The notes under the pieces are model-generated. The model was not told the DNA's origin. It saw nothing but the letters and a program-made list of their open reading frames with translations, and did no database searches. From Sandarakinorhabdus limnophila DSM 17366 (GTDB taxonomy: Bacteria; Pseudomonadota; Alphaproteobacteria; Sphingomonadales; Sphingomonadaceae), in the NCBI RefSeq assembly GCF_000420765.1, contig NZ_ATVO01000004.1:214001-278000 (forward strand): 64,000 bases of DNA. The letters are read 5' to 3'. This document shows, one piece after another, positions 1-64,000 of the stretch; within the stretch, counting starts at the first letter, position 1, and each line of letters starts with the position of its first letter. A program made the position numbers and the translations under genes.

Positions 1-20
1 TCAGGAGGGGCCAGCGTCAC

Positions 21-1619
21 TCATTTCGCGAAGTAAAACTCGTAAGCCGGGTTGGTCAGGAATGGCTCCAGCCGGTCGGCCAGCACCAGCGTGCGGAACA
101 GATCGGCCGCTTCCTTGTATTTGCCGGCGGCGAAGAAATTGTCGCCCACCTGCGCCTTCCAGGCGGCCAACTGCTCCTCGGTGACACGGGTGATCAGCGC
201 GGCGTCGACCGCCTCGCAGCTATCGAGCGTGGCGCCGGCCTTGCGCCATTGCCACAATTGCGTGCGGCTGATTTCGGCGGTGGCAGCATCTTCCATCAGA
301 TTGTGCAGCGGCACCGCGCCCTGCCCGCGCAGCCAGGCCGCGACATAGCCGATGCCGACATTGATGTTGTTGGTGAGGCCGGCGAGCGTGCGCGGGCCCT
401 CAGGCGGCGTCACCAGATCAGCCATGGTGGCCTCGCCTTGCGGGATGACATTGAGCTGGTTCGGCGTCGGCATCAGCCGGTCGAACACCTCGCGCGCCAC
501 GCCGACCAGGCCGGGGTGGGCAACCCAGGTGCCATCGTGACCCAGCGTGGCTTCACGCTCCTTATCGGCGCGCACGGCAGCGAACGCCGCTTCATTGGCA
601 GCTTCATCGTCCTTCACCGGGATGAAGGCGCTCATGCCGCCCATCGCGTGGGCGCCGCGGCGGTGGCACACCCGCACCACGTGCGCGGCATAGGCGGCCA
701 TGAACGGCACCTTCATCGTTACAGCGGCGCGATCAGGCAGCAGCTTGGTTGCGTCGTTCTGGAAGGTCTTGATATAGCTGAAGATATAATCCCAGCGGCC
801 GCAGTTCAGCGCGGTGATGTGATCCTTGAGTTCATAGAGGATCTCCTCTGCCATGAACGCGCCCGGCAGGGTTTCGATCAGCACCGTGGCGCGGATGGTG
901 CCCAGCGGCAGATTCAGCATCGACTGGGCGGTGATGAAGACATTGTTCCACAGCCGCGCTTCCAGGCTGTGCTCCAGCTTGGGCAAGTAGAAATAGGGGC
1001 CGCTGCCCTTGGCCAGCAAGGCCTTGGCGTTGTGGAAGAAATAGAGGCTGAAATCGAAGATGGCGCCCGCCACGCGCTCGCCATCGACGATCATGTGCGC
1101 TTCATCCAGATGCCAGCCACGCGGACGGCAGATGAGGACGGCGGTCTTGTCGTTCAGCTTGTAGCTCTTGCCCTTGTCCTCAAGGCTGATCGTGCCGGCA
1201 GCGGCGTCGCGCAGATTGACCTGGCCTTGCACCATCACGTCCCACGTCGGTGCCGAGGCATCTTCCAGGCAGGCCATGAAACAGTGCGCGCCGCTGTTGA
1301 GGGCGTTGATCACCATCTTGCGGTCGCACGGCCCGGTGATCTCGACGCGGCGATCGGCCAGATCGGCCGGGGCAGGGCGCACCTGCCAGCTGCGATCATC
1401 ACGGATCGACGAATATTCGGGCGCAAAGCCGATGAAGCCTTCCTCGTTGATCCACGCCTGCCGCTGATCCCGCGCGCGCAGCAGGGCCAGCCGGGTCGGA
1501 TTGTACATGCGGTGCAGCTGGGCAACGAAGGCCAGCGCCTCTGGGGTGAGGATGGTCTCGTAACCGGGCTGCATGGCGCCCTTGATCTCGACACCCTGCA
1601 GGGCGGGATTGGTGGTCAT
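21..1619 (-). CDS. aceB: Malate synthase A
   Basis: Second enzyme of the glyoxylate shunt: condenses glyoxylate with acetyl-CoA to give malate in the cytosol. The 532-residue product has the usual length of the A-type enzyme and is collinear with that family throughout (for example the segment GPCDRKMVINALNSGA near residue 102). I chose the ATG at 1619, giving MTTNPALQGV, because the open frame upstream of it overlaps the regulator gene and is unlike the family. It lies 10 bp downstream of the ScfR-like regulator on the same strand, so the two are probably co-transcribed, and isocitrate lyase is divergent just beyond. The stop codon is read through the tail FYFAK. Confidence 0.95.
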   Translation of the reverse strand: MTTNPALQGVEIKGAMQPGYETILTPEALAFVAQLHRMYNPTRLALLRARDQRQAWINEEGFIGFAPEYSSIRDDRSWQVRPAPADLADRRVEITGPCDRKMVINALNSGAHCFMACLEDASAPTWDVMVQGQVNLRDAAAGTISLEDKGKSYKLNDKTAVLICRPRGWHLDEAHMIVDGERVAGAIFDFSLYFFHNAKALLAKGSGPYFYLPKLEHSLEARLWNNVFITAQSMLNLPLGTIRATVLIETLPGAFMAEEILYELKDHITALNCGRWDYIFSYIKTFQNDATKLLPDRAAVTMKVPFMAAYAAHVVRVCHRRGAHAMGGMSAFIPVKDDEAANEAAFAAVRADKEREATLGHDGTWVAHPGLVGVAREVFDRLMPTPNQLNVIPQGEATMADLVTPPEGPRTLAGLTNNINVGIGYVAAWLRGQGAVPLHNLMEDAATAEISRTQLWQWRKAGATLDSCEAVDAALITRVTEEQLAAWKAQVGDNFFAAGKYKEAADLFRTLVLADRLEPFLTNPAYEFYFAK

Positions 1620-1629
1620 GGCAGGCCTT

Positions 1630-3057
1630 TCATTCATCGGTAAAGCGGAAGGGTGTGAGCACGCGCTGGCGCTCGTCGAAGGCGAGATGGGCACCGGCCG
1701 GGGGCGCGCCGCGCTGGCGACAGGCGGCGCGGTGGCAGGCGGCGCAGCCAGGGCCGATCGGTGTGGCCGGGCCATTGAGTTCGACGCCGGCGTTCCACGA
1801 GAGTGAAGACGCATGGGCGACGTCGCAGCCGATGCCGATGGCAAAGCCCGGGCGCGGCACCCCCCAGGGCAGGGCGGCGGTGCGGATGGTGCGCGCCAGC
1901 GTGAGGAAGCGCTGGCCATCTTCCAGCTCGACCAGTTGGCGGCGGATTTCGCCGGGCCGATCAAAGGCGTGATAGACATGCCAGAGCGCGCAGCCGCCCG
2001 TCACCGGGAGCGGTGAGGCACCGGGAGCAAAGCGCTTGGAAACGGTGCCGGCGCGGTCGACCCGTAGGAAGAAGAAGGGCACGCCGCGCGCGCCAGGGCG
2101 ATGCAGGGTGGTGAGCCGATGCGCCACTTGTTCCAACCCGCGACCGAAACGCGCCTGCAGCAATTCAACGTCATAGTCGGTCGCCTCGCAGGCGGCGAGG
2201 AAGCGGGTATAGGGCATCAGCGTGGCGGCGGCGGCATATTTGGCCATGGCGACCGTGGCGGCGCGCACATCAAGTGGGTCCGCGATCCCGGCGCCAGCGA
2301 TGGTCGCTACAATCTCGGCCTTCAGTTCGATCAGCACCAGCTGCACGGCGGCGGCAAAGCCACGACTGGCGGCGTCCAGCGATTCCGACAATTGCAGCTG
2401 GCGCGAATGGAGATCAAGCCGGCGCAAATGGCCGGGCATCACCTCCAGCGGCAGGGCGCGCACGGTGATGGCGTGGCGGGCGCGCAATCGTTCCACCACG
2501 GCTGCATTGAGATCGGAGCCGGACAGGCGCAGATCGTCGGCCAGCTTCTCGGCGGCCTCATCAAGCGCGGGGAAATGATTGCCGGCCGCGTCGATCATCC
2601 GAGTGACGGTCGCGATCGGGCCGGGTGGTGGCGGCTCCGGCCCGGTTGCCGGCGTGGCTGCCGCCAGGCGCAGCAGCGCATGGGCGATGGCGGGCGCGCG
2701 GGCCGCCAGGTCGCGCAGCTCGCTGCGCGGCACGTCGATGCCGATCAGGCGGGGATCGGTGAACAGCTTTGACAAGTCGTCAACAAGCTCACCTTCGTCG
2801 TTCCCAGTCAGGCTGCGGATATCGAGATCATAATTCTGCGCCAGCTTGAGCAAGAAACTGGCCGACAGCGGGCGCTGGTCGCGCTCGATCAGGTTGAGAT
2901 AAGATATTGAAACGCCGAGATCATTGGCCATACGCGTCTGCGTGAGGCTGCGCTGGGTCCGCAGGCGGCGGACCCGTGCGCCGGCAAAGATCTTCCGCCC
3001 ATTGCCCAAGGTTTCGGGCAGTTCAACAGCGGCAGCAGAGGCAGGAATTTCTGTCAA
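1630..3057 (-). CDS. ScfR/RamB-like XRE-family regulator of short-chain acyl or glyoxylate metabolism
   Basis: An N-terminal helix-turn-helix (about residues 27-80, with LTQTRMANDLGVSISYLNLI) is followed by a long DUF2083/IrrE-like region. Near the C-terminus is a cysteine cluster, GCAACHRAACRQR, of the kind found in short-chain fatty acyl transcriptional regulators. Members of this family control acetate, propionate and glyoxylate genes, and here the gene sits between aceB and divergent aceA, so those are its likely targets. The start is uncertain. No ATG precedes the HTH; TTG at 3057 gives about 475 residues, matching the family, while TTG at 3165 would add a Cys-rich, unconserved leader. 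Neither candidate has a clear Shine-Dalgarno sequence. Confidence 0.85.
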   Translation of the reverse strand: MTEIPASAAAVELPETLGNGRKIFAGARVRRLRTQRSLTQTRMANDLGVSISYLNLIERDQRPLSASFLLKLAQNYDLDIRSLTGNDEGELVDDLSKLFTDPRLIGIDVPRSELRDLAARAPAIAHALLRLAAATPATGPEPPPPGPIATVTRMIDAAGNHFPALDEAAEKLADDLRLSGSDLNAAVVERLRARHAITVRALPLEVMPGHLRRLDLHSRQLQLSESLDAASRGFAAAVQLVLIELKAEIVATIAGAGIADPLDVRAATVAMAKYAAAATLMPYTRFLAACEATDYDVELLQARFGRGLEQVAHRLTTLHRPGARGVPFFFLRVDRAGTVSKRFAPGASPLPVTGGCALWHVYHAFDRPGEIRRQLVELEDGQRFLTLARTIRTAALPWGVPRPGFAIGIGCDVAHASSLSWNAGVELNGPATPIGPGCAACHRAACRQRGAPPAGAHLAFDERQRVLTPFRFTDE

Positions 3058-3221
3058 GATTTTTACAATTTCACAGTCAATAGGAGAGAAGTAGAGACAT
3101 TTACACACGATTCTTTGACTGAATCGGGTTGACCGGGCGTTAGCCCAAGCGCAGGGCGTTGACAAGTTTTACCGGCAGGGCCGCCCCAAACCCTGCCAAT
3201 TGCCCGTGCAAAGGAGTGGCC
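3058..3221. promoter_or_regulatory. Divergent control region between the regulator and aceA
   Basis: This is unusually AT-rich for the window. TTTACA occurs twice on the plus strand (3062-3067 and 3100-3105, 38 bp apart), and there are TTGAC-type hexamers at 3115, 3129 and 3159. The aceA side ends in a good ribosome site, AAAGGAG (3210-3216). I cannot assign -10 boxes with confidence. The repeats are plausible operator half-sites for the ScfR-like regulator, which is inference only. Confidence 0.45.
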
Positions 3222-4814
3222 ATGAGCTATCAATCGCAAGTCCAGGCCGCCGCGGCCGCCGTCAATGGCAAGTCCGGCTGGGAATCGATCAGCGCCGAAA
3301 GCGTTGCCCGCATGCGGCTGCAGAACCGTTTCCAGTCCGGCCTCGAAATCGCGCGTTACACCGCCGCGATCATGCGCCGCGATATGGCCGCCTATGATGC
3401 CGATCCCGCCAGCTACACCCAGTCGCTGGGCTGCTGGCACGGTTTCATCGGCCAACAGAAGCTGATCTCGATCAAGAAGCATTTCGGCACCACCGACAAG
3501 CGCTACCTCTATCTTTCGGGCTGGATGATCGCCGCCCTGCGCAGCGAATTCGGCCCGCTGCCCGACCAGTCGATGCACGAAAAGACCAGCGTGCCGGCGC
3601 TGATCGAGGAGCTCTACACCTTCCTGCGCCAGGCCGATGCCCGCGAACTGGGCGGCCTGTTCCGCGATCTCGATGCCGCGCGCGCCGCCGGGGACGCGGT
3701 CAAGGCCAAGGCCGTCGAAAACCAGATCGACAATTTCCAGACCCACGTGGTGCCGATCATCGCCGACATCGATGCCGGCTTCGGAAACGCAGAAGCCACC
3801 TATCTGCTGGCCAAGAAAATGATCGAGGCCGGCGCCTGCGCCCTGCAGATCGAGAACCAGGTTTCCGATGAAAAGCAGTGTGGCCACCAGGACGGCAAAG
3901 TGACCGTGCCGCACGAGGATTTCGTCGCCAAGATCCGCGCTATCCGTTACGCCTTCCTGGAACTGGGCGTGGAAGACGGCATCATCGTCGCCCGCACCGA
4001 CAGCCTGGGCGCGGGCCTTACCAAGCAGATCGCCTTCAGTCGTGAACCGGGCGACATCGGCGACCAGTACAACAGCTTCCTCGATTGCGAGGAGATCGAC
4101 GTGGGCCAGGTGGGCAACGGCGACGTGGTGATCAGCCGCAACGGTAAGCTGCTGCGGCCGAAGCGGCTGGCATCAAACCTGTTCCAGTTCCGCGTCGGTT
4201 CAGGCGAAGACCGCTGCGTGCTCGACTGCATCAACAGCCTGCAGAACGGTGCTGACCTGTTGTGGATCGAAACGGAAAAGCCGCACATCGGCCAGATCGC
4301 CGGAATGGTGAACCGCATCCGCGACGTTATCCCGACCGCCAAGCTGGTCTACAACAACAGCCCCAGCTTCAACTGGACGCTGAATTTCCGCCAGCAGGTC
4401 TATGATGCCTATGTTGCGGCCGGCAAGGACGTGAGCGCCTATGATCGCGCCCGGTTGATGAGCGTCGATTATGATGGCAGCGAACTGGCGCAGGAAGCCG
4501 ACGAGCGCATCCGCACCTTCCAGCGCGATGCCGCCGCCCAGGCCGGCATCTTCCACCACCTGATCACGCTGCCGACCTATCACACCGCCGCCCTGTCCAC
4601 CGACAATCTGGCGAAGGAATATTTCGGCGACGCCGGCATGCTGGGTTATGTGAAGAACGTGCAACGCGCCGAGATCCGGCAGGGCATCGCCTGCGTGAAG
4701 CACCAGAACATGTCGGGGTCCGACATTGGCGATGACCACAAGGAATATTTTGCTGGGGAGGCGGCGTTGAAGGCTGGTGGTGCGCACAACACCATGAACC
4801 AATTCGCGGCGTAG
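3222..4814 (+). CDS. aceA: Isocitrate lyase
   Basis: First enzyme of the glyoxylate shunt: splits isocitrate into glyoxylate and succinate. The product has 530 residues, matching the longer Pseudomonas-type ICL rather than the roughly 430-residue E. coli type. The catalytic loop reads KQCGHQDGKVTVPH, with the active cysteine in KxCGH, and is preceded by the Mg-binding segment IADIDAGFGN. ATG 3222 is chosen because AAAGGAG sits 5 bp upstream; the same frame is open back to 3159 but has no ribosome site there. The gene is divergent from the regulator-aceB pair and followed by a strong terminator. Confidence 0.97.
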   Translation: MSYQSQVQAAAAAVNGKSGWESISAESVARMRLQNRFQSGLEIARYTAAIMRRDMAAYDADPASYTQSLGCWHGFIGQQKLISIKKHFGTTDKRYLYLSGWMIAALRSEFGPLPDQSMHEKTSVPALIEELYTFLRQADARELGGLFRDLDAARAAGDAVKAKAVENQIDNFQTHVVPIIADIDAGFGNAEATYLLAKKMIEAGACALQIENQVSDEKQCGHQDGKVTVPHEDFVAKIRAIRYAFLELGVEDGIIVARTDSLGAGLTKQIAFSREPGDIGDQYNSFLDCEEIDVGQVGNGDVVISRNGKLLRPKRLASNLFQFRVGSGEDRCVLDCINSLQNGADLLWIETEKPHIGQIAGMVNRIRDVIPTAKLVYNNSPSFNWTLNFRQQVYDAYVAAGKDVSAYDRARLMSVDYDGSELAQEADERIRTFQRDAAAQAGIFHHLITLPTYHTAALSTDNLAKEYFGDAGMLGYVKNVQRAEIRQGIACVKHQNMSGSDIGDDHKEYFAGEAALKAGGAHNTMNQFAA

Positions 4815-4826
4815 CCGGGCCAGTGG

Positions 4827-4992
4827 CTATCGCGCAGCGATAGACACGGACTCCGGCAAGCCCGGACGGCGAGCGAAAAAGGCGGCCCCGACAGGCCGCC
4901 TTTTTTGACTCGTCCGACGGCGTGGCTTTGCCACGTACTTCTTTCTTCCTTCCTTGTTGACGAACTCAGCGGACTCGGCGGCTCCGCCGCCG
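4827..4992. repeat. Three perfect hairpins with 3-nt loops around the aceA terminator
   Basis: Three separate perfect inverted repeats share the form stem-GC-NNN-GC-stem. They are CTATCGC-GCA-GCGATAG (4827-4843), CGTGGC-TTT-GCCACG (4921-4935) and CGGCGGC-TCC-GCCGCCG (4976-4992). The canonical terminator lies between the first two. They fill the 185-bp gap between convergent aceA and the ATPase gene. They may be REP-like elements or extra bidirectional terminators. A similar small hairpin, GCCAGC-TTT-GCTGGC, occurs at 29548-29562. Confidence 0.55.
4876..4906 (+). terminator. Rho-independent terminator after aceA
   Basis: The stem GGCGGCC / GGCCGCC (4881-4887 and 4894-4900) is followed by six T residues, with an A run before it. 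It could also serve the ATPase gene coming from the other side. Confidence 0.85.
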
Positions 4993-4999
4993 GCCGCGC

Positions 5000-6592
5000 T
5001 TATCGCACGTTCGCCCGCCAGCGCGCGATCACGCGGTTCAGCATATCGCTGTCATCGCCGGTCTTCACCCACAGTTCGCTGAACACCGGGTCGTCGCTCA
5101 TTGGCCGCTTCGCCGCTTCCAGTTCATCCAGCCGCACGCGGATCGGCGCGGGCACGCCTTCGCCTGAAATGATGCATTCGCGGTTGCGCAGCGCCGGGAT
5201 GGCTTCCAGCAGGCTGCGGCCGCCTTCGGGCAGCGCCGCCTTCACGAAATCCTGGTCGCGTTCGTTGTTGAGCCGGAGCGAAATGATGGTGCCGCACTGC
5301 GACAGTGCACCTTCGGCCAGGTCGGACGGGCGCTGCGTGACAAGGCCCAGCGACACGCCATATTTGCGGCCTTCCTTGGCGATGCGTTCCAAAACGTCGC
5401 GCACCGGGCTGGTGCGGGAAATAGTGCGGTTGGGGATGTACCGATGGGCTTCCTCGCAGATCAGCACCACCGGCCGCTTGCGCTCCCCGCGGGACCAGAC
5501 GGCAAAATCGAAGACAATGCGGCTGAGCACCGAAACCACCGCCGAAACGATGCTGATCGGCACGCCTGACAGATCGATGACGGAGATCGGCCGGCCGTCC
5601 ACTGGCAGCCGCAACATGCGCGCCATGAATTCGGCCATACTGTCGTGGGCAAATTTGCGATCGAACATGAACTGCTGGCGCGGATCGCGCATCACCTGAT
5701 CCAGCTTGCCCCGGATCCGCATATAATTGGTGGCATTCTGATTTTCGGCCATCTTGCCCATTTCCGATTGCAGCGTGTCAACCAGAACCGAGAGAAGATA
5801 GGGGATCGGCGTATCGGTGGTCACGGCGGCCAACCCCTGCGCATAGACCGATTTGGCCCGCGCCATCTGCAGGCAACGCGCCAGGATATCGCGGTCCATG
5901 TCGCGGGCGGCGCCTTCGCTGGTCAACAGCACCTCGCAATGTTCTTCAAGGTTGAGCAACCAGTAGGGCAGTTCCAGATTGTCGACGTTGAACACCATGC
6001 CGGTATCCTCGAACGCCTTGGCATATTCGCCGTGCGGATCGATCATCACGACATGGCCTTCCGGGGCCTTTTCGATGATGCGGTGCAGGATCAGCGCGGT
6101 GCCGGTGGATTTGCCGGTGCCGGTGGAGCCGACGATCGCGAAATTCTTCGAAAGGAACGTATCGAAATAGATCGCGGCGCGCACGCTGGTGGTTGGATAG
6201 ACAACGCCGATCTGGATGTGCGGGCGATCTTCACCGGAAAAGACGCGGGCCGATTCTGCGCTGGTCATCGGATAGGCCAGGCTGCCGGCACGCGGATAGG
6301 TGCCCACCCCGCGGCTGAAGCCAGTAATGCTGCGATCACCAGTCATGCCGGCTTCGCCCACCAGATCAACCTCGGCGATGGCGACATTGTCTTGCCAGGT
6401 GATGCCGCGCAGCGTGGCAACCACCCAGCGCCCGCCCGATTCCACCTTGATCAGGCTGCCCAGCATGCCCGCCGACGCGATCACCACGTCGGGATTGTCC
6501 TTCAGGCTGCTGGTGGCGGCGATATCGACCGCCAGGCGAAGTTGGCCGGCCGTAACCCCCACCACTTCACCGATCACCGTTTCTTGCCCCAT
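5000..6592 (-). CDS. HerA/DUF87-type ATP-binding protein
   Basis: A 530-residue P-loop ATPase of the HerA-FtsK group. An N-terminal beta-barrel-like region (about 1-110, the HAS-barrel position) precedes Walker A IVGSTGTGKST (about 152-162) and Walker B VVLICEEAH. HerA proteins are hexameric DNA translocases; archaeal ones work with NurA nuclease in end resection, and bacterial ones act in DNA repair or, with SIR2 or other effectors, in phage defence. No nuclease or SIR2 partner lies nearby, so a housekeeping role is more likely. The start is ATG 6592. It is convergent with aceA and divergent from the SMP-30 gene. Confidence 0.85.
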   Translation of the reverse strand: MGQETVIGEVVGVTAGQLRLAVDIAATSSLKDNPDVVIASAGMLGSLIKVESGGRWVVATLRGITWQDNVAIAEVDLVGEAGMTGDRSITGFSRGVGTYPRAGSLAYPMTSAESARVFSGEDRPHIQIGVVYPTTSVRAAIYFDTFLSKNFAIVGSTGTGKSTGTALILHRIIEKAPEGHVVMIDPHGEYAKAFEDTGMVFNVDNLELPYWLLNLEEHCEVLLTSEGAARDMDRDILARCLQMARAKSVYAQGLAAVTTDTPIPYLLSVLVDTLQSEMGKMAENQNATNYMRIRGKLDQVMRDPRQQFMFDRKFAHDSMAEFMARMLRLPVDGRPISVIDLSGVPISIVSAVVSVLSRIVFDFAVWSRGERKRPVVLICEEAHRYIPNRTISRTSPVRDVLERIAKEGRKYGVSLGLVTQRPSDLAEGALSQCGTIISLRLNNERDQDFVKAALPEGGRSLLEAIPALRNRECIISGEGVPAPIRVRLDELEAAKRPMSDDPVFSELWVKTGDDSDMLNRVIARWRANVR

Positions 6593-6723
6593 CGCAGCAC
6601 ACTCCCTTGCTCAGACGATGGGCCGATTTGGGTTAAGATAGACTGAAGCCCTCTCCATTTGCGATGATTGCGCTTGTCTGCCAGCCGCGCCACCATGGCC
6701 GTATTGCCTTGGGGAGGATGCAC

Positions 6724-7650
6724 ATGACCGGTTTCTATCCACACGAGATCATCGCCGAAGGGCTCGGCTTTCCGGAAGGACCAGTGGCGATGGCCGATGG
6801 TTCGGTGCTGGTGGTGGAAATCCGCCCCGGCCGCATCACGCGCATCCACCCCGATGGCCGCAAGGAGACGGTGGCCACGCCCGGCGGCGGCCCCAACGGC
6901 ATGGCGATCGGCCCGGATGGCGCGCTGTATGTGTGCAACAACGGCGGCTTTGAATGGTATGAACAGGATGGCATTCTGCTGCCCGGCAATGCCGCCAGCG
7001 ATTACACCACCGGCCGCATCGAGCGGATCGACATCGCCACCGGCGCCGTGACCCGCCTGTATGACGGCTGCGACGGGCACAAATTGTCCGGCCCCAACGA
7101 TATCGTCTTCGATGCCCACGGCGGTTTCTACTTCACCGATCTGGGCAAGCATTTCGATCATTCCACTGATGCCGGCGGGCTGTTCTATGCCCTGCCCGAT
7201 GGTTCGAAGATCACCCGCCTCATCCACGGGCCCGATCTGAACGGGGTGGGACTCAGCCCCGATGGCAAGACGGTTTATGCCGCCTCCACCAGCCGGCGGG
7301 TGGTGCTGGGCTTCGACATCGTCTCCCCCGGCGTGCTGGCACCCGAACCGCTGCCCGCCGTGCCGGGCCGCTTCGTGACGACCTGGGCCAACAAGACCTA
7401 TCTCGATTCGCTCGCCATCGAAGCCAATGGCAACATCGCGCAGGCCACCCTGATCGAAAGCGCCGGCATCACCAGCATCGATCCGGTGACCGGCGGGCAG
7501 GAGTTTTTCCCTTTCCCCGATCTGCTCACCACCAACATCTGCTTTGGCGGGGCGGACATGATGGATGCCTGGGTCTGCCTGTCCACGACTGGCAAGCTCG
7601 CCAAGTGCCGTTGGCCGCGGCCGGGCCTCAAGCTGAACCATAACGCGTGA
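6724..7650 (+). CDS. SMP-30/gluconolactonase-like beta-propeller hydrolase
   Basis: A 308-residue SMP-30/LRE family protein that hydrolyses lactone rings or similar esters; the substrate is unknown. Metal-site residues typical of the family are visible: Glu in GFPEGPVAM, Asn in SGPNDIVFD and Asp in YLDSLAIEANGN. GGGGAGG (6711-6717) touches an ATG at 6718 directly but lies 6 bp before ATG 6724, so 6724 is the better start. It has no signal peptide. Its stop overlaps the GTG of the next gene by 4 bp, so the two are translationally coupled and probably work on one substrate. Confidence 0.85.
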   Translation: MTGFYPHEIIAEGLGFPEGPVAMADGSVLVVEIRPGRITRIHPDGRKETVATPGGGPNGMAIGPDGALYVCNNGGFEWYEQDGILLPGNAASDYTTGRIERIDIATGAVTRLYDGCDGHKLSGPNDIVFDAHGGFYFTDLGKHFDHSTDAGGLFYALPDGSKITRLIHGPDLNGVGLSPDGKTVYAASTSRRVVLGFDIVSPGVLAPEPLPAVPGRFVTTWANKTYLDSLAIEANGNIAQATLIESAGITSIDPVTGGQEFFPFPDLLTTNICFGGADMMDAWVCLSTTGKLAKCRWPRPGLKLNHNA

Positions 7651-8501
7651 TCCTCAAGGCCAACGGACTGGACTTCGCCTGCGATGTCGCCGGCGACGGC
7701 GATGATGTGGCGCTGTGCCTGCACGGCTTCCCGGAATCGCGCTTTTCGTGGCGTTACCAGTTGCCGTTCCTTGCAGCCCAAGGCTGGCGGGCGGTGGCGC
7801 CGGACTTGCGCGGTTATGGCCAGTCGAGCCGGCCCACCGGAAAGGCGGCGTATCACATCGATCATCTCGTCGATGATGTGGTGGGGATGTTCGACGCCCT
7901 GAAACCGCGCCGCAAATTGCTGGTGGCGCATGATTGGGGCGCGGTGATCGCCTGGGTGGTGGCGATGCGGCGGGCGGTTGATCTGGACGGCCTGATCGTC
8001 ATGAACGTGCCGCACCCCACCGTGTTCGGCGAACTGATCAGCCACTGTCGGCCGCAGCAATTGAAAAGCTGGTATGTCGCCTTCTTCCAGATTCCGTGGC
8101 TGCCGGAATTTCTGCTCCGCCAGAACCGCGCCGATGGCATTGCCAAGGCCTTCCTGAACATGGCGATCGATAAGGGCGCCTTCCCGCCGCACGTGCTTGA
8201 GGAATATCGCAAGAACGCCCTGATCCCCGGCGCGCTGACGGCGATGATCAACTATTACCGCGCCAATCTGAAGATCCTGGAAGAGACGAGCCTACCCATC
8301 GACGTGCCCACCCTGATGCTGTGGGGCGAGGAGGACACCGCGCTCGATATCAAGCTGACCGAAGGCTATGGCCCACACGTCAAGGATTTCACGCTGGTGC
8401 GCTTCCCGAACGTGTCGCACTGGGTGCAGCAGGAAGCGCCCGTGCCGGTGAACACGGCCATGCTGGAGTGGTTGCGGGCGAAGGGGTTGATCCTGCCCTA
8501 G
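7647..8501 (+). CDS. Alpha/beta hydrolase, epoxide-hydrolase type
   Basis: A 284-residue hydrolase. The oxyanion motif is HGFPES, the nucleophile Asp is in VAHDWGA, and the catalytic His is in NVSHWVQQ. Lid tyrosines (INYYRA) fit epoxide hydrolases, whose Tyr pair holds the epoxide oxygen; haloalkane or fluoroacetate dehalogenases share the fold and the HDWG nucleophile. Translation starts at GTG 7647 inside the GTGA overlap with the SMP-30 gene. The 3' end overlaps the polA stop by 4 bp in convergent orientation, leaving no room for an intergenic terminator. Confidence 0.85.
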   Translation: MILKANGLDFACDVAGDGDDVALCLHGFPESRFSWRYQLPFLAAQGWRAVAPDLRGYGQSSRPTGKAAYHIDHLVDDVVGMFDALKPRRKLLVAHDWGAVIAWVVAMRRAVDLDGLIVMNVPHPTVFGELISHCRPQQLKSWYVAFFQIPWLPEFLLRQNRADGIAKAFLNMAIDKGAFPPHVLEEYRKNALIPGALTAMINYYRANLKILEETSLPIDVPTLMLWGEEDTALDIKLTEGYGPHVKDFTLVRFPNVSHWVQQEAPVPVNTAMLEWLRAKGLILP

Positions 8502-11260
8502 TGCGCATCCCCCCACGACGCGCCATGGCCGATCTCGACGCCGAGCGGCACCGAAAGATCCACCAGCGGCCGGTGGGCGTTGGCCATGACGGCGCGGATC
8601 ACCGACTTGGCGGGGTCCACCTCGGCTTCCGGCACTTCGAACACCAGTTCATCATGCACCTGCAGCAGCATCTTCGTGCCCGGCAACCCCGCCTCGGCCA
8701 GCGCGCCCGGCATCTGCACCATCGCACGCTTGATGATGTCGGCCGCCGTGCCCTGCACGCGGGCGTTGACGACGGCGCGCTCGGCGAACTGGCGTTCACC
8801 CTGGTTCTTGGAGAGGATCAGCGGTGCGTGGCACTTGCGGCCAAACAGGGTGGTGACAAAACCCTGGTCCTTCGCGAACGCAATCGTTTCAGCCATGTAG
8901 TTGCGGATGCCGGGGAAGCGGCTGAAGTAGAGCTCGATATAGCGCGCCGCCTCGCTACGATCGATGCCCAGCCGCGCCGCCAGGCCAAAAGCGGAAATGC
9001 CATAGATGATGGAGAAGTTGATCGTCTTGGCCCGCGCGCGGGTGTCGCGATCAACATGGCCAAAGACTTCCTTGGCGGTGAGCGCGTGCACGTCCTCGTT
9101 CGCCGCATAAACCTCCTTCAGTTCCGGCACGTCGGCGATGTGGGCGACCAGCCGCAGTTCGATCTGGTTGTAATCCGCCGCCATGATCACATTGCCCGGC
9201 GAAGCCACGAAGGCATGACGGATGCGCCGGCCCAGTTCGGTGCGGATCGGGATATTCTGCAGATTGGGATCATTGGAACTCAGCCGCCCGGTTGATGTGG
9301 CAGCGAGATGGAAGTTGGTGTGCACCCGGTCTGTGGTCGGGTTGATCTGCTGCTGCAGCGCGTCGGTATAGGTCGATTTCAGCTTCGAATGCTGGCGCCA
9401 GTCCAGCACCTTCTGGGCGATCGGCGCGCCTTCCTCGGCCAGCCGCTCCAGTTCGCTGGCATCGGTGGTCCAGGCGCCGGTCTTGCCGCTTTTCTTGCCG
9501 CCCTTGTAACCCATCTTGTCGAAAAGGATTTCGCCCAATTGCTTGGGGCTGCCGATGGTGAACGGCCCGCCGGCCAGTTCGTGGATCTCTAGTTCCAGCC
9601 GGCTGATCTCAACTTCATACAGCGCGGACAGCCGCGCCAGTTCGGCCCGGTCCACCTTGATGCCGGCCATTTCCATCTGCGCGATCACCGGCAGCAGCGG
9701 GCGATCGACCTGTTCATGGATGGCCGTCACTTGCTCCTTCCACAGCCGGCGGCGGAAGCCTTGCCACAGCCGGAAGGTAACATCGGCATCCTCGGCGGCA
9801 TAGTCGGTCGCCTTGCGCAGATCGACTTCGGCAAAGCTTTTCAGCCCCTTGGCGACATCCTTGTAGGCAATCGGCGTGTGACCAAGATGGCGTGCGGACA
9901 GATCGTCCATGCCATGGTTCCAGCGCCCGGCATCGAGCGCGTAGGACAGCAGCATGGTGTCATCATAGGGGCTGAGCACCGGCACGCCGTGGCGAGCCAA
10001 GACGATCAGATCATATTTCAGATTCTGACCGATCTTCAGCACAGCCGGATCAGCAAACAGCGGGTTCAGACGGGCAATGGTCTCGGCCAGGCCCAGCTGC
10101 GGCGGCCGCTCGGCGAACATGCCGTCGCCGGTGCCGTGCGCTACCGGGATGTAGCACGCCTTGCCTGGCGCAACGCTCAGGCTGATGCCGACCAGATCAC
10201 AGCGCATCTGATCGGTGCCGGTGGTTTCGGTATCCACGGCCACCGCACCCAGCCGCGTCGCCTCGGCAATCCACCAGTCCAGCCGCTCCAAGGTCGTCAC
10301 TGTCTCGTAATCGGCGTGGGTGAAGGCGATCTCGTCCTCCACTGCGGCGGCGGTCGACGGGCGATGTGTGTTCGGCGCCGGACCATTGGAGCCGCTGCTG
10401 CCCAGCTTGGCCAGCATGGCACGGAAGCCGTGTTTTTTCAGGAAGGCCGCCAAGGGCTCGTGCGGCGGTTCCTTCAACGTGAGTTCGTCCAGCGGTGCTG
10501 GCAGCGGCAGGTCATCCTTCAGGCGCACCAGTTCGCGCGACAGCCGGGCCATTTCAACCGAGGCCGCCAGCGTCTCCTTCAGCTTGGGCTTCCTGATCGC
10601 CTCGATGTTGGCAATCACGCCTTCCACGCTGCCATATTCACTGATCAGCTCCGCTGCGGTTTTCGGGCCAACACCTTTCACGCCAGGGATATTGTCGGCC
10701 GTGTCGCCCATCAGCGCCAGCACCTCGCCCACCTGTTCAGGCGGTACGCCAAATTTCTCGATCACCTCAGCGCGGTTGATGGTCTGGTTCTTCATCGTGT
10801 CGAGCATGTTGATGCCGGGTTCGACCAACTGCATCAGATCCTTGTCGGAACTGACAATGGTGACATTCATACCGGCGGCGCGGGCAGCCACCGCGTAACT
10901 GGCGATGATGTCGTCCGCCTCCACCCCAGCCTGTTCGAAGCAGGGCACCGAAAAGGCCCGCACCGCATCGCGGATCAACGGGAACTGCGGGATCAGGTCC
11001 TCCGGCGCCGGGGGGCGGTTGGCCTTGTAGCCATCATACATGTCGTTGCGGAAGGTGTGGCTGCCGGCATCGAGCACGACGGCAAGATGAGTCGGCGCCT
11101 CCGCCTTGTTCAAGTCGGCAATCAGCTTCCACAGCATCGCCGTGAAGCCATAGACGGCGCCCACCGGCATGCCCTGCGGGTCTGTCAGCGGCGGCAGCCG
11201 ATGATAGGCGCGGAAGATGAAGCTGGAGCCGTCGACCAGATAGAGATGCTGCTGCGTCAT
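8498..11260 (-). CDS. polA: DNA polymerase I
   Basis: A 920-residue repair and Okazaki-fragment polymerase with all three domains. The 5'-3' exonuclease is N-terminal (about 1-290; DGSSFIFRAYH, GDTADNIPGVKGVGPKTA). The proofreading 3'-5' exonuclease is intact, with acidic motif VAVDTETTGTD and a later YAAEDADVT. The polymerase domain carries MAADYNQIELRLVAHI (motif A), the KTINFSIIYG O-helix region and LLQVHDELVFEVP (motif C). ATG 11260 follows the family start. It is convergent with the upstream hydrolase and is probably transcribed alone. Confidence 0.98.
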   Translation of the reverse strand: MTQQHLYLVDGSSFIFRAYHRLPPLTDPQGMPVGAVYGFTAMLWKLIADLNKAEAPTHLAVVLDAGSHTFRNDMYDGYKANRPPAPEDLIPQFPLIRDAVRAFSVPCFEQAGVEADDIIASYAVAARAAGMNVTIVSSDKDLMQLVEPGINMLDTMKNQTINRAEVIEKFGVPPEQVGEVLALMGDTADNIPGVKGVGPKTAAELISEYGSVEGVIANIEAIRKPKLKETLAASVEMARLSRELVRLKDDLPLPAPLDELTLKEPPHEPLAAFLKKHGFRAMLAKLGSSGSNGPAPNTHRPSTAAAVEDEIAFTHADYETVTTLERLDWWIAEATRLGAVAVDTETTGTDQMRCDLVGISLSVAPGKACYIPVAHGTGDGMFAERPPQLGLAETIARLNPLFADPAVLKIGQNLKYDLIVLARHGVPVLSPYDDTMLLSYALDAGRWNHGMDDLSARHLGHTPIAYKDVAKGLKSFAEVDLRKATDYAAEDADVTFRLWQGFRRRLWKEQVTAIHEQVDRPLLPVIAQMEMAGIKVDRAELARLSALYEVEISRLELEIHELAGGPFTIGSPKQLGEILFDKMGYKGGKKSGKTGAWTTDASELERLAEEGAPIAQKVLDWRQHSKLKSTYTDALQQQINPTTDRVHTNFHLAATSTGRLSSNDPNLQNIPIRTELGRRIRHAFVASPGNVIMAADYNQIELRLVAHIADVPELKEVYAANEDVHALTAKEVFGHVDRDTRARAKTINFSIIYGISAFGLAARLGIDRSEAARYIELYFSRFPGIRNYMAETIAFAKDQGFVTTLFGRKCHAPLILSKNQGERQFAERAVVNARVQGTAADIIKRAMVQMPGALAEAGLPGTKMLLQVHDELVFEVPEAEVDPAKSVIRAVMANAHRPLVDLSVPLGVEIGHGASWGDAH

Positions 11261-11392
11261 GGCACTACGCTAGCAGCATGGCGGCGGCGGGGCGAGAGCG
11301 CAGCTGCGGCGCTGGCACAGCTGTTCGTATGATTAACTTAACTTTTACTATATGATGGCATGAAGCGCTTGATTTTAAGGGGGATAAACCAA

Positions 11393-11992
11393 GTGCGCAC
11401 TGTTTCGATCATGTTGGCAACGGCCGCGTTCGGCCTGACAGCGGCTCCGGCAGCCGCCGTAACCCAGTTTGCCGGCAACGGGCACCTGTATGAATTCGTC
11501 GCCACCAATCTGTCTTGGCAGGGCGCACTGGCCGCGGCTGCGGCTGCCACGCCAATCGCCGGCTACACCGGTCACCTCGTCACCATCACCTCGCAGGCCG
11601 AGGATGATTTCCTCAAGACGCTGACCGGCAGCGCGACCTTCGTGTGGGCCGCCGGCACCGATGAAGATGTTGAAGGCACCTGGAAGTGGGCTGCCGGCCC
11701 GGAAGCCGGGCAAACCTTCTTCATTTTCGGCACTGGCTCGGTTGGCTTCTCCAATTGGAACGCCGGGGAGCCGAACAATGTTGGCACCGAGGATTATCTC
11801 CATTTCAAGGCCAACGCCGGCAACTGGAACGATATCTTCTCGACCTTCCCCAGCGGCGGCTATGTTGTCGAATACAGCCTGAACTCCGGCGCTGTTCCGG
11901 AACCGGCAAGCTGGGCGATGCTGCTGGGCGGCCTTGGCGTGGTGGGCACGGCCCTTCGCCGCCGCGGCAGCCGCAAAACAGTCGCGGCCTGA
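11393..11992 (+). CDS. Secreted C-type-lectin-like protein with PEPxxWA-CTERM sorting tag
   Basis: An exported protein of about 200 residues. The N-terminal signal peptide (RTVSIMLATAAFGLTAAPAA) is followed by a C-type lectin-like domain (WAAGTDEDVEGTWKWAAG, then WNAGEPNN and NWNDI). It ends in PEPASWAMLLGG, a hydrophobic helix and an Arg-rich tail. That tail is the PEP-CTERM/exosortase sorting signal in its sphingomonad form, so the protein is probably processed at the envelope and delivered to the surface or matrix. GTG 11393 has AAGGGGG (11377-11383) 9 bp upstream; an in-frame ATG at 11360 lacks a ribosome site but would also give an acceptable signal peptide. The ligand is unknown. Confidence 0.8.
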   Translation: MRTVSIMLATAAFGLTAAPAAAVTQFAGNGHLYEFVATNLSWQGALAAAAAATPIAGYTGHLVTITSQAEDDFLKTLTGSATFVWAAGTDEDVEGTWKWAAGPEAGQTFFIFGTGSVGFSNWNAGEPNNVGTEDYLHFKANAGNWNDIFSTFPSGGYVVEYSLNSGAVPEPASWAMLLGGLGVVGTALRRRGSRKTVAA

Positions 11993-12009
11993 GCGAACCT
12001 CATTTGAAG

Positions 12010-12040
12010 CAGCCCGGCGGTGGATTCCACCGCCGGGCTG
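12010..12040 (+). terminator. Strong hairpin after the lectin-like gene
   Basis: A perfect 14-bp stem (CAGCCCGGCGGTGG and its complement) with loop ATT. There is no T tract, so it may stabilise the 3' end or give only partial termination before leuD. Confidence 0.6.
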
Positions 12041-12082
12041 TGCCATGGGGTCGCCCGCGTCTTCCTGACATGAGGCCACTCC

Positions 12083-12682
12083 ATGCAGCCCTTCACCACA
12101 CTTTCCGGCAAGGCCATCCCGTTCGGCGCCGCCAACATCGATACCGATGTCATCATTCCGGCCCGCTTCCTGAAAACAATCAGCCGCGCCGGTCTGGGCA
12201 AGGGCGCCTTTGCCGCGCTGCGCGAAAACCCGGACAATGTATTCGACGCGCATGCTGGCGCACCGATCCTGATCGCTGGGCATAATTTCGGCTGCGGCTC
12301 CAGCCGCGAACATGCGCCGTGGGCGCTGGGCGATCTGGGCATCCGCGTCGTCATCTCGTCGGGCTTTGCCGACATCTTTGCCGGCAATGCCTTCAAGAAC
12401 GGCCTGCTGCTCGTTACCTTGCCGCCGGACGCCGTGGACCGGCTGCTGGCCGTGGCACAGGAAGGCCAGCCGATCACCGTCGATCTGGAAAATCAGGTGG
12501 TGACGACGCCGTTCCAGGACCGGTTCGAATTCGCGATGGACCCGTTCCGCAAGCAGTGTCTGATCAGCGGGCAGGACGAGATCGGGCTGACCCTCGGCAT
12601 GGGCAATGTCATCACCGCTCACGAAGCCCGGCTTGTTGCCGAGCGGCCGTGGATCGCCGGCGCCGCCCACCGCGTAAGCTGA
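12083..12682 (+). CDS. leuD: 3-isopropylmalate dehydratase, small subunit
   Basis: The 199-residue small subunit pairs with LeuC to isomerise 2- to 3-isopropylmalate in leucine synthesis. The family signature [13 protein letters not shown] is intact, and the N-terminus [14 protein letters not shown] is typical. ATG 12083 has TGAGG upstream. leuC, usually directly upstream, is absent here: the preceding gene is the lectin-like PEP-CTERM gene and then polA on the other strand. leuB follows at 68 bp, so leuD-leuB probably form the operon start. Confidence 0.96.
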
Positions 12683-12750
12683 TCCGGCACCGTCCTGCTC
12701 CGCCATTCGACGCGGTTGGCAGCGGCAATCATTGCCGTTAAGGGCGGGGA

Positions 12751-13815
12751 ATGACCAAGACACTGCTGCTGCTGCCCGGGGATGGCATTGGCCCCGAAGT
12801 TACCGCTGTTGCCCGCCGCGTGGCCGGGCGACTGATCACGGGCGGGCTTGCCCTGGCCGTGGAGGAAGCGTCGTTCGGCGGTGCCAGCATCGATGCCCAC
12901 GGCGTCCCCCTGACTGATGACACGCTGACCCGCGCCAAGGCCGCAGATGCCGTGCTGATGGGTGCCGTGGGTGGCCCGCAATGGGCCGGCCAGCCGTATG
13001 ACAAGCGGCCTGAAGCGGGACTGCTGGGCTTGCGGGCCGGCATGAATGTCTATGCCAATCTGCGGCCGGCGCGCTGTTTTTCGGCGCTGGCCGATGCCTC
13101 GTCGCTGAAGCGCGTCTATGTCGATGGCCTCGATATCCTGTTCGTCCGGGAACTGACCGGCGGCGTCTATTTCGGTGAGCCGCGCGGCGTCGAAACCCTG
13201 GCCGATGGCCAGCGCCGCGGCGTCAACACCCACGTTTACACTACCAGCGAAATCCACCGCGTTGCCCGCATCGCGTTCGCGCTGGCCCGCACCCGCAAGG
13301 GCGAGGTCGTTTCGGCGGAAAAAGGCAATGTGATGGAAGCTGGCCTGATGTGGCGCGAGGATGTGCAGGCGCTGCGCGATGCAGAATATCCCGACATCAA
13401 ACTCTCCCACATGCTGGCAGACAACATGGCAATGCAGCTAGTGAAGAATCCGCGGCAGTTCGATTTGATCCTTACCGATAATCTGTTCGGCGACATATTG
13501 TCGGACGAAGCCGCGATGCTCACTGGCTCGCTCGGCATGCTGCCGTCGGCTGCGATTGGCGACCCTGGCAAGCCGGGCCTGTATGAACCGATCCACGGTT
13601 CTGCACCCGATATCGCCGGACGCGGTGTGGCCAATCCATGCGCATCGGTTCTCAGCCTGGCCATGGCGCTGCGCTACAGCCTGGGCGCACCGGAATTGGC
13701 CGACAAGGTGGAGGCAGCGGTGGAAGCCGCGCTCGACAAGGGCGCACGCACCCCCGATCTGGGCGGCACCATGACCACAACGGCCATGGGCGACGCGATC
13801 CTGGCTGGCCTTTGA
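12751..13815 (+). CDS. leuB: 3-isopropylmalate dehydrogenase
   Basis: The 354-residue NAD-dependent decarboxylating dehydrogenase oxidises 3-isopropylmalate to the precursor of 2-ketoisocaproate. The N-terminus [12 protein letters not shown] and the Mg/substrate segment [18 protein letters not shown] mark the isocitrate/isopropylmalate dehydrogenase family, and [19 protein letters not shown] is the NAD-binding loop. ATG 12751 is preceded by GGGCGGGGA. The stop overlaps a TTG start of the next gene (TTGA). Confidence 0.97.
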
Positions 13816-14441
13816 TCCGCAAGTTTCTCAGCCCTTTCGCCACCGGGCTGCTGTTCCTGGCGCCGGTGTTGCTGACGCTGATCCTGCTCAACTGGCTTTC
13901 GGGCTACCTGATCGCCGCTCTCGGCCCCAACACGCCGCTGGGCCAGGCGCTGGGTGCGGCCGGCATGTTCTTCACGCCGTCGCCGCTGGCCGCCTTCTGG
14001 GCCGGGCTGGGCATGGCGGCGGTGCTGGTGTGGCTGATCGGGATTGCCGTGCAGACGCGCTTTCGCCAACGGCTGGAAGGCGGGCTGGATGGCTTGATCG
14101 CCCGCATCCCGGTGCTGGGCCCGCTGTATCGCCCACTGGCGCAATTCGTGCGCATGATGGGCTCATCACCGGGCGGCGAGATGAGCGGCATGTCGGTCGT
14201 GTCCGTCAGCTTTGGCGACCATGTTGAGGCGCTGGCGCTGCTCACCAGCCCCCATGTCCATGATTTTGGCCAAGGACCACGCCAGCTCATCCTGATCCCT
14301 ACGGCGCCGGTGCCAGTTGGCGGCGGGCTGCTGTTTGTCGAACCGAGCCGGGTGAAACCGGTGCCCACCATGGGCGTCGATGATCTGGCCAAGCTGTATG
14401 TCACCATGGGCACGTTGACGGGGCCGAAGGCAGGCAAATGA
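13812..14441 (+). CDS. DUF502 family membrane protein
   Basis: 209 residues with two N-terminal membrane helices (about residues 5-30 and 50-75) and a soluble C-terminal domain containing [15 protein letters not shown] and the conserved [22 protein letters not shown]. This matches the DUF502 family, whose function is unknown. It probably starts at TTG 13812, overlapping the leuB stop as TTGA; the reading frame further upstream lies inside leuB and is not conserved. The stop overlaps the symporter ATG (ATGA), so three genes in a row are coupled. Confidence 0.85.
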
Positions 14442-15658
14442 ACCTGACGCTGCGTATCTTCCTGGCGCTGCTGGCCGGGCTGGTGGTGGGGGCATTGCTG
14501 CCCGCTGACATCGGCAAACCGCTGCTGCCGGTGACGGATGCCATAGGCAACCTGTGGCTGCAGGCGTTGCAGATGACGATCATTCCGCTGATCGCGGGCC
14601 TGTTGTTCACCGGCATCGCGCAATCGGTGGGCCAGGCCGGCGGCGGCAAGGTGGCCGGGCGGGCGCTGCTGGCGTTCCTGGCGCTGCTGATCTTTTCCGC
14701 CCTGTGGTCGATGATCTTCGTGCCCTTGCTGCTGGATTGGTGGCCAGCCCCGCCAGCGGCGGCCGCGGCGATCGTGGCCAACAGTGCAGGGGCGGCGCCG
14801 GTGGGTGACATCAAGGTCGATCTTGGCAAATGGCTGCTGTCGATGGTGCCGGCCAATATCTTCGAGGCGTTGGCCAAAGGCGATATGTTGCCCGTCGTCA
14901 CCTTCATCGCGGTGTTCGCGTTGGCCGCGACCCGGCTTGACGATGATCGCCGCCGCAATCTCGTCAGCCTGTTCGATGCGGTGAAGGACGCCATGCTGGT
15001 GCTGGTCGGCTGGATCTTCGTGATTGCGCCGCTGGGCGTGTTTGCACTGGCGGTCAGCGTCGGCATCAAGGCCGGGCTCGGCGCCTTCGGCCTGCTTGGC
15101 CATTATATCGCCGTGCTGGTGCTGGTGCAGGTTGGCCTTATCATTCTGGTCTATCCGCTCGCCGTCCTCTTCGGCCGGGTTGGCCCGCTGGCCTTTGCCC
15201 GCGCCGTGTTGCCGGCACAGGCCGTCGCGGTCTCCACCCAGTCCAGCATCGCCAGCCTACCGGCCATCTTCGACGGCGCCGAACGGCTCGGCCTGCCCGA
15301 AACCACCAGCCGGGTCGTGCTGCCCCTGGCGGTGAGCATCTTCCGCATCACCTCCCCGTGCGCCAATGTCGCCGTCGTCCTTTATTGCGGGCATCTTTAC
15401 GGCATGGACCACACGGCGCTGGCCTATCTCGGCGCGCTGCTGGCCGCTCTGGTGGCAGCTGTCTCCACAGGCGGCCTGCCCGGTTCCATCACCTTCCTCG
15501 CCGCCTGCGTGCCGATTGCCAATGCCATGGGCGTGCCGATCGCCGTGCTGCCGGTGCTGCTGGCGGTGGAACTGGTGCCCGACGTGTTCCGCACGCTGGG
15601 CAATGTCACCGCCGATCTGGCGGTGACTGCCATTTTGTCCCGCGACAGGGCGCGCTGA
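14438..15658 (+). CDS. Dicarboxylate/amino acid:cation symporter (DAACS family)
   Basis: A 406-residue inner-membrane carrier of the GltP/DctA family, using Na+ or H+ to take up glutamate, aspartate or C4-dicarboxylates. Family landmarks are visible: STQSSIASLP (re-entrant loop HP1 serine motif), STGGLPGS (HP2) and DVFRTLGNVTADL (substrate-binding helix 8, with the usual D...RT..N pattern). The start ATG 14438 overlaps the DUF502 stop. Its place upstream of asd suggests aspartate-family metabolism, though the substrate is not proven by sequence. Confidence 0.88.
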   Translation: MNLTLRIFLALLAGLVVGALLPADIGKPLLPVTDAIGNLWLQALQMTIIPLIAGLLFTGIAQSVGQAGGGKVAGRALLAFLALLIFSALWSMIFVPLLLDWWPAPPAAAAAIVANSAGAAPVGDIKVDLGKWLLSMVPANIFEALAKGDMLPVVTFIAVFALAATRLDDDRRRNLVSLFDAVKDAMLVLVGWIFVIAPLGVFALAVSVGIKAGLGAFGLLGHYIAVLVLVQVGLIILVYPLAVLFGRVGPLAFARAVLPAQAVAVSTQSSIASLPAIFDGAERLGLPETTSRVVLPLAVSIFRITSPCANVAVVLYCGHLYGMDHTALAYLGALLAALVAAVSTGGLPGSITFLAACVPIANAMGVPIAVLPVLLAVELVPDVFRTLGNVTADLAVTAILSRDRAR

Positions 15659-15712
15659 AAACTGGACTCTGCGTCCAAATCCGGTAACAGCCGTAGCCCA
15701 AGGAGCACACCC

Positions 15713-16753
15713 ATGGGTTACAAGGTCGTTGTTGTGGGCGCCACCGGCAGTGTCGGGCGCGAAATGCTGAACATCCTGGCGGAACGGCAGTTCCCGCTGG
15801 ACGATATCGCTGCCGTCGCCTCCTCGCGTTCGGTGGGCGACAAGGTCGAGTTTGGCGAGACCGGCCGCGAGATCAAGGTGCAGAACCTTGAGCATTTCGA
15901 TTTCACCGGCTGGGATATCGCGCTGTTTGCCGCTGGCTCCGGCCCGGCCAAAATCTATGCCCCCAAGGCCGCTTCGCAGGGCTGCGTGGTGATCGACAAC
16001 AGCAGCCTGTATCGCGTGGATCATGATGTGCCGCTGATCGTGCCGGAAGTGAATCCGGAAGCCATCGACGGCTATAAAAAGCGCATGATCATCGCCAATC
16101 CCAACTGCTCCACGGCTCAAATGGTGGTGGCGCTGAAGCCGCTGCACGATGCTGCCATCATCAAGCGCATTGTGGTGAGCACTTACCAATCCGTTTCCGG
16201 CGCCGGCAAGGACGGCATGGACGAGCTGTTCACGCAGAGCCGCGCCATCTTCGTGGGTGACGAGCCGGTGAACGAGAAGTTCACCAAGCGCATTGCCTTC
16301 AACGTGATCCCCCACATCGCCAGCTTCCTGGGCCCGGACAGCGGCATGGACGGGTACACCAAGGAAGAATGGAAGATGACGGTGGAGACCCGCAAGATCC
16401 TCGATCCCGATATCGAGGTGACGGCGACCTGCGTGCGCGTGCCGGTGTTCGTCGGCCATAGCGAAGCCATCAACGTCGAATTCGAAATGCCGCTTTCCGT
16501 CGCCAAGGCGCAGAGCCTGCTGCGCGAAGCGCCGGGCATCATGCTCGTCGACAAGCGCGAGGATGGTGGCTACGTCACCCCCATCGAATGCGTTGGCGAT
16601 TATGCCACCTTCGTTTCCCGCGTCCGCAAGGATCCGACCGTGGAGCACGGCCTGGCGCTGTGGTGCGTGTCCGATAATCTGCGTAAGGGTGCGGCGCTCA
16701 ACGCGGTGCAGATCGCCGAGCTGTTGGGCCGCCGCCACCTGAAGAAGGGTTAA
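15713..16753 (+). CDS. asd: Aspartate-semialdehyde dehydrogenase
   Basis: The 346-residue NADPH enzyme converts aspartyl phosphate to aspartate semialdehyde, the branch point to lysine/DAP, threonine and methionine. The dinucleotide motif VVGATGSVGREM is N-terminal, the catalytic cysteine is in IANPNCSTAQMV, and the second half carries the conserved ISSC-equivalent and VPVFVGHSEA. CAAGGAGC lies just before ATG 15713. The 3' end overlaps the convergent XRE gene by 4 bp. Confidence 0.97.
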   Translation: MGYKVVVVGATGSVGREMLNILAERQFPLDDIAAVASSRSVGDKVEFGETGREIKVQNLEHFDFTGWDIALFAAGSGPAKIYAPKAASQGCVVIDNSSLYRVDHDVPLIVPEVNPEAIDGYKKRMIIANPNCSTAQMVVALKPLHDAAIIKRIVVSTYQSVSGAGKDGMDELFTQSRAIFVGDEPVNEKFTKRIAFNVIPHIASFLGPDSGMDGYTKEEWKMTVETRKILDPDIEVTATCVRVPVFVGHSEAINVEFEMPLSVAKAQSLLREAPGIMLVDKREDGGYVTPIECVGDYATFVSRVRKDPTVEHGLALWCVSDNLRKGAALNAVQIAELLGRRHLKKG

Positions 16754-16974
16754 TCGGTCTCATCCGGGCCGTTGGAATCGAATTCCAGCAGATCACCCGG
16801 CTGGCAATCGAGCACGCGGCAGAGCTTGGCCAGCGTGTCGAAGCGCACGCCCTTCACCTTGCCGGATTTCAGCAATGACAGATTGGTTTCGGCCATGCCG
16901 ATTGCGGCGGCCACATCGCGCGCCTTCATCTTGCGCCGGGCCAGCATGACATCCAGGGTGACAATGATCGCCAT
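16750..16974 (-). CDS. Small XRE (Cro/C1-type) transcription regulator
   Basis: A 74-residue single-domain HTH protein: the recognition region is DVAAAIGMAETNLSLLKSGK, followed by DTLAKLCRVLDCQPGDLLEF. This is the YozG-like group commonly paired with DUF2975 membrane proteins. It lies 3 bp downstream of the DUF2975 gene in the same direction, so the two form an operon. The palindrome at 17488-17504 in front of that operon is the obvious candidate for its operator, implying autoregulation. Confidence 0.9.
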   Translation of the reverse strand: MAIIVTLDVMLARRKMKARDVAAAIGMAETNLSLLKSGKVKGVRFDTLAKLCRVLDCQPGDLLEFDSNGPDETD

Positions 16975-16977
16975 TGA

Positions 16978-17466
16978 TCAGACGATCTGATCGAGATCAG
17001 CCTGGATGACGGCGGCTTGATCCAGCACGCCGGCCAGGCTGCGCAGGGCAAAGCCGACAGCGGCCACGCCGACCAGCAGGGCCGAACCCACGGCCGTTCC
17101 ATGCTGGATTTCGCCGATGATCAGGGCCGATACCGCCGCTGCGACCATCCATTCACCGCTGCGTCGGACATGCCGGCCTGTCTCCGGTGCCAGCAGCGCG
17201 CCGCCTTCGAGATGGGTGAACAGCAAGCGCCCCTGCCACACGGCGCCAAGCAGCATGATTGCCGGCAGCAGTGCGATCAGTCGTTCGCCAATGGCCCGGA
17301 TGCCGGTGCGATCCCCCGCGACCAGCATGGCACCCAGCTGCTTCAGCGGCACATAGGCCTCCGCAAACAAGGAAAGGGCGGCAAAGGCGAACAGAACAGT
17401 GAGCAGGCGGGCCATGCTGCTGAAATCACCTTGCAGCGTTTGCAGTCGTTGCTTTTCGTCAGTCAC
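16978..17466 (-). CDS. DUF2975 family membrane protein
   Basis: 162 residues with four predicted membrane helices (about 17-36, 62-80, 107-125 and 130-148), matching DUF2975. These proteins are nearly always encoded next to a small XRE regulator, as here; their role is not established, though a membrane sensor for the regulator is an attractive guess. ATG 17466 begins MTDEKQRLQTLQGD. A 17-bp palindrome starts 22 bp upstream of the start codon. Confidence 0.8.
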   Translation of the reverse strand: MTDEKQRLQTLQGDFSSMARLLTVLFAFAALSLFAEAYVPLKQLGAMLVAGDRTGIRAIGERLIALLPAIMLLGAVWQGRLLFTHLEGGALLAPETGRHVRRSGEWMVAAAVSALIIGEIQHGTAVGSALLVGVAAVGFALRSLAGVLDQAAVIQADLDQIV

Positions 17467-17487
17467 TTTGCGTCTCCAATTACAATC

Positions 17488-17504
17488 TTTATGTATTACA
17501 TAAA
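17488..17504. promoter_or_regulatory. Perfect palindrome, putative XRE operator
   Basis: TTTATGTATTACATAAA is an 8-bp inverted repeat around one central base, in an AT-rich island between the DUF2975-XRE operon and the beta-barrel gene. Its closeness to the DUF2975 start codon suits a repressor site. The link to the XRE protein is inferred from position. Confidence 0.6.
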
Positions 17505-17708
17505 ATTTCTACTGATTGGCGTCAAGTGCCTTGTGCTGCTCCATCCCCTGGCTGAAGCCCGGCTGAACGAAACAAGGCCAGTGTATGGCAAGAGCACTAC
17601 ACCTCCACCAAATTGCCCAGCTTGGTTCAGGCCATGGCCAGCCAGCAGGGCCTAACCCCTTGTTCAGCCGGCCATCCCCATCGCCGGCGCAAAACAAGGA
17701 ATACACCA

Positions 17709-18312
17709 ATGTCACGTTTCGCTTTTGCTTTGCTCGCTGCCGCTGCCATCGCTGGTCCGGCCGTTGCGCAGGAAGCCAAGAACTTCAACGGGCCCTTCAT
17801 CGGTGGCCAGATCGGCTGGCAGCAGGATCGCCAGTCGCTTGATCTCAGCGCCGTGCCGCCCTCCACCGTCCGCGCCAAGGGTGACGGCTTCGCTTATGGT
17901 GGCCAGCTCGGTTACGATCTCAACCTCGGTGGCGGTGTCATCGGCGTCGAAACCTCGCGCACCGGCCACACCGGCACCAACCGCTTTCCCACCTTCGATC
18001 TCGAATCGGGCCGCACCATCAGCGTGACAGCGCGTGCCGGCTGGCTGGTAACGCCGGAAGGCCTGCTTTATGCGCGTGGCGGTTACTCCAACGCCCGCTT
18101 CTCGATCACAAACCCGGCCGGCGGTGCGGAAAACCGCGACGGTTACACCGTGGGCGCCGGTTAACGAACAGATGCTGGGCAAGAATGTCTCGGCCCGCAT
18201 CGAGTATAACTACAGCGATTACGGCAACGACACGCTGCCGGGCATCGGCGGCGGCGCTAGCCTCAACTATCACCGCCATGCGGTGATGACTGGCGTGAAC
18301 TTCCGCTTCTGA
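17709..18312 (+). pseudogene. Outer-membrane beta-barrel protein, frameshifted
   Basis: The first frame gives a signal peptide (MSRFAFALLAAAAIAGPAVA) and opacity/porin-like strands starting NFNGPFIGGQIGWQQ, then stops at 18162-18164 right after GYTVGAG. A second plus-strand frame carries on at once with VNEQMLGKNVSARIEYNYSDYG and ends in the classic barrel terminus MTGVNFRF. The break is at about 18155-18161; two missing bases (or one extra) in the G codons would restore a single frame of about 200 residues. It may be a real pseudogene, phase variation or a sequencing error. The start ATG 17709 has AAGGA upstream. The 240-bp leader holds the palindrome above but no other clear signal. Confidence 0.8.
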
Positions 18313-18332
18313 ACTCCCCCGACCGGAAGAGC

Positions 18333-18365
18333 GGGGCCGGCAGCACACGCTGCCGGCCCCATTTT
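18333..18365. terminator. Terminator between the barrel gene and scoB
   Basis: The 12-bp perfect stem GGGGCCGGCAGC with loop ACAC is followed by ATTTT on the plus strand. It separates two convergent genes. Confidence 0.85.
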
Positions 18366-18369
18366 CGTA

Positions 18370-19002
18370 TCAGGCTTCGAAATGGCCTTCGGTGCGGACC
18401 TTGAGTATGTCGAGATCGATACCCGGCGCCAGTTCGATCAGCTTGAACGGCGCGCCCTTCGCCGGGCGGGCCAGCACGGCGAGTTCGGAAATCACCATAT
18501 CCACCACGCCCTTGCCGGTCAGCGGCAGGGTGCAGGCGGTCTTGAACTTGGCCGAGCCATCCTTGGCGTTGTGCTCCATCAGCACGATGATCTTCTTGAC
18601 GCCGGCCACCAGGTCCATGGCGCCGCCCATGCCCTTCACCATCTTGCCTGGGATCATCCAGTTCGCAATGTCGCCGTTGTCGGCCACTTCCATGGCACCC
18701 AGGATCGACAGATCGATATGGCCGCCGCGGATCATGGCAAAACTGTCGGCGCTGCTGAAATAGCTGGTGCGGTCGAGTTCGGTGATGGTCTGCTTGCCGG
18801 CGTTGATCAGGTCCGGATCTTCCTCGCCCGCAAACGGAAACGGCCCCATGCCCAGCATGCCGTTCTCGCTTTGCAGTGTCACGTCCACGCCTTCGGGGAT
18901 GAAATTGGCCACCAGAGTGGGCATGCCGATGCCCAGGTTCACATAGAACCCGTCCTGCAGCTCCTTGGCGGCGCGGGCGGCCTGTTGATCACGCGTCCAC
19001 AT
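18370..19002 (-). CDS. scoB: Succinyl-CoA:3-ketoacid CoA-transferase, subunit B
   Basis: The 210-residue beta subunit of the two-subunit CoA-transferase activates acetoacetate or another 3-oxoacid with succinyl-CoA. The catalytic glutamate lies in the conserved QSENGMLGMGP; GGHIDLSILGAMEV and GKMVKGMGGAMDL are family blocks. Its ATG at 19002 shares one base with the stop of subunit A (TGATG), giving tight coupling. This ketone-body or acyl-CoA function matches the glyoxylate shunt and CoA-ligase genes elsewhere in the window. Confidence 0.93.
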   Translation of the reverse strand: MWTRDQQAARAAKELQDGFYVNLGIGMPTLVANFIPEGVDVTLQSENGMLGMGPFPFAGEEDPDLINAGKQTITELDRTSYFSSADSFAMIRGGHIDLSILGAMEVADNGDIANWMIPGKMVKGMGGAMDLVAGVKKIIVLMEHNAKDGSAKFKTACTLPLTGKGVVDMVISELAVLARPAKGAPFKLIELAPGIDLDILKVRTEGHFEA

Positions 19003-19724
19003 CAGGCGGGCTCCCTCTGGCGAACGGTGCGCTGCTCGATGCGCTTTTCATAATCCCGGCCAACGAACAATCGCTGCACGAACACGCCGGGCGTGTGGAT
19101 ATGATCGGGATCGAACGTGCCGGCCGGCACCAATTCCTCCACTTCCACCACGGTCACCTTGCCGGCGGTCGCCATCATCGGGTTGAAGTTGCGCGACGTC
19201 TTGCGGAAGATGAGGTTGCCGTACGGATCGGCCTTCCATGCCTTCACGATGGACACATCGGCGACCAGGCCGGTTTCAAGGATATAGGTTTCGGTTCCCG
19301 AAGCCGTGGCAAAATCCTTGTGCTCCTTGCCTTCGGCCACCAGCGTGCCAACGCCGGTTTTCGTATAGAAGCCCGGAATGCCGGCGCCGCCAGCGCGGAT
19401 GCGTTCGGCCAGCGTGCCCTGCGGGTTGAATTCCAGTTGCAGCTCGCCGGCCAGATACTGCCGTTCGAACTCCTTGTTCTCGCCCACGTAAGACGAAATC
19501 ATCTTCGCGATCTGCCGCGTTTCCAGCAGCTGTCCAAGGCCAAAGCCATCGACGCCGGCATTGTTGGAGATGACGGTGAGGTCCTTCACCCCGGCATCGC
19601 GCAGCGCGGCAATCAGTTTTTCGGGGATGCCGCACAGGCCGAACCCGCCGGACATGATCGTCATGCCGTCGAACAGCAGACCATCAAGCGCGGCCTTCGC
19701 ATCGGGATAGAGCTTGTTGGCCAT
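19002..19724 (-). CDS. scoA: Succinyl-CoA:3-ketoacid CoA-transferase, subunit A
   Basis: The 240-residue alpha subunit contains the CoA-transferase family I signature MSGGFGLCGIPEKLI near the N-terminus and GAGIPGFYTKTGVGT in the middle. An in-frame ATG exists at 19742, but AGGGAGG lies between the two, about 6 bp before ATG 19724 (MANKLYPDAKAAL), so 19724 is chosen. It is the first gene of the scoA-scoB pair; the promoter must lie in the 127 bp shared with the divergent PLP-decarboxylase gene. Confidence 0.93.
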   Translation of the reverse strand: MANKLYPDAKAALDGLLFDGMTIMSGGFGLCGIPEKLIAALRDAGVKDLTVISNNAGVDGFGLGQLLETRQIAKMISSYVGENKEFERQYLAGELQLEFNPQGTLAERIRAGGAGIPGFYTKTGVGTLVAEGKEHKDFATASGTETYILETGLVADVSIVKAWKADPYGNLIFRKTSRNFNPMMATAGKVTVVEVEELVPAGTFDPDHIHTPGVFVQRLFVGRDYEKRIEQRTVRQREPA

Positions 19725-19851
19725 GGGCGGCCTCCCTTTCATGTTGCATCTGCGAAATAAACGGATTGCAGCCGCCGCGCCAGCCGGTTTCTGGGATTGC
19801 GGTGTCTGATTTCCGGAGGACTCGGCAGCAGCGCTCGGCTATCAGGCGCGA

Positions 19852-21228
19852 ATGAGCCCGCTTGATATCGCCATCGCCGAAGGCCGTCGCTTCATCGACA
19901 GCCAGTCCACCCGCAGCGTTGCCCCGACCGGCAGCCGCGCCGACATCCTCGCGCCGATGCCCACTGCCCTGCCCGCCACCGGCATGGACCCGGCGGACGT
20001 GGTGCGCCTCATCGCACGCGCTGCCGAACCCGGCCTGATGGGCAATCTGGGTGGGCGCTTCTTTGCCTGGGTGAAGGGCGGTGCCCTACCGGCCGCGCAT
20101 GCCACCGACGTGCTGGCGACGCTGTGGGATCAGAATGTCGTGCTCGCCGCCACCAGCCCGGCCGGCGCCGTGCTTGAGGAAGTTGCGGGGCGGCTGCTGC
20201 TCGATGCACTGCACCTGCCGGCGGATTGTGCCTACAGCTTCACAACCGGCTGCCAGATGAGCCACGCCACCGCGCTGGCCGCCGCCCGCCACCATGTGCT
20301 GGCCCGCGCCGGCTGGGATGTGGAGGTGGATGGCCTGTTCGGTGCGCCGCCGATCTGCGTGCTGGCCAACGCCCACCGTCACTCCAGCGTCGACCGCGCA
20401 CTACGGCTGCTCGGCATCGGCACGGCGGCAATTGTGCCGCTGGGCGGCGGCGGGCCGGGCAAGGTGGGCGCGGCCGAATTGCAGGCGGCGGTGGCCGCCA
20501 CGCAGGGCGCGCCAACGATCGTTGTTCTGAACGCCGGTGACTTGAACCTGGGCGCCTGCGATGAATTCGCCACGCTGGCGCCGATTGCGCAGGCGGCCGG
20601 CGCGTGGGTGCATGTCGATGGCGCGTTCGGCCTGTGGCTCAATGCGGCACCACGCTTCCGCGCTCAGGTGGCGGGTATCGACCTGTGCGACAGCTGGGCG
20701 ACCGATGGCCACAAATGGCTGAACACGCCCTATGACGCCGGCATGGCCATCACCCGCCACGGCGACGCGCTGAAGGCATCGATGCGGATGACCGCGAGTT
20801 ACCTGACCGAGGGCGGCGACACCCGCGATCCGATGGATTACACGCCGGAATGGTCACGGCGGGCGCGCGCGCTGCCGACGCTGGCCGCCCTGCTGGAACT
20901 GGGCCGCGATGGGCTGGCCGACATGATCGAGCGTTGCTGCGACCATGCCATGGCCATCCACGACGGCATCGCGGCGCTGGACGGCGCCACCAGCATCGCC
21001 CGGCCGGTGATGAACCAGGGCCTGATCCGTTTCCACGATTCCGCCGGCGCCAATATCAGCGACGCGGTGATTGCCGCCATCAACGCCAGTGGCGAAGCCT
21101 TTCTGAGCGGTGTGCTGTGGCATGGCGAGCGCACCATGCGGATCAGCGTGTGCAACTGGCAGACCAACGAAGACGACGTGCGCCGCACCGTGGCAGCGGC
21201 GGCGCAAGCGCTGGCGGCTTTGCGTTAA
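19852..21228 (+). CDS. PLP-dependent decarboxylase (group II, aspartate aminotransferase fold)
   Basis: A 458-residue type-I-fold PLP enzyme of the aromatic-amino-acid/glutamate decarboxylase superfamily. The Schiff-base lysine is in TDGHKWLNTPYD, the PLP-binding aspartate in WVHVDGAFGLW, and a histidine stacking on the ring is probably in NAHRHSSVDRALR. The substrate cannot be read from sequence; aromatic amino acids, aspartate, diaminobutyrate or cysteine sulfinate are all possible. ATG 19852 has only a weak AGGCG ahead; a better CGGAGG lies about 35 bp upstream without a suitable start. The stop overlaps a convergent membrane-protein gene by 4 bp. Confidence 0.85.
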   Translation: MSPLDIAIAEGRRFIDSQSTRSVAPTGSRADILAPMPTALPATGMDPADVVRLIARAAEPGLMGNLGGRFFAWVKGGALPAAHATDVLATLWDQNVVLAATSPAGAVLEEVAGRLLLDALHLPADCAYSFTTGCQMSHATALAAARHHVLARAGWDVEVDGLFGAPPICVLANAHRHSSVDRALRLLGIGTAAIVPLGGGGPGKVGAAELQAAVAATQGAPTIVVLNAGDLNLGACDEFATLAPIAQAAGAWVHVDGAFGLWLNAAPRFRAQVAGIDLCDSWATDGHKWLNTPYDAGMAITRHGDALKASMRMTASYLTEGGDTRDPMDYTPEWSRRARALPTLAALLELGRDGLADMIERCCDHAMAIHDGIAALDGATSIARPVMNQGLIRFHDSAGANISDAVIAAINASGEAFLSGVLWHGERTMRISVCNWQTNEDDVRRTVAAAAQALAALR

Positions 21229-21557
21229 ACGCGCCGCCGGCCGATCAAGCCGCCGATCAGACCCGTCACCGCACTGCTGCCGGTGCCGAGGGCGAGCAGG
21301 CTGGTCGGCACGTCACCCAGCGCCACCGAAACCGCAATGCCGATGGCGGCGCTGATGCCGCCGGCCAAGGCGCCACGGCCGGCGGCGGCGCTGATGCTGG
21401 CCGGCTGGCCTTTCAGCGCCGCCCAGCCAGCCAGCGCCGAAATGCCCATGCCGCCGATGGCAAACAGATTGGCGACGGCCGGCACGAAATGCCCGGCAAC
21501 TACCATGGCGATCTGGGCGATGGTGCCCAACAGCGTTGCGCGTGTGAGTTGGTTCAT
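21225..21557 (-). CDS. Small glycine/alanine-rich membrane protein
   Basis: 110 residues, strongly hydrophobic, with about three membrane spans and small-residue repeats (GGISAAIGIAVSVALG, VTGLIGGLIGRRRV) ending in a positive tail. I do not recognise a family. Its AGGGGGG-type ribosome site (reverse strand just before 21557) and codon use support a real gene. It overlaps the PLP-decarboxylase stop by 4 bp and is upstream of nothing on its own strand. Confidence 0.6.
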   Translation of the reverse strand: MNQLTRATLLGTIAQIAMVVAGHFVPAVANLFAIGGMGISALAGWAALKGQPASISAAAGRGALAGGISAAIGIAVSVALGDVPTSLLALGTGSSAVTGLIGGLIGRRRV

Positions 21558-21608
21558 GATCCTCCCCCCCAGGGCGGTGAAGCGAGGATGCTGCGCCTTT
21601 GCCGCCGG

Positions 21609-23111
21609 TCAGGCAACCGTGCCGGTGAAGCTGTCGCGCAATTCGCGTTTCAACACCTTGCCGATGTGGCTGCGCGGCAACCCATCCACCAGCACGACGG
21701 CGGCGAGACGCTGGGTCTTGCCCACCTTGGCATTGGCGGCGGTACGCAGGGCTTCAGGGTCCGCTCCCGGCGCGACGACGAAAGCCACGGGGGTTTCGCC
21801 CCAGGCGTCTGACGCAACGCCCACCACGGCGGCCTCCACCACGTCAGGAAGAGTGAGCAGGACGGCCTCGATATCGGAGGGGTAGATGTTAAAACCGCCC
21901 GAGATGATCATGTCCTTGGCGCGATCCATGAGCGTCAGGAAGCCATCTTCATCCAGCCGGCCGATGTCCCCGGTGCGCAGCCATTCCTTGCCTTGCGCGT
22001 CGATCCAATAGGCCTTGGCAGTCAGATCCGGTCGGTTCTTGTAGCCGTTCATGGTGGCCGGCGAGCGGCCGACGATCTCACCTGGCGTACCCGGTGGCAC
22101 GTCGTTGCCATCTTCATCGATGATGCGCACTTCGTGGCCGGGCTGGGGCTGGCCAACGGTGTGCAACTTGTCGGGATGTTCGTGGGCGACGAGCATGAAG
22201 CCCACTCCGCCTTCGGTCATGCCGAAGAATTCGATCAGACCGCCAGGCATTCGGCGCAGCACTTCGGCCTTCAACTCTGCCGCGAACGGCGCGGAGGTGC
22301 AGAATTTCATCTGGATGGAGGACAGATCGGTCGCGTCGAAGCCGGGGTCAGCGAGCAGGCGGCGATATTGCACCGGCACCAGCATGGCGTGGGTGACACG
22401 GTGGGTTTCAGCCTCCTTGAGCCAGCGGGCGGTGTCGAACTTGGGCATCAGCACGACGGTGCCGCCCCAAGCCAGAGTGGGGATGAAGCTAACAAGTGTG
22501 GTGTTGGAATAAAGTGGGGTGGAGCACAGCGTGACGCACTCCGGCCCATAGCCGATGCGGCGGCCGCCGGTGATGTGCAGGGAACGCATGGAGCAGCTTT
22601 GCACGATGCCCTTGGGGGTGCCGGTGGTGCCGCTGGAATAGATGATGTTGAAGCCAGCCGCAGGATCGAGCGGGGCCAGTGCCGGTGGCTGCGCGGTGGG
22701 ATCGATGAAGCTGTTCAGCCGATCGAGATCGACCAGTGTCTTGCCCGCCAGCACGGTGCCGAATTCGGCACGATTTGGCGCATCGACAAACACGAACTGC
22801 GCGCCCGAATCGGCGACCATGGCGGCGATCTGATCGGGCGTGGAACTCGGGGCGAGCGGCGCGATTGTGGCGCGCAGGCGCAGCACGCCGGCCCACAGCA
22901 CGGCATAATCCACGCTGGACAGCGCGATGCTGGCCACGCTGTCACCGGGCTTCACGCCGTGATCAGCCAAAGTGCCAGCGAGTTTTTCAGCACGGGCGAC
23001 AAACGCGCCCCAGTTCAGCCGGTCCCTGCCGCAAATGACGGCAGGATGATCCGGCCTGGCCGCCGCATTGGCAGCCATGGCGGCGGGAAAGTCGAAAATG
23101 GCGTCAGTCAT
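21609..23111 (-). CDS. AMP-dependent acyl-CoA synthetase/ligase
   Basis: A 500-residue ANL-superfamily ligase that adenylates a carboxylate and transfers it to CoA. Motifs are complete: the P-loop YSSGTTGTPKGI, FGMTEGG (A5), RTGDIGRLDEDGF (A7) with hinge MDRAKDMIISGG, and the C-terminal catalytic lysine in HIGKVLKREL. The substrate (fatty, aryl or crotonobetaine-like acid) is not resolvable. I start at ATG 23111 (MTDAIFDFP), 7 codons inside the maximal frame, as the family aligns from there. It stands alone; 50 bp separate it from the small membrane gene downstream. Confidence 0.9.
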   Translation of the reverse strand: MTDAIFDFPAAMAANAAARPDHPAVICGRDRLNWGAFVARAEKLAGTLADHGVKPGDSVASIALSSVDYAVLWAGVLRLRATIAPLAPSSTPDQIAAMVADSGAQFVFVDAPNRAEFGTVLAGKTLVDLDRLNSFIDPTAQPPALAPLDPAAGFNIIYSSGTTGTPKGIVQSCSMRSLHITGGRRIGYGPECVTLCSTPLYSNTTLVSFIPTLAWGGTVVLMPKFDTARWLKEAETHRVTHAMLVPVQYRRLLADPGFDATDLSSIQMKFCTSAPFAAELKAEVLRRMPGGLIEFFGMTEGGVGFMLVAHEHPDKLHTVGQPQPGHEVRIIDEDGNDVPPGTPGEIVGRSPATMNGYKNRPDLTAKAYWIDAQGKEWLRTGDIGRLDEDGFLTLMDRAKDMIISGGFNIYPSDIEAVLLTLPDVVEAAVVGVASDAWGETPVAFVVAPGADPEALRTAANAKVGKTQRLAAVVLVDGLPRSHIGKVLKRELRDSFTGTVA

Positions 23112-23157
23112 GGCCAGCAAGGTGGCGCACACCCGGCCGGCCTGTCCACTGCTGAAT

Positions 23158-23460
23158 TCAGGCAGCCTGCTGCAACGCCGGGGCAGCGAGCAGCGCTGGC
23201 ACCGGGGTGCCCAGCTGGGTCAGCGCCCGGGCATGGGCGTCATATTGGGCCTGCAGGCGGGCCAGGTGCACCGGATCGTGGCCGTTGCGGCTGATGGCAT
23301 CGGCCAGCAGTTCCGCACCAGACACCAGTTGGTCGATCTGGCGCTTCTTGCGCTCGTCCAGCGCGCGCGGGCCGTGCAGGAAGAAGGCGGCAACCACCAC
23401 AGCAACCATGAGATAGCTCATCACGATCATGATGATCGTCACGCTGTTGTTGGCCACCAT
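23158..23460 (-). CDS. Small single-span membrane protein with coiled C-terminus
   Basis: 100 residues: a membrane helix near the N-terminus (TIIMIVMSYLMVAVVVAAFF), a short basic segment (RALDERKKRQ) and a helical, charged C-terminus ending in an Ala-rich tail. The family is not recognised. ATG 23460 has GGAG upstream on the minus strand; the frame stays open to 23649 but that leader is Cys/Arg-rich and unlike protein. It lies between the cold-shock gene and the CoA ligase, both on the same strand. Confidence 0.6.
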   Translation of the reverse strand: MVANNSVTIIMIVMSYLMVAVVVAAFFLHGPRALDERKKRQIDQLVSGAELLADAISRNGHDPVHLARLQAQYDAHARALTQLGTPVPALLAAPALQQAA

Positions 23461-23610
23461 CGTCTTCACTCCGCATTTCTTGTCAAGGTTGTCCGGGCGG
23501 CAGCCCATGCTGCGGCGCCGCATGACAGGCTTGTCAAGACAAAGCAAGCCCAATGCGGCCAAGAGCTTGGCAGCGGGCAGTTTTGCCGCAGTGCAGGAAA
23601 GAGAGTCATG

Positions 23611-23641
23611 AAAAGGGCGGCGGCCATGCCGGCCACCGCCC
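23611..23641 (-). terminator. Terminator after the cold-shock gene
   Basis: Read on the minus strand: stem GGGCGGTGGCC / GGCCGCCGCCC with one mismatch, loop GGCAT, then TTTTC. It sits 22 bp past the cold-shock stop. The rest of 23461-23610 shows no clear signal. Confidence 0.75.
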
Positions 23642-23662
23642 ATTTTCATCGCCTGAAGTCGA

Positions 23663-24505
23663 TCAGATCGCGCTCAGGTTCACCGCAGCCTCTTTGCCGC
23701 GACGATCTTCTTCCAGTTCGAACGAGACGCGCTGGCCTTCATTCAGATTGGAGAAGCCGGCGCGTTCCACGGCCGAGATGTGCACGAAGGCATCGGGCGC
23801 GCCATCGTCGCGCTGGATGAAACCGAAGCCCTTGGTGCCGTTGAAGAACTTCACCGTGCCTTCAACGCGCTCACCCGTGGTCATCGGGGTGCGTTCACGC
23901 GACGGGCGACGTTCGAAATCAGCGCCACCGGCGCGCGGTTCGCGCGGTTCGCGCGGCGCACGTTCTTCAACCGGCAGCGGTTCGCCTTCGATCTTCAGTT
24001 CGGTCGCCGAAACACGGCCATTGCGTTCGGTGAGGGTGAATTCCAGCGGTTGGCCATCGGCCAGGCCGGTCAGGCCAGCGGCTTCCACCGCCGAGATGTG
24101 CACAAACACATCTTCACCACCGTCTTCACGCACCACGAAGCCAAAGCCCTTTTGCGCGTTGAAGAACTTCACCGTGCCGCGGCCGGTGCCGATCACGATG
24201 CCCGGGGTCATTTCGCGCCTGGGTGCGCCGCCGCCGAAGCCGCCGCCACCACCGCCGAAGCGGCCACCGCCGCCGCCACCGCCGCCACCGCCGCCGCCAC
24301 CGAAGCGATCACCGCCGCCGCCGAAGCCGCCGCGAACACCACCGCCGCCGCCGCCGAAGCCGCCGCCGCCGCCGAAGCCGCCGCCGCCGCCGAAGCGATC
24401 GCCACCGCCGCCGAAGCTGCGGCTGGAGTCTTCAAAACTGTCAAAGCCGCGTTCGCGCTTGTCAGAACCACGCCCGGGACCACGTCCCCGTCGATCAAAG
24501 CTCAT
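23663..24505 (-). CDS. Double cold-shock-domain protein with glycine-rich N-terminus
   Basis: A 280-residue nucleic-acid-binding protein. Residues 1-31 are basic (SFDRRGRGPGRGSDKRERG), 32-93 are almost pure Gly with Phe/Arg (GGGGDRFGGGG repeats), CSD1 is about 108-172 (GTVKFFNAQKGFGFV, VFVHISAV), a basic PREPREPR linker spans 175-212, and CSD2 is about 215-278 (GTVKFFNGTKGFGFI, AFVHISAV). Both domains keep the RNP1/RNP2 aromatic residues, so both should bind single-stranded RNA or DNA. The Gly/Arg/Phe tail resembles RGG-type low-complexity regions. ATG 24505 has a weak ribosome site and a leader of up to 150 bases, as is usual for cold-shock genes. A terminator follows. Confidence 0.9.
   Translation of the reverse strand: MSFDRRGRGPGRGSDKRERGFDSFEDSSRSFGGGGDRFGGGGGFGGGGGFGGGGGGVRGGFGGGGDRFGGGGGGGGGGGGGRFGGGGGGFGGGAPRREMTPGIVIGTGRGTVKFFNAQKGFGFVVREDGGEDVFVHISAVEAAGLTGLADGQPLEFTLTERNGRVSATELKIEGEPLPVEERAPREPREPRAGGADFERRPSRERTPMTTGERVEGTVKFFNGTKGFGFIQRDDGAPDAFVHISAVERAGFSNLNEGQRVSFELEEDRRGKEAAVNLSAI
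24227..24412. repeat. Glycine-codon repeat tract in the cold-shock gene
   Basis: A dense GGN/GCC triplet array with internal GATCGCTTC-type units, encoding residues 32-93. It is prone to slippage and to assembly collapse. Confidence 0.8.
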
Positions 24506-24658
24506 TTAATTTCCAAATCCGTAGCTGTCTGTCTGAAACTGGAGCCTGTCGGGCGATGCGGTGAGGTATTCAAAGCAACGGTCCGATAATGCGCCGACAG
24601 CCAAGGTAAACGAAAAAGGGGCTGGACGCGAGTCGAATATTGGCGGGTGAAAACGGTG

Positions 24659-25420
24659 CTACCACCGACGCCGCGTGACCAGCGCAGCCAACGCTCCGGC
24701 CGCCAGCGCGGCCATTACGGCGGCAAGCCCATAAGCCAGGCTGTTTTCCTGTGCCATCACGTAGACCCAACGTTCAAAACCCGATTTGTCGATCACGAAC
24801 GGCGCCGATGTGCTGGCCAGCACCCGGCCCTTTCGCACCAAGTGGATTTCGGCGGTGTAATCGCCCACCGGCACCGCCGCAGGCAGCGCGATGCGGGCGG
24901 CATAGAGAACACCGCGGGTGATCTGCACGCCATCGGAACGCTCGGTAAACAGCCCTGCCTTCTGGCGTGCCGCAATCAGGCCGGTTTCGAATGTGCGGCT
25001 GATCCCGTCATCTGCGCCGCTGGCCGGGGACAATTGGAGGTTGCGGATGCCGATTTCGTAAATGGCGGTGGTGCGTTCATCGGCAATCTGCGTGATGGGG
25101 CGGGTGGCTGACACCGCATAGAAACCTGGCACCGATTCAAAGCGCACGCCGGTCGCGTTCACCCATATGCCGGCGATTCGCGCCTTTTGCCGGACGGTGA
25201 CCGGCGCCGACGGCCCGCGCACCACCACCGCGATATCGGGCGGCGAATCGGGCACGCTGCCTTGCGGATACTGGATGGCACCGAACACCAGCATTTCCGA
25301 TCCGCGAAACGTGGTGTTGATCTCGATTCGGGCCTGGCTGAGCTGGGTGATCAGCCGGATCGGTGCCGCCCCCGCCAGCGCCAGCCACAGGCCGAGGGCA
25401 AGAGCGATGCGGGCCATCAT
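24659..25420 (-). CDS. TIGR02186 family exported/membrane-anchored protein
   Basis: 253 residues: a signal peptide (MMARIALALGLWLALAGAAP), a periplasmic beta-rich domain beginning RLITQLSQARIEINTTFRG, and a C-terminal membrane helix with an RRRW tail. This matches the TIGR02186 family of alphaproteobacteria, which is regularly encoded with a TauE/SafE permease, as here; the function is unknown. The tandem start ATGATG overlaps the permease stop (ATGA, 25417-25420), so translation is coupled. Periplasmic sulfur-compound handling is a guess from the partner only. Confidence 0.88.
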   Translation of the reverse strand: MMARIALALGLWLALAGAAPIRLITQLSQARIEINTTFRGSEMLVFGAIQYPQGSVPDSPPDIAVVVRGPSAPVTVRQKARIAGIWVNATGVRFESVPGFYAVSATRPITQIADERTTAIYEIGIRNLQLSPASGADDGISRTFETGLIAARQKAGLFTERSDGVQITRGVLYAARIALPAAVPVGDYTAEIHLVRKGRVLASTSAPFVIDKSGFERWVYVMAQENSLAYGLAAVMAALAAGALAALVTRRRW

Positions 25421-26334
25421 GCGCCCTCGAACAGCGCGAACGGTTCGGCCGGTGTGAGGGTGAGGCCGATGAGCAGCACGCCCGCCACCGCCAGCACGAC
25501 AATGGCCAGCCCCAGCCGCAGCCGATCCGGCGAGAGCTTCTGCGCCGCCCGCACACCCAGTTGCGCGCCGGTCACACCGCCAAGCAACAGCAGCAGGGCG
25601 AGCACGATATCGACGCTTTTGGAAGCCGTGGCGTGCAGCATCGTGGTCGCCGCCGTGACGAAGATGATCTGGAACAGCGAGGTGCCCACCACCGCCTGGG
25701 CGCGCATGCCCAGAATATAGACCATGGCCGGCACCATTATGAAGCCACCGCCGATGCCCATGATGACAGTGAGAATGCCAACGGCAGCGCCAAGCAGCAG
25801 CGGCGCCAGCGGCGAGATGTAGAGGCCCGAGCCGGGAAAGCGCATCTTCCACGGCAGCGCCGCCACCCAGGGCAGATGACGACTGCGGCGCGCCGGCGGT
25901 GCCTGCCCGGCCCGCGCGGCCTTCAGGGCGGCCAGCGCATCGCGCAGCATGAGGCCGCCGATCACCGACAGGAACAGTACATAAATCAGGCTGATCACCA
26001 CATCGATCTGGCCGAGATCCTGCAGCACCGAGAAAACAATCTGCCCCAGCCCGGCGCCGACCAGGCCGCCCGCCACCAGCACAGCGCCCATGCGCAGATC
26101 CACCTGGCCGCGCTCCCAATAGGCCAAGGCGCCCGAGACGGAGGAACCGGTGATCTGTGTGGCAGACGACGCCACCGCCACCGCCGGCGGGATGCCATAG
26201 AAGATGAGCAGCGGCGTGGTGAGGAAACCGCCCCCAACGCCGAACATGCCCGACAGAAAGCCGACAGCCCCGCCCATCAGGATGATGAGCAGTGCGTTCA
26301 CCGACATTTCGGCAATGGGCAGATAGATGTCCAT
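25417..26334 (-). CDS. TSUP (TauE/SafE) family anion exporter
   Basis: A 305-residue inner-membrane permease with about eight spans and the two internal repeats of the family. The first is GFLSGMFGVGGGFLTTPLLI and the second IMGIGGGFIMVPAMVYIL; the glycine-rich GxGGG turn is diagnostic. Relatives export sulfite, sulfoacetate or other organosulfur anions. It is the promoter-proximal gene of a two-gene operon with the TIGR02186 partner. Confidence 0.92.
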   Translation of the reverse strand: MDIYLPIAEMSVNALLIILMGGAVGFLSGMFGVGGGFLTTPLLIFYGIPPAVAVASSATQITGSSVSGALAYWERGQVDLRMGAVLVAGGLVGAGLGQIVFSVLQDLGQIDVVISLIYVLFLSVIGGLMLRDALAALKAARAGQAPPARRSRHLPWVAALPWKMRFPGSGLYISPLAPLLLGAAVGILTVIMGIGGGFIMVPAMVYILGMRAQAVVGTSLFQIIFVTAATTMLHATASKSVDIVLALLLLLGGVTGAQLGVRAAQKLSPDRLRLGLAIVVLAVAGVLLIGLTLTPAEPFALFEGA

Positions 26335-26385
26335 GCACGGCAGACGTTACGGGCTGGGCGGGGAAAAGGGAATCGGGCTTTTCGT

Positions 26386-27156
26386 TTACGCCAACGCGAT
26401 CAGCGACAATTGGCGGCCATAATCCGGCTCGCTGCGATGCGTGGTGCGGCGAAAGCTGAACCAGCGGGCTTCATCGGGATAGGTGTCCACCCCCATCGCC
26501 ACAACCGAACGCACGCCGGCAGCGGCGAGGCGGGAGGCGATGAAGCCTTCCAGATCGAACTGGCAGTGTCCAGGTTTGCCAGCCGCGAAAAAGGCGTCGT
26601 GTTCAGGATCGACCGCGCAGAAGCGGTCGCGAAAGGCCAGATCGACCTCGTAACTGGCGCGCGCAATCGTCGGGCCGACGGCGGCGACGATGCGGTCCCG
26701 GCGGGCGCCAAGTGCTTCCATCGCTGCCACTGTGGCCGGGCCGATGTCGGCGAGCGCGCCTTTCCAGCCCGAATGCGCCGCACCGATCACGCCCGCGTCC
26801 ACGTCGGCCAGCAGGATCGGCGCGCAATCGGCGGTAAGGATGCCGAGCGCAAGGCCGGGCGTGGCAGTGACCATCGCGTCGGCGTGCGGGCGGGCATCGT
26901 CAGGGTAGGCAGCCGTAACCGGAATCACGGTCGCGCTGTGGACTTGGTGCAGCGTCACCAGCGCCGCGCCCGGCGCGACCGCTTCGACGGCGCGGCGACG
27001 GTTTTCCAACACATCAGCACGGTCGTCACTGCCGCCCAGCCCGACATTAAGGCTGGCGAACAGCCCCGACGAGACGCCGCCGCGTCGGGTGAGGAACCCG
27101 TGGCGGGTACCAGCCAGCGCAGGGATGGTGAGGAAATCTACAGTCTCGCCCGGCAC
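26386..27156 (-). CDS. pgeF: Peptidoglycan editing factor / multicopper-oxidase-like laccase domain protein
   Basis: A 256-residue DUF152/YfiH protein. Metal ligands are in TLHQVHSATV, TADCAPILLADVD and GAAHSGWKGALAD. E. coli PgeF removes wrongly placed L-Ser from UDP-MurNAc-peptides; other members oxidise polyphenols or act on nucleosides. The start is GTG 27156, with AGGA about 7 bp upstream, overlapping the GNAT gene by 19 bp. It is the last gene of the lgt operon, consistent with an envelope role. Confidence 0.9.
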   Translation of the reverse strand: MPGETVDFLTIPALAGTRHGFLTRRGGVSSGLFASLNVGLGGSDDRADVLENRRRAVEAVAPGAALVTLHQVHSATVIPVTAAYPDDARPHADAMVTATPGLALGILTADCAPILLADVDAGVIGAAHSGWKGALADIGPATVAAMEALGARRDRIVAAVGPTIARASYEVDLAFRDRFCAVDPEHDAFFAAGKPGHCQFDLEGFIASRLAAAGVRSVVAMGVDTYPDEARWFSFRRTTHRSEPDYGRQLSLIALA

Positions 27157-27659
27157 AGGATATCCTCATCGGCCTGATCGCCGACCATGAAATGATAGGG
27201 CGCCACTTCTTCAAAGCCGTGACGGGCATAGAAGCGCCGGGCGCGCGGATTTTCGGTGAACACGCTGAGCCAGATTTCCGGCGCGCCGCGAGCCCGGGCC
27301 GTGTCCTTGGCCCACCCGGTGAGCACGTCGGCGATGCCAAGGCCCTGCCACGGCTTGTAGATATAGAGCTGGCGCAATTCCATCGCGCCGGGCGCGGGAT
27401 CGGGCGCCGGCAGTTTCAGGCTGCTCACCTTGCAGAAGCCGATCGGCATGCCGCCGGTCAGCGCAAAGCGCACGCTGATATCGGCATCGGCCAGTTCGGC
27501 AGCATAGGCTTCGTCGCTGCCCTGCTTGAGGAAGGTCGCCATATCCTCCAGCCTGTAGAGCGTGCCGAACGTGTCGATGAAGGTGGCGCGCGCAATGCCG
27601 CCCAGCACGGCACCATCGGCCGGCGTCGCATCGCGATAGCTGATCAAGGGATAGCTCAT
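27138..27659 (-). CDS. GNAT family N-acetyltransferase
   Basis: 173 residues. The acetyl-CoA loop is YKPWQGLGIADVL, preceded by strand ELRQLYI, with the C-terminal NPRARRFYARHGFEEV typical of GNATs. The substrate is unknown. It lies between the NDUFAF7-like methyltransferase and pgeF, overlapping both neighbours (4 and 19 bp). In many alphaproteobacteria those two genes are adjacent, so this one looks like an insertion into the operon. Confidence 0.88.
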   Translation of the reverse strand: MSYPLISYRDATPADGAVLGGIARATFIDTFGTLYRLEDMATFLKQGSDEAYAAELADADISVRFALTGGMPIGFCKVSSLKLPAPDPAPGAMELRQLYIYKPWQGLGIADVLTGWAKDTARARGAPEIWLSVFTENPRARRFYARHGFEEVAPYHFMVGDQADEDILCRARL

Positions 27660-28675
27660 GACGGCCCCATGCCAAATCCGGCCGGCACTGGCCAGCCTGG
27701 CGCCGTGACGGCCAAGGCCTGGAAGATGGCGCCCATCTGCTGCGGCGCGGTGAGCCGCAACAGTGCGGCGGTGATGCTGCCGGCTTCGTGCGGTGGCTTG
27801 CCCATCTTCAGCGCCTCGGCTCGCGCCGCGATGCCGAGCTCACCGAGCAGCGCGCCCTGCGCCACCGGGCCATGAATGGCCAGGCCCCGGTTGTGGGCAA
27901 TGGCGGCAAGCGCGCTGAAATCGACATGCGCGGTCAGATCATGCGCGCCGGGATCATAAAAGGGGCTGACCTTTTCGCCGCGATGCACGGCCTGCAACGT
28001 ATCGAGCGGCACCTTCTCGATTACCTGACCGCCATAGCCATAATCGATGATCAGCATGGCACCGCCCTGGGCCGCGATGCGGCCCGACAGATGCCCCATG
28101 ATCGCCTGCGCTGCCTCGCTCCATTCGGCGTCTGCGCCGTCGGCGGGCAGCCATTTCGGCGTGAACAATACGTCTTCGAAGCCCACATGCAGTTCCTTGC
28201 CCGCCCGGCGCTGGCGGATCGGCAGGGCGTCGAAAAATTCGTTGGCGACAATGATGAGCGGGCGATCGTCGGGCAGTTGATCCACCCGGTCGTGCCACTG
28301 CGCCGCCCAGCCCGCCAGCCGGGCCCGCTGGATGGAACGCAGCACCAGGCTGGTTTCAACCATGTGCAGCCCTGCGCTGCCAATGAAGCCTGGCAGCCGA
28401 CCAAGCAGGCGCAGCGCATCAGCCATCAGGCTGCCATGGCCGGGGCCGAGTTCGGCAATGTGCAGCGGTGGTTTTTCGGCCCGCAGCCACAGATCGCCGA
28501 TCCAGCCGCCGATCATTTCGCCGAACATCTGGCTGATTTCCGGCGCGGTGGTGAAATCGCGGCCCAGTGGATCTTCGCCGCCATAATAGGCCGGGTTGCA
28601 GGCCGCCATCCACACATCAAGGCGCAATGGCCCTTCGGCGGCGATGCGGGCGCGCAGGGTTTCGGCGAGGCTCAC
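27656..28675 (-). CDS. NDUFAF7/MidA-like SAM-dependent methyltransferase
   Basis: 339 residues of the DUF185 family. The SAM motif is AELGPGHGSLMADALR; GRDFTTAPEISQMFGEMIGG and IVANEFFDALPIRQ are family hallmarks. The mitochondrial member dimethylates an arginine of complex I subunit NDUFS2, and alphaproteobacterial homologues may act on NuoD. Translation starts at GTG 28675 inside the GTGA overlap with the lgt stop. Confidence 0.92.
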   Translation of the reverse strand: MSLAETLRARIAAEGPLRLDVWMAACNPAYYGGEDPLGRDFTTAPEISQMFGEMIGGWIGDLWLRAEKPPLHIAELGPGHGSLMADALRLLGRLPGFIGSAGLHMVETSLVLRSIQRARLAGWAAQWHDRVDQLPDDRPLIIVANEFFDALPIRQRRAGKELHVGFEDVLFTPKWLPADGADAEWSEAAQAIMGHLSGRIAAQGGAMLIIDYGYGGQVIEKVPLDTLQAVHRGEKVSPFYDPGAHDLTAHVDFSALAAIAHNRGLAIHGPVAQGALLGELGIAARAEALKMGKPPHEAGSITAALLRLTAPQQMGAIFQALAVTAPGWPVPAGFGMGPS

Positions 28676-29529
28676 GCCGCGACGGGTTTGCGGATCAGCG
28701 CCAGCACGAGCAGCAGCAGTCCGATGGCGATGATCGGCAGGGTCAGCGTCTGGCCCATGGTCAGGCCTGAATCGAGGATACCCAGCTGCCGATCCGGTTC
28801 ACGGTAGTTTTCGATGATATAGCGGGACAGGCCATAGCCGATGCCGAACACGCCCGACAGCACGCCGGGCCGCAGCCGCGCCGGCGTGAACCAGAACAGC
28901 AGGGTCAGCACGACGAACAGCACGCCGCCTTCCAGCCCGGCTTCGTAAAGCTGGCTGGGGTGGCGCGGTTCCGGGCCGGCATCGGGGAAGATGATGCCCC
29001 AGTCCGTGCCGGTGGGGCGGCCCCACAGCTCGCCGTTGACGAAATTGGCCAAGCGCCCCAGCCCGAGACCCAGCGGCGTGACGGTGGCAACCAGATCGAG
29101 CAGCCGCAAGCCGCTGTATTTGGAGAACCAGCCGTGCAGGAAGCAGGCGGCGACCACCCCGAAACAGCCGCCGTGGAAGCTCATGCCGCCATCCCACAGC
29201 CGCAGGATTTCCATCGGATCGGCCATGTATTTTTCAGGGTTATAGAACAGCACATAGCCGAGCCGGCCGCCGCCGATGACGCCCAGCGTGGCCCAGGTGA
29301 TATAATCGTCGAGCTGTTTCTGGCTGAGCGGCGCGCCGGGCTGGCGGATCATCCGTGTCATCAGGAACCAAGCGCCGGCGATGCCGATGATATAGGCCAG
29401 GCTGTACCAGCGCAGGGCAAATGGTCCCCATTCGGAGCCGGCCAGCGAGAATGCCGGGATGGTGAAGGCCTCGGGCCGCACCGGCAACGTGGTGAAATCC
29501 ACTGCGGCGGCGAAAAATTCGGTGAGCAT
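28672..29529 (-). CDS. lgt: Phosphatidylglycerol-prolipoprotein diacylglyceryl transferase
   Basis: A 285-residue inner-membrane enzyme that adds diacylglycerol to the lipobox cysteine of prolipoproteins. It has seven spans; the Lgt signature GRLANFVNGELWGRPT and the essential HGG motif (SFHGGCFGV) are present. It is the first gene of lgt-NDUFAF7-GNAT-pgeF. The later enzyme of the same pathway, lnt, is at 56697. A small hairpin GCCAGC-TTT-GCTGGC (29548-29562) lies in the 87-bp gap to the divergent acyl-CoA dehydrogenase. Confidence 0.97.
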   Translation of the reverse strand: MLTEFFAAAVDFTTLPVRPEAFTIPAFSLAGSEWGPFALRWYSLAYIIGIAGAWFLMTRMIRQPGAPLSQKQLDDYITWATLGVIGGGRLGYVLFYNPEKYMADPMEILRLWDGGMSFHGGCFGVVAACFLHGWFSKYSGLRLLDLVATVTPLGLGLGRLANFVNGELWGRPTGTDWGIIFPDAGPEPRHPSQLYEAGLEGGVLFVVLTLLFWFTPARLRPGVLSGVFGIGYGLSRYIIENYREPDRQLGILDSGLTMGQTLTLPIIAIGLLLLVLALIRKPVAA

Positions 29530-29616
29530 CGTGCCTCTACATCATCTGCCAGCTTTGCTGGCGCAGCGCGGCGCACCATAAAGGCGGACAAGGATATTTC
29601 CAGTGGGAGAGGCAAG

Positions 29617-30804
29617 ATGGCTGACCTTGAAACATTCCGCGCCGAAACGCGCGCCTGGCTGGAGGCGAACTGCCCGCCCGAAATGCGTGAGCCGATCCGC
29701 GATGATGACGATGTGTGCTGGGGCGGCCGCGGCGTAAAATTCAAGAACGAAGCGCAGAAGCTGTGGCTTGAGCGCATGGGCGCCAAGGGCTGGACGGTGC
29801 CGGAATGGCCGAGCGCCTATGGCGGCGGCGGGCTTTCCCGCGAGGAAGCCAAGGTGCTTTCCGAGGAAATGCGCCGCATCAAGGCACGCTCGGCCTTGTC
29901 CAGCTTCGGCATCTGGATGCTCGGGCCGGCGCTGCTGAAATATGGCAATGAAGCCCAGAAGCTGGAGCATCTGCCCAAGATCGCCCGCGGCGAGATCCGC
30001 TGGTGCCAGGGCTATTCGGAACCGGGCGCCGGGTCTGACCTTGCGTCATTGCGTACTTCTGCCGAAGACAAGGGGGACCATTATCTGGTCAACGGATCAA
30101 AGGTGTGGACTAGCTATGCCGACAAGGCGGACTGGATCTTCTGCCTTGTCCGCACCGATCCGGCTGCACCCAAGCATCTGGGCATCAGCTTCCTGCTGTT
30201 CGACATGGCCTCCGAAGGCGTGTCGACCAGCCCGATCAAGCTGATCTCCGGCTCCTCGCCCTTCTGCCAGACGTTTTTTGACAATGTGAAGGTGCCCAAG
30301 GAAAACCTGATGGGCGTGCCCGGCAAGGGCTGGGACATCGCCAAATATCTGCTCACTCACGAGCGTGACATGATCGGCGGCTCGGACTCGACCGGCGGAG
30401 GCCAGCGTGACAGCGTGTCCAACATCGCCAAGCGCCTCATTGGCCTCGATGCCGCCATCCTCGCCGATACCGCGCTGCGCACAGACATCGCCCGTCACGA
30501 GATCAACGCGCTGGCCTTTGGCCTGACGATGGAGCGGGTGCTGGCCGAGACCAAGAGCGGCCAGGGCACCGGCGCCTTGAGTTCGATGCTGAAATATTAC
30601 GGCACCGAACTGAACAAGGAACGCATGGAGCTGTTGATGTCGATTCGGGGCAGCGACGGCCTGGTGTGGGAAGGCGAAGAAAAGGGCGAAGGCGATCTTG
30701 CCCGATCCTGGTTGCGCAGCCGCGCCAACTCCATCGAAGGCGGCACGTCTGAAGTGCAGCTCAACATCATCGCCAAGCGCGTGCTCGACCTGCCGGGAGC
30801 CTGA
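29617..30804 (+). CDS. Acyl-CoA dehydrogenase (subunit with catalytic-Glu motif)
   Basis: A 395-residue FAD enzyme that desaturates acyl-CoA. FAD-binding blocks are CQGYSEPGAGSDLASL and VNGSKVWTSYADKADW. The C-terminal NSIEGGTSEVQLNIIAKRVL has the GTSE segment in which the catalytic base of this family sits. GGGAGAG precedes ATG 29617; the longer upstream frame overlaps divergent lgt and is discarded. A second, different acyl-CoA dehydrogenase begins 3 bp after its stop, an arrangement typical of heteromeric alpha2beta2 enzymes in steroid or bulky-chain catabolism. Confidence 0.93.
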   Translation: MADLETFRAETRAWLEANCPPEMREPIRDDDDVCWGGRGVKFKNEAQKLWLERMGAKGWTVPEWPSAYGGGGLSREEAKVLSEEMRRIKARSALSSFGIWMLGPALLKYGNEAQKLEHLPKIARGEIRWCQGYSEPGAGSDLASLRTSAEDKGDHYLVNGSKVWTSYADKADWIFCLVRTDPAAPKHLGISFLLFDMASEGVSTSPIKLISGSSPFCQTFFDNVKVPKENLMGVPGKGWDIAKYLLTHERDMIGGSDSTGGGQRDSVSNIAKRLIGLDAAILADTALRTDIARHEINALAFGLTMERVLAETKSGQGTGALSSMLKYYGTELNKERMELLMSIRGSDGLVWEGEEKGEGDLARSWLRSRANSIEGGTSEVQLNIIAKRVLDLPGA

Positions 30805-30807
30805 CCA

Positions 30808-31944
30808 ATGCCGCTCATCCTCACTGACGATCAGCAGATGATCCGCGACAGCGCGGAGGGTTTCTTCAAGGACGAAGCCCCCGTGTCGCAGCACCGCAGC
30901 CTGCGCGACAGCAAGGACGCCGCCGGCTTCTCCCGCGATGTGTGGGCCAAGATGGCCGAGATGGGCTTTGCCGGCGTGCTGGTGCCGGAAGCGCATGGCG
31001 GGGCGGACATGGGCCATGTCGCGGCCGGCATCATCCTGGAGGCGATGGGCAAGAATCTCAGCGCCGCGCCGATGCTCTCCACTGCCGTGCTGGGTGCCAC
31101 GGCGCTGAAACAGGGCACGGCCGAGCAGCAGGCCAAATATCTGCCGCTGATCGCACAAGGCGCGCATCTGCTGGCGCTGGCCGCGGATGAAGCCGCCCGC
31201 CACAAGCCCAATCATGTGGCGACCACCGCCGCGCCGTCGGGCAACGGCTTCAAGTTGAATGGCGTGAAGGGCTTCGTGCTAGATGGCGCTGCGGCTGATA
31301 CGCTGATCGTGGCGGCGCGCACCGGCGGCGATGTGGGCGACACGGCCGGCATCACGCTGTTCCTGGTCAATCCCAAGTCCGATGGCGTGAGCGTTGACCG
31401 CCGTTCGATGGTCGACAGCCGGGGCGCCGCGCGCGTCACGCTGGCCGATGTGCAGGTCGACGGTGCCGACGTTCTGGGCGGCGTGGGCGAAGGCTTTGCC
31501 ATCCTCGAAAAGATGCTCGATGCCGGCCGCGCTTGCCTCGCCGCCGAAATGCTCGGCGTGTCGGGCACCAGCTTCACCATGACCGTGGATTATATCAAGC
31601 AGCGCGAGCAGTTCGGGCAGAAGATCGGCAGTTTCCAGGCCCTGCAGCACCGCGCCGCGCACCTGTTCTGCGAAGTGGAACTGGCCCGTTCGGCCACGCT
31701 GAAGGCGTTGCAGGCGCTGGACGAATGCAGCGACCGTACGCCGATGTATGTGAGCCTCGCCAAGGCCAAGGCCGGCGAAGTCGCGATCCTGGCCAGCAAC
31801 GAAGGCGTGCAGATGCACGGCGGCATCGGCATGACCGATGAGTACGACATCGGCTTTTTCATGAAGCGCGCCCGCGCCGCCCAGGAGACATTCGGAGATG
31901 CCGCCTTCCACAGCGACCGGATTGCGCGGACGCTGGGTTATTGA
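30808..31944 (+). CDS. Acyl-CoA dehydrogenase-like partner subunit
   Basis: 378 residues, homologous to acyl-CoA dehydrogenases (TDDQQMIRDSAEGFFKDEAP at the N-terminus; MHGGIGMTDEYDIGFF near the end). The usual EGT/EGGTSE stretch is missing: the chain reads RARAAQETFGDAAFHSDRIA instead, as in the partner subunits of mycobacterial FadE26/27-type heterotetramers. It probably does not work alone but pairs with the upstream subunit. It starts 3 bp after that gene; the ligase follows after 102 bp. Confidence 0.9.
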   Translation: MPLILTDDQQMIRDSAEGFFKDEAPVSQHRSLRDSKDAAGFSRDVWAKMAEMGFAGVLVPEAHGGADMGHVAAGIILEAMGKNLSAAPMLSTAVLGATALKQGTAEQQAKYLPLIAQGAHLLALAADEAARHKPNHVATTAAPSGNGFKLNGVKGFVLDGAAADTLIVAARTGGDVGDTAGITLFLVNPKSDGVSVDRRSMVDSRGAARVTLADVQVDGADVLGGVGEGFAILEKMLDAGRACLAAEMLGVSGTSFTMTVDYIKQREQFGQKIGSFQALQHRAAHLFCEVELARSATLKALQALDECSDRTPMYVSLAKAKAGEVAILASNEGVQMHGGIGMTDEYDIGFFMKRARAAQETFGDAAFHSDRIARTLGY

Positions 31945-31957
31945 TGCCGCTGCCGGT

Positions 31958-31973
31958 GCTTGCACTTGCAAGC
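31958..31973. promoter_or_regulatory. Palindrome upstream of the CoA ligase
   Basis: GCTTGCACTTGCAAGC has 7-bp arms around two bases in the 102-bp gap before the ligase gene. A 2-nt loop is poor for an RNA hairpin, so a protein-binding site is more likely. The regulator is unknown and none lies beside it. Confidence 0.4.
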
Positions 31974-32046
31974 AACGCCCGGCATGACATGAAGAGACTG
32001 TAATGAGCTGCAGCCAGCGGCCGCATCAGCCTTGGGAGACTGACCT

Positions 32047-33777
32047 GTGACCAAATCCGCGCTTGATGCCGCTCTCGATCAGGTCGTTGCCGGCATCACG
32101 GCTCTCGGCGGTGCGCTGGGCGTGGGCACGGCCAACGTCCACGGCGTCTCGTTGCCGATATTCTCCGCTGCGCCGCCCACCATGCGCGAATATATGGCGA
32201 TGTTCTTCACCGTGAACGGCCCCAAGGAGTTCCTGGTGTTCGGCGAGGAGCGCCTGACCTTTGCCGAGGTCTATGCCAGATCGCTGAAATTCGCCGCCAT
32301 GCTGCAGCACCGCCAAGGCATCGCCAAGGGTGACCGCGTTGGCGTCGCCATGCGCAACTATCCGGATTGGATCATCGCCTATGTCGCCTGTGCCCATATG
32401 GGCGCGGTGTGCATCCCGATGAACGCGTGGTGGACGGCCGAGGAAATGGCCTATGGCATCGAGGACAGCGGCGCCCGGCTGGTGATCGCCGACGAGGAAC
32501 GCGCCCGCCGCCTCGCCACCCTATCGTGCACGGCCAAGGTCATCACTGTGCGCACTTCGGGCGAAGTGGCCAGCCAGCTGGGTTTTGCACGCTCCGAGGA
32601 TGAACTGGCCGCCAGCCCCGACACCATGTGGTATCTTCCCGAACTGCTGCCTGAAGATGATTGCACGATCATGTATACTTCGGGCTCCACCGGCGCGCCC
32701 AAGGGAGCGGTGTCCACCCACCGCGCGCAGGTCTCGGCATCGATGAACTATCTGGTCACCGGTCTGGCGCTGCTGGAATTGTCGGCCCAGTCCGGCGCGG
32801 CACCGGCGGATCAGCAGGTGATGCTGCTCAATGTGCCGCTGTTCCACATCACCGGCCTGGTGCCGGTGCTGCTGGTCAGCTTTGCCATCGGCCGCAAGAT
32901 GATCATCATGCACAAATGGGATGCCGGCGAAGCGCTTCGCCTGATCGAGAAGGAGCGCTGCACCTATTTCGTCGGCGTGCCGACCATGAGCCTCGAACTC
33001 ATGCAGCATCCGGACCGCCACAAATATGATCTGTCATCGCTGGTCGATATCGCGTCCGGCGGCGCGCCGCGTCCGCCCGAACATGTCGAGCGGCTGGCCA
33101 AGGAGTTCGAAGGCAAGCACCCGGTGCAGGGCTATGGCCTGACCGAAACCAATGGCGTCGGCGCCGGCAATATCCGCGACAATTACCGCAACAAGCCGGC
33201 CAGCACCGGCCGCGCCGCGCCACCGTTGATGGAAATCCGCATCGCCGATGGTGATGGCCCGGTGGGCGAGGCGCTGCCGACCGGAGCGGTGGGTGAAGTC
33301 TGCCTGCGTTCGGTGTGCAATTGCCGGGGTTACTGGAACAAGCCCGACGCCACCGCGGCGGCATTCGTTGGCAATGGCTGGTTCCGCAGCGGCGATCTCG
33401 GCTATCTGGATGACGAAGGTTATCTGTTCATCGTCGATCGCAAGAAGGACATCATCATCCGCGGCGGCGAGAATATCAGCTGCCAGGAAGTGGAATCCGC
33501 CATCTATGCGCACCCGGCGGTGGCCGAAGTGAGCGTGTTTGGCCTGCCCGATGAACGGCTGGGCGAGATTGTTGGCGCCGTTGTCTATGCCAAGCCGGGC
33601 GAGCATCTCGATCCCGATGCGCTGATCGATTTCCTGAAATCAGGCATGGCCGCCTACAAGATCCCGGCCAAGCTGTGGATGAGCGCCGATCAGCTGCCCA
33701 AGCTGGGATCGGCCAAGATCGACAAGGTGACGCTGAGGAAGCAATATCGCGCAGTGTGGGCTGCAAACGCAGCCTGA
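32047..33777 (+). CDS. AMP-dependent acyl-CoA synthetase
   Basis: A 576-residue ANL ligase. Motifs: IMYTSGSTGAPKGA, GYGLTETNG, RSGDLGYLDDEGYLFIVDRK with DIIIRGGENI, and a C-terminal lysine in GSAKIDKVTLRK. It probably makes the acyl-CoA that the two upstream dehydrogenase subunits oxidise. It starts at GTG 32047 with GGGAG about 10 bp upstream. The HD-domain gene follows after 15 bp, so these four plus-strand genes look like one operon. Confidence 0.93.
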   Translation: MTKSALDAALDQVVAGITALGGALGVGTANVHGVSLPIFSAAPPTMREYMAMFFTVNGPKEFLVFGEERLTFAEVYARSLKFAAMLQHRQGIAKGDRVGVAMRNYPDWIIAYVACAHMGAVCIPMNAWWTAEEMAYGIEDSGARLVIADEERARRLATLSCTAKVITVRTSGEVASQLGFARSEDELAASPDTMWYLPELLPEDDCTIMYTSGSTGAPKGAVSTHRAQVSASMNYLVTGLALLELSAQSGAAPADQQVMLLNVPLFHITGLVPVLLVSFAIGRKMIIMHKWDAGEALRLIEKERCTYFVGVPTMSLELMQHPDRHKYDLSSLVDIASGGAPRPPEHVERLAKEFEGKHPVQGYGLTETNGVGAGNIRDNYRNKPASTGRAAPPLMEIRIADGDGPVGEALPTGAVGEVCLRSVCNCRGYWNKPDATAAAFVGNGWFRSGDLGYLDDEGYLFIVDRKKDIIIRGGENISCQEVESAIYAHPAVAEVSVFGLPDERLGEIVGAVVYAKPGEHLDPDALIDFLKSGMAAYKIPAKLWMSADQLPKLGSAKIDKVTLRKQYRAVWAANAA

Positions 33778-33792
33778 GTCGGGAGACGACCA

Positions 33793-34338
33793 ATGTTCAC
33801 CACAATGCTGGAAGGCACCAAGGACGACTGGATGCATATTGCGTCCGAGCACATGAAGCATCAGCAATCCGCCGCCGCCGAACAGATCATCGACTCCCTG
33901 AAGCGCCTCGAAGCCATCGAGGTCGGCTTCGGCGCCAATCAATTGGTCCATAGCCTGATGACCGCCACCCTGGCCCGCCGCGACGGTGCCAACGACGAGG
34001 AAGTCGTTGCCGCGCTTTGCCACGACATCGGCAAATTGTTCAGCATCCCCAACCACGGCGCCATCGCCGGTGAAATGCTGAAGCCCTATGTGGCCGACGA
34101 CATCTATCACGCCATCGTTCATCATCAGGATTTCCAGGGCCGCTATTATTACGAGCACCTGGGCAAGGACCCGAACGCCCGCGAGAAATATCGCGGCGAA
34201 CCCTGGTTCGACATGGCTGAAAAGATCGTCGACCGCTGGGACGCACCGGCGTTTGATCCGGACTATGACGTGGACAGCCTGGAAAGTTTTGAACCCGAAA
34301 TCCGCCGGGTGTTCGCCGCGCCGAAGCGGGGAATCTAG
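33793..34338 (+). CDS. HD-domain protein, PhnZ/MIOX-like (putative diiron oxygenase)
   Basis: A 181-residue HD-superfamily protein whose metal-ligand pattern fits the mixed-valent diiron oxygenases rather than plain phosphohydrolases: His53 (NQLVHSLMTATLARRDGA), His77-Asp78 with Lys81 (CHDIGK), His88 (NHGAIAGEML), His110 (IVHHQDFQGRYYY) and Asp150 (IVDRWDAPAF). PhnZ and myo-inositol oxygenase use H, HD, H, H, D in this order, and the His53-His77 spacing equals that recalled for PhnZ. The PhnZ-specific Tyr/Glu pair before the first His appears to be replaced (Glu43, Phe46), so the substrate should differ. It is last in the acyl-CoA operon. GGGAG lies before ATG 33793. A hydrolase role is the alternative. 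Confidence 0.75.
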   Translation: MFTTMLEGTKDDWMHIASEHMKHQQSAAAEQIIDSLKRLEAIEVGFGANQLVHSLMTATLARRDGANDEEVVAALCHDIGKLFSIPNHGAIAGEMLKPYVADDIYHAIVHHQDFQGRYYYEHLGKDPNAREKYRGEPWFDMAEKIVDRWDAPAFDPDYDVDSLESFEPEIRRVFAAPKRGI

Positions 34339-36461
34339 GCCGCCGACCCGGCGTCTTCGCCATCGTCATCCTCATCGGCCGTGCCGATCAGCGCACGCAC
34401 CTGCACTTCATCCAGTTCGCCGGCGATTTTCTGGAACTGCGGATCGCGCCAGGCTGCTTGCAGCGTTTCGGGCCCCTGGCCTTCGGCATCGATCAAACCG
34501 GGATCGGCCGTGATCGCAGCGGCGGCGCGCGGCCAGCGCAGTTCCAGGATGGTCCACAGCACCATCGCATCGAAATCGACCATGCGCCCTTCCAGCAGGC
34601 TGCGCGCCTGAGTCATGCCGATGGCATTGACCAGCCGCTTCATGCCGCGCGGATTGGGCTCGATATAGGAAACCCAGCGCAGCAGGCGATGCTCCACCAC
34701 CTTGTCCGCCGCCGCGGTGGACAGGCGCGCCACGGCCTGGGCACGCAGGGCCGGCCGCTGCTCCTCCGGTGCGGCGGCGATGGCGGCCTGGATCTCCTCG
34801 TGGCGCACCGCCGTTTCAGGCAGACGCGCCTCTTCCGGCAGATCGGTTTCGGCGGCCCCCAGCAGCCGGCCAAGATAGGCGCGCTTCACCGCCACCGGCA
34901 GCGCCGGGATGGTGACAGAGACCTGGAACATCTTGTCCAGAAACAGATCGCCCACCGGCCGCGCCTTGTCGCCGCCGTCTTCAAACAGGCTGAAGCGCTG
35001 GGCAAAGCTGGCGGTGATCCAGTACCGATCGGCCACCGCCAGGAACACCACGGGCTGGCCGCGAAAGAGGGTCTGGATGCCTTCAAGCAGGTCGGTTACG
35101 GTGCCGGCATCGCAGCGATCCAAATCGTCGAGCACGATCAGCACCGGGCACGGGCATTCCGTCACCAGCATGTCGAACAGGGTGATGAACGGCCGGAAAC
35201 TGTCGGTGCGCAGCGCATCAAAGCTTTCGGCGGCGCGCCGGCCACCCAGCATCGGCGCGCGCAGGAAGCTGATCGCCACACCGGTGGCGGTGATGATGCC
35301 GCCCAATGTGCCCTGCCACTTTTCGATGACGCCGGTGATGGTACTGCCGGCAAAGGCCGCCGCTGCCAGTGCCAACAGGCCGCCGGCCACCATGTAGACA
35401 TTCTCCACCGATGGCGACACCCAGGCCCAGCGCAGATCAAGCCAGCGCCGCCGCCACCACGGCAACCGCCGATCAAGCGCGCGCTTGAACTCGGTCAGCA
35501 TGTTCCACCACGGCGGCTTCACCCTGGCATTGCGCCAGGCGTTGAACTCCACCACCAGCCACGGCGGGTCCTGCGCCTTCAGCGTGTCTTCTAAAAAGCG
35601 CACCAGGCTGGATTTGCCCGATCCCCACGGCCCGTGCAGATGCACCATCACCGCCTTGGGCTGTGCACTTGCCGCTTCGTCCCGCTGCAATCGCACCAAC
35701 CGCGCCGCCAACGCATCGGCCAGCGGCTTACGGCCGAGTTCATCCACCGTGGCCGGGCTGTCGGAAAGCAGCGGTGTGCGTTCGGCCGGGGAAGGCGGTG
35801 GCGTGGTAGGCCCAGCCAACAGCGCCTGCCACGCTGCCATGTCCTCACTTTTCAGTGGCGCATAACCGGTACGCGCCACCACCAGGGCGCGCAGTTCGGC
35901 GAGCAGTTCGGCGCTGATGCGGCCACCTCCGCTGAGCAGTGGCCATTCTTCCGGCGACTGTTCGGCCAGCGCAAACAGCAGGTGGCGCGCGCCCACCGGT
36001 TCAGGTTTGCCGTTCATGGTGGCATCGCGCACTTCAACGGCACGCTTCAGCCCAAAATACGCCAACAATATGCTCAGCTGCGGACGAGCGTCGGTTGGAT
36101 CGGCTGTCGGCCGCAGGGCAAATGCAAGCCCTTGTTGCTTTGCCCACTGCTGCAGCCATATTGAGGCCGTTGGCAGTCCGCCATGCTGCTCTGCTGCCAA
36201 CATGGCCGCTACTACGGCTTCGAGATCAATAACTCGGCCTTCCGAGCCGGCTGTTGCAAACCGCGCAGAACCCGCAGCCAATGCAGCCATATTGTCAGTC
36301 AAATCGCCCAAATGGCGGGCAAACAGAGCGACAGCATCCGCTTCAACAGACGAAGGGTCTGCCGATCTCGGCCGGGCAGCCTTGCTGGCCTGTTTGCGTG
36401 GGCCGCGCACGGCTTTGGTGCCGTGCGACGATTCGGGTGGCTCAGACAGTGGTTCGCTCAT
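34335..36461 (-). CDS. KAP family P-loop NTPase with membrane insert
   Basis: 708 residues. The KAP core has Walker A LHGPWGSGKSSLV (275-287), two membrane helices inserted between the Walker motifs (about 352-375 and 385-400) and Walker B VLIVLDDLDRCD (440-451), followed by the usual PNPRGMKRLVNA sensor-like region. The N-terminal 230 residues are helical; 155-200 (GARHLLFALAEQ, ISAELLAELRALVV) resembles a degenerate Clp-N repeat. KAP ATPases are membrane-bound, patchily spread STAND-like relatives, several linked to phage defence. It is a single gene, convergent with the HD gene (4-bp overlap). Its actual function is unknown. Confidence 0.88.
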   Translation of the reverse strand: MSEPLSEPPESSHGTKAVRGPRKQASKAARPRSADPSSVEADAVALFARHLGDLTDNMAALAAGSARFATAGSEGRVIDLEAVVAAMLAAEQHGGLPTASIWLQQWAKQQGLAFALRPTADPTDARPQLSILLAYFGLKRAVEVRDATMNGKPEPVGARHLLFALAEQSPEEWPLLSGGGRISAELLAELRALVVARTGYAPLKSEDMAAWQALLAGPTTPPPSPAERTPLLSDSPATVDELGRKPLADALAARLVRLQRDEAASAQPKAVMVHLHGPWGSGKSSLVRFLEDTLKAQDPPWLVVEFNAWRNARVKPPWWNMLTEFKRALDRRLPWWRRRWLDLRWAWVSPSVENVYMVAGGLLALAAAAFAGSTITGVIEKWQGTLGGIITATGVAISFLRAPMLGGRRAAESFDALRTDSFRPFITLFDMLVTECPCPVLIVLDDLDRCDAGTVTDLLEGIQTLFRGQPVVFLAVADRYWITASFAQRFSLFEDGGDKARPVGDLFLDKMFQVSVTIPALPVAVKRAYLGRLLGAAETDLPEEARLPETAVRHEEIQAAIAAAPEEQRPALRAQAVARLSTAAADKVVEHRLLRWVSYIEPNPRGMKRLVNAIGMTQARSLLEGRMVDFDAMVLWTILELRWPRAAAAITADPGLIDAEGQGPETLQAAWRDPQFQKIAGELDEVQVRALIGTADEDDDGEDAGSAA

Positions 36462-36528
36462 CGCCTTGCCCCTAGGCTGGCTGATCGACCCGAAGCCACG
36501 CTAGCGCGCGCGGCCGCCCAAGTCCACA

Positions 36529-37194
36529 CTAGCGCCCGAAACGCACCTGCACGCTCACCGGCCCTGCCGGCACGTCGGTCAGACTGGATGCGAAGATCAG
36601 CGTCTTGCCGGGGCCCACAGTGTTGGCGGGCGGTGGGATGGTCCAGTCGCGCATGCGCACACCGTTCACCAACAGGCGAGCATTGAGCGGCGGCACGGCA
36701 ACACGGGCAGTACCGGGGTTGTGGATGGTGCAGGTCACTTCCAGCAGCGCGTTGCCGCCGGGCAAACGCGTTACCCGGCCTTCCAGTTTCACATCCAGCG
36801 GCGTCGCGGGCGGCGCAACCTGGGCCAGGGCATCGGTCACGCCGGGCAAGGCTTCGGGATCGATGCGGCCCACCCACAAGCCAACCGACGCCGTGGTGAA
36901 AGCGGCGCCCAGCACGATCGCCACCAGCCATTTCAGCCACAAGGCCGGCGGCTGGCGCGGTGGGGGCGGTTCCGGCTCTGGTTCTGGTTCCGGTTCGGGT
37001 TCGGGCGGCGGGGGTGGCGGCAGGCTGGCGGCGCGCGCCTCTTCCTGCACGGCGGCCACGGCTTCATCTTCGTCAATCTCTTCGGCGGGCAGCCAGCGGT
37101 GCGAGCAGGCGGCGCACTTCAACCGTGGCCGGCGCATCACCACGCCCACCGCCACCCGATATTGTGCACTGCATTTTGGGCAGGAAACGATCAC
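36529..37194 (-). CDS. MJ0042-type zinc-ribbon membrane protein
   Basis: 221 residues from GTG 37194. The zinc ribbon has Cys5, Cys8, Cys27 and Cys30 (CPKCSAQY and KCAACSHRW). An acidic stretch (EEIDEDEAVA) and a Pro-Glu repeat (about 59-80) follow, then one membrane helix (WLKWLVAIVLGAAFTTAS) and a C-terminal beta-rich domain (RLPGGNALLEVTCTIHNPG) resembling the DUF3426 region of such proteins. The cytoplasmic zinc finger and outer domain suggest sensing or assembly, but no function is known. It is divergent from serS. Frames extending further upstream run into serS and are not credible. Confidence 0.8.
   Translation of the reverse strand: MIVSCPKCSAQYRVAVGVVMRRPRLKCAACSHRWLPAEEIDEDEAVAAVQEEARAASLPPPPPPEPEPEPEPEPEPPPPRQPPALWLKWLVAIVLGAAFTTASVGLWVGRIDPEALPGVTDALAQVAPPATPLDVKLEGRVTRLPGGNALLEVTCTIHNPGTARVAVPPLNARLLVNGVRMRDWTIPPPANTVGPGKTLIFASSLTDVPAGPVSVQVRFGR
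36968..37006. repeat. Hexanucleotide repeat coding the Pro-Glu spacer
   Basis: About six degenerate copies of GGTTCC/GGTTCG (plus strand), each encoding Glu-Pro in the zinc-ribbon protein. Gain or loss of a unit keeps the frame and changes only spacer length. Confidence 0.7.
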
Positions 37195-37276
37195 GGGCCC
37201 ACCATAGGCAGGCGCGCGCGCGCATGGAAGGGGCAGCTTGCGCGCTTCGCCCAGCCAAGGCAAAGGCAGTCGCATT

Positions 37277-38554
37277 ATGCACGATCTCAAAGCTCTTCGC
37301 GCTGACCCGGACGCCTTTGCCGCAGGCCTTGCTCGCCGTGGTATCAGTGACGCGGCCGATGCGCTGCTGGCCGCCGATGCCGAGCGGCGCGCCGCCGAGA
37401 CGAAGACGCAAGAAGCGCTTGCCCGCCGCAATGCCGCGTCGAAGGAAATCGGCGCCGCGATGGCCGCGAAAGACGGCGCGAAGGCCGAGGCCTTGAAGGC
37501 TGAAGTCGCCGGCCTGAAGGACGAGATCGCCGCGCTGGAAGAGGCTGCCCGCACGGCCAGCGACAAGGCCGAAGCCCTGCTGGTCAGCCTGCCCAACCTA
37601 CCTGCCGCCGATGTGCCGGATGGCGTTGACGAACATGGCAATGTCGAGGTGATGCGCTGGGGCAGCCCCCGCGCGTTCGATTTCGCGCCGCTTGAGCATG
37701 ACATTGTCGCGGCGAAGCTGGGGTATGATCCGGAGGCCGCTGCCCGTGTCGCCGGTGCGCGATTTGCAGTACTGAAGGGGCCGCTTGCCCGGCTGCAACG
37801 CGCGCTGGGCCAGTACATGATCGACACACAGACAGGCGTGCGCGGCTTCACCGAAGTGGCAACGCCCTATCTGGTGAAACCGGAAGCAGCCTTCGGCACT
37901 GGCAACCTGCCCAAGTTCGCCGAAGATCTGTTTCAGACCACCGACGGCCGTTACCTGATCCCCACCGCCGAGATGAGTCTGACCAACCTGGTCGCCGGCG
38001 AGATCGTCGATGCCGCGGCCCTGCCGATCCGCATGACAGCACTCACACCCTGTTTCCGCAGCGAAGCCGGCAGCGCCGGACGTGACACGCGCGGGCTGAT
38101 CCGCCAGCACCAGTTCGAAAAATGCGAGCTAGTGACGATCTGCGCCCCGGAGCAGGCCGAGGCTGAGCACAAGCACATGCTGGAATCGGCCGAAGCCATC
38201 TTGCAGGCGCTGGGCCTGCCCTATCGCCGGATGCTGCTGTGCGCCGGGGACATGGGCTTTTCGGCGCGGCGGACGTTCGATCTGGAAGTGTGGCTGCCCG
38301 GCCAGGGCGCCTATCGCGAGATCAGCTCGATTTCCGATTGCGGCGAGTTCCAGGGCCGCCGCATGAATTCGCGCTGGAAGGTGGCGGGCGAGAAAGGCAG
38401 CCGTGGGCCGGTGAACACATTGAATGGCTCCGGCTTGGCCGTGGGCCGCACGCTGGTGGCGGTGATCGAAAATTATCAGCAAGCCGATGGCAGTGTCATC
38501 ATCCCCGACGTGTTGAAGCCTTACATGGCCGGCATCGACCAGCTGGAGCCCTGA
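37277..38554 (+). CDS. serS: Seryl-tRNA synthetase
   Basis: A 425-residue class II synthetase. The N-terminal coiled-coil arm that grips the long variable arm of tRNA-Ser is clear (about 30-105, Ala/Lys/Glu-rich). Motif 2 (TPCFRSEAGSAGRDTRGL.RQHQF) and motif 3 (NGSGLAVGRTLVAVIENYQ) are intact. ATG 37277 (MHDLKALRADP) is the family start. surE follows after 4 bp. Confidence 0.97.
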   Translation: MHDLKALRADPDAFAAGLARRGISDAADALLAADAERRAAETKTQEALARRNAASKEIGAAMAAKDGAKAEALKAEVAGLKDEIAALEEAARTASDKAEALLVSLPNLPAADVPDGVDEHGNVEVMRWGSPRAFDFAPLEHDIVAAKLGYDPEAAARVAGARFAVLKGPLARLQRALGQYMIDTQTGVRGFTEVATPYLVKPEAAFGTGNLPKFAEDLFQTTDGRYLIPTAEMSLTNLVAGEIVDAAALPIRMTALTPCFRSEAGSAGRDTRGLIRQHQFEKCELVTICAPEQAEAEHKHMLESAEAILQALGLPYRRMLLCAGDMGFSARRTFDLEVWLPGQGAYREISSISDCGEFQGRRMNSRWKVAGEKGSRGPVNTLNGSGLAVGRTLVAVIENYQQADGSVIIPDVLKPYMAGIDQLEP

Positions 38555-38558
38555 ACCC

Positions 38559-39335
38559 ATGCGCATTCTCGTCACCAATGATGATGGCATCAACGCCCCC
38601 GGCCTGGTCGCGCTGGAAGCGATTGCCGCCGAACTGTCCGACGATGTGTGGGTGGTGGCGCCTGCCGAGGAGCAATCGGGCGCCGGCCACAGCCTGACGC
38701 TGAGCCAGCCCGTGCGCCTGCGCGAAATCAGCCCGCGCCGCTTTGCCGTGCGTGGCACGCCCACCGATTGCGTGATGCTGGCGCTGGGCGCGGTGCTGGA
38801 AGATCACAAGCCCGATCTGATCCTGTCCGGCGTCAACCGCGGCGGCAATCTGGCCGAGGATGTGACGTACAGCGGCACCGTTTCGGCCGCGATGGAAGGC
38901 TGCCTCGCCGGCATCCGCTCCATCGCATTGAGCCAGGTGATGATGGATTACACGGCCGGGATGGAAGACTTCCGCTGCGCCACGGCCCATGGTGCGGCCA
39001 TCATCAGCCGGGTGATCGCCACCGAATGGCCCGATGGTGTTCTGATCAACATCAACTTCCCGCCAGTGCTCGCCGCCGACGTGAAGGGGGTGCGCGTCAC
39101 CGAGCAGGGCTTCCGCGATTACGGCAATATCTACCTGGTGAAGCGCATCGATCCGCGCGGCTTTCCCTATTATTGGCACGGTTTCGGCAAGGAAAAGCCA
39201 GCGCCCGGCCATGAGACCGATCTGAAGGCCATGCACGAAGCGGCGATTTCGGTAACGCCGCTGCATCTGGACATGACGCACTACCAATCGATCAGCCGGC
39301 TGAAGACGGCATTGGCCGATCTGGCCGAGCGCTGA
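38559..39335 (+). CDS. surE: 5'/3'-nucleotidase SurE
   Basis: A 258-residue metal-dependent nucleotidase. The N-terminal ILVTNDDGINAPGL carries the DD metal site, with PAEEQSGAGHSLT and SGVNRGGNLAEDVTYSGTVSAA completing the active site. The gene is 4 bp from serS. nlpD, normally adjacent downstream, is here separated by a minus-strand PEP-CTERM gene. A strong terminator follows. Confidence 0.97.
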   Translation: MRILVTNDDGINAPGLVALEAIAAELSDDVWVVAPAEEQSGAGHSLTLSQPVRLREISPRRFAVRGTPTDCVMLALGAVLEDHKPDLILSGVNRGGNLAEDVTYSGTVSAAMEGCLAGIRSIALSQVMMDYTAGMEDFRCATAHGAAIISRVIATEWPDGVLININFPPVLAADVKGVRVTEQGFRDYGNIYLVKRIDPRGFPYYWHGFGKEKPAPGHETDLKAMHEAAISVTPLHLDMTHYQSISRLKTALADLAER

Positions 39336-39388
39336 GAAACGAAAAGCGGCGACGGGTTGCCCCGTCGCCGCTCCTCGTGCTTCGTTTC
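39336..39388. terminator. Bidirectional terminator between surE and the PEP-CTERM gene
   Basis: A 12-bp perfect stem AGCGGCGACGGG (39345-39356), loop TTGC, and complement to 39372. An outer stem GAAACGAA / TTCGTTTC (39336-39343 and 39381-39388) encloses it. It serves two convergent genes. Confidence 0.8.
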
Positions 39389-39392
39389 TGGT

Positions 39393-40025
39393 TCAGGCCG
39401 CGACGCTGGTGCGACGGCGGCGCTGGGATGCGCCCACCAGGCCAAAGCCGGCGATCAGCATCGCCCAACTGGCCGGTTCCGGAACCTCGCCAATGCTGCC
39501 CGGCAGCACCTGGATGAAATCGACGTCAAAGCCAGGCGAACCGCCGAAATTATCCAGCCCAACGATCTTCACGGCCACCACGGCCCCGGTCCAGCCGATG
39601 CTGGCCAGATCGAAGGCGGTCACACTGTCGTCGGCGGCCGTGCCGAGGAAAACGAAATTGATGTTGTTGCGTGACACGAAAATGTCGGCCCGTTCACCGC
39701 TGGCGCCCACTTCGCTGATGAAGATGTCGTTGCCAGCCCCGTCGATCACGGTTTCATCGGTAAAGCCGACCGTGACGAAGCTGCCCCGTGGCAGCGACAA
39801 GAAATCGGCGGGACTCATTGGCCCGTTCAGCACCACACTGGTCGACACCGGCACCGGGAAGCTGCCCGGGAAGGTGCCGCCATAGGGGCCAGGGAACGGC
39901 CCCGCGCCACTGTTGAAATAATCGAGCACTGTATCGGCATAGCCGATGGCGGCCTGAGCCGGAGCGGCAGCAACGCCAGCGAGCATTGTCGCAGCGGCCA
40001 GAGCAAGGCGAATCTGCATTTTCAT
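39393..40025 (-). CDS. Secreted PEPxxWA-CTERM protein of unknown function
   Basis: 210 residues: a signal peptide (MKMQIRLALAAATMLAGVAA), a beta-rich body without a recognised domain (GNDIFISEVGASGERADIFVS, reminiscent of discoidin-like or cell-surface folds), and the sorting tag PEPASWAMLIAGFGLVG plus a basic tail. Like the protein at 11393, it should be handled by an exosortase system encoded elsewhere. ATG 40025 has GGGGGAA upstream. It sits, reversed, between surE and nlpD. Confidence 0.8.
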   Translation of the reverse strand: MKMQIRLALAAATMLAGVAAAPAQAAIGYADTVLDYFNSGAGPFPGPYGGTFPGSFPVPVSTSVVLNGPMSPADFLSLPRGSFVTVGFTDETVIDGAGNDIFISEVGASGERADIFVSRNNINFVFLGTAADDSVTAFDLASIGWTGAVVAVKIVGLDNFGGSPGFDVDFIQVLPGSIGEVPEPASWAMLIAGFGLVGASQRRRRTSVAA

Positions 40026-40182
40026 TTCCCCCACACATGCCGAACGAAGGTTCGGCAACGAGCGGAATGTCTCATATTCTGTTCATAATGGCAAATATTT
40101 AGTTAATATTTATGCCGTGACGCCGCCACTCGCCTGCCGCGTCACGCTTTCCATGCTGTGCTGTCGCCGCTATCAGCTTGGT

Positions 40183-41106
40183 ATGGTTAGGCGTTCACTT
40201 CGGGCAATTGCCGGCATAGCGGCCGCGGCGGCGCTGCTGTCGGGCTGTATGATTGGCCGGCCTGAGCCGACGACTCGCCCGCCGCCACGCCAGGTGGCTA
40301 GGCCAGCGCAGCCCAAGCCGGTCACACCGCCACCGCGCGTGACCGCGCCGCCGGCCCGCACCGATTGGGTGGCCCGCCGCGTGATGCCGGCGGCGATCGT
40401 TTCGCCGGAAGGCCGCTTTCATGTCGTCAAGGCCGGCGAGACCGGCATCGCCATCGCGCGCGCCTATGGCTTGGCCTGGCGCGACCTGATCGCGCTCAAC
40501 AAATTGCAGGAGCCGTTCGTGCTGCGCGTCGGCCAGCGCTTGCGGCTGACGCCGGTGCTGACGCCAACCCCGCGCCCGGCGCCGCAAACATTGGAACAGC
40601 GCGCCCGCGCCTTCGAAATCACCATTGACGACGTGATGACCGGCGGCCAGCCCGCCGCGAATGGCCCGGTGCCGCGTGCGGCCGGCGAGCCGCGGCCGGC
40701 CCCGCTGCCCGCCGTTACGGGCACGGCGCCGGCCTTCCGCTGGCCGCTGCCAGGCCGCATCATTTCCGGCTTCGGCCCGAAACCGGGCGGTCGCTTCAAC
40801 GATGGCGTCAATCTGAAGGCCAGCGCGGGCGAGGCGGTGCGCGCGGCCGGCGATGGCGTGGTGGCCTATGCCGGCGATGCGATCCCCGGCTTTGGCAATT
40901 TGCTGCTGGTGAAGCACGCCGGCGGCTGGGTTTCCGCCTATGCCCACAATGAAGCGCTGCTGGTGACGCGCGGCGCGCGGGTGAAGGCGGGCGAAGCGAT
41001 TGCGCGCGCCGGCCAGTCGGGCGCAGTGGCGGAACCGCAGCTGCATTTTGAACTGCGGCGCGGGCGCACGCCCGTGGATCCGGCCAGGGTCATTGGCGGG
41101 CGCTAG
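40183..41106 (+). CDS. nlpD: NlpD-like LysM/LytM lipoprotein (amidase activator type)
   Basis: 307 residues. A lipobox (ALLSGC, Cys22) predicts an outer-membrane lipoprotein. It has a Pro-rich linker, a LysM domain (about 79-122, [20 protein letters not shown]) and a C-terminal M23-type domain (about 190-303). In the zinc site the usual His and Asp are replaced by Asn206 and Asn210 (RFNDGVNL), while AYAHN and LHFEL remain, as in E. coli NlpD, which activates amidase AmiC rather than cutting murein. ATG 40183 directly precedes the basic signal-peptide start; ATG 40153 is an alternative. It is separated from surE by the PEP-CTERM gene. Confidence 0.88.
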
Positions 41107-41183
41107 TTGGAGACGCCCGTCGGCGGGCGGTAGCGCCTGCTGCCCACTTGCACTTTTTGGCCAAACAGCGCACGGCGCGCGCG

Positions 41184-42512
41184 ATGACATTGAACCTTGA
41201 TACGGCCCCGCGCGTGGGCATGGTGTCCCTGGGTTGCCCCAAGGCGCTGGTCGATTCCGAACGCATCCTCACCCAGCTGCGCGCTGATGGTTATGCGCTG
41301 TCAGGCGATTACGCCGGGGCAGACGTGGTGATCGTGAACACCTGCGGGTTTCTGGACTCAGCCAAGGCCGAAAGCCTGGAAGCCATTGGCGAGGCCATTG
41401 CCGAAAATGGCAAGGTGATCGTGACGGGGTGCATGGGCCACGAAGCCGATGCCATCCGCGCGCGTTTCCCGGATGTGCTCGCCGTGACGGGGCCGCAGCA
41501 GTATGAAGCCGTGGTTTCGGCCGTGCATGAGGCCGCGCCGCCGGTGCGGTCGGCGTTCGTTGATCTGGTGCCCGACGCCGGGCTGAAACTGACGCCGCGC
41601 CACTATGCCTATGTGAAGATTTCCGAAGGCTGCAATCACACCTGCGCCTTCTGCATCATCCCGTCATTGCGGGGCCGCCTCGCCAGCCGGCCGCCGGCCG
41701 CCATCCTGCGCGAGGCCGAAGCTCTGGTGAAGGCCGGCGCCAAGGAATTGCTGGTGATCAGCCAGGACACGTCAGCCTATGGTGTGGACCTGAAGCATGC
41801 CACCTCTTCGCTCGGCGGCATCGAGCGGCGCGCCCACATCCAGGATCTGGCCCACGCGCTCGGTGAAACCGGTGCCTGGGTGCGTCTGCACTATGTTTAT
41901 CCCTATCCGCACGTGGATGATCTGATCCCGCTGATGGCTCAAGGCCTGGTGCTGCCCTATCTCGACATCCCGTTCCAACATGCCTCCCCCAGCGTGCTCA
42001 AAGCCATGAAGCGCCCGGCCAACGAGGCCAAGATGCTGGAACGTATCCAGAAATGGCGCAGCATTGTTCCCGATCTCGCCATCCGTTCCACCTTCATTGT
42101 CGGCTTCCCCGGCGAGACGGAGGAGGATTTCCAGTATCTGCTGGATTGGCTGGAACAGGCGCAGATCGATCGCGCCGGCTGCTTCAAATATGAAGCGGTG
42201 GACGGCGCGCAGGCCAACGCCCTGCCCGGCGCCGTGCCGGAAGAGGTGAAGGAAGACCGCTGGCACCGCTTCATGGCATTGCAGTCGCAGATTTCGCAGC
42301 GCCGGCTGGAAGCCAAGATCGGTCGCACCATCGAGGTGCTGATCGACGAGGTGGACGATGAAGGCGGCGCTTCGGGCCGCAGCAAATATGACGCGCCGGA
42401 AATCGACGGCATGGTGCACCTGCGCGATTGCACCGGCGTGCAGCCCGGCGACATCATCACCGCGCTGATCGAGGATGCCGACGAGGCCGACCTGTTCGGA
42501 GTGAAGATTTGA
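41184..42512 (+). CDS. rimO: Ribosomal protein S12 methylthiotransferase
   Basis: A 442-residue radical-SAM enzyme adding a methylthio group to Asp of ribosomal protein S12. The UPF0004 N-terminal domain has three cluster cysteines (SLGCPKA, NTCGFLD, TGCMGH), the radical-SAM motif is CNHTCAFC, and a C-terminal TRAM domain binds S12. ATG 41184 is used; the frame opens earlier at 41148 without support. Its stop overlaps a TTG start of the aminopeptidase. Confidence 0.97.
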
Positions 42513-43882
42513 CCGATTTTGCCGCGCTGCTTGCCCCCACCGATGGACAGCCATCGGTGCCGCTGATCCCGGTGACGAAGGCCGGGCTGGATGGCTGGCT
42601 GGCCACGCAGAGTGAGCGGGTGCGGGTGGCCGTGGTGGCGCAGGATTTCAAGGCCGCACCCGACAGCATGGCCATTCTGCCCGGCGATGGCCCGGCCGAT
42701 TGGTTCGTTGTGGCAGGCGTGGCGGAAGGCCCGTTAGGGCCATGGGCGCTGGCAACCCCCGCAGAGAAATTGCCGGCCGGACGTTTTGCACTCGCCGGTG
42801 AACTTGGCCAGGCAGGGCTGGGCTGGTGCCTCGCCCAACATCGCTTTGGCCGTTACCGCCGCCTGGAAACCAAGGGTGTGCGCGTGCTGACCACCACCAG
42901 CCTGGGCGCGATTTCGGCGGCGGCAAGTGAGGCCGAAGCCGTGGCGCTGGTGCGCGATCTGGTGGACACACCGGCCAGCGATCTGGGCCCGGCCGAACTG
43001 GCCAAGGCGGTGATCGACGCGCTGGGCAGCCAGGCCGAGGTACGGGTTACCACCGGCGAAGCGTTGATCGATCAGAATTTCCCCGCCGTCCACGCCGTTG
43101 GCCGCGCCGCCGCCCAAGCACCGCGCCTGATCGAAGCCGTGTGGGGCGATGCCGCGCATCCGGTTGTCGCCATCATCGGCAAGGGCATCACCTTCGATAG
43201 CGGCGGGCTGAACATCAAGCCGGGCGGCGGCATGGCGCTGATGAAGAAAGATATGGGCGGCGCAGCGCACGCGCTGGCGCTGGCCAAGCTGGTGATTCAG
43301 GCGAACCTGCGCGTCCGGCTGCACCTGATCATCCCGGCGGCGGAAAATGCCATTGCCGGCAATGCCATGCGCCCCGGCGACATCATCGGCACCCGCGCCG
43401 GCAAGACAGTGGAGATCACCAACACCGATGCCGAAGGCCGGCTGGTGCTGTGCGATGCCATTGCGCTGGCGGCCGAGAAGAACCCGATGCTGATTATCGA
43501 TTTCGCGACGCTCACCGGTGCCGCACGGGTGGCGCTTGGGCCGCAATTGCCCGCCCTGTTTGCCAATGATGACGCATTGGCCAGCGAGTTGGTTGCCGCC
43601 GGTGCACAGGTGGGCGATCCGGTGTGGCGCCTGCCACTGTGGGCGCCTTATCACGACATGCTGAAATCCAGCCTGGCCGACATGGTCAACAGCGCCGATG
43701 GCGGCTTTGCCGGCGCCATCACCGCGGCGCTGTTCCTCGAAAAATTCGTGCCCACCGGCGTGCCGTGGGCGCATTTCGATACGTTCGCGTGGAACAACGC
43801 CAGCCGCCCCGGCCGCCCCAAGGGCGGCGAAGCGCTGGCACTGCGGGCGAGCTGGGCAATGCTGCGGAGTCGTTTCGGATGA
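42509..43882 (+). CDS. M17 leucyl-aminopeptidase family protein
   Basis: A 457-residue cytosolic dizinc aminopeptidase. The signature [10 protein letters not shown] is intact; metal ligands are in [14 protein letters not shown] and MKKDMGGAA. It starts at TTG 42509 overlapping the rimO stop (TTGA), the second such start in the window. The NlpC/P60 gene follows with an ATGA overlap, so rimO, this gene and the NlpC gene are coupled. Confidence 0.92.
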
Positions 43883-44718
43883 GTTGGGTTTTGCGGGGCC
43901 CGGCCCAGCGTTTCGAACCGCGCGAGTGGTTTGCCGGGCCGGAGGTGGTGGAACTGGCGCTCGCCGGTGACATCGGCGCGATACGCTATGTCGAGCCGCG
44001 ACCACTGGTGTGCACGGCGCCGCGCGTGACTGTGCGCAGCGGGCCGGACGCGGCGGCCGAGGCGGTCAGCGAGCTGCTGTTTGGTGAGACCTTCGAGATT
44101 GTCGAGGTAAAGGCCGGCTTCGCACTCGGGCGTTCGTTACATGATCGCTACATTGGTTGGGCGCCCTTCGAGGCGCTTGCCCTGCCCGCTACCGATCCGA
44201 CCCACCGCATCAGCGCCCGGCGCGCGCCGGTGTTTGCCGCGGCCAGCATCAAGGCGGCGGTGCTGCATGAACTGCCGTTCGCCGCGCGTGCGGCCGGCGT
44301 CATGGAGGGCGATTTCCTGGCGCTGGCCGGCAGTGGATTCGTGCATCGCCGCCATATCGAAGGCGCGCCCGTCGGTCGCTTCGCCGTCGCTGCGCTGTTC
44401 GCCGATGCGCCCTATTTGTGGGGCGGCCGCAGCCCCGATGGCGTTGATTGTTCCGGGCTGGTGCAGCAGGCGCTGGCCGCCGAAGGCATCGCCCTGCGCC
44501 GCGACACCGATCTGCAGGTGGCGATGGGCGAGCCGGTGAAATTCGCTGCGCGTGAAGCCGGTGATCTTGTGTTCTGGCCCGGCCATGTCGGGCTGCTGAT
44601 GGAGGGCGACCGCCTCTGCCACGCCAACGCGCACTGGATGCGGGTGGTGACGGAGCCGCTGGCCGACGTGATCGCGCGGTTGCCGGATGCTGAGCCGGCG
44701 GTGCGACGTTTCAGCTGA
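43879..44718 (+). CDS. NlpC/P60 family peptidase with SH3-like N-terminus
   Basis: 279 residues. An SH3b-like region (about 45-150, with PRVTVRSGPDAAAEAVSELL and the second repeat around FVHRRHIEGA) precedes a C-terminal NlpC/P60 domain (about 165-265). The catalytic Cys is in GVDCSGLVQQAL and the His in WPGHVGLLME. Such enzymes cut D-Glu-DAP or related peptide bonds. There is no signal peptide, so it may recycle peptides in the cytosol with the upstream aminopeptidase. ATG 43879 overlaps the aminopeptidase stop. Confidence 0.9.
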   Translation: MSWVLRGPAQRFEPREWFAGPEVVELALAGDIGAIRYVEPRPLVCTAPRVTVRSGPDAAAEAVSELLFGETFEIVEVKAGFALGRSLHDRYIGWAPFEALALPATDPTHRISARRAPVFAAASIKAAVLHELPFAARAAGVMEGDFLALAGSGFVHRRHIEGAPVGRFAVAALFADAPYLWGGRSPDGVDCSGLVQQALAAEGIALRRDTDLQVAMGEPVKFAAREAGDLVFWPGHVGLLMEGDRLCHANAHWMRVVTEPLADVIARLPDAEPAVRRFS

Positions 44719-44721
44719 GTC

Positions 44722-44753
44722 TTGGCCCTCCCCCCTAGCGGGGAGAGGGCCAA
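44722..44753. terminator. Terminator between the NlpC and methyltransferase genes
   Basis: TTGGCCCTC / GAGGGCCAA (9 bp) is continued by CCCC / GGGG with a one-base bulge around loop CTAGC. It sits between convergent genes. Confidence 0.7.
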
Positions 44754-44757
44754 CAGC

Positions 44758-45546
44758 TTACTTCGGTTTGACGAACTTCAGCGTCATGCGGTCAGATTCG
44801 CCGATTGCCGCGAACTTGGCCCGGTCCACGTCGCCCTTGGCGAAGGTCGGCGGCAGGGTCCACACGCCGTCCGGATAATCCTTGGTGTCCTTCGGATTGG
44901 CGTTCACTTCCGACGAGCCAGCGAGCTTGAAGCCGGCCTTTTCGGCCAGCATCTTCACGTAAGACGCTTTCATGTAGCCGCTCTTCTTCATGTCGGCGTC
45001 CGCACGGGCTTCGGGCAGGCGGTGTTCGACCACGCCCAACGTGCCGCCCGGCTTGAGCGCCTTGAAGAAGGCGTTGAAGGCTTCCTGATCCCAACCGCTC
45101 ATGTGCCAGTTGTGGACATTGCGGAAGGTGAGCACCACGTCGGCGCTGCCAGGCTCGACGATATCGGCGACGCCCTTGCCGAACGTGCCGATGCCGATGT
45201 CACCATAAATGGCCTTGTCGGCATATTTGGTCTTGAAGTTCTCGACGCTCTTGGCGGCATTCACCGAGGCGAGCGGGTTGGCGAGGCCAGCGACATATTT
45301 GCCGTTGCCCTTCATCGCCGGGGCGAGAATTTCAGTGTACCAGCCGCCGCCGGGCGAGACTTCGACCACGGTCTGGCCGGGCTTCACGCCGAGGAATTTC
45401 AGCGTCTGCGCAGGGTGGCGATACTGGTCACGTGCCTTGTCGGCCGGCTTGCGCCAGCTGCCGGCAATGGCATCTTCGATCGGGCCGGCAAATGCGGGCG
45501 CGGCGATGGTGGCCATGATGGCAGCAACGGCGAATGAACGGATCAT
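44758..45546 (-). CDS. Class I methyltransferase with signal peptide (COG4798-like)
   Basis: 262 residues. The N-terminus MIRSFAVAAIMATIAAPAFAG is a clear signal peptide, yet the body is a Rossmann methyltransferase: motif I is VVEVSPGGGWYTEILAP, with DVVLTFRNVHNWHM and LKPGGTLGVVEHR further on. This matches the predicted methyltransferase group COG4798. An exported SAM enzyme is puzzling because SAM is cytosolic; the domain may bind another ligand. ATG 45546 has GGGGAGAAA upstream. It is divergent from the small membrane gene at 45623. Confidence 0.85.
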   Translation of the reverse strand: MIRSFAVAAIMATIAAPAFAGPIEDAIAGSWRKPADKARDQYRHPAQTLKFLGVKPGQTVVEVSPGGGWYTEILAPAMKGNGKYVAGLANPLASVNAAKSVENFKTKYADKAIYGDIGIGTFGKGVADIVEPGSADVVLTFRNVHNWHMSGWDQEAFNAFFKALKPGGTLGVVEHRLPEARADADMKKSGYMKASYVKMLAEKAGFKLAGSSEVNANPKDTKDYPDGVWTLPPTFAKGDVDRAKFAAIGESDRMTLKFVKPK

Positions 45547-45622
45547 GGTTTTTCTCCCCGAAAGGTACGTTGGGTTGATGGGTAGCTCTGTGCGTACCCC
45601 CCTGCAAGACGGGAGATTGCCT

Positions 45623-45850
45623 GTGGCTGAATGCCCTGTCAAAGCGCGCCCGATGGAACGGGAAACCACCTTCATGCTGCTGGCCGCCGGGGCAGCGCTG
45701 GCCGTGGCCGGCGCACTGGGCGGCGTAGCGCGAACCCGGGCGCCGCTGGCCTGGCACGCGCATCTGCCGTGGAACGGGATCGCCTTTGCAGGCGCGGCCG
45801 GCGTGCTGTTCGCCGCCATTCACCTGTATACGCTGTTCCGGCCAGCCTGA
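45623..45850 (+). CDS. Small two-span membrane protein
   Basis: 75 residues from GTG 45623, which has GGGAGA 6 bp upstream; ATG 45653 is the alternative. Two hydrophobic segments (FMLLAAGAALAVAGALGG and GIAFAGAAGVLFAAIHLYTL) flank a short polar loop. No family is recognised. It ends one base before the convergent thioesterase gene. Confidence 0.5.
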   Translation: MAECPVKARPMERETTFMLLAAGAALAVAGALGGVARTRAPLAWHAHLPWNGIAFAGAAGVLFAAIHLYTLFRPA

Positions 45851-45851
45851 A

Positions 45852-46262
45852 TCAGCCTGCCATGAACGGTGCGGCAATCTCGGGCCGCACACGAGCGAGG
45901 CGGCCGGTGGCCTTGTCGATGATGGCCCAGGTGGTGACTGCCTTCACGCGGATCGAGTCATCCGACCCGGCGATCTCGACATAGCGATCAAAGCGCGCAC
46001 CCTTGGGCTCGCCCACCCAGGTGGTCAGCGTCAGCGTCTCGCCCTCCAGCGTCTGCCGCAGATAGTCGATTTCATGCCGCGTCACGACCCAAACGTAAGT
46101 ATCGCGATGTTCGGTCGCCGCGACTGCGCTCCAGTGCGCCGTCGCCACGTCCTGTATCCATTTGAGATAGACCGCGTTGTTGACGTGGCCCAGTTCATCG
46201 ATGTCGGCCGCCGTGGCAGTGACCGAGATCGAAAAGCTGCGCCGGTCAGCGGGCGGCGGCAT
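45852..46262 (-). CDS. Acyl-CoA thioesterase, hot-dog fold
   Basis: 136 residues of the 4-hydroxybenzoyl-CoA thioesterase/YbgC group. The active segment is DIDELGHVNNAVYLKWIQD, with the usual Asp/His region. It hydrolyses acyl-CoA; the substrate is unknown. ATG 46262 (MPPPADRRSFSISV) overlaps the 3' end of the S9 peptidase by 17 bp, so the two are coupled. Longer upstream frames lie wholly inside the peptidase gene. Confidence 0.88.
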   Translation of the reverse strand: MPPPADRRSFSISVTATAADIDELGHVNNAVYLKWIQDVATAHWSAVAATEHRDTYVWVVTRHEIDYLRQTLEGETLTLTTWVGEPKGARFDRYVEIAGSDDSIRVKAVTTWAIIDKATGRLARVRPEIAAPFMAG

Positions 46263-48363
46263 CGCCAAGCCCGAACTGGGTGAGGATGAAGGCATATTCC
46301 TCCGCCAGCTCTTCCAGCGCCGCAAAGCGCCCGGATTTGCCGCCGTGGCCAGCGCCCATGTTGGTCTTGAAGACAAGGATATTGCTATCGGTCTTCACGT
46401 CGCGCAGCTTGGCCACCCACTTGGCCGGCTCCCAGTAGGTCACGCGCGGATCGTTGAGGCCAGCGGTGACCATCAGCGGCGGATAGGCCTGTGGCTTCAC
46501 CTGGTCATAGGGCGAATAAGAACGGATCAGCTCGAAATCGGTCTTGCTGGTGATGGGGTTGCCCCATTCCGGCCATTCCCCCGGCGTGAGCGGCAGGCTT
46601 TCATCGAGCATCGTATTGAGCACATCGACGAACGGCACATGGGCGACGACAGCGCGGAACTGTTCCGGCGCCTGGTTGACGATCGCGCCCATCAGTTCGC
46701 CGCCCGCCGAACCGCCGCTGGCCGAGATCATGCCCGGCGCCGCCCAGCCAGCCGTGACAAGACCCTTCGCCACATCAACGAAATCGTTGAACGTGTTGGT
46801 GCGCTTGGCCAGTTTGCCATCCAGATACCATTGGTAACCCAAATCGTCGCCGCCGCGGATCTGGGCGACGGCATAGGCCATGCCGCGATCCAGCAGGCTC
46901 AGCCGGTTGGCCGAAAAGCCCGGCATGGTCGGGATGCCATAGGCGCCATAGGCATAAAGATGCAGCTTGCCGGTGCCGTCCGGCTTGAAGCCCTTCTTGT
47001 AGACAATCGCGACCGGCACCTTCACACCGTCCCGCGCCGTCACGAAGAAGCGCTGGCTTTCATATTGGCTGGCGTCATAACCCGATGGCACTTTCTGCAC
47101 CTTTCGGGTCACGAGTGCGCCGGCCTTCACGTCATAATCATAGACCGTAGCCGGCGTGACCATCGAGGCATAGTTGACGCGTAGCAGCGGGGCATCAGGC
47201 TCCAGATTGCTGCCGATAATGGCCGTGTAGGCGGCTTCGGCGAAGGGCAGCACGGTCTCAATACCATCGTCCTTGCGCAGCACGATGCGGTCCAGCCCGT
47301 CGCGGCGGCCCTGCACGGCCAGATAGGACGTGAAGGCGGCGATGCCAGTGATGTAGTCGCGATCCGAACCGGCGATCAGGGTCGTCCAGTCGCCCGGTGC
47401 CTTGGGGCTGGCAGTGGCGACGCGGAAATTCACATGATCATCGTTGGTGCGGATGAACAAGCGATCCCCCCGCACGTCCACCTCATAGCTCACCCCGGCC
47501 TGCCGGCGCTTGACCAGCAGCGGCGGCGCGGTGGGATTGGCGGCCGGCACCAGCCGCACTTCGCTCGTCACATGATCTGACGTGGTGATGATGATCCACT
47601 GGCCGTCCTGGCTCTTGCCGACGGAAACACCGAAGCCCTTGTCCTCGGTTTCCTCATACAGCACGCGGTCTTCACCGCTCTGGCCGAGCACGTGCAGCCG
47701 CGCCTTGATGCGCCGCCAATTGTCATTGACCTCGGTCCAAACGATGGCTTTGGAATCCGCGCTCCACTCGATGCCGCCAACGCTGACCTTGGTAACGGTC
47801 TCAATGTCGCTTCCACTGGCGATGTCCCGGATGCGGATCGTGAAACGCTCGCTGCCATCGGTATCAGTGGCATAGGCCAGCAGGCGGCCATCCGGGCTGA
47901 CCGATTGCGCGCCAAGGCGGAAATAGTCCAACCCCTTGGCGAGGTCAGGTTCGGACAGCACCAACTGCTCCACGCCGCCTGAGCGGGGTCGCCGCACCCA
48001 GGTGCGATACTGGTCACCGGGCTTGAACTGCCACCAATATTCAAAGGCACCGTTGGGCACCGGCACCGAGGCATCGTCCTGCTGCACCCGGCCTTTCAGT
48101 TCTTCGTAGAACTTGTCCTTCAACCCCGCGATGGGCGCCATCTGGGCTTCGAACCAGGCGTTTTCGGCGTTCAGATAGGCCAGCACGTCCGCATCATCGA
48201 CCGTGGGATAACCGGGATCCTTCAGCCAATTGTACGGGTCTTCCACGGTGATGCCGTGATGGGTGAAGCTGTGGGGGCGCTTGGCGGCAATAGGCGGGTT
48301 CATCTGGGCAGAGGCTCCGGCAGGAAAGGCAACGGCAATCAACGCGGCAACAAACAGACGCAT
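46246..48363 (-). CDS. Exported S9 prolyl-oligopeptidase (oligopeptidase B-like)
   Basis: 705 residues with a signal peptide (MRLFVAALIAVAFPAGASAQ), a seven-bladed propeller region (about 75-420) and a C-terminal hydrolase domain. The serine is in SASGGSAGGELMGA, the Asp in AGLNDPRVTYWEPAK and the His in GAGHGGKSG; EWPEWGNP is typical of oligopeptidase B. It should cut short peptides after basic or proline residues in the periplasm. ATG 48363 is chosen at the signal peptide. It is divergent from the aminopeptidase P gene across only 73 bp. Confidence 0.93.
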   Translation of the reverse strand: MRLFVAALIAVAFPAGASAQMNPPIAAKRPHSFTHHGITVEDPYNWLKDPGYPTVDDADVLAYLNAENAWFEAQMAPIAGLKDKFYEELKGRVQQDDASVPVPNGAFEYWWQFKPGDQYRTWVRRPRSGGVEQLVLSEPDLAKGLDYFRLGAQSVSPDGRLLAYATDTDGSERFTIRIRDIASGSDIETVTKVSVGGIEWSADSKAIVWTEVNDNWRRIKARLHVLGQSGEDRVLYEETEDKGFGVSVGKSQDGQWIIITTSDHVTSEVRLVPAANPTAPPLLVKRRQAGVSYEVDVRGDRLFIRTNDDHVNFRVATASPKAPGDWTTLIAGSDRDYITGIAAFTSYLAVQGRRDGLDRIVLRKDDGIETVLPFAEAAYTAIIGSNLEPDAPLLRVNYASMVTPATVYDYDVKAGALVTRKVQKVPSGYDASQYESQRFFVTARDGVKVPVAIVYKKGFKPDGTGKLHLYAYGAYGIPTMPGFSANRLSLLDRGMAYAVAQIRGGDDLGYQWYLDGKLAKRTNTFNDFVDVAKGLVTAGWAAPGMISASGGSAGGELMGAIVNQAPEQFRAVVAHVPFVDVLNTMLDESLPLTPGEWPEWGNPITSKTDFELIRSYSPYDQVKPQAYPPLMVTAGLNDPRVTYWEPAKWVAKLRDVKTDSNILVFKTNMGAGHGGKSGRFAALEELAEEYAFILTQFGLGDAAAR

Positions 48364-48436
48364 CAAGATTTCCTGTGCTTGAGGCGCGGGGGCAGTGCGC
48401 CTATCTGGGTCGGCATTGATAGAGGGAAGATTGTCC

Positions 48437-50233
48437 GTGTCCACCATCGCCTCACGCCTTGCGGCATTGCGCACCGAGCTCGCCGCCCAAAATCTTGCCG
48501 GTTTCGTCGTGCCGCTGACCGATGAGCATATGAGCGAATATGTTGGCGAATATGCCCAGCGGCTGGCGTGGATCAGCGGTTTTGGCGGATCGGCCGGCAG
48601 TGCGGTTGTGATGCACGACAAGGCGGCGATGTTCACCGATGGCCGCTACACCGTGCAGGTGCGCCAGCAGGTGCCCGCCGATCTGTTCGCCTATGAGGAC
48701 GTGCCGCAAACCAGCGCCGCGCAGTGGCTGGGTGAGATCGCCAGCGCGGGCCAGCGCATCGGCTATGATCCGTGGCTGCACACCAGCGCCTGGGCCAAGC
48801 AGGCCGCTGAGCAGCTCAAACCGCGTGGCGCCGAACTGGTGGCGGTGACAAGGAACCCGATCGATGCGGCGTGGACCGACCGCCCGGCGCCGAGCCTGGC
48901 GCCACTGGAAGTGCATGATGACCAGTTCGCCGGCCGTGCCCACAACGAAAAACGACGCGACGTAGCCGCATGGCTGGCCGGCAAGGGCGCCGATGCCGTG
49001 GTGATTGCCGCGCTCGATTCGATTGCGTGGCTGCTGAACATCCGCGGCAAGGATGTCTCGCGCACGCCGGTCGCTTTGGCCTTCGTGATCGCCCACAAGG
49101 ATGGTTCGGTTGATCTGTTCACTGCACCCGAAAAGCTCACCCCGGCCGTGCGTGCGAATCTGGGCGATGCCGTGCGCTGCCAGCCGCGCGACCGTTTTGC
49201 CGAGGCGCTGAAGGCGATGACCGGGCAGACGGTGGTGGTCGATCCGCAATCATGCGTCGCCGCCATTTTCAACGCGCTGGAAGCCGGCGGTGCCCGCATC
49301 ATCGAAGCGCGCGACCCGACCGTGCTGCCACGCGCGGTCAAGAACCCCACCGAAATCGCCGGCACCACCGCCGCGCATGTGCGCGACGGTGCGGCGCTGA
49401 CACGCTTCCTGGCCTGGTTCGACAGCGAGGCGCCCAAGGGCGGGCTGGATGAACTCAGCGCCGCCGAGCGGCTGCGCCAGTTCCGCGCCGAGACCAACAG
49501 CCTGGAAGATCTGTCGTTCGACACCATTTCGGCCGCCGGCCCCAACGCCGCCCTGCCGCATTACCGGGTGAGCAACGAAACCAACCTGCCGATTGCCCAC
49601 GACAGTATCTATCTCGTCGATTCGGGCGGCCAGTATCGCGATGGCACCACCGATGTGACGCGCACGCTGGTCGTGGGCACCCCCAGCCCGGAGATGCAGG
49701 ACCGCTTCACCCGCGTGCTGAAGGGCCATATCGCGCTGGCCCGTGCCATCTTCCCGGCCGGCACCAAGGGCGTGCAGCTTGATGCGTTGGCCCGCCAGCA
49801 TCTGTGGAGCGTGGGCCTGGATTACAACCACGGCACCGGCCACGGTGTGGGCAGCTATCTTTCCGTGCACGAAGGCCCGCAGCGCATCGCCGCGGCCTGG
49901 TCAGCCCAGCCGGGCGGCGACGAACCGCTGCAACCGGGCATGATCCTGTCCAACGAGCCGGGCTATTACAAGCAGGGCGCCTATGGCATCCGCATCGAGA
50001 ATCTGGTGCTGGTCGAACGCCGCAGCGCGGAAGGCGCGGAGCGCGAGATCATGGGCTTCAAGGAGCTGACCTTGGCACCGATCGACAAGCGGCTGGTGGA
50101 CGTGCGCCTGCTCACCGCCGAGGAGCGCGATTGGTGGAACGCTTATCACGCCCGCGTGGCCGCCGAAATCGGGCCGTTGCTCACTGATCCGGCGGAACAG
50201 CGCTGGCTGGAACAGGCCTGCGCACCGCTCTGA
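48437..50233 (+). CDS. pepP: Xaa-Pro aminopeptidase (aminopeptidase P, M24B)
   Basis: 598 residues, the long three-domain form: two creatinase-like N-terminal domains and a C-terminal pita-bread metallopeptidase. Dimetal ligands are visible in DSGGQYRDGTTDVTRT, NHGTGHGVGSYLSVHEGP, LSNEPGYY and IRIENLVLVE. It cuts the bond before proline at the N-terminus. There is no signal peptide. GTG 48437 is preferred because AGAGGGAAGA ends 6 bp upstream, whereas TTG 48431 touches it. Confidence 0.93.
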   Translation: MSTIASRLAALRTELAAQNLAGFVVPLTDEHMSEYVGEYAQRLAWISGFGGSAGSAVVMHDKAAMFTDGRYTVQVRQQVPADLFAYEDVPQTSAAQWLGEIASAGQRIGYDPWLHTSAWAKQAAEQLKPRGAELVAVTRNPIDAAWTDRPAPSLAPLEVHDDQFAGRAHNEKRRDVAAWLAGKGADAVVIAALDSIAWLLNIRGKDVSRTPVALAFVIAHKDGSVDLFTAPEKLTPAVRANLGDAVRCQPRDRFAEALKAMTGQTVVVDPQSCVAAIFNALEAGGARIIEARDPTVLPRAVKNPTEIAGTTAAHVRDGAALTRFLAWFDSEAPKGGLDELSAAERLRQFRAETNSLEDLSFDTISAAGPNAALPHYRVSNETNLPIAHDSIYLVDSGGQYRDGTTDVTRTLVVGTPSPEMQDRFTRVLKGHIALARAIFPAGTKGVQLDALARQHLWSVGLDYNHGTGHGVGSYLSVHEGPQRIAAAWSAQPGGDEPLQPGMILSNEPGYYKQGAYGIRIENLVLVERRSAEGAEREIMGFKELTLAPIDKRLVDVRLLTAEERDWWNAYHARVAAEIGPLLTDPAEQRWLEQACAPL

Positions 50234-50313
50234 GCACCTGCGTCACCCTTCACCTTCGCGGTTTTGCGCAGCCGTGGTATCACCGCGTCAAATCACGTTT
50301 GGGAGCCGCCATC

Positions 50314-50865
50314 ATGATCAAGCACATCGCCATCGCTGCCGCCGCGCTGACCGCACTTATTGCCGCCGCGCCCGCGCCGCAGAACCTGCACCAGTTCACG
50401 CTGAAGACCATCGACGGCAAGCCGATGCCGATGGCGCAGTACAAGGGCAAGGTGGTGCTGCTGGTCAACACCGCGTCGATGTGCGGCTACACCCCGCAAT
50501 ATGAAGGCCTGCAGGCGCTGCACGACAGCTACAAGGCCAAGGGCTTTACGGTGGTGGGCGTGCCGTCGGGCGATTTCGGCGGCCAGGAATATGGCAGCAA
50601 TGCCGAAGTGAAGCAGTTCTGCGAGAGCAAGTTCGGCATCAAGTTCCCGATGGCCGAAAAGGCCGTGGTCAAGGGCCCCAAGGCCATCCCGCTGTACAAG
50701 TGGGCGGCGAACACGCTGGGTGAAGACAAGACCCCACAGTGGAACTTCCACAAATATCTGATCGGCAAGGATGGCCGCCTGATTGCCGCCTTCGGCACCA
50801 AGACCACGCCGACCTCGCCGGAAGTGACCGCGGCCGTGGCCAAGGCGCTGGCAACCGGGAACTAA
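50314..50865 (+). CDS. Glutathione peroxidase family protein, exported
   Basis: 183 residues. The signal-like N-terminus (MIKHIAIAAAALTALIAAAP) is followed by a thioredoxin fold. The peroxidatic cysteine is in NTASMCGYTPQYEGL, Gln in DFGGQEYGSNAEV and Trp in WNFHKYLIGKDG, completing the triad. It is a Cys-type enzyme that probably uses thioredoxin-like donors. ATG 50314 has GGGAG 8 bp ahead. The stop overlaps the tiny minus-strand gene by 4 bp. Confidence 0.93.
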   Translation: MIKHIAIAAAALTALIAAAPAPQNLHQFTLKTIDGKPMPMAQYKGKVVLLVNTASMCGYTPQYEGLQALHDSYKAKGFTVVGVPSGDFGGQEYGSNAEVKQFCESKFGIKFPMAEKAVVKGPKAIPLYKWAANTLGEDKTPQWNFHKYLIGKDGRLIAAFGTKTTPTSPEVTAAVAKALATGN

Positions 50866-51011
50866 TCCGTCTTTTCAGCCTGGGAGGGGTGCTGGCTGCG
50901 TGCCGGGTCACCGGTATCGCCCAGCCCCTTCCTTTTGCGCAGATTCGCCCGCAGCGCCGCCGCCAGCCGTTCGGCGCGCGCCTGTGCCTGCTTTTCGGTT
51001 TCCTTGGTCAT
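50862..51011 (-). CDS. Short charged hypothetical protein (49 aa)
   Basis: MTKETEKQAQARAERLAAAL begins an Arg/Lys/Ala-rich helix (NLRKRKGLGD) with a polar tail. Short basic proteins of this form (AERLAAALRxNLxxRK) recur beside tRNA genes in alphaproteobacteria, to my memory. The function is unknown. AAGG-like ribosome-site support is weak, and it overlaps the glutathione peroxidase stop. Confidence 0.5.
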   Translation of the reverse strand: MTKETEKQAQARAERLAAALRANLRKRKGLGDTGDPARSQHPSQAEKTD

Positions 51012-51050
51012 GGTTCGCCTCATAGCCCAAGTGTGCGGCGGCGTCAGTGC

Positions 51051-51079
51051 TTGACAGTGAGGGAGGGCTTGGCCATAGG
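51051..51079 (+). promoter_or_regulatory. Promoter for tRNA-Thr
   Basis: TTGACA (51051-51056) and CATAGG (51074-51079), spaced 17 bp, lie about 38 bp before the mature tRNA. The -10 is weak. Confidence 0.5.
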
Positions 51080-51116
51080 GCCGCTTCCCGCTGCAACGCG
51101 GGCAGGTTCGGGTCGT

Positions 51117-51191
<75 letters not shown>

Positions 51192-51283
51192 CCGCCCGAA
51201 CCATTGGCGCCCGAACCCTTCCCAAACTTGGCTGACAAGCGCCGCAAGCTCGCCTACAGCCGTCTCCAGACAGGGAGACGGAA

Positions 51284-52630
51284 ATGAAGGCGATCCTCAC
51301 TGCATTGTTGCTGGCCACCAGCATGGCCGCCACGGCATCCGCCGCACAGGATTATCAGCGGCCGGGCGTGCCAAGTCTGCGCGACCGCGTGGCGGCGCAC
51401 GACCGGCTGATAAAGGCGCGGCTCGATCAGGTCGTGCCCAAGGTCATGCGCGAAGTGGGCGTGGACATGTGGGTCCTCGTTTCCAGCGAGTATAATGAAG
51501 ACCCTGTGGTGAAGACGATGCTGCCGGCCACCTGGGCTTCGGCGCGGCGCACCATGGTGCTGATCTTCTTCGATCGCGGACCGGAAAAGGGCGTCGAGCG
51601 GCTGGCCGTGTCGCGCTATCCGGTTGGCGATATCTTCCCGGCGGCTTGGGATCCGGAAGCGCAGCCCGAGCAATGGGGCCGGGTGGCGCAGCTGATCGCC
51701 GAGCGCAACCCCAGGCGCATCGCCATCAACATCAACCCGACGTTCGCGCTGGCCAACGGGCTTTCGGCGGGCGAGCATCGCCAACTGCTGACCGCCCTGG
51801 GCCCGGCGGCCGCCAAGCTGGAAAGCCATGAACGCATGGCGCTGGGCTATCTGGAAACCCGCACACCCGAAGACATGGACGTGTACAACGGCATCATGCG
51901 CGTGGCGCATTCGCTGATCCCGGAAGGCCTTTCGGAAAAGGTGATCACGCCGGGTGTGACCACCACGCAAGACGTTGTGTGGTGGTATCGCGAACGGCTG
52001 GCCGATCTGCGCCAGGATGCCTGGTGCCAACCTTCGGTAACGGTGCAGCGCGCGGGCGCCCCCGGCATCACGCCGGGCCGGCAGACCCTGCCGGAAAACC
52101 CGGTGATCATGCCCGGCGATCTGCTGCATGTCGATTTCTGCGCCGGCATGCTGGGCCTGAAGACCGACACGCAGCAACTGGCCTATGTGCTGCGCCCCGG
52201 CGAAACGGACGCACCGGCGGGCTTGAAGGCCGGCATGGCCGCGGCCAACAAGGTGCAGGATGCGCTGGTTGCCAGTTTCAAGACCGGCGCCACCGGCAAC
52301 GAAGTGCTGATGGCCGCGCGCCAGAAGGCAATTGCCGCTGGCACCAACCCGATCATCTACACGCACAGCATTGGCCTGCACGGCCATGGTGCCGGACCAT
52401 GGATCGGCAATTGGGAACATCAGAACCCGATCCCCGGCCGCGGCGACTACCGCATCTATGCCGATACGGCCTGGTCGATCGAACTGGCGGCGCTGGCCAA
52501 GGTGCCCGAATGGAGCAACGCCGAAATCCGCTTCCCGCTGGAAGTGGATGGCTTTTGGAACGGCAGTTCGTTCCGCTGGATCGATGGGCGGCAGACGCAG
52601 CTCCATCTGATTCCACGGGCCGCAAAGTGA
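51284..52630 (+). CDS. Exported M24 family metallopeptidase
   Basis: 448 residues with a signal peptide (MKAILTALLLATSMAATASA). The pita-bread domain (about 190-440) retains ligands: HVDFCAGMLGLKTDTQ (two Asp), THSIGLHGHGAGP (His), WSIELAAL (Glu) and FPLEVDGFW (Glu). It is an Xaa-Pro peptidase relative working in the periplasm, a counterpart of the cytosolic enzyme at 48437. CAGGGAGACGG precedes ATG 51284. Confidence 0.9.
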   Translation: MKAILTALLLATSMAATASAAQDYQRPGVPSLRDRVAAHDRLIKARLDQVVPKVMREVGVDMWVLVSSEYNEDPVVKTMLPATWASARRTMVLIFFDRGPEKGVERLAVSRYPVGDIFPAAWDPEAQPEQWGRVAQLIAERNPRRIAININPTFALANGLSAGEHRQLLTALGPAAAKLESHERMALGYLETRTPEDMDVYNGIMRVAHSLIPEGLSEKVITPGVTTTQDVVWWYRERLADLRQDAWCQPSVTVQRAGAPGITPGRQTLPENPVIMPGDLLHVDFCAGMLGLKTDTQQLAYVLRPGETDAPAGLKAGMAAANKVQDALVASFKTGATGNEVLMAARQKAIAAGTNPIIYTHSIGLHGHGAGPWIGNWEHQNPIPGRGDYRIYADTAWSIELAALAKVPEWSNAEIRFPLEVDGFWNGSSFRWIDGRQTQLHLIPRAAK

Positions 52631-52642
52631 ACCGGGTCGGCC

Positions 52643-54238
52643 TTACTGGCCGACCGGAACACCCACCCACTGTTCACGAATGAGGCTGACCGGGATCATG
52701 CCGAAGCCGCCCAGCCGGTCATAAAAGCCCTTCACCGTGAAGGTGCCGCCGGGCAGACCGGCGCGTTCCTGCTCGGCGACTTCGGCGAACAACTGCTCGA
52801 TCTGCGCCTTGCCGGTGATATAGCTGGGGCCGTAGCCCACCTGCCGCAGATAGAGCGACTGTTCAAAGCCGAGCAGCGGCAGATCGGGGCTCATCCAGCC
52901 GTTGGGGGTGCGCGCCACCTGCATCGCCATCGCGGCCTTGAGATCGATCTGGTTGGCCTGGGCATAGAGCGAGGCCAGCCCGCGCGCCGCGCGCTGGGCC
53001 TGCATGATCCAGACGACTTCGCGCGACCGCGGCTTGTTGTCGAAGAGGCCGGCATCCAGCATCATGGCTTCCATCGCCGTGGCATTGCCTTCGGACCGGC
53101 TGATCCAGATGTTGTACAGCAGCGGCCCGCGCCGGATCGGCGAAGGGTGCGGGCGCACCTGCATCTCGGCCAAATCCCACCAGTGATAGAAATGCGCAAA
53201 CAGGCTGTTGGGCGCGCGGCCTTGCGCGATCTTGAAAAAATCCTGTTGCGCCGCCGGCACCCACTTGCCGGTGCGCTTGGCCAGTTCGGGCTTCATGTAG
53301 GGCTGGATGGTGGCCACGCCCGTCTTGTCCATGAAGCTGATGAAATGATCGATGTCGGCCAGGCTCTTCGCGTCCCATTCCGCCTGGCTGGCCGGGCTGG
53401 TGAGCGGCGGCAGCACCTTGTGGTGATTTTCCTCCAGCCGCAGGCCAGCGTGTGCTCGGGCCAGTTCGCGGGACAGGATCGCCACCTCCTGCTCCCAGCT
53501 GTAGGGCGAAAGCTGGACGTGCTTGAGATACCAGTTGTAGGCCTCCACCCCGACGCCGGACGGGCCTGACTTCTTCGGCGCTTCGGCCTTCACCCAGGCG
53601 ATGAAATCGCGCGTGGCAGCCAGCGCCTCGGCCACGCGGCGTTCGAGCAGCTTGTGCCCCTTCACCTTGGCAGCAAGGCCCACCAGCCCCTCTTCTTGTT
53701 CGGCCAACGTGACCGGGCTGGCGTTCCACAGGTCGGCCGCGTTGCCGGTCAGGTTGCCGCGCGCCTGAGCGAGCAGCGGCGGGATATGCGCCAGTTCGCC
53801 GGCCAGCCGGTCGGCATCGGGCTTGGTGAGCGGGAATTTGTACCGCCACACATCGATCGGAGCTGTATGCACCGGCCCTTCATGCGCGGGCGTGTCGCTC
53901 TGCGCGTTCCACAGCGAAAGATACCAGGCCGGATCGCGGGCCCATGGCTTTGCAACTTCCAGATCAAACTTCAGGCCGTTCATTTCGGCCTGTACCAGCT
54001 GCCAATCCACCTTGTCGGCGGCGTTCCAGCCCTTGGTGTCGATCGCCGCCAGCCTGGCCTGAAAGCCCTTCAACGGCTCGGCACGCGCGGCAACGGCCGG
54101 CGGCGTGTAATCCGGAACGCCGCCTGGCCCAGCATGGAAGCGCCGCCAATCAGCAAATAGCGTGTGGAGATCAGCCGGCGTGCCGGCAAACGCCGGGGCA
54201 GCGAACAGCAGGAGCAGGGCGAGGAGGAGTTTCTTCAT
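52643..54238 (-). CDS. DUF885-like exported protein, active-site motif degraded
   Basis: 531 residues with a signal peptide (MKKLLLALLLLFAAPAFAG) and a long helical body. The C-terminal third follows DUF885 proteins (RSREVVWIMQAQRAARGLAS, then YGPSYITGKAQIEQLF, VKGFYDRLGGFGMIPVSLI). The zinc motif HExxH expected in active DUF885 peptidases is not visible; the corresponding place reads PHPSPIRRG, with EGNA where EGWA is usual. It may be a non-catalytic or diverged peptidase. It is convergent with the M24 gene (12 bp). Confidence 0.7.
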   Translation of the reverse strand: MKKLLLALLLLFAAPAFAGTPADLHTLFADWRRFHAGPGGVPDYTPPAVAARAEPLKGFQARLAAIDTKGWNAADKVDWQLVQAEMNGLKFDLEVAKPWARDPAWYLSLWNAQSDTPAHEGPVHTAPIDVWRYKFPLTKPDADRLAGELAHIPPLLAQARGNLTGNAADLWNASPVTLAEQEEGLVGLAAKVKGHKLLERRVAEALAATRDFIAWVKAEAPKKSGPSGVGVEAYNWYLKHVQLSPYSWEQEVAILSRELARAHAGLRLEENHHKVLPPLTSPASQAEWDAKSLADIDHFISFMDKTGVATIQPYMKPELAKRTGKWVPAAQQDFFKIAQGRAPNSLFAHFYHWWDLAEMQVRPHPSPIRRGPLLYNIWISRSEGNATAMEAMMLDAGLFDNKPRSREVVWIMQAQRAARGLASLYAQANQIDLKAAMAMQVARTPNGWMSPDLPLLGFEQSLYLRQVGYGPSYITGKAQIEQLFAEVAEQERAGLPGGTFTVKGFYDRLGGFGMIPVSLIREQWVGVPVGQ

Positions 54239-54262
54239 GGGCCACAGCTTGGCCCGGGCGGC

Positions 54263-55795
54263 TCAACGCTGCAAGCCGGTTTCCGTGGCCAGCCAGCGCG
54301 CCGCTTCGGCCGGGCTGCGCTTGCTGGTGGGGCGATCGGCCTGCCAGTTGGCGATGCGCATGGCATCCACCGAGATGCGGCCGTCATAGCGCGCCAGCCG
54401 CCGCGCCAGATCATCACGCCCCGGCGCCACCAGCAGCAGCGCATCATAGGCGGGCAGCGCGCCACGATCATCGGTGAGCAGCACGAAATCCGCCCCGGCC
54501 AGCGCGCCATCGCTGCTGTAGGCGGTGATCACATCGGCGGCGCCATCCTTAAGCGCCGCCACCATCAGCACCGGGGTGAAAGCGCGCATGCTGGCAAATT
54601 CGAGGCCATAGGCACTGCGCATCGCCATCCACTCGGCACGTGACAGGAATTCCAGATCGGTGGCCAGTTTCAGCTTGGCCGAAACCCGCGCCAGATCGGA
54701 AATGCTGCGTACGCCCAGCCGTTCGGCATCGGCCCGGCGCATGGCCAGCGCATAGGCATTTTCAAAGCCCAGCCGCGCCGCCACGGTGACACCATAGCGG
54801 GATTTCAACTGTTCCGTGAGGATACGCAGCATATCGGCACGCGGCACGACATCGCTGCGGCCCAGCGCCTGCGTCCACAAGGTGCCGGTGTAATCGATGG
54901 AAATATCGATGCCGCCGGCCGCCAGGCTTTGAAAGGCGATGCCCGATCCCAGGCCGGAACGCACGCCCGTGGGCTGGCCAGCGGCGCGCAGATCGGCCGC
55001 GATCAGTTCGGCCAGGATATATTGCTCGGAGAAGGTCTTGGTGCCGATCAGCACGGGCCGCACCTGGGTGGCCGGGCGGCTGTGCAGCCACCAGCCGGTG
55101 ACGCCAACAGCCAGCAGGCCGAGCAGGACGAGGCCCTTGGCGGCCGGCGCCCAGCGCCGTTCGGCAATCCCCCGCTGGCACCAACCGAGTGCGCCATCAA
55201 CGATGAGCGCCAGCGCGGCCGCCGCCACGCAGCCGAGCAGCACCTGTTGCCAGTCCTGCAACTGCAACCCGGCGAAGATCAGATCGCCAAGACTCTCCTG
55301 CCCCACCATCGTGGCCAATGTGGCGGCACCGATGGTCCACACTGCGGCCGTGCGCACGCCGCCCATCACCACAGGCGCGGCCAGCGAGAGTTCAACGTGG
55401 AAAAGGCGCTGGCTGGCGCTCATGCCAATGGCCCGCGCCGCATCGCGCACGCTGTCTGGCACGGCAGCCAACCCGCCGGCCCCACCGCGCAGCAGCGGCA
55501 GCAACGCATAAAGCGCCAGCGCCAGCAGCGACGGCAGCAGGCCCAGCGACGGCACCGGCAGCCCGGTGAGATTGCGCAGCAGCACCAGCAGCGGGAAGAA
55601 CAGCGCCAGCAGCGCCAGCGCCGGCACCGTCTGCACCACGCTAGCCAGCCCCATCACCGTGCGCCGCAGCCAGGGCCGGCCCGGCATCAGCAGCACCAGG
55701 GGCGTCGCCACCAGCAGCGCCAATGCCAATGCTGCAGCGCTGATCGCCAGATGCGCCGCCAGTGCCGAGGGCAGGGTTTCCCAGCCGGCGATCAT
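54263..55795 (-). CDS. ABC transporter permease fused to OpuC-type binding protein
   Basis: 510 residues. Residues about 1-215 form an OpuCB/ProW-type permease with six spans (GAATLATMVGQESLGDLIF is the EAA-like loop). After a membrane helix (about 225-245), residues 255-510 form an OpuAC substrate-binding domain (VLIGTKTFSEQYILAELIA, ISIDYTGTLW). Such transporters import glycine betaine, choline or carnitine for osmoprotection. The binding domain is tethered to the outer face. ATG 55795 overlaps the ATPase stop. Confidence 0.92.
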   Translation of the reverse strand: MIAGWETLPSALAAHLAISAAALALALLVATPLVLLMPGRPWLRRTVMGLASVVQTVPALALLALFFPLLVLLRNLTGLPVPSLGLLPSLLALALYALLPLLRGGAGGLAAVPDSVRDAARAIGMSASQRLFHVELSLAAPVVMGGVRTAAVWTIGAATLATMVGQESLGDLIFAGLQLQDWQQVLLGCVAAAALALIVDGALGWCQRGIAERRWAPAAKGLVLLGLLAVGVTGWWLHSRPATQVRPVLIGTKTFSEQYILAELIAADLRAAGQPTGVRSGLGSGIAFQSLAAGGIDISIDYTGTLWTQALGRSDVVPRADMLRILTEQLKSRYGVTVAARLGFENAYALAMRRADAERLGVRSISDLARVSAKLKLATDLEFLSRAEWMAMRSAYGLEFASMRAFTPVLMVAALKDGAADVITAYSSDGALAGADFVLLTDDRGALPAYDALLLVAPGRDDLARRLARYDGRISVDAMRIANWQADRPTSKRSPAEAARWLATETGLQR

Positions 55796-56586
55796 TTGCC
55801 CATCCCGGCCAGCGCCCGCGCTTGTGCCAATGGTGTTGCCACCAGATTCTGCACAGCCGGGTGCTGGTCCGCGGCCACTTCGGCAGGCGGCCCGCAGGCG
55901 ACCACCCGCCCGCCATCCAGCACCACCATCAGGTCAGCCCGCAGCAGCGCATCGGCCAGATCATGAGTGACCATGATGGTCGTCAACCCCTGCGCCCGGT
56001 GCAGCGCCAGCAGGCGGTCGCCCAGTTCATCACGGGTCTCGGGATCAAGCGCGCCGAAGGGTTCATCAAGCAGCAGCAGCCGCGGGCTGACGGCCAGCGC
56101 CCGCGCCAGACCCACCCGGCTGGCCTGCCCGCCCGAAAGTTCGCCTGGGAAGCGCTGCGCCAGATGCGGCGGCAATTCCAGCATCGCCATCAATTCCGCC
56201 GCCCGTTCCATGCGCTTTGGCTTGGGCCATCCCAGCAGCCAGGGCACGGCGGCGATGTTATCGGCCACTGTCCAGTGCGGGAAAAGCCCGCCGCCCTGCA
56301 CGGCATAGCCGATGCCGCGTCGAAGTTGCATCGCATCAAGGCCGGCCACATCGGCGCCGTGCACCGCGACTGTGCCGGCATCAGGTTCCAGCATGCGGTT
56401 GATCAGTCGGAGCAGGCTGGACTTGCCCGCCCCGGACGCGCCGACCAGCGCGACGAACTGGCCCTGGCGCACCACCAGATCGATGCCGGCCAGAACCGGG
56501 TGGCCACCCAGCGCCAGCGTAACGCCGGTCAACGCCAGAGCCAGCTCTGGCGGGGGCACGGATGCAGCAGTCGGAGCGGAAGCCAT
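55792..56586 (-). CDS. OpuC-type ABC transporter ATP-binding protein
   Basis: A 264-residue ATPase of the osmoprotectant importer: Walker A LVGASGAGKSSLLRLI, signature LSGGQASRVGLARALA (Ala-Ser in place of the common Gln-Gln/Gln-Arg), Walker B LLLLDEPFGALDPETRDEL and switch MVTHDLADAL. It lacks the C-terminal CBS domains of many OpuCA/ProV proteins. ATG 56586 (MASAPTAAS) is chosen; the longer frame runs into the divergent lnt promoter region. It is the first gene of the pair. Confidence 0.92.
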   Translation of the reverse strand: MASAPTAASVPPPELALALTGVTLALGGHPVLAGIDLVVRQGQFVALVGASGAGKSSLLRLINRMLEPDAGTVAVHGADVAGLDAMQLRRGIGYAVQGGGLFPHWTVADNIAAVPWLLGWPKPKRMERAAELMAMLELPPHLAQRFPGELSGGQASRVGLARALAVSPRLLLLDEPFGALDPETRDELGDRLLALHRAQGLTTIMVTHDLADALLRADLMVVLDGGRVVACGPPAEVAADQHPAVQNLVATPLAQARALAGMGK

Positions 56587-56696
56587 CGCCGCCTCTGTGG
56601 CACGGCGCCGCGCGGGCTGCCACTGCCGAATTGCGGCCGGCCTGTCATCAAAAGGCCACTGGCCTCCGGCGTGGCAGCCGGCTACCACCGGCGGCC

Positions 56697-58436
56697 ATGC
56701 AGGGACCTCGCAATCTGATCGTCGCAGCTGTTGCCGGCGCCGCCACCGCTCTGGCCTTCGCGCCGCTCAACCTGTGGCCGTTGGGCCTGGTTGGCCTCGC
56801 ACTGTTAGCCCATCTGGTCGTCACCGCCGACAGCGGCTGGGCGGCAGCAGGGCGTGGCTGGTTGTTCGGGACGGCGATGTTTGCCGTTTCGCTGAACTGG
56901 ATCGCCACGTCCTTCACCTATCAGGCCAAGATGCCGGCCGCGCTGGGCTGGGTCGCGGTGATCGGCCTCGCCATGTATCTTGCGCTGTTCGTGGCGCTGC
57001 CGGCCGGACTGGCGGTGCGACTGGCGAAGAAGCCGGTGGCGCGTGCGCTGTGGTTGGTGGCGCTATGGCCGCTGGCCGAAACCTTGCGCGGCACATTGCT
57101 CACCGGCTTTGCTTGGAACCCGGCCGGGGCAATGTGGCTGGAAACGCCGGTGGCGCAGCTGGCATCGGTCGTAGGCAGTACCGGGCTTTCGATGCTGGCG
57201 CTGGCCTGTGGCGTGGCGCTGCTGTGGCTCGTCCGCAATCCTGGCCGGTGGCGGGGGGCGGGCATCGCCACGCTGGCGGTTACCTTCCTGCTGGCACTGC
57301 TGGGCGGCAGCATGATCACCGAGAATGACTTCATCGGCACGCCGCTGGTGATCGTGCAGCCCGGCATTGGCCAGGATGAACGCTATGACGCCGCCTCTGC
57401 CGAACGCCATCTTGCCACCTATATCAGGCTCACCCGGCAAGGGCTGAACCAGGCTGCGCAAGCCGGCCGACCGGTGCTGCAGAATGCCGAAGTGGCGCGT
57501 CGCGCGCTCACCGAAACCGAAGGCGTGGTCTCACCGGTGCCGCCCAGCGCCGACAAGGTAACGGGCGAGATGAAGAACAAGCTGGCGCCCGGCCTTGCCG
57601 CGCCCACGCCGGAACAGGCCGGCGGCGGCACTGCGCTGCTGGCGCGCAAGCCCACGCTGATCCTGTGGCCGGAAGGCGCCATCGACGCGCTGGTGGAGAT
57701 CGATCCGTCGGCGCTGGCCCGCATTGCCGGCAGCATCGGCCGCGGCGATCTGCTGCTGGCCGGTGGCACCGGGGTGAGCCGCAACCGCGATGGCGCAGGC
57801 AATATGGGGGCGCGCTATGCCAACAGCTTGTTTGCCATCGCCGGGGATGGCCGCATCGTCGCCCGGTTCGACAAGGCGCATCTGGTGCCGCTGGGCGAAT
57901 ATGTGCCGTTGCGCGATTGGCTGGAGCCGCTGGGCATCGCCCGGCTCGTCCCCGGCGATTTCGATTTCGCTGCCGGCCCTGGCCCGCGCACGCTGATGCT
58001 GCCGGGCTTCACCAGCGTGTCGCCGATGATCTGTTACGAAATCGCCTTCCCGCAGGCCGTGGCCGATCGGGGCAACCGGCCAGGCTGGATCGCCAATGTT
58101 TCCAACGATGCCTGGTTCAGCGCCTGGGGGCCGCCGCAGCACCTGGCGCAATCGCGGCTGCGCGCCATCGAGGAACGGCTGCCGGTGGCCCGCGCCACCC
58201 CCACCGGCATCAGCGCGGTGGTCGATGGCTTTGGCCGGGTGCGCTCATCGCTGGCTCAGGGCGAGATCGGCACCATCGTGACCAGCCTGCCACCGCCGCA
58301 GCCCGAATCCCTGTTCGCTCGGTTGGGCCTGTATCCGGTGGCAGTGCTGGCGCTGCTGCTGGCACTGGCCGGGTGGCTGGTGGAACGGCACCGGCCACCG
58401 CCGCCGCCCCGGCCGATGCGCACCATCACGGCGTGA
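56697..58436 (+). CDS. lnt: Apolipoprotein N-acyltransferase
   Basis: 579 residues: an N-terminal membrane domain (about 5-205, six or more spans) and a periplasmic nitrilase domain. The triad is Glu326 (LILWPEGAID), Lys393 (ARFDKAHLVPLGEYVP) and Cys446 (PMICYEIAFP). It adds the third acyl chain to lipoproteins. It is longer than usual because about 60 extra residues (roughly 255-317, Ala/Pro/Glu-rich) sit just before the WPE motif. ATG 56697 is the family start. It is divergent from the ABC genes. Confidence 0.95.
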   Translation: MQGPRNLIVAAVAGAATALAFAPLNLWPLGLVGLALLAHLVVTADSGWAAAGRGWLFGTAMFAVSLNWIATSFTYQAKMPAALGWVAVIGLAMYLALFVALPAGLAVRLAKKPVARALWLVALWPLAETLRGTLLTGFAWNPAGAMWLETPVAQLASVVGSTGLSMLALACGVALLWLVRNPGRWRGAGIATLAVTFLLALLGGSMITENDFIGTPLVIVQPGIGQDERYDAASAERHLATYIRLTRQGLNQAAQAGRPVLQNAEVARRALTETEGVVSPVPPSADKVTGEMKNKLAPGLAAPTPEQAGGGTALLARKPTLILWPEGAIDALVEIDPSALARIAGSIGRGDLLLAGGTGVSRNRDGAGNMGARYANSLFAIAGDGRIVARFDKAHLVPLGEYVPLRDWLEPLGIARLVPGDFDFAAGPGPRTLMLPGFTSVSPMICYEIAFPQAVADRGNRPGWIANVSNDAWFSAWGPPQHLAQSRLRAIEERLPVARATPTGISAVVDGFGRVRSSLAQGEIGTIVTSLPPPQPESLFARLGLYPVAVLALLLALAGWLVERHRPPPPPRPMRTITA

Positions 58437-58454
58437 TGCGAGACGATTAATGAT

Positions 58455-58470
58455 ATAAAGATGTCGTTAT
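58455..58470. promoter_or_regulatory. Imperfect palindrome upstream of metK, possible SahR/SamR-type site
   Basis: ATAAAGA-TG-TCGTTAT differs at one arm base and the centre from ATAAAGATATCTTTAT, which I recall as the site for ArsR-type regulators of SAM metabolism in alphaproteobacteria. It lies 64 bp before the metK ATG. The regulator is not in this window. Confidence 0.45.
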
Positions 58471-58534
58471 GCGACTTGCATGAGAGAGCTGCCGTGCGTA
58501 TGACGACGCATCCCCTCATCGTGAGAAGTGTGTC

Positions 58535-59785
58535 ATGACCCGCAGCAGCTTCATCTTCACCTCCGAATCCGTATCCGAAGGCCATCCCGACAAGGTGGCG
58601 GACCAGATTTCCGACGCCGTCGTCGATCTGTTCCTGGCCAAGGACCCGGAAGCGCGCGTTGCCTGCGAAACGCTGACCACCACCAACCGCGTCGTGCTGG
58701 CCGGTGAAGTGCGTGGCCGCGGCATGATCGATGTGGCCGGTAATTGGGAACCGGGCGCGCAGGAAGAAATCCAGCGCGCCGTGCGCGAGACGGTCAAGCG
58801 AATCGGTTATGAACAGTCGGGCTTCCACTGGCAGAATTTGACCTTTGAAAACCACCTGCACCCGCAGTCGTCGGACATCGCCCAGGGCGTCGATGCCAGC
58901 GGCAACAAGGACGAAGGCGCCGGCGACCAGGGCATCATGTTCGGTTACGCCACTGATGAAACCCCGGATCTGATGCCGGCGACGCTGTATTATTCGCACC
59001 GCATCCTCAAGCAGATGGCGGATGACCGTCACAGCGGCGTGGCGCCGTTCCTGGAGCCGGATGCCAAAAGCCAGGTGACCCTGCGCTACGAAAACGAAGT
59101 GCCGGTGGCCGCCATGGCCATCGTGGTTTCGACCCAGCACGCGCCGGATTATTGCAAGCCGTGGGAAAGGGATGGCGAAAAGGGCGGTGATGCCGCCAAG
59201 TTCGCCGAACTGGAAACCTATGTGAAGGGCGTGCTGGCCAACGTGCTGCCGGCCAGCTTCCTCAGCGCCGATACGGTCTTGCACCTCAACCCCACCGGCA
59301 AGTTCGAAATCGGCGGCCCCGATGGCGATGCCGGCGTGACTGGCCGCAAGATCATTGTGGACACCTATGGCGGTGCCGCACCGCACGGCGGCGGCGCCTT
59401 CAGCGGCAAGGACCCGACCAAGGTTGACCGTTCGGCCGCCTATGTGTGCCGCTACCTCGCCAAGAACATCGTCGCCGCTGGCCTCGCCAAGCGCTGCACC
59501 ATCCAGCTCAGCTATGCCATCGGCGTCGCGGCGCCGCTGTCGATCCACGTCGATCTGCACGGCACCGGCACCGTATCGGAAACCGCCGTCGAAGCCGTGC
59601 TGGCTGATCCGGCCAAGCTGGGCTTTGCCCTCACCCCGCGCGGCATCCGCACGCAGTTGGGCCTTAACCGCCCGATCTACCAGCGTTCGGCCGCCTATGG
59701 CCACTTCGGCCGCACGCCGGACGCCGATGGCGGCTTCAGCTGGGAAAAGACCGACCTCGTCGCCGCGCTGAAGGCGGCGCTTTAA
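58535..59785 (+). CDS. metK: S-adenosylmethionine synthetase
   Basis: A 416-residue ATP:methionine adenosyltransferase. Motifs: [36 protein letters not shown] (ATP/K+ loop) and [19 protein letters not shown]. It is slightly longer than the E. coli enzyme, with an extra segment after the STQHAPDY block, as in other alphaproteobacteria. The 5' leader of about 98 bases carries the palindrome above. Two tandem hairpins follow the stop. Confidence 0.97.
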
Positions 59786-59794
59786 GACCGGTCA

Positions 59795-59864
59795 GGGGTG
59801 GCTCAGGCCACCCCATCCAGATATTCCCGAAGGGGTGGCCTCAAGCCACCCCGTCCAGATATTC
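59795..59864. repeat. Tandem duplicated hairpin at the metK/ABM convergence
   Basis: Two near-identical units of about 32 bp (59795-59826 and 59832-59864) each hold GGGGTGGC...GCCACCCC plus CCAGATATTC. The second includes the stop and last codons of the ABM gene; the first is outside it. Both can act as terminators. Confidence 0.75.
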
Positions 59865-60131
59865 AACCTCGGGCTTGCCAGCGAGGCAGGCACCGAGCCC
59901 TGGGCCGGCAGCCTTGAAATGGTCACTGGCGCCGTGGGCCTTCAGGGCATCGGCATCAGCATAGACTTCCAGCACCTTGTAGGTGGTCGGATCTGTCTTC
60001 GAGCGGGTGAGCTGATAGCAGAGATTGCCCGGTTCATTGGCGCGCACGGCCGCCGACAGGGTGCGGAACACCGCTTCGAAATCCTCTGCCTTGCCGTCCT
60101 GGATCTTCAGGGTTGCGATCACACCGATCAT
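59841..60131 (-). CDS. Antibiotic biosynthesis monooxygenase (ABM) domain protein
   Basis: A 96-residue single ABM/YgiN-like ferredoxin fold: [20 protein letters not shown] at the start, a central [16 protein letters not shown] and [20 protein letters not shown]. Members oxidise quinols or aromatic compounds without cofactor, or act in stress. ATG 60131 is the family start. The stop lies in the loop of the second hairpin downstream of metK. Confidence 0.88.
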
Positions 60132-60260
60132 GCTTGGTCTCCGCTGGGGTTGTTGCCCGCAGGCTGGCCCAGCGCCGCGCCTGCGCCTAGCTGGCGAAAA
60201 GATGGACGCCGCGCCTGCCAAGGATTAGAATTGTCCGCGGTCATCGGGGGAGGAACCAGC

Positions 60261-61025
60261 ATGGCGACACGGGCCACACCCACACAGGACTGGCTGGGCA
60301 CGCAGGCGCGCATCACCGGCGTGATGGCGCTGATCTTTGCGGCGGCCTTTTCCATGCACCTGGCGATGGGTCGCTCCACCTTCGCCATGCCGGCCATCTG
60401 GCATATCCACGGCATCATCTTCTTTGGCTGGGTTGCCCTGTCGTTGCTGCAGGCCGGGCTGGCCGCCAGCGGCCGGCTGGAATGGCATCGCCGCCTGGGC
60501 TGGCTGGGGCTGATGTGGATCATCGCCATGGTCTTTGCCGGTGTGGCGATCACCATCGCGGTGGCGCAGGCCGGGCGCACCCCGTTCTTCTTCCGGCCGC
60601 AATATTTCATGATGCAGAACCCGCTCACGCTGGCGGCCTTTGCCGGGCTGGCGCTGAGCGCCATTGCCAAGCGCCGCGATACCGGCTGGCACCGCCGTCT
60701 GCACCTGTGTGCGCTGGCCACCATCATGGGCCCGGCATTCGGCCGGCTGATGCCGTCACCCTTCCTGATCCCGTGGGCGATGGAGATCACCTCCATCCCC
60801 GGCATGTTGTTCCCGATCTATCTGGCCCTGCGCGAATGGCGGGCCGGCGAAGGCTGGCATCCGGCCTGGACCATCGGGCTGGCGGCCGGGCCAATCGCGC
60901 TGGCGCTGGGCTTTGCCATCGCGGCGACGCCGCTGGGCGCTGATCTTTACACCAGCGTGGTGGCCGGAACGCCGGGCGCCGCGATCGACGGCAACGCCTT
61001 TGGCAGCCCACCGCCGGGCATGTGA
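60261..61025 (+). CDS. Multi-pass membrane protein, DUF2306-like
   Basis: 254 residues with about seven membrane spans. Conserved-looking HRRLGWLG and [10 protein letters not shown] segments and His in [11 protein letters not shown] suggest the DUF2306/cytochrome-b561-like group, but the assignment is tentative. GGGGGAGGA lies 8 bp before ATG 60261. The exported cupin gene follows after 10 bp, so the two may be co-transcribed. Confidence 0.7.
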
Positions 61026-61035
61026 AGGGAAGCAT

Positions 61036-61494
61036 ATGCGCCTGTTTTTCATGACGTTGGCGTTTGCCGGCGCCGCTGCCGCTCAGCCGGCGGAATTCCG
61101 CATTGTTCAGGCCAAAGCCGTGCAGTGGCAGCCGATACCGAACGGCCAGGGTGCGCAGAGCGCCCTGATCGCCGGCAACCCGTCGCAGCCCGGCACCTAT
61201 GTGATCCGGGTGAAATTCCCGCCGCACGTGATGGACCGGCCGCACCATCACAGCCGTGATCGCCATGTGACGGTGCTGCAGGGCCGCTGGGTTGCTGGTA
61301 CCGGGCCGGATTTCGCGCCCGACAAGGCGCAGGTGCTCACCGCCGGCAGTTACATGTTCCACCCGGCCGGCGGCGTGCACTGGGATGGCTCCAACAGCGA
61401 CGAAACGGTGATCGTGCAGATCATCGGGGAAGGGCCGGTCACCTCGGCCGATGTCGATCCGGCATTGGCCAGTTGGGTGAAGCTGCCCGGTTAA
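61036..61494 (+). CDS. Exported cupin-domain protein
   Basis: 152 residues with a signal peptide (MRLFFMTLAFAGAAAAQ) and a cupin barrel: metal-ligand motif 1 DRPHHHSRDRHVTVLQG (three His and an acidic position), motif 2 MFHPAGGVHWDGS. The reaction is unknown. GAAGGGAAGC precedes ATG 61036. Its stop overlaps the convergent flippase gene by 4 bp. Confidence 0.85.
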   Translation: MRLFFMTLAFAGAAAAQPAEFRIVQAKAVQWQPIPNGQGAQSALIAGNPSQPGTYVIRVKFPPHVMDRPHHHSRDRHVTVLQGRWVAGTGPDFAPDKAQVLTAGSYMFHPAGGVHWDGSNSDETVIVQIIGEGPVTSADVDPALASWVKLPG

Positions 61495-63026
61495 AGCTTG
61501 TCCACCGGCAGAGGCAGCGGCAAGCTGGCGGCTTCATCTTCGATCTTCTTCAGGCCGCGCGCGAACAGCAGGCGATCGGCGCCCTTGAAGCCGAAGCGCC
61601 AGATGATCAGGCCATAGCTGCCCAAAATCGCGAAAAACCCGATCGACAGCTGAATGGGTTCCGGCGTGCGCAGCACCAGCAGGCCAACGCCAAAGGCCGG
61701 GATGCCCGCCAGCAGCAACGACGGCCGCCAGCCAGACACGGCATGACCCAGCCGCGCCTGCAACAGCCGGGATTTGGCCACCGATTGCAGCAACGCGGCA
61801 ATGGCAAGCGCCAGCGCCGCCCCCACGCCGCCACCCAGTGGGCCCGCCATCGGCACCAGCAGCAGCGACAGCCCGGCCTGCACCGCCAGCCCGATGACAG
61901 ACCACATCAGATTGGCATTACGCGCCACATAGATCAAAGCGCCTTCCGCCACCGCCGCCTGCGCCGCGAACAATTCCACCGTCAACAGCACGGCCAGCAC
62001 CGTCACGCCGGCGGCAAAGGCCGGGCCAAACAGGCCCATAGCAGCCTGTCCGGGAATACCCAGCGCCAGCACCGCAGCGAGCTGCACCGCTGCCACCCAG
62101 AAACTGATCTGGCGCACATGGCCCGCTGCCTTGGCGAGATTGCCCGCCGCCAGATTGCGGGTGAGCACGGGGCCGAGGATCGGATCGAAGCTGGACTTCA
62201 ACCGCTGCGGCAGCGAGGCGATCTGCTGCGCCACAAAATAGATGCCCACAATCTCCGCCGAGGCAAAACGGCCCAGGATGAAGATATCGAGCCGGCGCGC
62301 GCCCCATTCGGCGATATCGGCGCCGGCCAGTGGCACATTGGTTTTCACCAGTCGCCAGATGCGCCCGACATCCAGCCGCCAACCGCCCGGCCAGCCAAAG
62401 CGGCGCAGCGCCGGCGACAGTGCCGCGAAAAACGCCGCCACCATCGACAGCAGATAGGCGATCAGCATGCCGTCGCTTTTCAAGGCGGTGAAGGCCAGCG
62501 CCAGCGCGGCGATGGACAACACCCAGGGCTCGATGATCGAACGGGCCCGCACCTGCGCGCCAACATCATGGTGGAAGGCCAGCCCGGCCAACGCCAGATC
62601 GGCCAGCGCAATGAACGGGATAATCAATGCGAACCACCGATCAAGCGGCGCCAGCCGTGTGGCCGGAAACACGAGTTCGGGCAGCAGCACCAGCACCGCC
62701 GCCCCGGCCAGCGACGCGACCAGCGCCGCCAGCAACGCATCGATCAGTGCGGCGGCTTCTTCGTGTGGGCGCCGCGCCATGTCTTCGGCAAGGCCGCGTT
62801 TCAGGCCCAGCGTGGCAAGCATCGCCACCAGTTCAACCACCATGGTGGCATAGGCAAAGCGGCCCAGCGCTTCGGCGCCATACAAGCGCCCGGCAATGAA
62901 CAGGAAGGGAAAGCGCGCCGCCAGCCGCAGCACATAACCGAAGAAACTGGTGCGCCCGCCCTTGGCCAAGGCAGCCGTTTCGGCTGCGTCCCGGTTTGGG
63001 TTCGAGGCCGACGGATCAGCCAACAT
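61491..63026 (-). CDS. Polysaccharide flippase (Wzx/MATE-like)
   Basis: 511 residues with about 12-14 membrane spans; the N-terminal half has RLYGAEALGRFAYATMVVEL and the paired GxxxGRF-type loops of lipid-linked-oligosaccharide exporters. It likely flips O-antigen or capsule units. No glycosyltransferase lies beside it. ATG 63026 overlaps the flavin-reductase 3' end by 11 bp. Confidence 0.8.
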   Translation of the reverse strand: MLADPSASNPNRDAAETAALAKGGRTSFFGYVLRLAARFPFLFIAGRLYGAEALGRFAYATMVVELVAMLATLGLKRGLAEDMARRPHEEAAALIDALLAALVASLAGAAVLVLLPELVFPATRLAPLDRWFALIIPFIALADLALAGLAFHHDVGAQVRARSIIEPWVLSIAALALAFTALKSDGMLIAYLLSMVAAFFAALSPALRRFGWPGGWRLDVGRIWRLVKTNVPLAGADIAEWGARRLDIFILGRFASAEIVGIYFVAQQIASLPQRLKSSFDPILGPVLTRNLAAGNLAKAAGHVRQISFWVAAVQLAAVLALGIPGQAAMGLFGPAFAAGVTVLAVLLTVELFAAQAAVAEGALIYVARNANLMWSVIGLAVQAGLSLLLVPMAGPLGGGVGAALALAIAALLQSVAKSRLLQARLGHAVSGWRPSLLLAGIPAFGVGLLVLRTPEPIQLSIGFFAILGSYGLIIWRFGFKGADRLLFARGLKKIEDEAASLPLPLPVDKL

Positions 63027-63510
63027 GCACCCGGCGATAGCGGCCGTGCAGATAGAGGAGCGGCTCGCGGCCCTGATCCAGCGCCAGCCGCGTTACCCGG
63101 CCGACGATGATGCGGTGATCGCCGCCATCATGATCGGCATGCAGCGTGCAGGCAAAGGCAGCCTTGGCGCTGGCCAGCACCGGCACGCCATCCCAATCCT
63201 GCCAGTCATGTTCGGCAAAGCGGTCGATGCCCTTCTTGGTGAAGCGATCGGCAACGGCCTGGCCATCCAGATCAAGGATATTGATGGCAAAACGACCCGA
63301 TTCGCGCAGCACCGGCAGTGCCGAAGCGCCATTGGCCGGGCAGAACAGCAACAGCGGCGGATCAAGGCTGAGCGAGGTGAAGCTGTTGGCGGTGAGCCCC
63401 ACCCGTTCGCCCGACAATGATTGGCTGGTGATCACGGTGACGCCGGTGGCGAAGCAGCCAAAGGCATCGCGCAGCAGGCGGGGATCGAACGGGGCATCAG
63501 CGTTGGTCAT
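63016..63510 (-). CDS. Flavin reductase family protein
   Basis: A 164-residue FMN-binding split-barrel: ATGVTVITSQSLSGERVGLT, NSFTSLSLDPPLLLFCPA and GRFAINILD are family blocks (HpaC-like). It supplies reduced flavin to a monooxygenase that is not in this window. It is first in a two-gene unit with the flippase. Confidence 0.92.
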   Translation of the reverse strand: MTNADAPFDPRLLRDAFGCFATGVTVITSQSLSGERVGLTANSFTSLSLDPPLLLFCPANGASALPVLRESGRFAINILDLDGQAVADRFTKKGIDRFAEHDWQDWDGVPVLASAKAAFACTLHADHDGGDHRIIVGRVTRLALDQGREPLLYLHGRYRRVHVG

Positions 63511-63605
63511 CCGCCGTCCCCTATCGCGAATCCGCCGCCCGTCAATGTTGCGGATGCCACAGGCGGCGCTATCGTGGCGTAACTGTCACATAGGAAAGAC
63601 ATTGC

Positions 63606-64000
63606 ATGATCGCTGCCGCCCTTGTCCTGCTGGCCGCAAGCGCCGCTTTGCCCACCAGCCTGCCAGTGGACGCTGCGACGCTGGCCAAGCTGCCGGCAGC
63701 GAGCGCGACCCTGACAGCGCACGGGCAGACCCACGCCTGCACCGGCGTCTGGTTGACCGATCTGGCCGTCGCTGCCGGCCTGCCCGCGGGCGAAGCGCTG
63801 CGCGGCCCGGCGTTGACGACGATAATCGTCGCCGAAGCTGCCGATGGCTATCGCGTTGCCTTCAGCTTGGCCGAACTTGATCCCAAGTTGGGCAACCACA
63901 AGGTGCTGGTGGCAAACGCCTGCGATGGCAAGGCGCTGAGCGCAGCCGACGGCCCGCTGCGGCTGGTGGTGCCCGGCGAAGTGCGTGCCGCCCGCTCCGT
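63606..64000 (+). CDS. Exported molybdopterin-dependent oxidoreductase-domain protein, 3' end missing
   Basis: A signal peptide (MIAALVLLAASAALPT region) is followed by a small sulfite-oxidase-like fold: GVWLTDLAVAAGLPAGEALRG, YRVAFSLAELDPKLGNHKVL and GPLRLVVPGEVRAARS. These resemble the periplasmic molybdopterin-binding oxidoreductase domain proteins of sphingomonads. The frame is still open at base 64000. Confidence 0.8.
   Translation, partial: MIAAALVLLAASAALPTSLPVDAATLAKLPAASATLTAHGQTHACTGVWLTDLAVAAGLPAGEALRGPALTTIIVAEAADGYRVAFSLAELDPKLGNHKVLVANACDGKALSAADGPLRLVVPGEVRAARS

Follow-up and report, generated by a model that had tools for sequence, protein, structure and literature searches.

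What might two consecutive acyl-CoA dehydrogenase genes, a CoA ligase gene and the gene of a small HD-domain protein do together? The question arises from a window of 64,000 nt (the whole stretch of DNA analysed) of Sandarakinorhabdus limnophila DSM 17366 (GCF_000420765.1, NZ_ATVO01000004.1, positions 214,001-278,000, forward strand), in which the four genes occupy 29617-34338 (Table 1). As the initial annotation had described, the ORF list places all four on the plus strand with intergenic gaps of 3, 102 and 15 bp. Pfam finds acyl-CoA dehydrogenase domains in ACAD1 and ACAD2, an AMP-binding domain in the ligase and an HD domain in HD-A (E 2.4e-6). A promoter and terminator scan detected no promoter-like or terminator-like site in any gap of the cluster; the three promoter-like sites (against 1.1 expected from shuffled sequence) and two terminator-like sites (against 4.0) that it returned all lie within genes.

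Table 1. The four-gene cluster and its divergent neighbour, in window coordinates.
Gene	Assignment	Position	Strand	Remarks
ACAD1	acyl-CoA dehydrogenase, alpha/catalytic subunit type (PimC/Tcur3483/FadE26-like)	29617..30804	+	395 aa; candidate base E249
ACAD2	acyl-CoA dehydrogenase, beta subunit type (PimD/Tcur3481-like)	30808..31944	+	378 aa
LIG	AMP-forming acyl-CoA ligase	32047..33777	+	576 aa; GTG start
HD-A	HD-domain protein, candidate diiron oxygenase	33793..34338	+	181 aa; ligands H53 H77 D78 H88 H111 D150
lgt	prolipoprotein diacylglyceryl transferase	28672..29529	-	divergent neighbour; outside pathway; anchors locus in relatives

The metal-ligand pattern first read in HD-A was H53, H77-D78, H88, H110 and D150. 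Five of these residues are invariant in 109/109 aligned HD homologues (33 clade-A and 76 group-B rows, defined below; exact duplicates and homologues differing by at least 60 aa from a length of 190 aa had been dropped). H110, however, was misassigned: it is His in only 17/33 clade-A and 29/76 group-B rows, and we ruled it out in favour of H111, which is invariant like the other five. The H...HD...H...H...D motif is given for MIOX, PhnZ and TmpB in a 2020 review (PMC8177086), which also lists dinuclear iron for the hydrolase YqeK and one HD-GYP protein, so that the motif alone is no proof of an oxygenase. The ligand set of HD-A, judged by sequence, would be that of a dinuclear site rather than a mononuclear, phosphatase-like one.

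The structure of HD-A was predicted from a 51-row alignment (A1, 51 of the 54 listed references; L081, L083 and L084 omitted) with a pLDDT of 96.1 and a pTM of 0.90. Compared with the PDB, the model gave 10 matches at E<=0.001, and 10/10 were PhnZ or TmpB chains (E 3.6e-6 to 2.9e-5, TMq 0.63-0.71). MIOX came 20th (E 0.43, prob 0.97, TMq 0.56). Of the HD hydrolases, the top one reached E 0.12 and TMq 0.33, and those among the 50 best rows had TMq values of about 0.2-0.4. The initial interpretation is thus partly supported: the six ligands, with PhnZ and TmpB as the only significant structural matches, support the oxygenase-type site that it proposed, whereas the cleavage of C-C or C-P bonds with O2 is a putative chemistry for HD-A.

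Is HD-A, then, one of the known HD oxygenases? PhnZ ((R)-2-amino-1-hydroxyethylphosphonate oxygenase; PDB 4mlm/4mln/4n6w/4n71) resembles it in predicted fold over about 180 residues, in ligand set and in size, and TmpB (PDB 6npa) has the same ligand set. Identity, however, is 22-23% to PhnZ and 19-20% to TmpB, both of which have His where HD-A has K81 after HDxG, and HD-A stays far under the cut-offs of TIGR03276 (31.4 vs 214.6 bits, in the comparison with PhnZ), NF052439 (31.6 vs 300 bits) and NF049941 (23.6 vs 300 bits, in that with TmpB). The PhnZ-type Tyr/Glu pair is missing, as the initial annotation had noted: 0/109 homologues (0/33 in clade A, 0/76 in group B) have a YxxE substrate loop N-terminal to the first ligand His. 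These cut-offs and the missing loop rule out HD-A as a PhnZ or TmpB orthologue. HD-A also differs from PhnZ in having no adjacent hydroxylase; no 2-oxoglutarate hydroxylase is found among its window neighbours, PhyH gave 0 matches across the S. limnophila genome, and the one TauD of that genome lies on contig C6, the window being on C4. MIOX (myo-inositol oxygenase; PF05153, PDB 2huo) shares the ligand motif, likewise lacks the YxxE loop and presumably carries HDxxK after the HD pair, as HD-A does; 2huo, however, has 258 residues, and the PF05153 score of HD-A (15.4 vs a gathering cut-off of 25 bits) rules out membership. A MIOX search gave no match in the S. limnophila genome or in 14 controls, and no phosphonate or inositol pathway genes were recognised by eye in the clade-A neighbourhoods inspected.

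The 2020 review lists three HD-domain oxygenases, MIOX, PhnZ and TmpB (PMC8177086); PhnZ variants and a fungal fusion, all phosphonate-acting, are further members in a review of 2023 (PMC10574752). Passages on an 'HDO family' in PMC13232832 concern heme-oxygenase-like proteins, and we dismissed them as irrelevant to HD-A. A literature search found no assay of HD proteins of clade A or group B.

HD-A is in a distinct clade A (HDxxK), separate from group B, which is widespread in proteobacteria and mostly has HDIGD. Together, the two gave a match at E<=0.001 in 84/149 family genomes, the weakest of these being doubtful, and at E<=1e-15 in 59/398 genomes of the phylum. In a tree of 103 of the 109 rows (rows at 96% identity or more removed), the solitary loci L093, L033/L034 and L036/L037 fall outside the clustered ones under a midpoint root, with bootstrap not settled. 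In five of the 76 group-B rows the gene immediately follows one for a 2-oxoglutarate hydroxylase, as in PhnY/PhnZ and TmpA/TmpB. The adjacent hydroxylase is PhyH in G368 and G478; in G447 it scores 422.5 bits, above the TmpA cut-off of 400, and those in G092 and G512 are 35-37% identical to that of G447. For the remaining 71/76 rows, a search for three kinds of hydroxylase showed none next to the gene. A PhyH near clade-A L020 was left uncounted, being a weak match (24%) that lies some 1.45 kb upstream, beyond an intervening reading frame.

The dehydrogenase genes were thought to encode a heteromeric enzyme, and comparison with PDB entries and profiles agrees, predicting subunits of alpha and beta type. 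The best three PDB matches of ACAD1 are alpha chains of heteromeric dehydrogenases. For ACAD2, the partner chain Tcur3481 is the fourth match, after three other ACAD entries, and some homomeric structures outscore the heteromeric partner chain; the PimC and PimD models are far under cut-off (294/624 and 268/653 bits). FadE26-FadE27 (4x28), Tcur3483-Tcur3481 (6wy8/6wy9) and PimC-PimD are likewise encoded by two consecutive ACAD genes. E249 of ACAD1 is present in 36/36 relatives, as is E374 (36/36), and the ACAD1 Glu is aligned with the HER Glu of solved alpha chains. At positions 238-239 of ACAD2, which an alignment by eye sets against E249, Glu is absent in 36/36, but ACAD2 carries E360 (QETFG) near the C-terminal loop. 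In MCAD-type enzymes the catalytic Glu is in the C-terminal loop. In alpha2beta2 dehydrogenases this residue sits in the alpha subunit, according to a passage in PMC11153573. By gene arrangement and PDB matches, ACAD1 and ACAD2 look like an alpha2beta2 pair.

We then asked how the gene order fares in relatives, where neighbouring genes come from an approximate GC3-based ORF caller, many of them named by eye. Among 22 related loci, which overlap with the genomes counted below so that the numbers are not additive, HD immediately follows the ligase in 21, with both ACADs ahead of the ligase in 17; the order is not due to chance. A search of 377 family genomes covered three of the genes, with cut-offs of E<=1e-55 for HD, E<=1e-190 for the ligase and E<=1e-180 for ACAD1; more diverged neighbours would escape these thresholds. 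Clade A HD occurs in 42 of them, with the ligase directly upstream in 28/42 (8/11 genera) and ACAD1 before the ligase in 23 of these 28; adjacency in relatives is thus common rather than rare. The LIG-HD adjacency is kept, with short gaps, across 54% to 99% ligase identity, also in stretches without upstream ACADs (L010, L018, L057), and in nine listed loci (some being the same gene fetched twice) stop and start overlap by one base.

The proposal of one likely pathway is, however, weakened by the cases in which these genes are apart. In 14/42 genomes (genera g74, g6 and g89; DNA inspected in G142, G074, G099 and G005, that is, L055, L056, L058 and L059, none of them g89) HD-A has neither ligase nor ACAD1 beside it, and 12 of the 35 genomes with ACAD1 and ligase together are without HD-A at E<=1e-55, six of them (L120-L125) with ACAD2 seen too and lgt next door. 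These counts rule out an obligate four-gene operon. The ligase also neighbours lgt in relatives that lack both HD and ACADs: the order lgt-LIG-molybdopterin-hemH-SDR occurs without HD both in L168 and L170 (no ACADs) and in L123 and L124 (with ACADs). In the basal clade-A loci examined, the gene lies by lgt, the ligase or a molybdopterin enzyme, and the stretch contains no ACADs. Since HD-A, ligase and ACAD1 are not always together and these basal loci lack the ACADs, the four-gene combination is a clade-limited, derived cluster, its gene order real but its assembly recent; HD and ligase form the tighter unit, which came together at the lgt locus.

Such a history would suit an HD-A that is an HD oxygenase with a separate job, parked at lgt and sharing a transcript, not a pathway, with the dehydrogenases. 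We regard this as possible, if somewhat doubtful, together with its premise that the locus gains and loses genes for ligase, dehydrogenases and molybdopterin enzymes. The HD-A genes without an adjacent ligase, the ACAD1-ligase pairs without HD-A, the solitary loci (with the stated reservation on root and bootstrap) and the HD-less lgt-LIG order all speak for it; the LIG-HD adjacency, kept over so wide a range of ligase identity and even without ACADs, speaks against it.

Most known HD proteins are hydrolases, and HD-A could be a metal-dependent phosphohydrolase or other hydrolase, for example a house-cleaning nucleotidase. Its low scores against oxygenase models fit this, as do the labels of plasmid homologues (14 records, six labelled: three 'HD domain-containing protein' and one each 'phosphohydrolase', 'inositol oxygenase family protein' and 'hypothetical protein'). 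We nevertheless consider it improbable, as PhnZ/TmpB chains match the model at E 4e-6 to 3e-5 and no HD hydrolase does better than 0.12, and group-B genes are in five cases paired with 2-oxoglutarate hydroxylases. Cleavage of a C-P bond as by PhnZ and TmpB, with ligase and dehydrogenases using the carbon product of the phosphonate, would agree with the nearest solved relatives and with the one group-B gene beside a TmpA-scoring gene; the lack of the YxxE loop in clade A, K81 in place of His and the clade-A neighbourhoods, in which no phosphonate gene was recognised by eye, make it very unlikely.

The reading we prefer, tentatively, is that HD-A belongs to a new HD diiron oxygenase clade (PhnZ/TmpB/MIOX type) and supplies a carboxylic acid to the adjacent ligase and onward to ACAD1-ACAD2, the four genes probably forming a small breakdown pathway. 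The products of known HD oxygenases are acids, namely glycine, glycine betaine and glucuronate (PMC8177086, PMC10574752), and acids are the substrate type of a ligase, which favours HD-A feeding LIG. In the order of steps that we infer, HD-A would probably cleave, with O2 and an Fe(II)/Fe(III) pair, a C-C (or carbon-heteroatom) bond adjacent to a hydroxyl group, giving a carboxylic acid; LIG, probably co-transcribed, would convert the acid to a CoA thioester; and the putative ACAD1-ACAD2 alpha2beta2 enzyme would desaturate the thioester for beta-oxidation. FadE26-FadE27, an alpha2beta2 enzyme of solved structure and a close relative, works on the side chain of cholesterol, so that the substrate may be bulky, branched or cyclic. 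Only the second-best model of LIG, CasG (401.5/750 bits), and the dehydrogenase relatives suggest a steroid or bile-acid pathway. A bolder reading, which seems to us rather unlikely, makes clade A a new functional class that uses O2 to break a C-C bond in a bulky hydroxylated acid or diol and hands the carboxylate directly to the CoA ligase and the alpha2beta2 dehydrogenase of steroid type.

If this bolder reading is true, HD-A would provide an HD-oxygenase entry into beta-oxidation, which is undescribed for PhnZ, TmpB or MIOX in the literature searched. Clade A and group B carry the six-ligand set far more widely than MIOX, PhnZ and TmpB, and the ligase partner of clade A offers a concrete route to the substrate, since the acids accepted by the ligase may reveal what the oxygenase cleaves.

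The window lies on contig 4 of the 2.6-Mb genome (G000:C4:214001-278000), and the nearest named relatives belong to Sandarakinorhabdus, then Polymorphobacter. We recovered the same four plus-strand open reading frames as the initial annotation, with the same gaps of 3, 102 and 15 bp: two acyl-CoA dehydrogenases (ACAD1 and ACAD2), a ligase and the HD-domain protein, HD-A. In a related locus, L010, a convergent gene similar in size to the KAP NTPase that borders the cluster (see the table) is also found downstream of HD.

Alignment of 109 HD homologues taken from the fetched loci revealed that H53, H77, D78, H88, H111 and D150 are invariant (109/109); the ligand set proposed earlier therefore stands except for its H110, which is one residue off. 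The six positions form the same H...HD...H...H...D pattern that is given for MIOX, PhnZ and TmpB (PMC8177086). As anticipated from the missing PhnZ-type Tyr/Glu pair, none of the 109 homologues has the YxxE loop found in PhnZ and TmpB. Identity to the window gene divides these into clade A, with 33 rows at 53% or more, and group B, with 76 rows. In a midpoint-rooted tree of 103 rows, 29 from A and 74 from B, the branch that sets clade A apart has 100/100 support, although the bootstrap had not settled. The place aligned with YxxE reads EVGF in 24 of the 33 clade-A rows, and FGGF or YGGF in 46 of the 76 group-B rows. The residue after HDxG is Lys throughout clade A (33/33) and Asp in 71/76 group-B rows; in profile alignments PhnZ and TmpB, in contrast to clade A, have His there. 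MIOX has Lys at this residue, though no MIOX match with which to compare it was found in the organism's own genome or 14 controls.

The predicted HD-A model (51-sequence alignment as input) had a mean pLDDT of 96.1 and a pTM of 0.90. A PDB fold search with it gave 175 matches at E<=10, and the ten at E<=0.001 were without exception chains of PhnZ or TmpB, with E 3.6e-6 to 2.9e-5, 19-23% identity and TMq 0.63-0.71. MIOX from mouse ranked 20th (E 0.43, probability 0.97); the top HD hydrolase had E 0.12, and HD hydrolases among the best 50 of the 175 matches had TMq of about 0.2-0.4. The sequence profile search (51 rows) agrees with the fold search, with PhnZ (6e-12) and TmpB (3e-9) again first, and TIGR03276, the PhnZ model, was matched by 51/51 alignment members at E<=0.01. 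Yet the window protein scores far under the cut-offs of all three curated PhnZ/TmpB-type models (TIGR03276, NF052439, NF049941). The predicted fold and aligned ligands thus place HD-A within the oxygenase branch of the superfamily, in no named family.

Homologues of both sets occur in 59/398 phylum genomes (E<=1e-15) and 84/149 genomes of the Sphingomonadaceae (E<=0.001). Around the 31 fetched group-B loci of the family no metabolic operon was evident near HD; 22 have a sensor-kinase gene (named by eye) nearby, most of them with a response-regulator gene as well. In 5/76 group-B rows, HD immediately follows a 2-oxoglutarate hydroxylase gene, the layout described for PhnY/PhnZ and TmpA/TmpB (PMC10574752). 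No adjacent hydroxylase was found in the other 71 (three query proteins; each of the 76 had 1.18 kb or more of DNA upstream), and no clade-A row has this layout. Though confined to a minority of rows, the pairing gives the strongest indirect indication that members of the wider HD family are oxygenases. In genome G447 the pair is flanked by genes for a GbdR-like regulator and for an ABC binding protein of the choline type, neither of which reaches its model cut-off; the HD gene there is possibly a non-orthologous TmpB replacement.

Features of the window cluster, and group-B HD genes with their neighbours in other genomes (G) and fetched loci (L)
Feature	Location	Strand or orientation	Remarks
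ACAD1, ACAD2, AMP-forming acyl-CoA ligase (GTG start), 181-aa HD-domain protein	29617-34338	+	open reading frames, Pfam
lgt	start at 29529	divergent from cluster	left border
KAP-family P-loop NTPase	34335-36461	minus	convergent; 3′ end overlaps HD stop by 4 bp
Group-B HD behind PhyH hydroxylase	G368, G478
TmpA-passing gene (422.5 bits, cut-off 400), then group-B HD without YxxE	G447, L157:9759-11533		9-bp gap; HD 45.4/300 bits with TmpB model
Group-B HD behind protein 35-37% identical to G447 TmpA-like protein	G092, G512
Group-B HD 15 bp 3′ of PhyH-family hydroxylase	L148:9635-11208, L155:9901-11636		candidate new hydroxylase/HD-oxygenase pairs
Group-B HD adjoining gene just over carnitine 3-dehydrogenase cut-off (596 vs 592 bits) and acyl-CoA dehydrogenase	L136:7394-10312

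The top three PDB matches of ACAD1 were Tcur3483 (6wy9, 6wy8) and 4x28 chain A; for ACAD2, three other ACAD entries preceded the partner Tcur3481. E249 of ACAD1 aligns with the HER-motif Glu of the Tcur3483 and 4x28 alpha chains and, like E374, is kept in 36/36 relatives. ACAD2 has no Glu at the equivalent place (aligned by eye) in 36/36, but its E360 lies near the C-terminal loop, so that ACAD1 is no more than a candidate for the sole catalytic subunit. In heteromeric acyl-CoA dehydrogenases the catalytic Glu sits in the alpha subunit (PMC11153573). The alpha- and beta-type matches and the E249 pattern thus support, without proving, an ACAD1-ACAD2 heterotetramer, so the heteromeric pair of the initial annotation remains a candidate. 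The best ligase models were generic (PRK06187, 424/476 bits; CasG, 401.5/750 bits).

In most relatives the HD gene keeps the ligase as its neighbour. In 21/22 related loci the gene directly before HD encodes the ligase, and in 17/22 both ACADs lie upstream as well. In several loci the HD start codon shares one base with the ligase stop codon. The remaining five loci differ: only the ligase is found upstream in L010 and L018, L011 is interrupted where its contig ends, L012 shows a frame resembling ACAD2 (45%) before the sequence ends, and L020 has HD without ligase. A survey of 377 family genomes with HD-A, ligase and ACAD1 as queries found HD-A in 42 (11 genera), with the ligase directly upstream in 28 (8 genera), 23 of which also carry ACAD1 ahead of the ligase on that contig. 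In the remaining five, ACAD1 is on another contig (G613, G022), has no match, with the ligase close to the start of its contig (G542, G688), or the ligase and HD are alone (G040). The other 14 HD-A genomes (genera g74, g6, g89) have neither an adjacent ligase nor, at the threshold chosen, a match to ACAD1. In the other direction, ACAD1 and the ligase lie on one strand and no more than 4 kb apart in 35 genomes; 12 of these have no HD-A match, and the six of the 12 that were fetched (L120-L125) also have ACAD2.

Carboxylic acids are the products of known HD oxygenases and are what a ligase requires, and an acyl-CoA dehydrogenase requires a thioester. The gene set fits an order, based on known chemistry, in which HD-A would yield a carboxylic acid, the ligase would convert it to a CoA thioester, and the ACAD pair would act on the thioester. 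On a rival reading that is nearly as likely, the HD-A, ligase and ACAD genes would have only a transcript in common and no pathway. In literature searches that left most subscription papers outside, no paper was found to combine 'HD domain', 'acyl-CoA dehydrogenase' and 'PhnZ', and no title or abstract opening among the matches listed named a ligase-linked HD oxygenase.

Gene order in relatives bears on the history of the locus. Two loci (L168 in G021, L170 in G057) have a ligase at 51-52% behind lgt, then a molybdopterin-type gene, ferrochelatase and an SDR, with no HD or ACADs (the molybdopterin frame of L170 was named by eye; the protein models were applied to the copies in L059). The ACAD1 relatives of G021 and G057 lie elsewhere, in G057 (L165) beside genes resembling, by eye, beta-oxidation genes. 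In all five basal clade-A loci fetched from the family, HD is upstream of the molybdopterin gene: directly in L057, L058 and L059, and with an Atg22-like transporter between in L055 and L056, where HD directly follows lgt. L057 reads lgt, ligase, HD, molybdopterin, hemH, SDR. The series lgt, ligase, molybdopterin-type gene, ferrochelatase and acetoacetyl-CoA-reductase-like SDR recurs in the family, in L168, L170, L123, L124 and L055-L059, with modules inserted or missing. Because of these separate and partial arrangements, we conclude that HD-A, the ligase and the ACAD pair were assembled together at one locus, the ACADs being most often the absent part. The single four-gene pathway originally proposed is weakened: ACADs, ligase or HD are missing in some relatives. 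This history is the strongest result against one inherited four-gene pathway, and for HD and ligase as the core.
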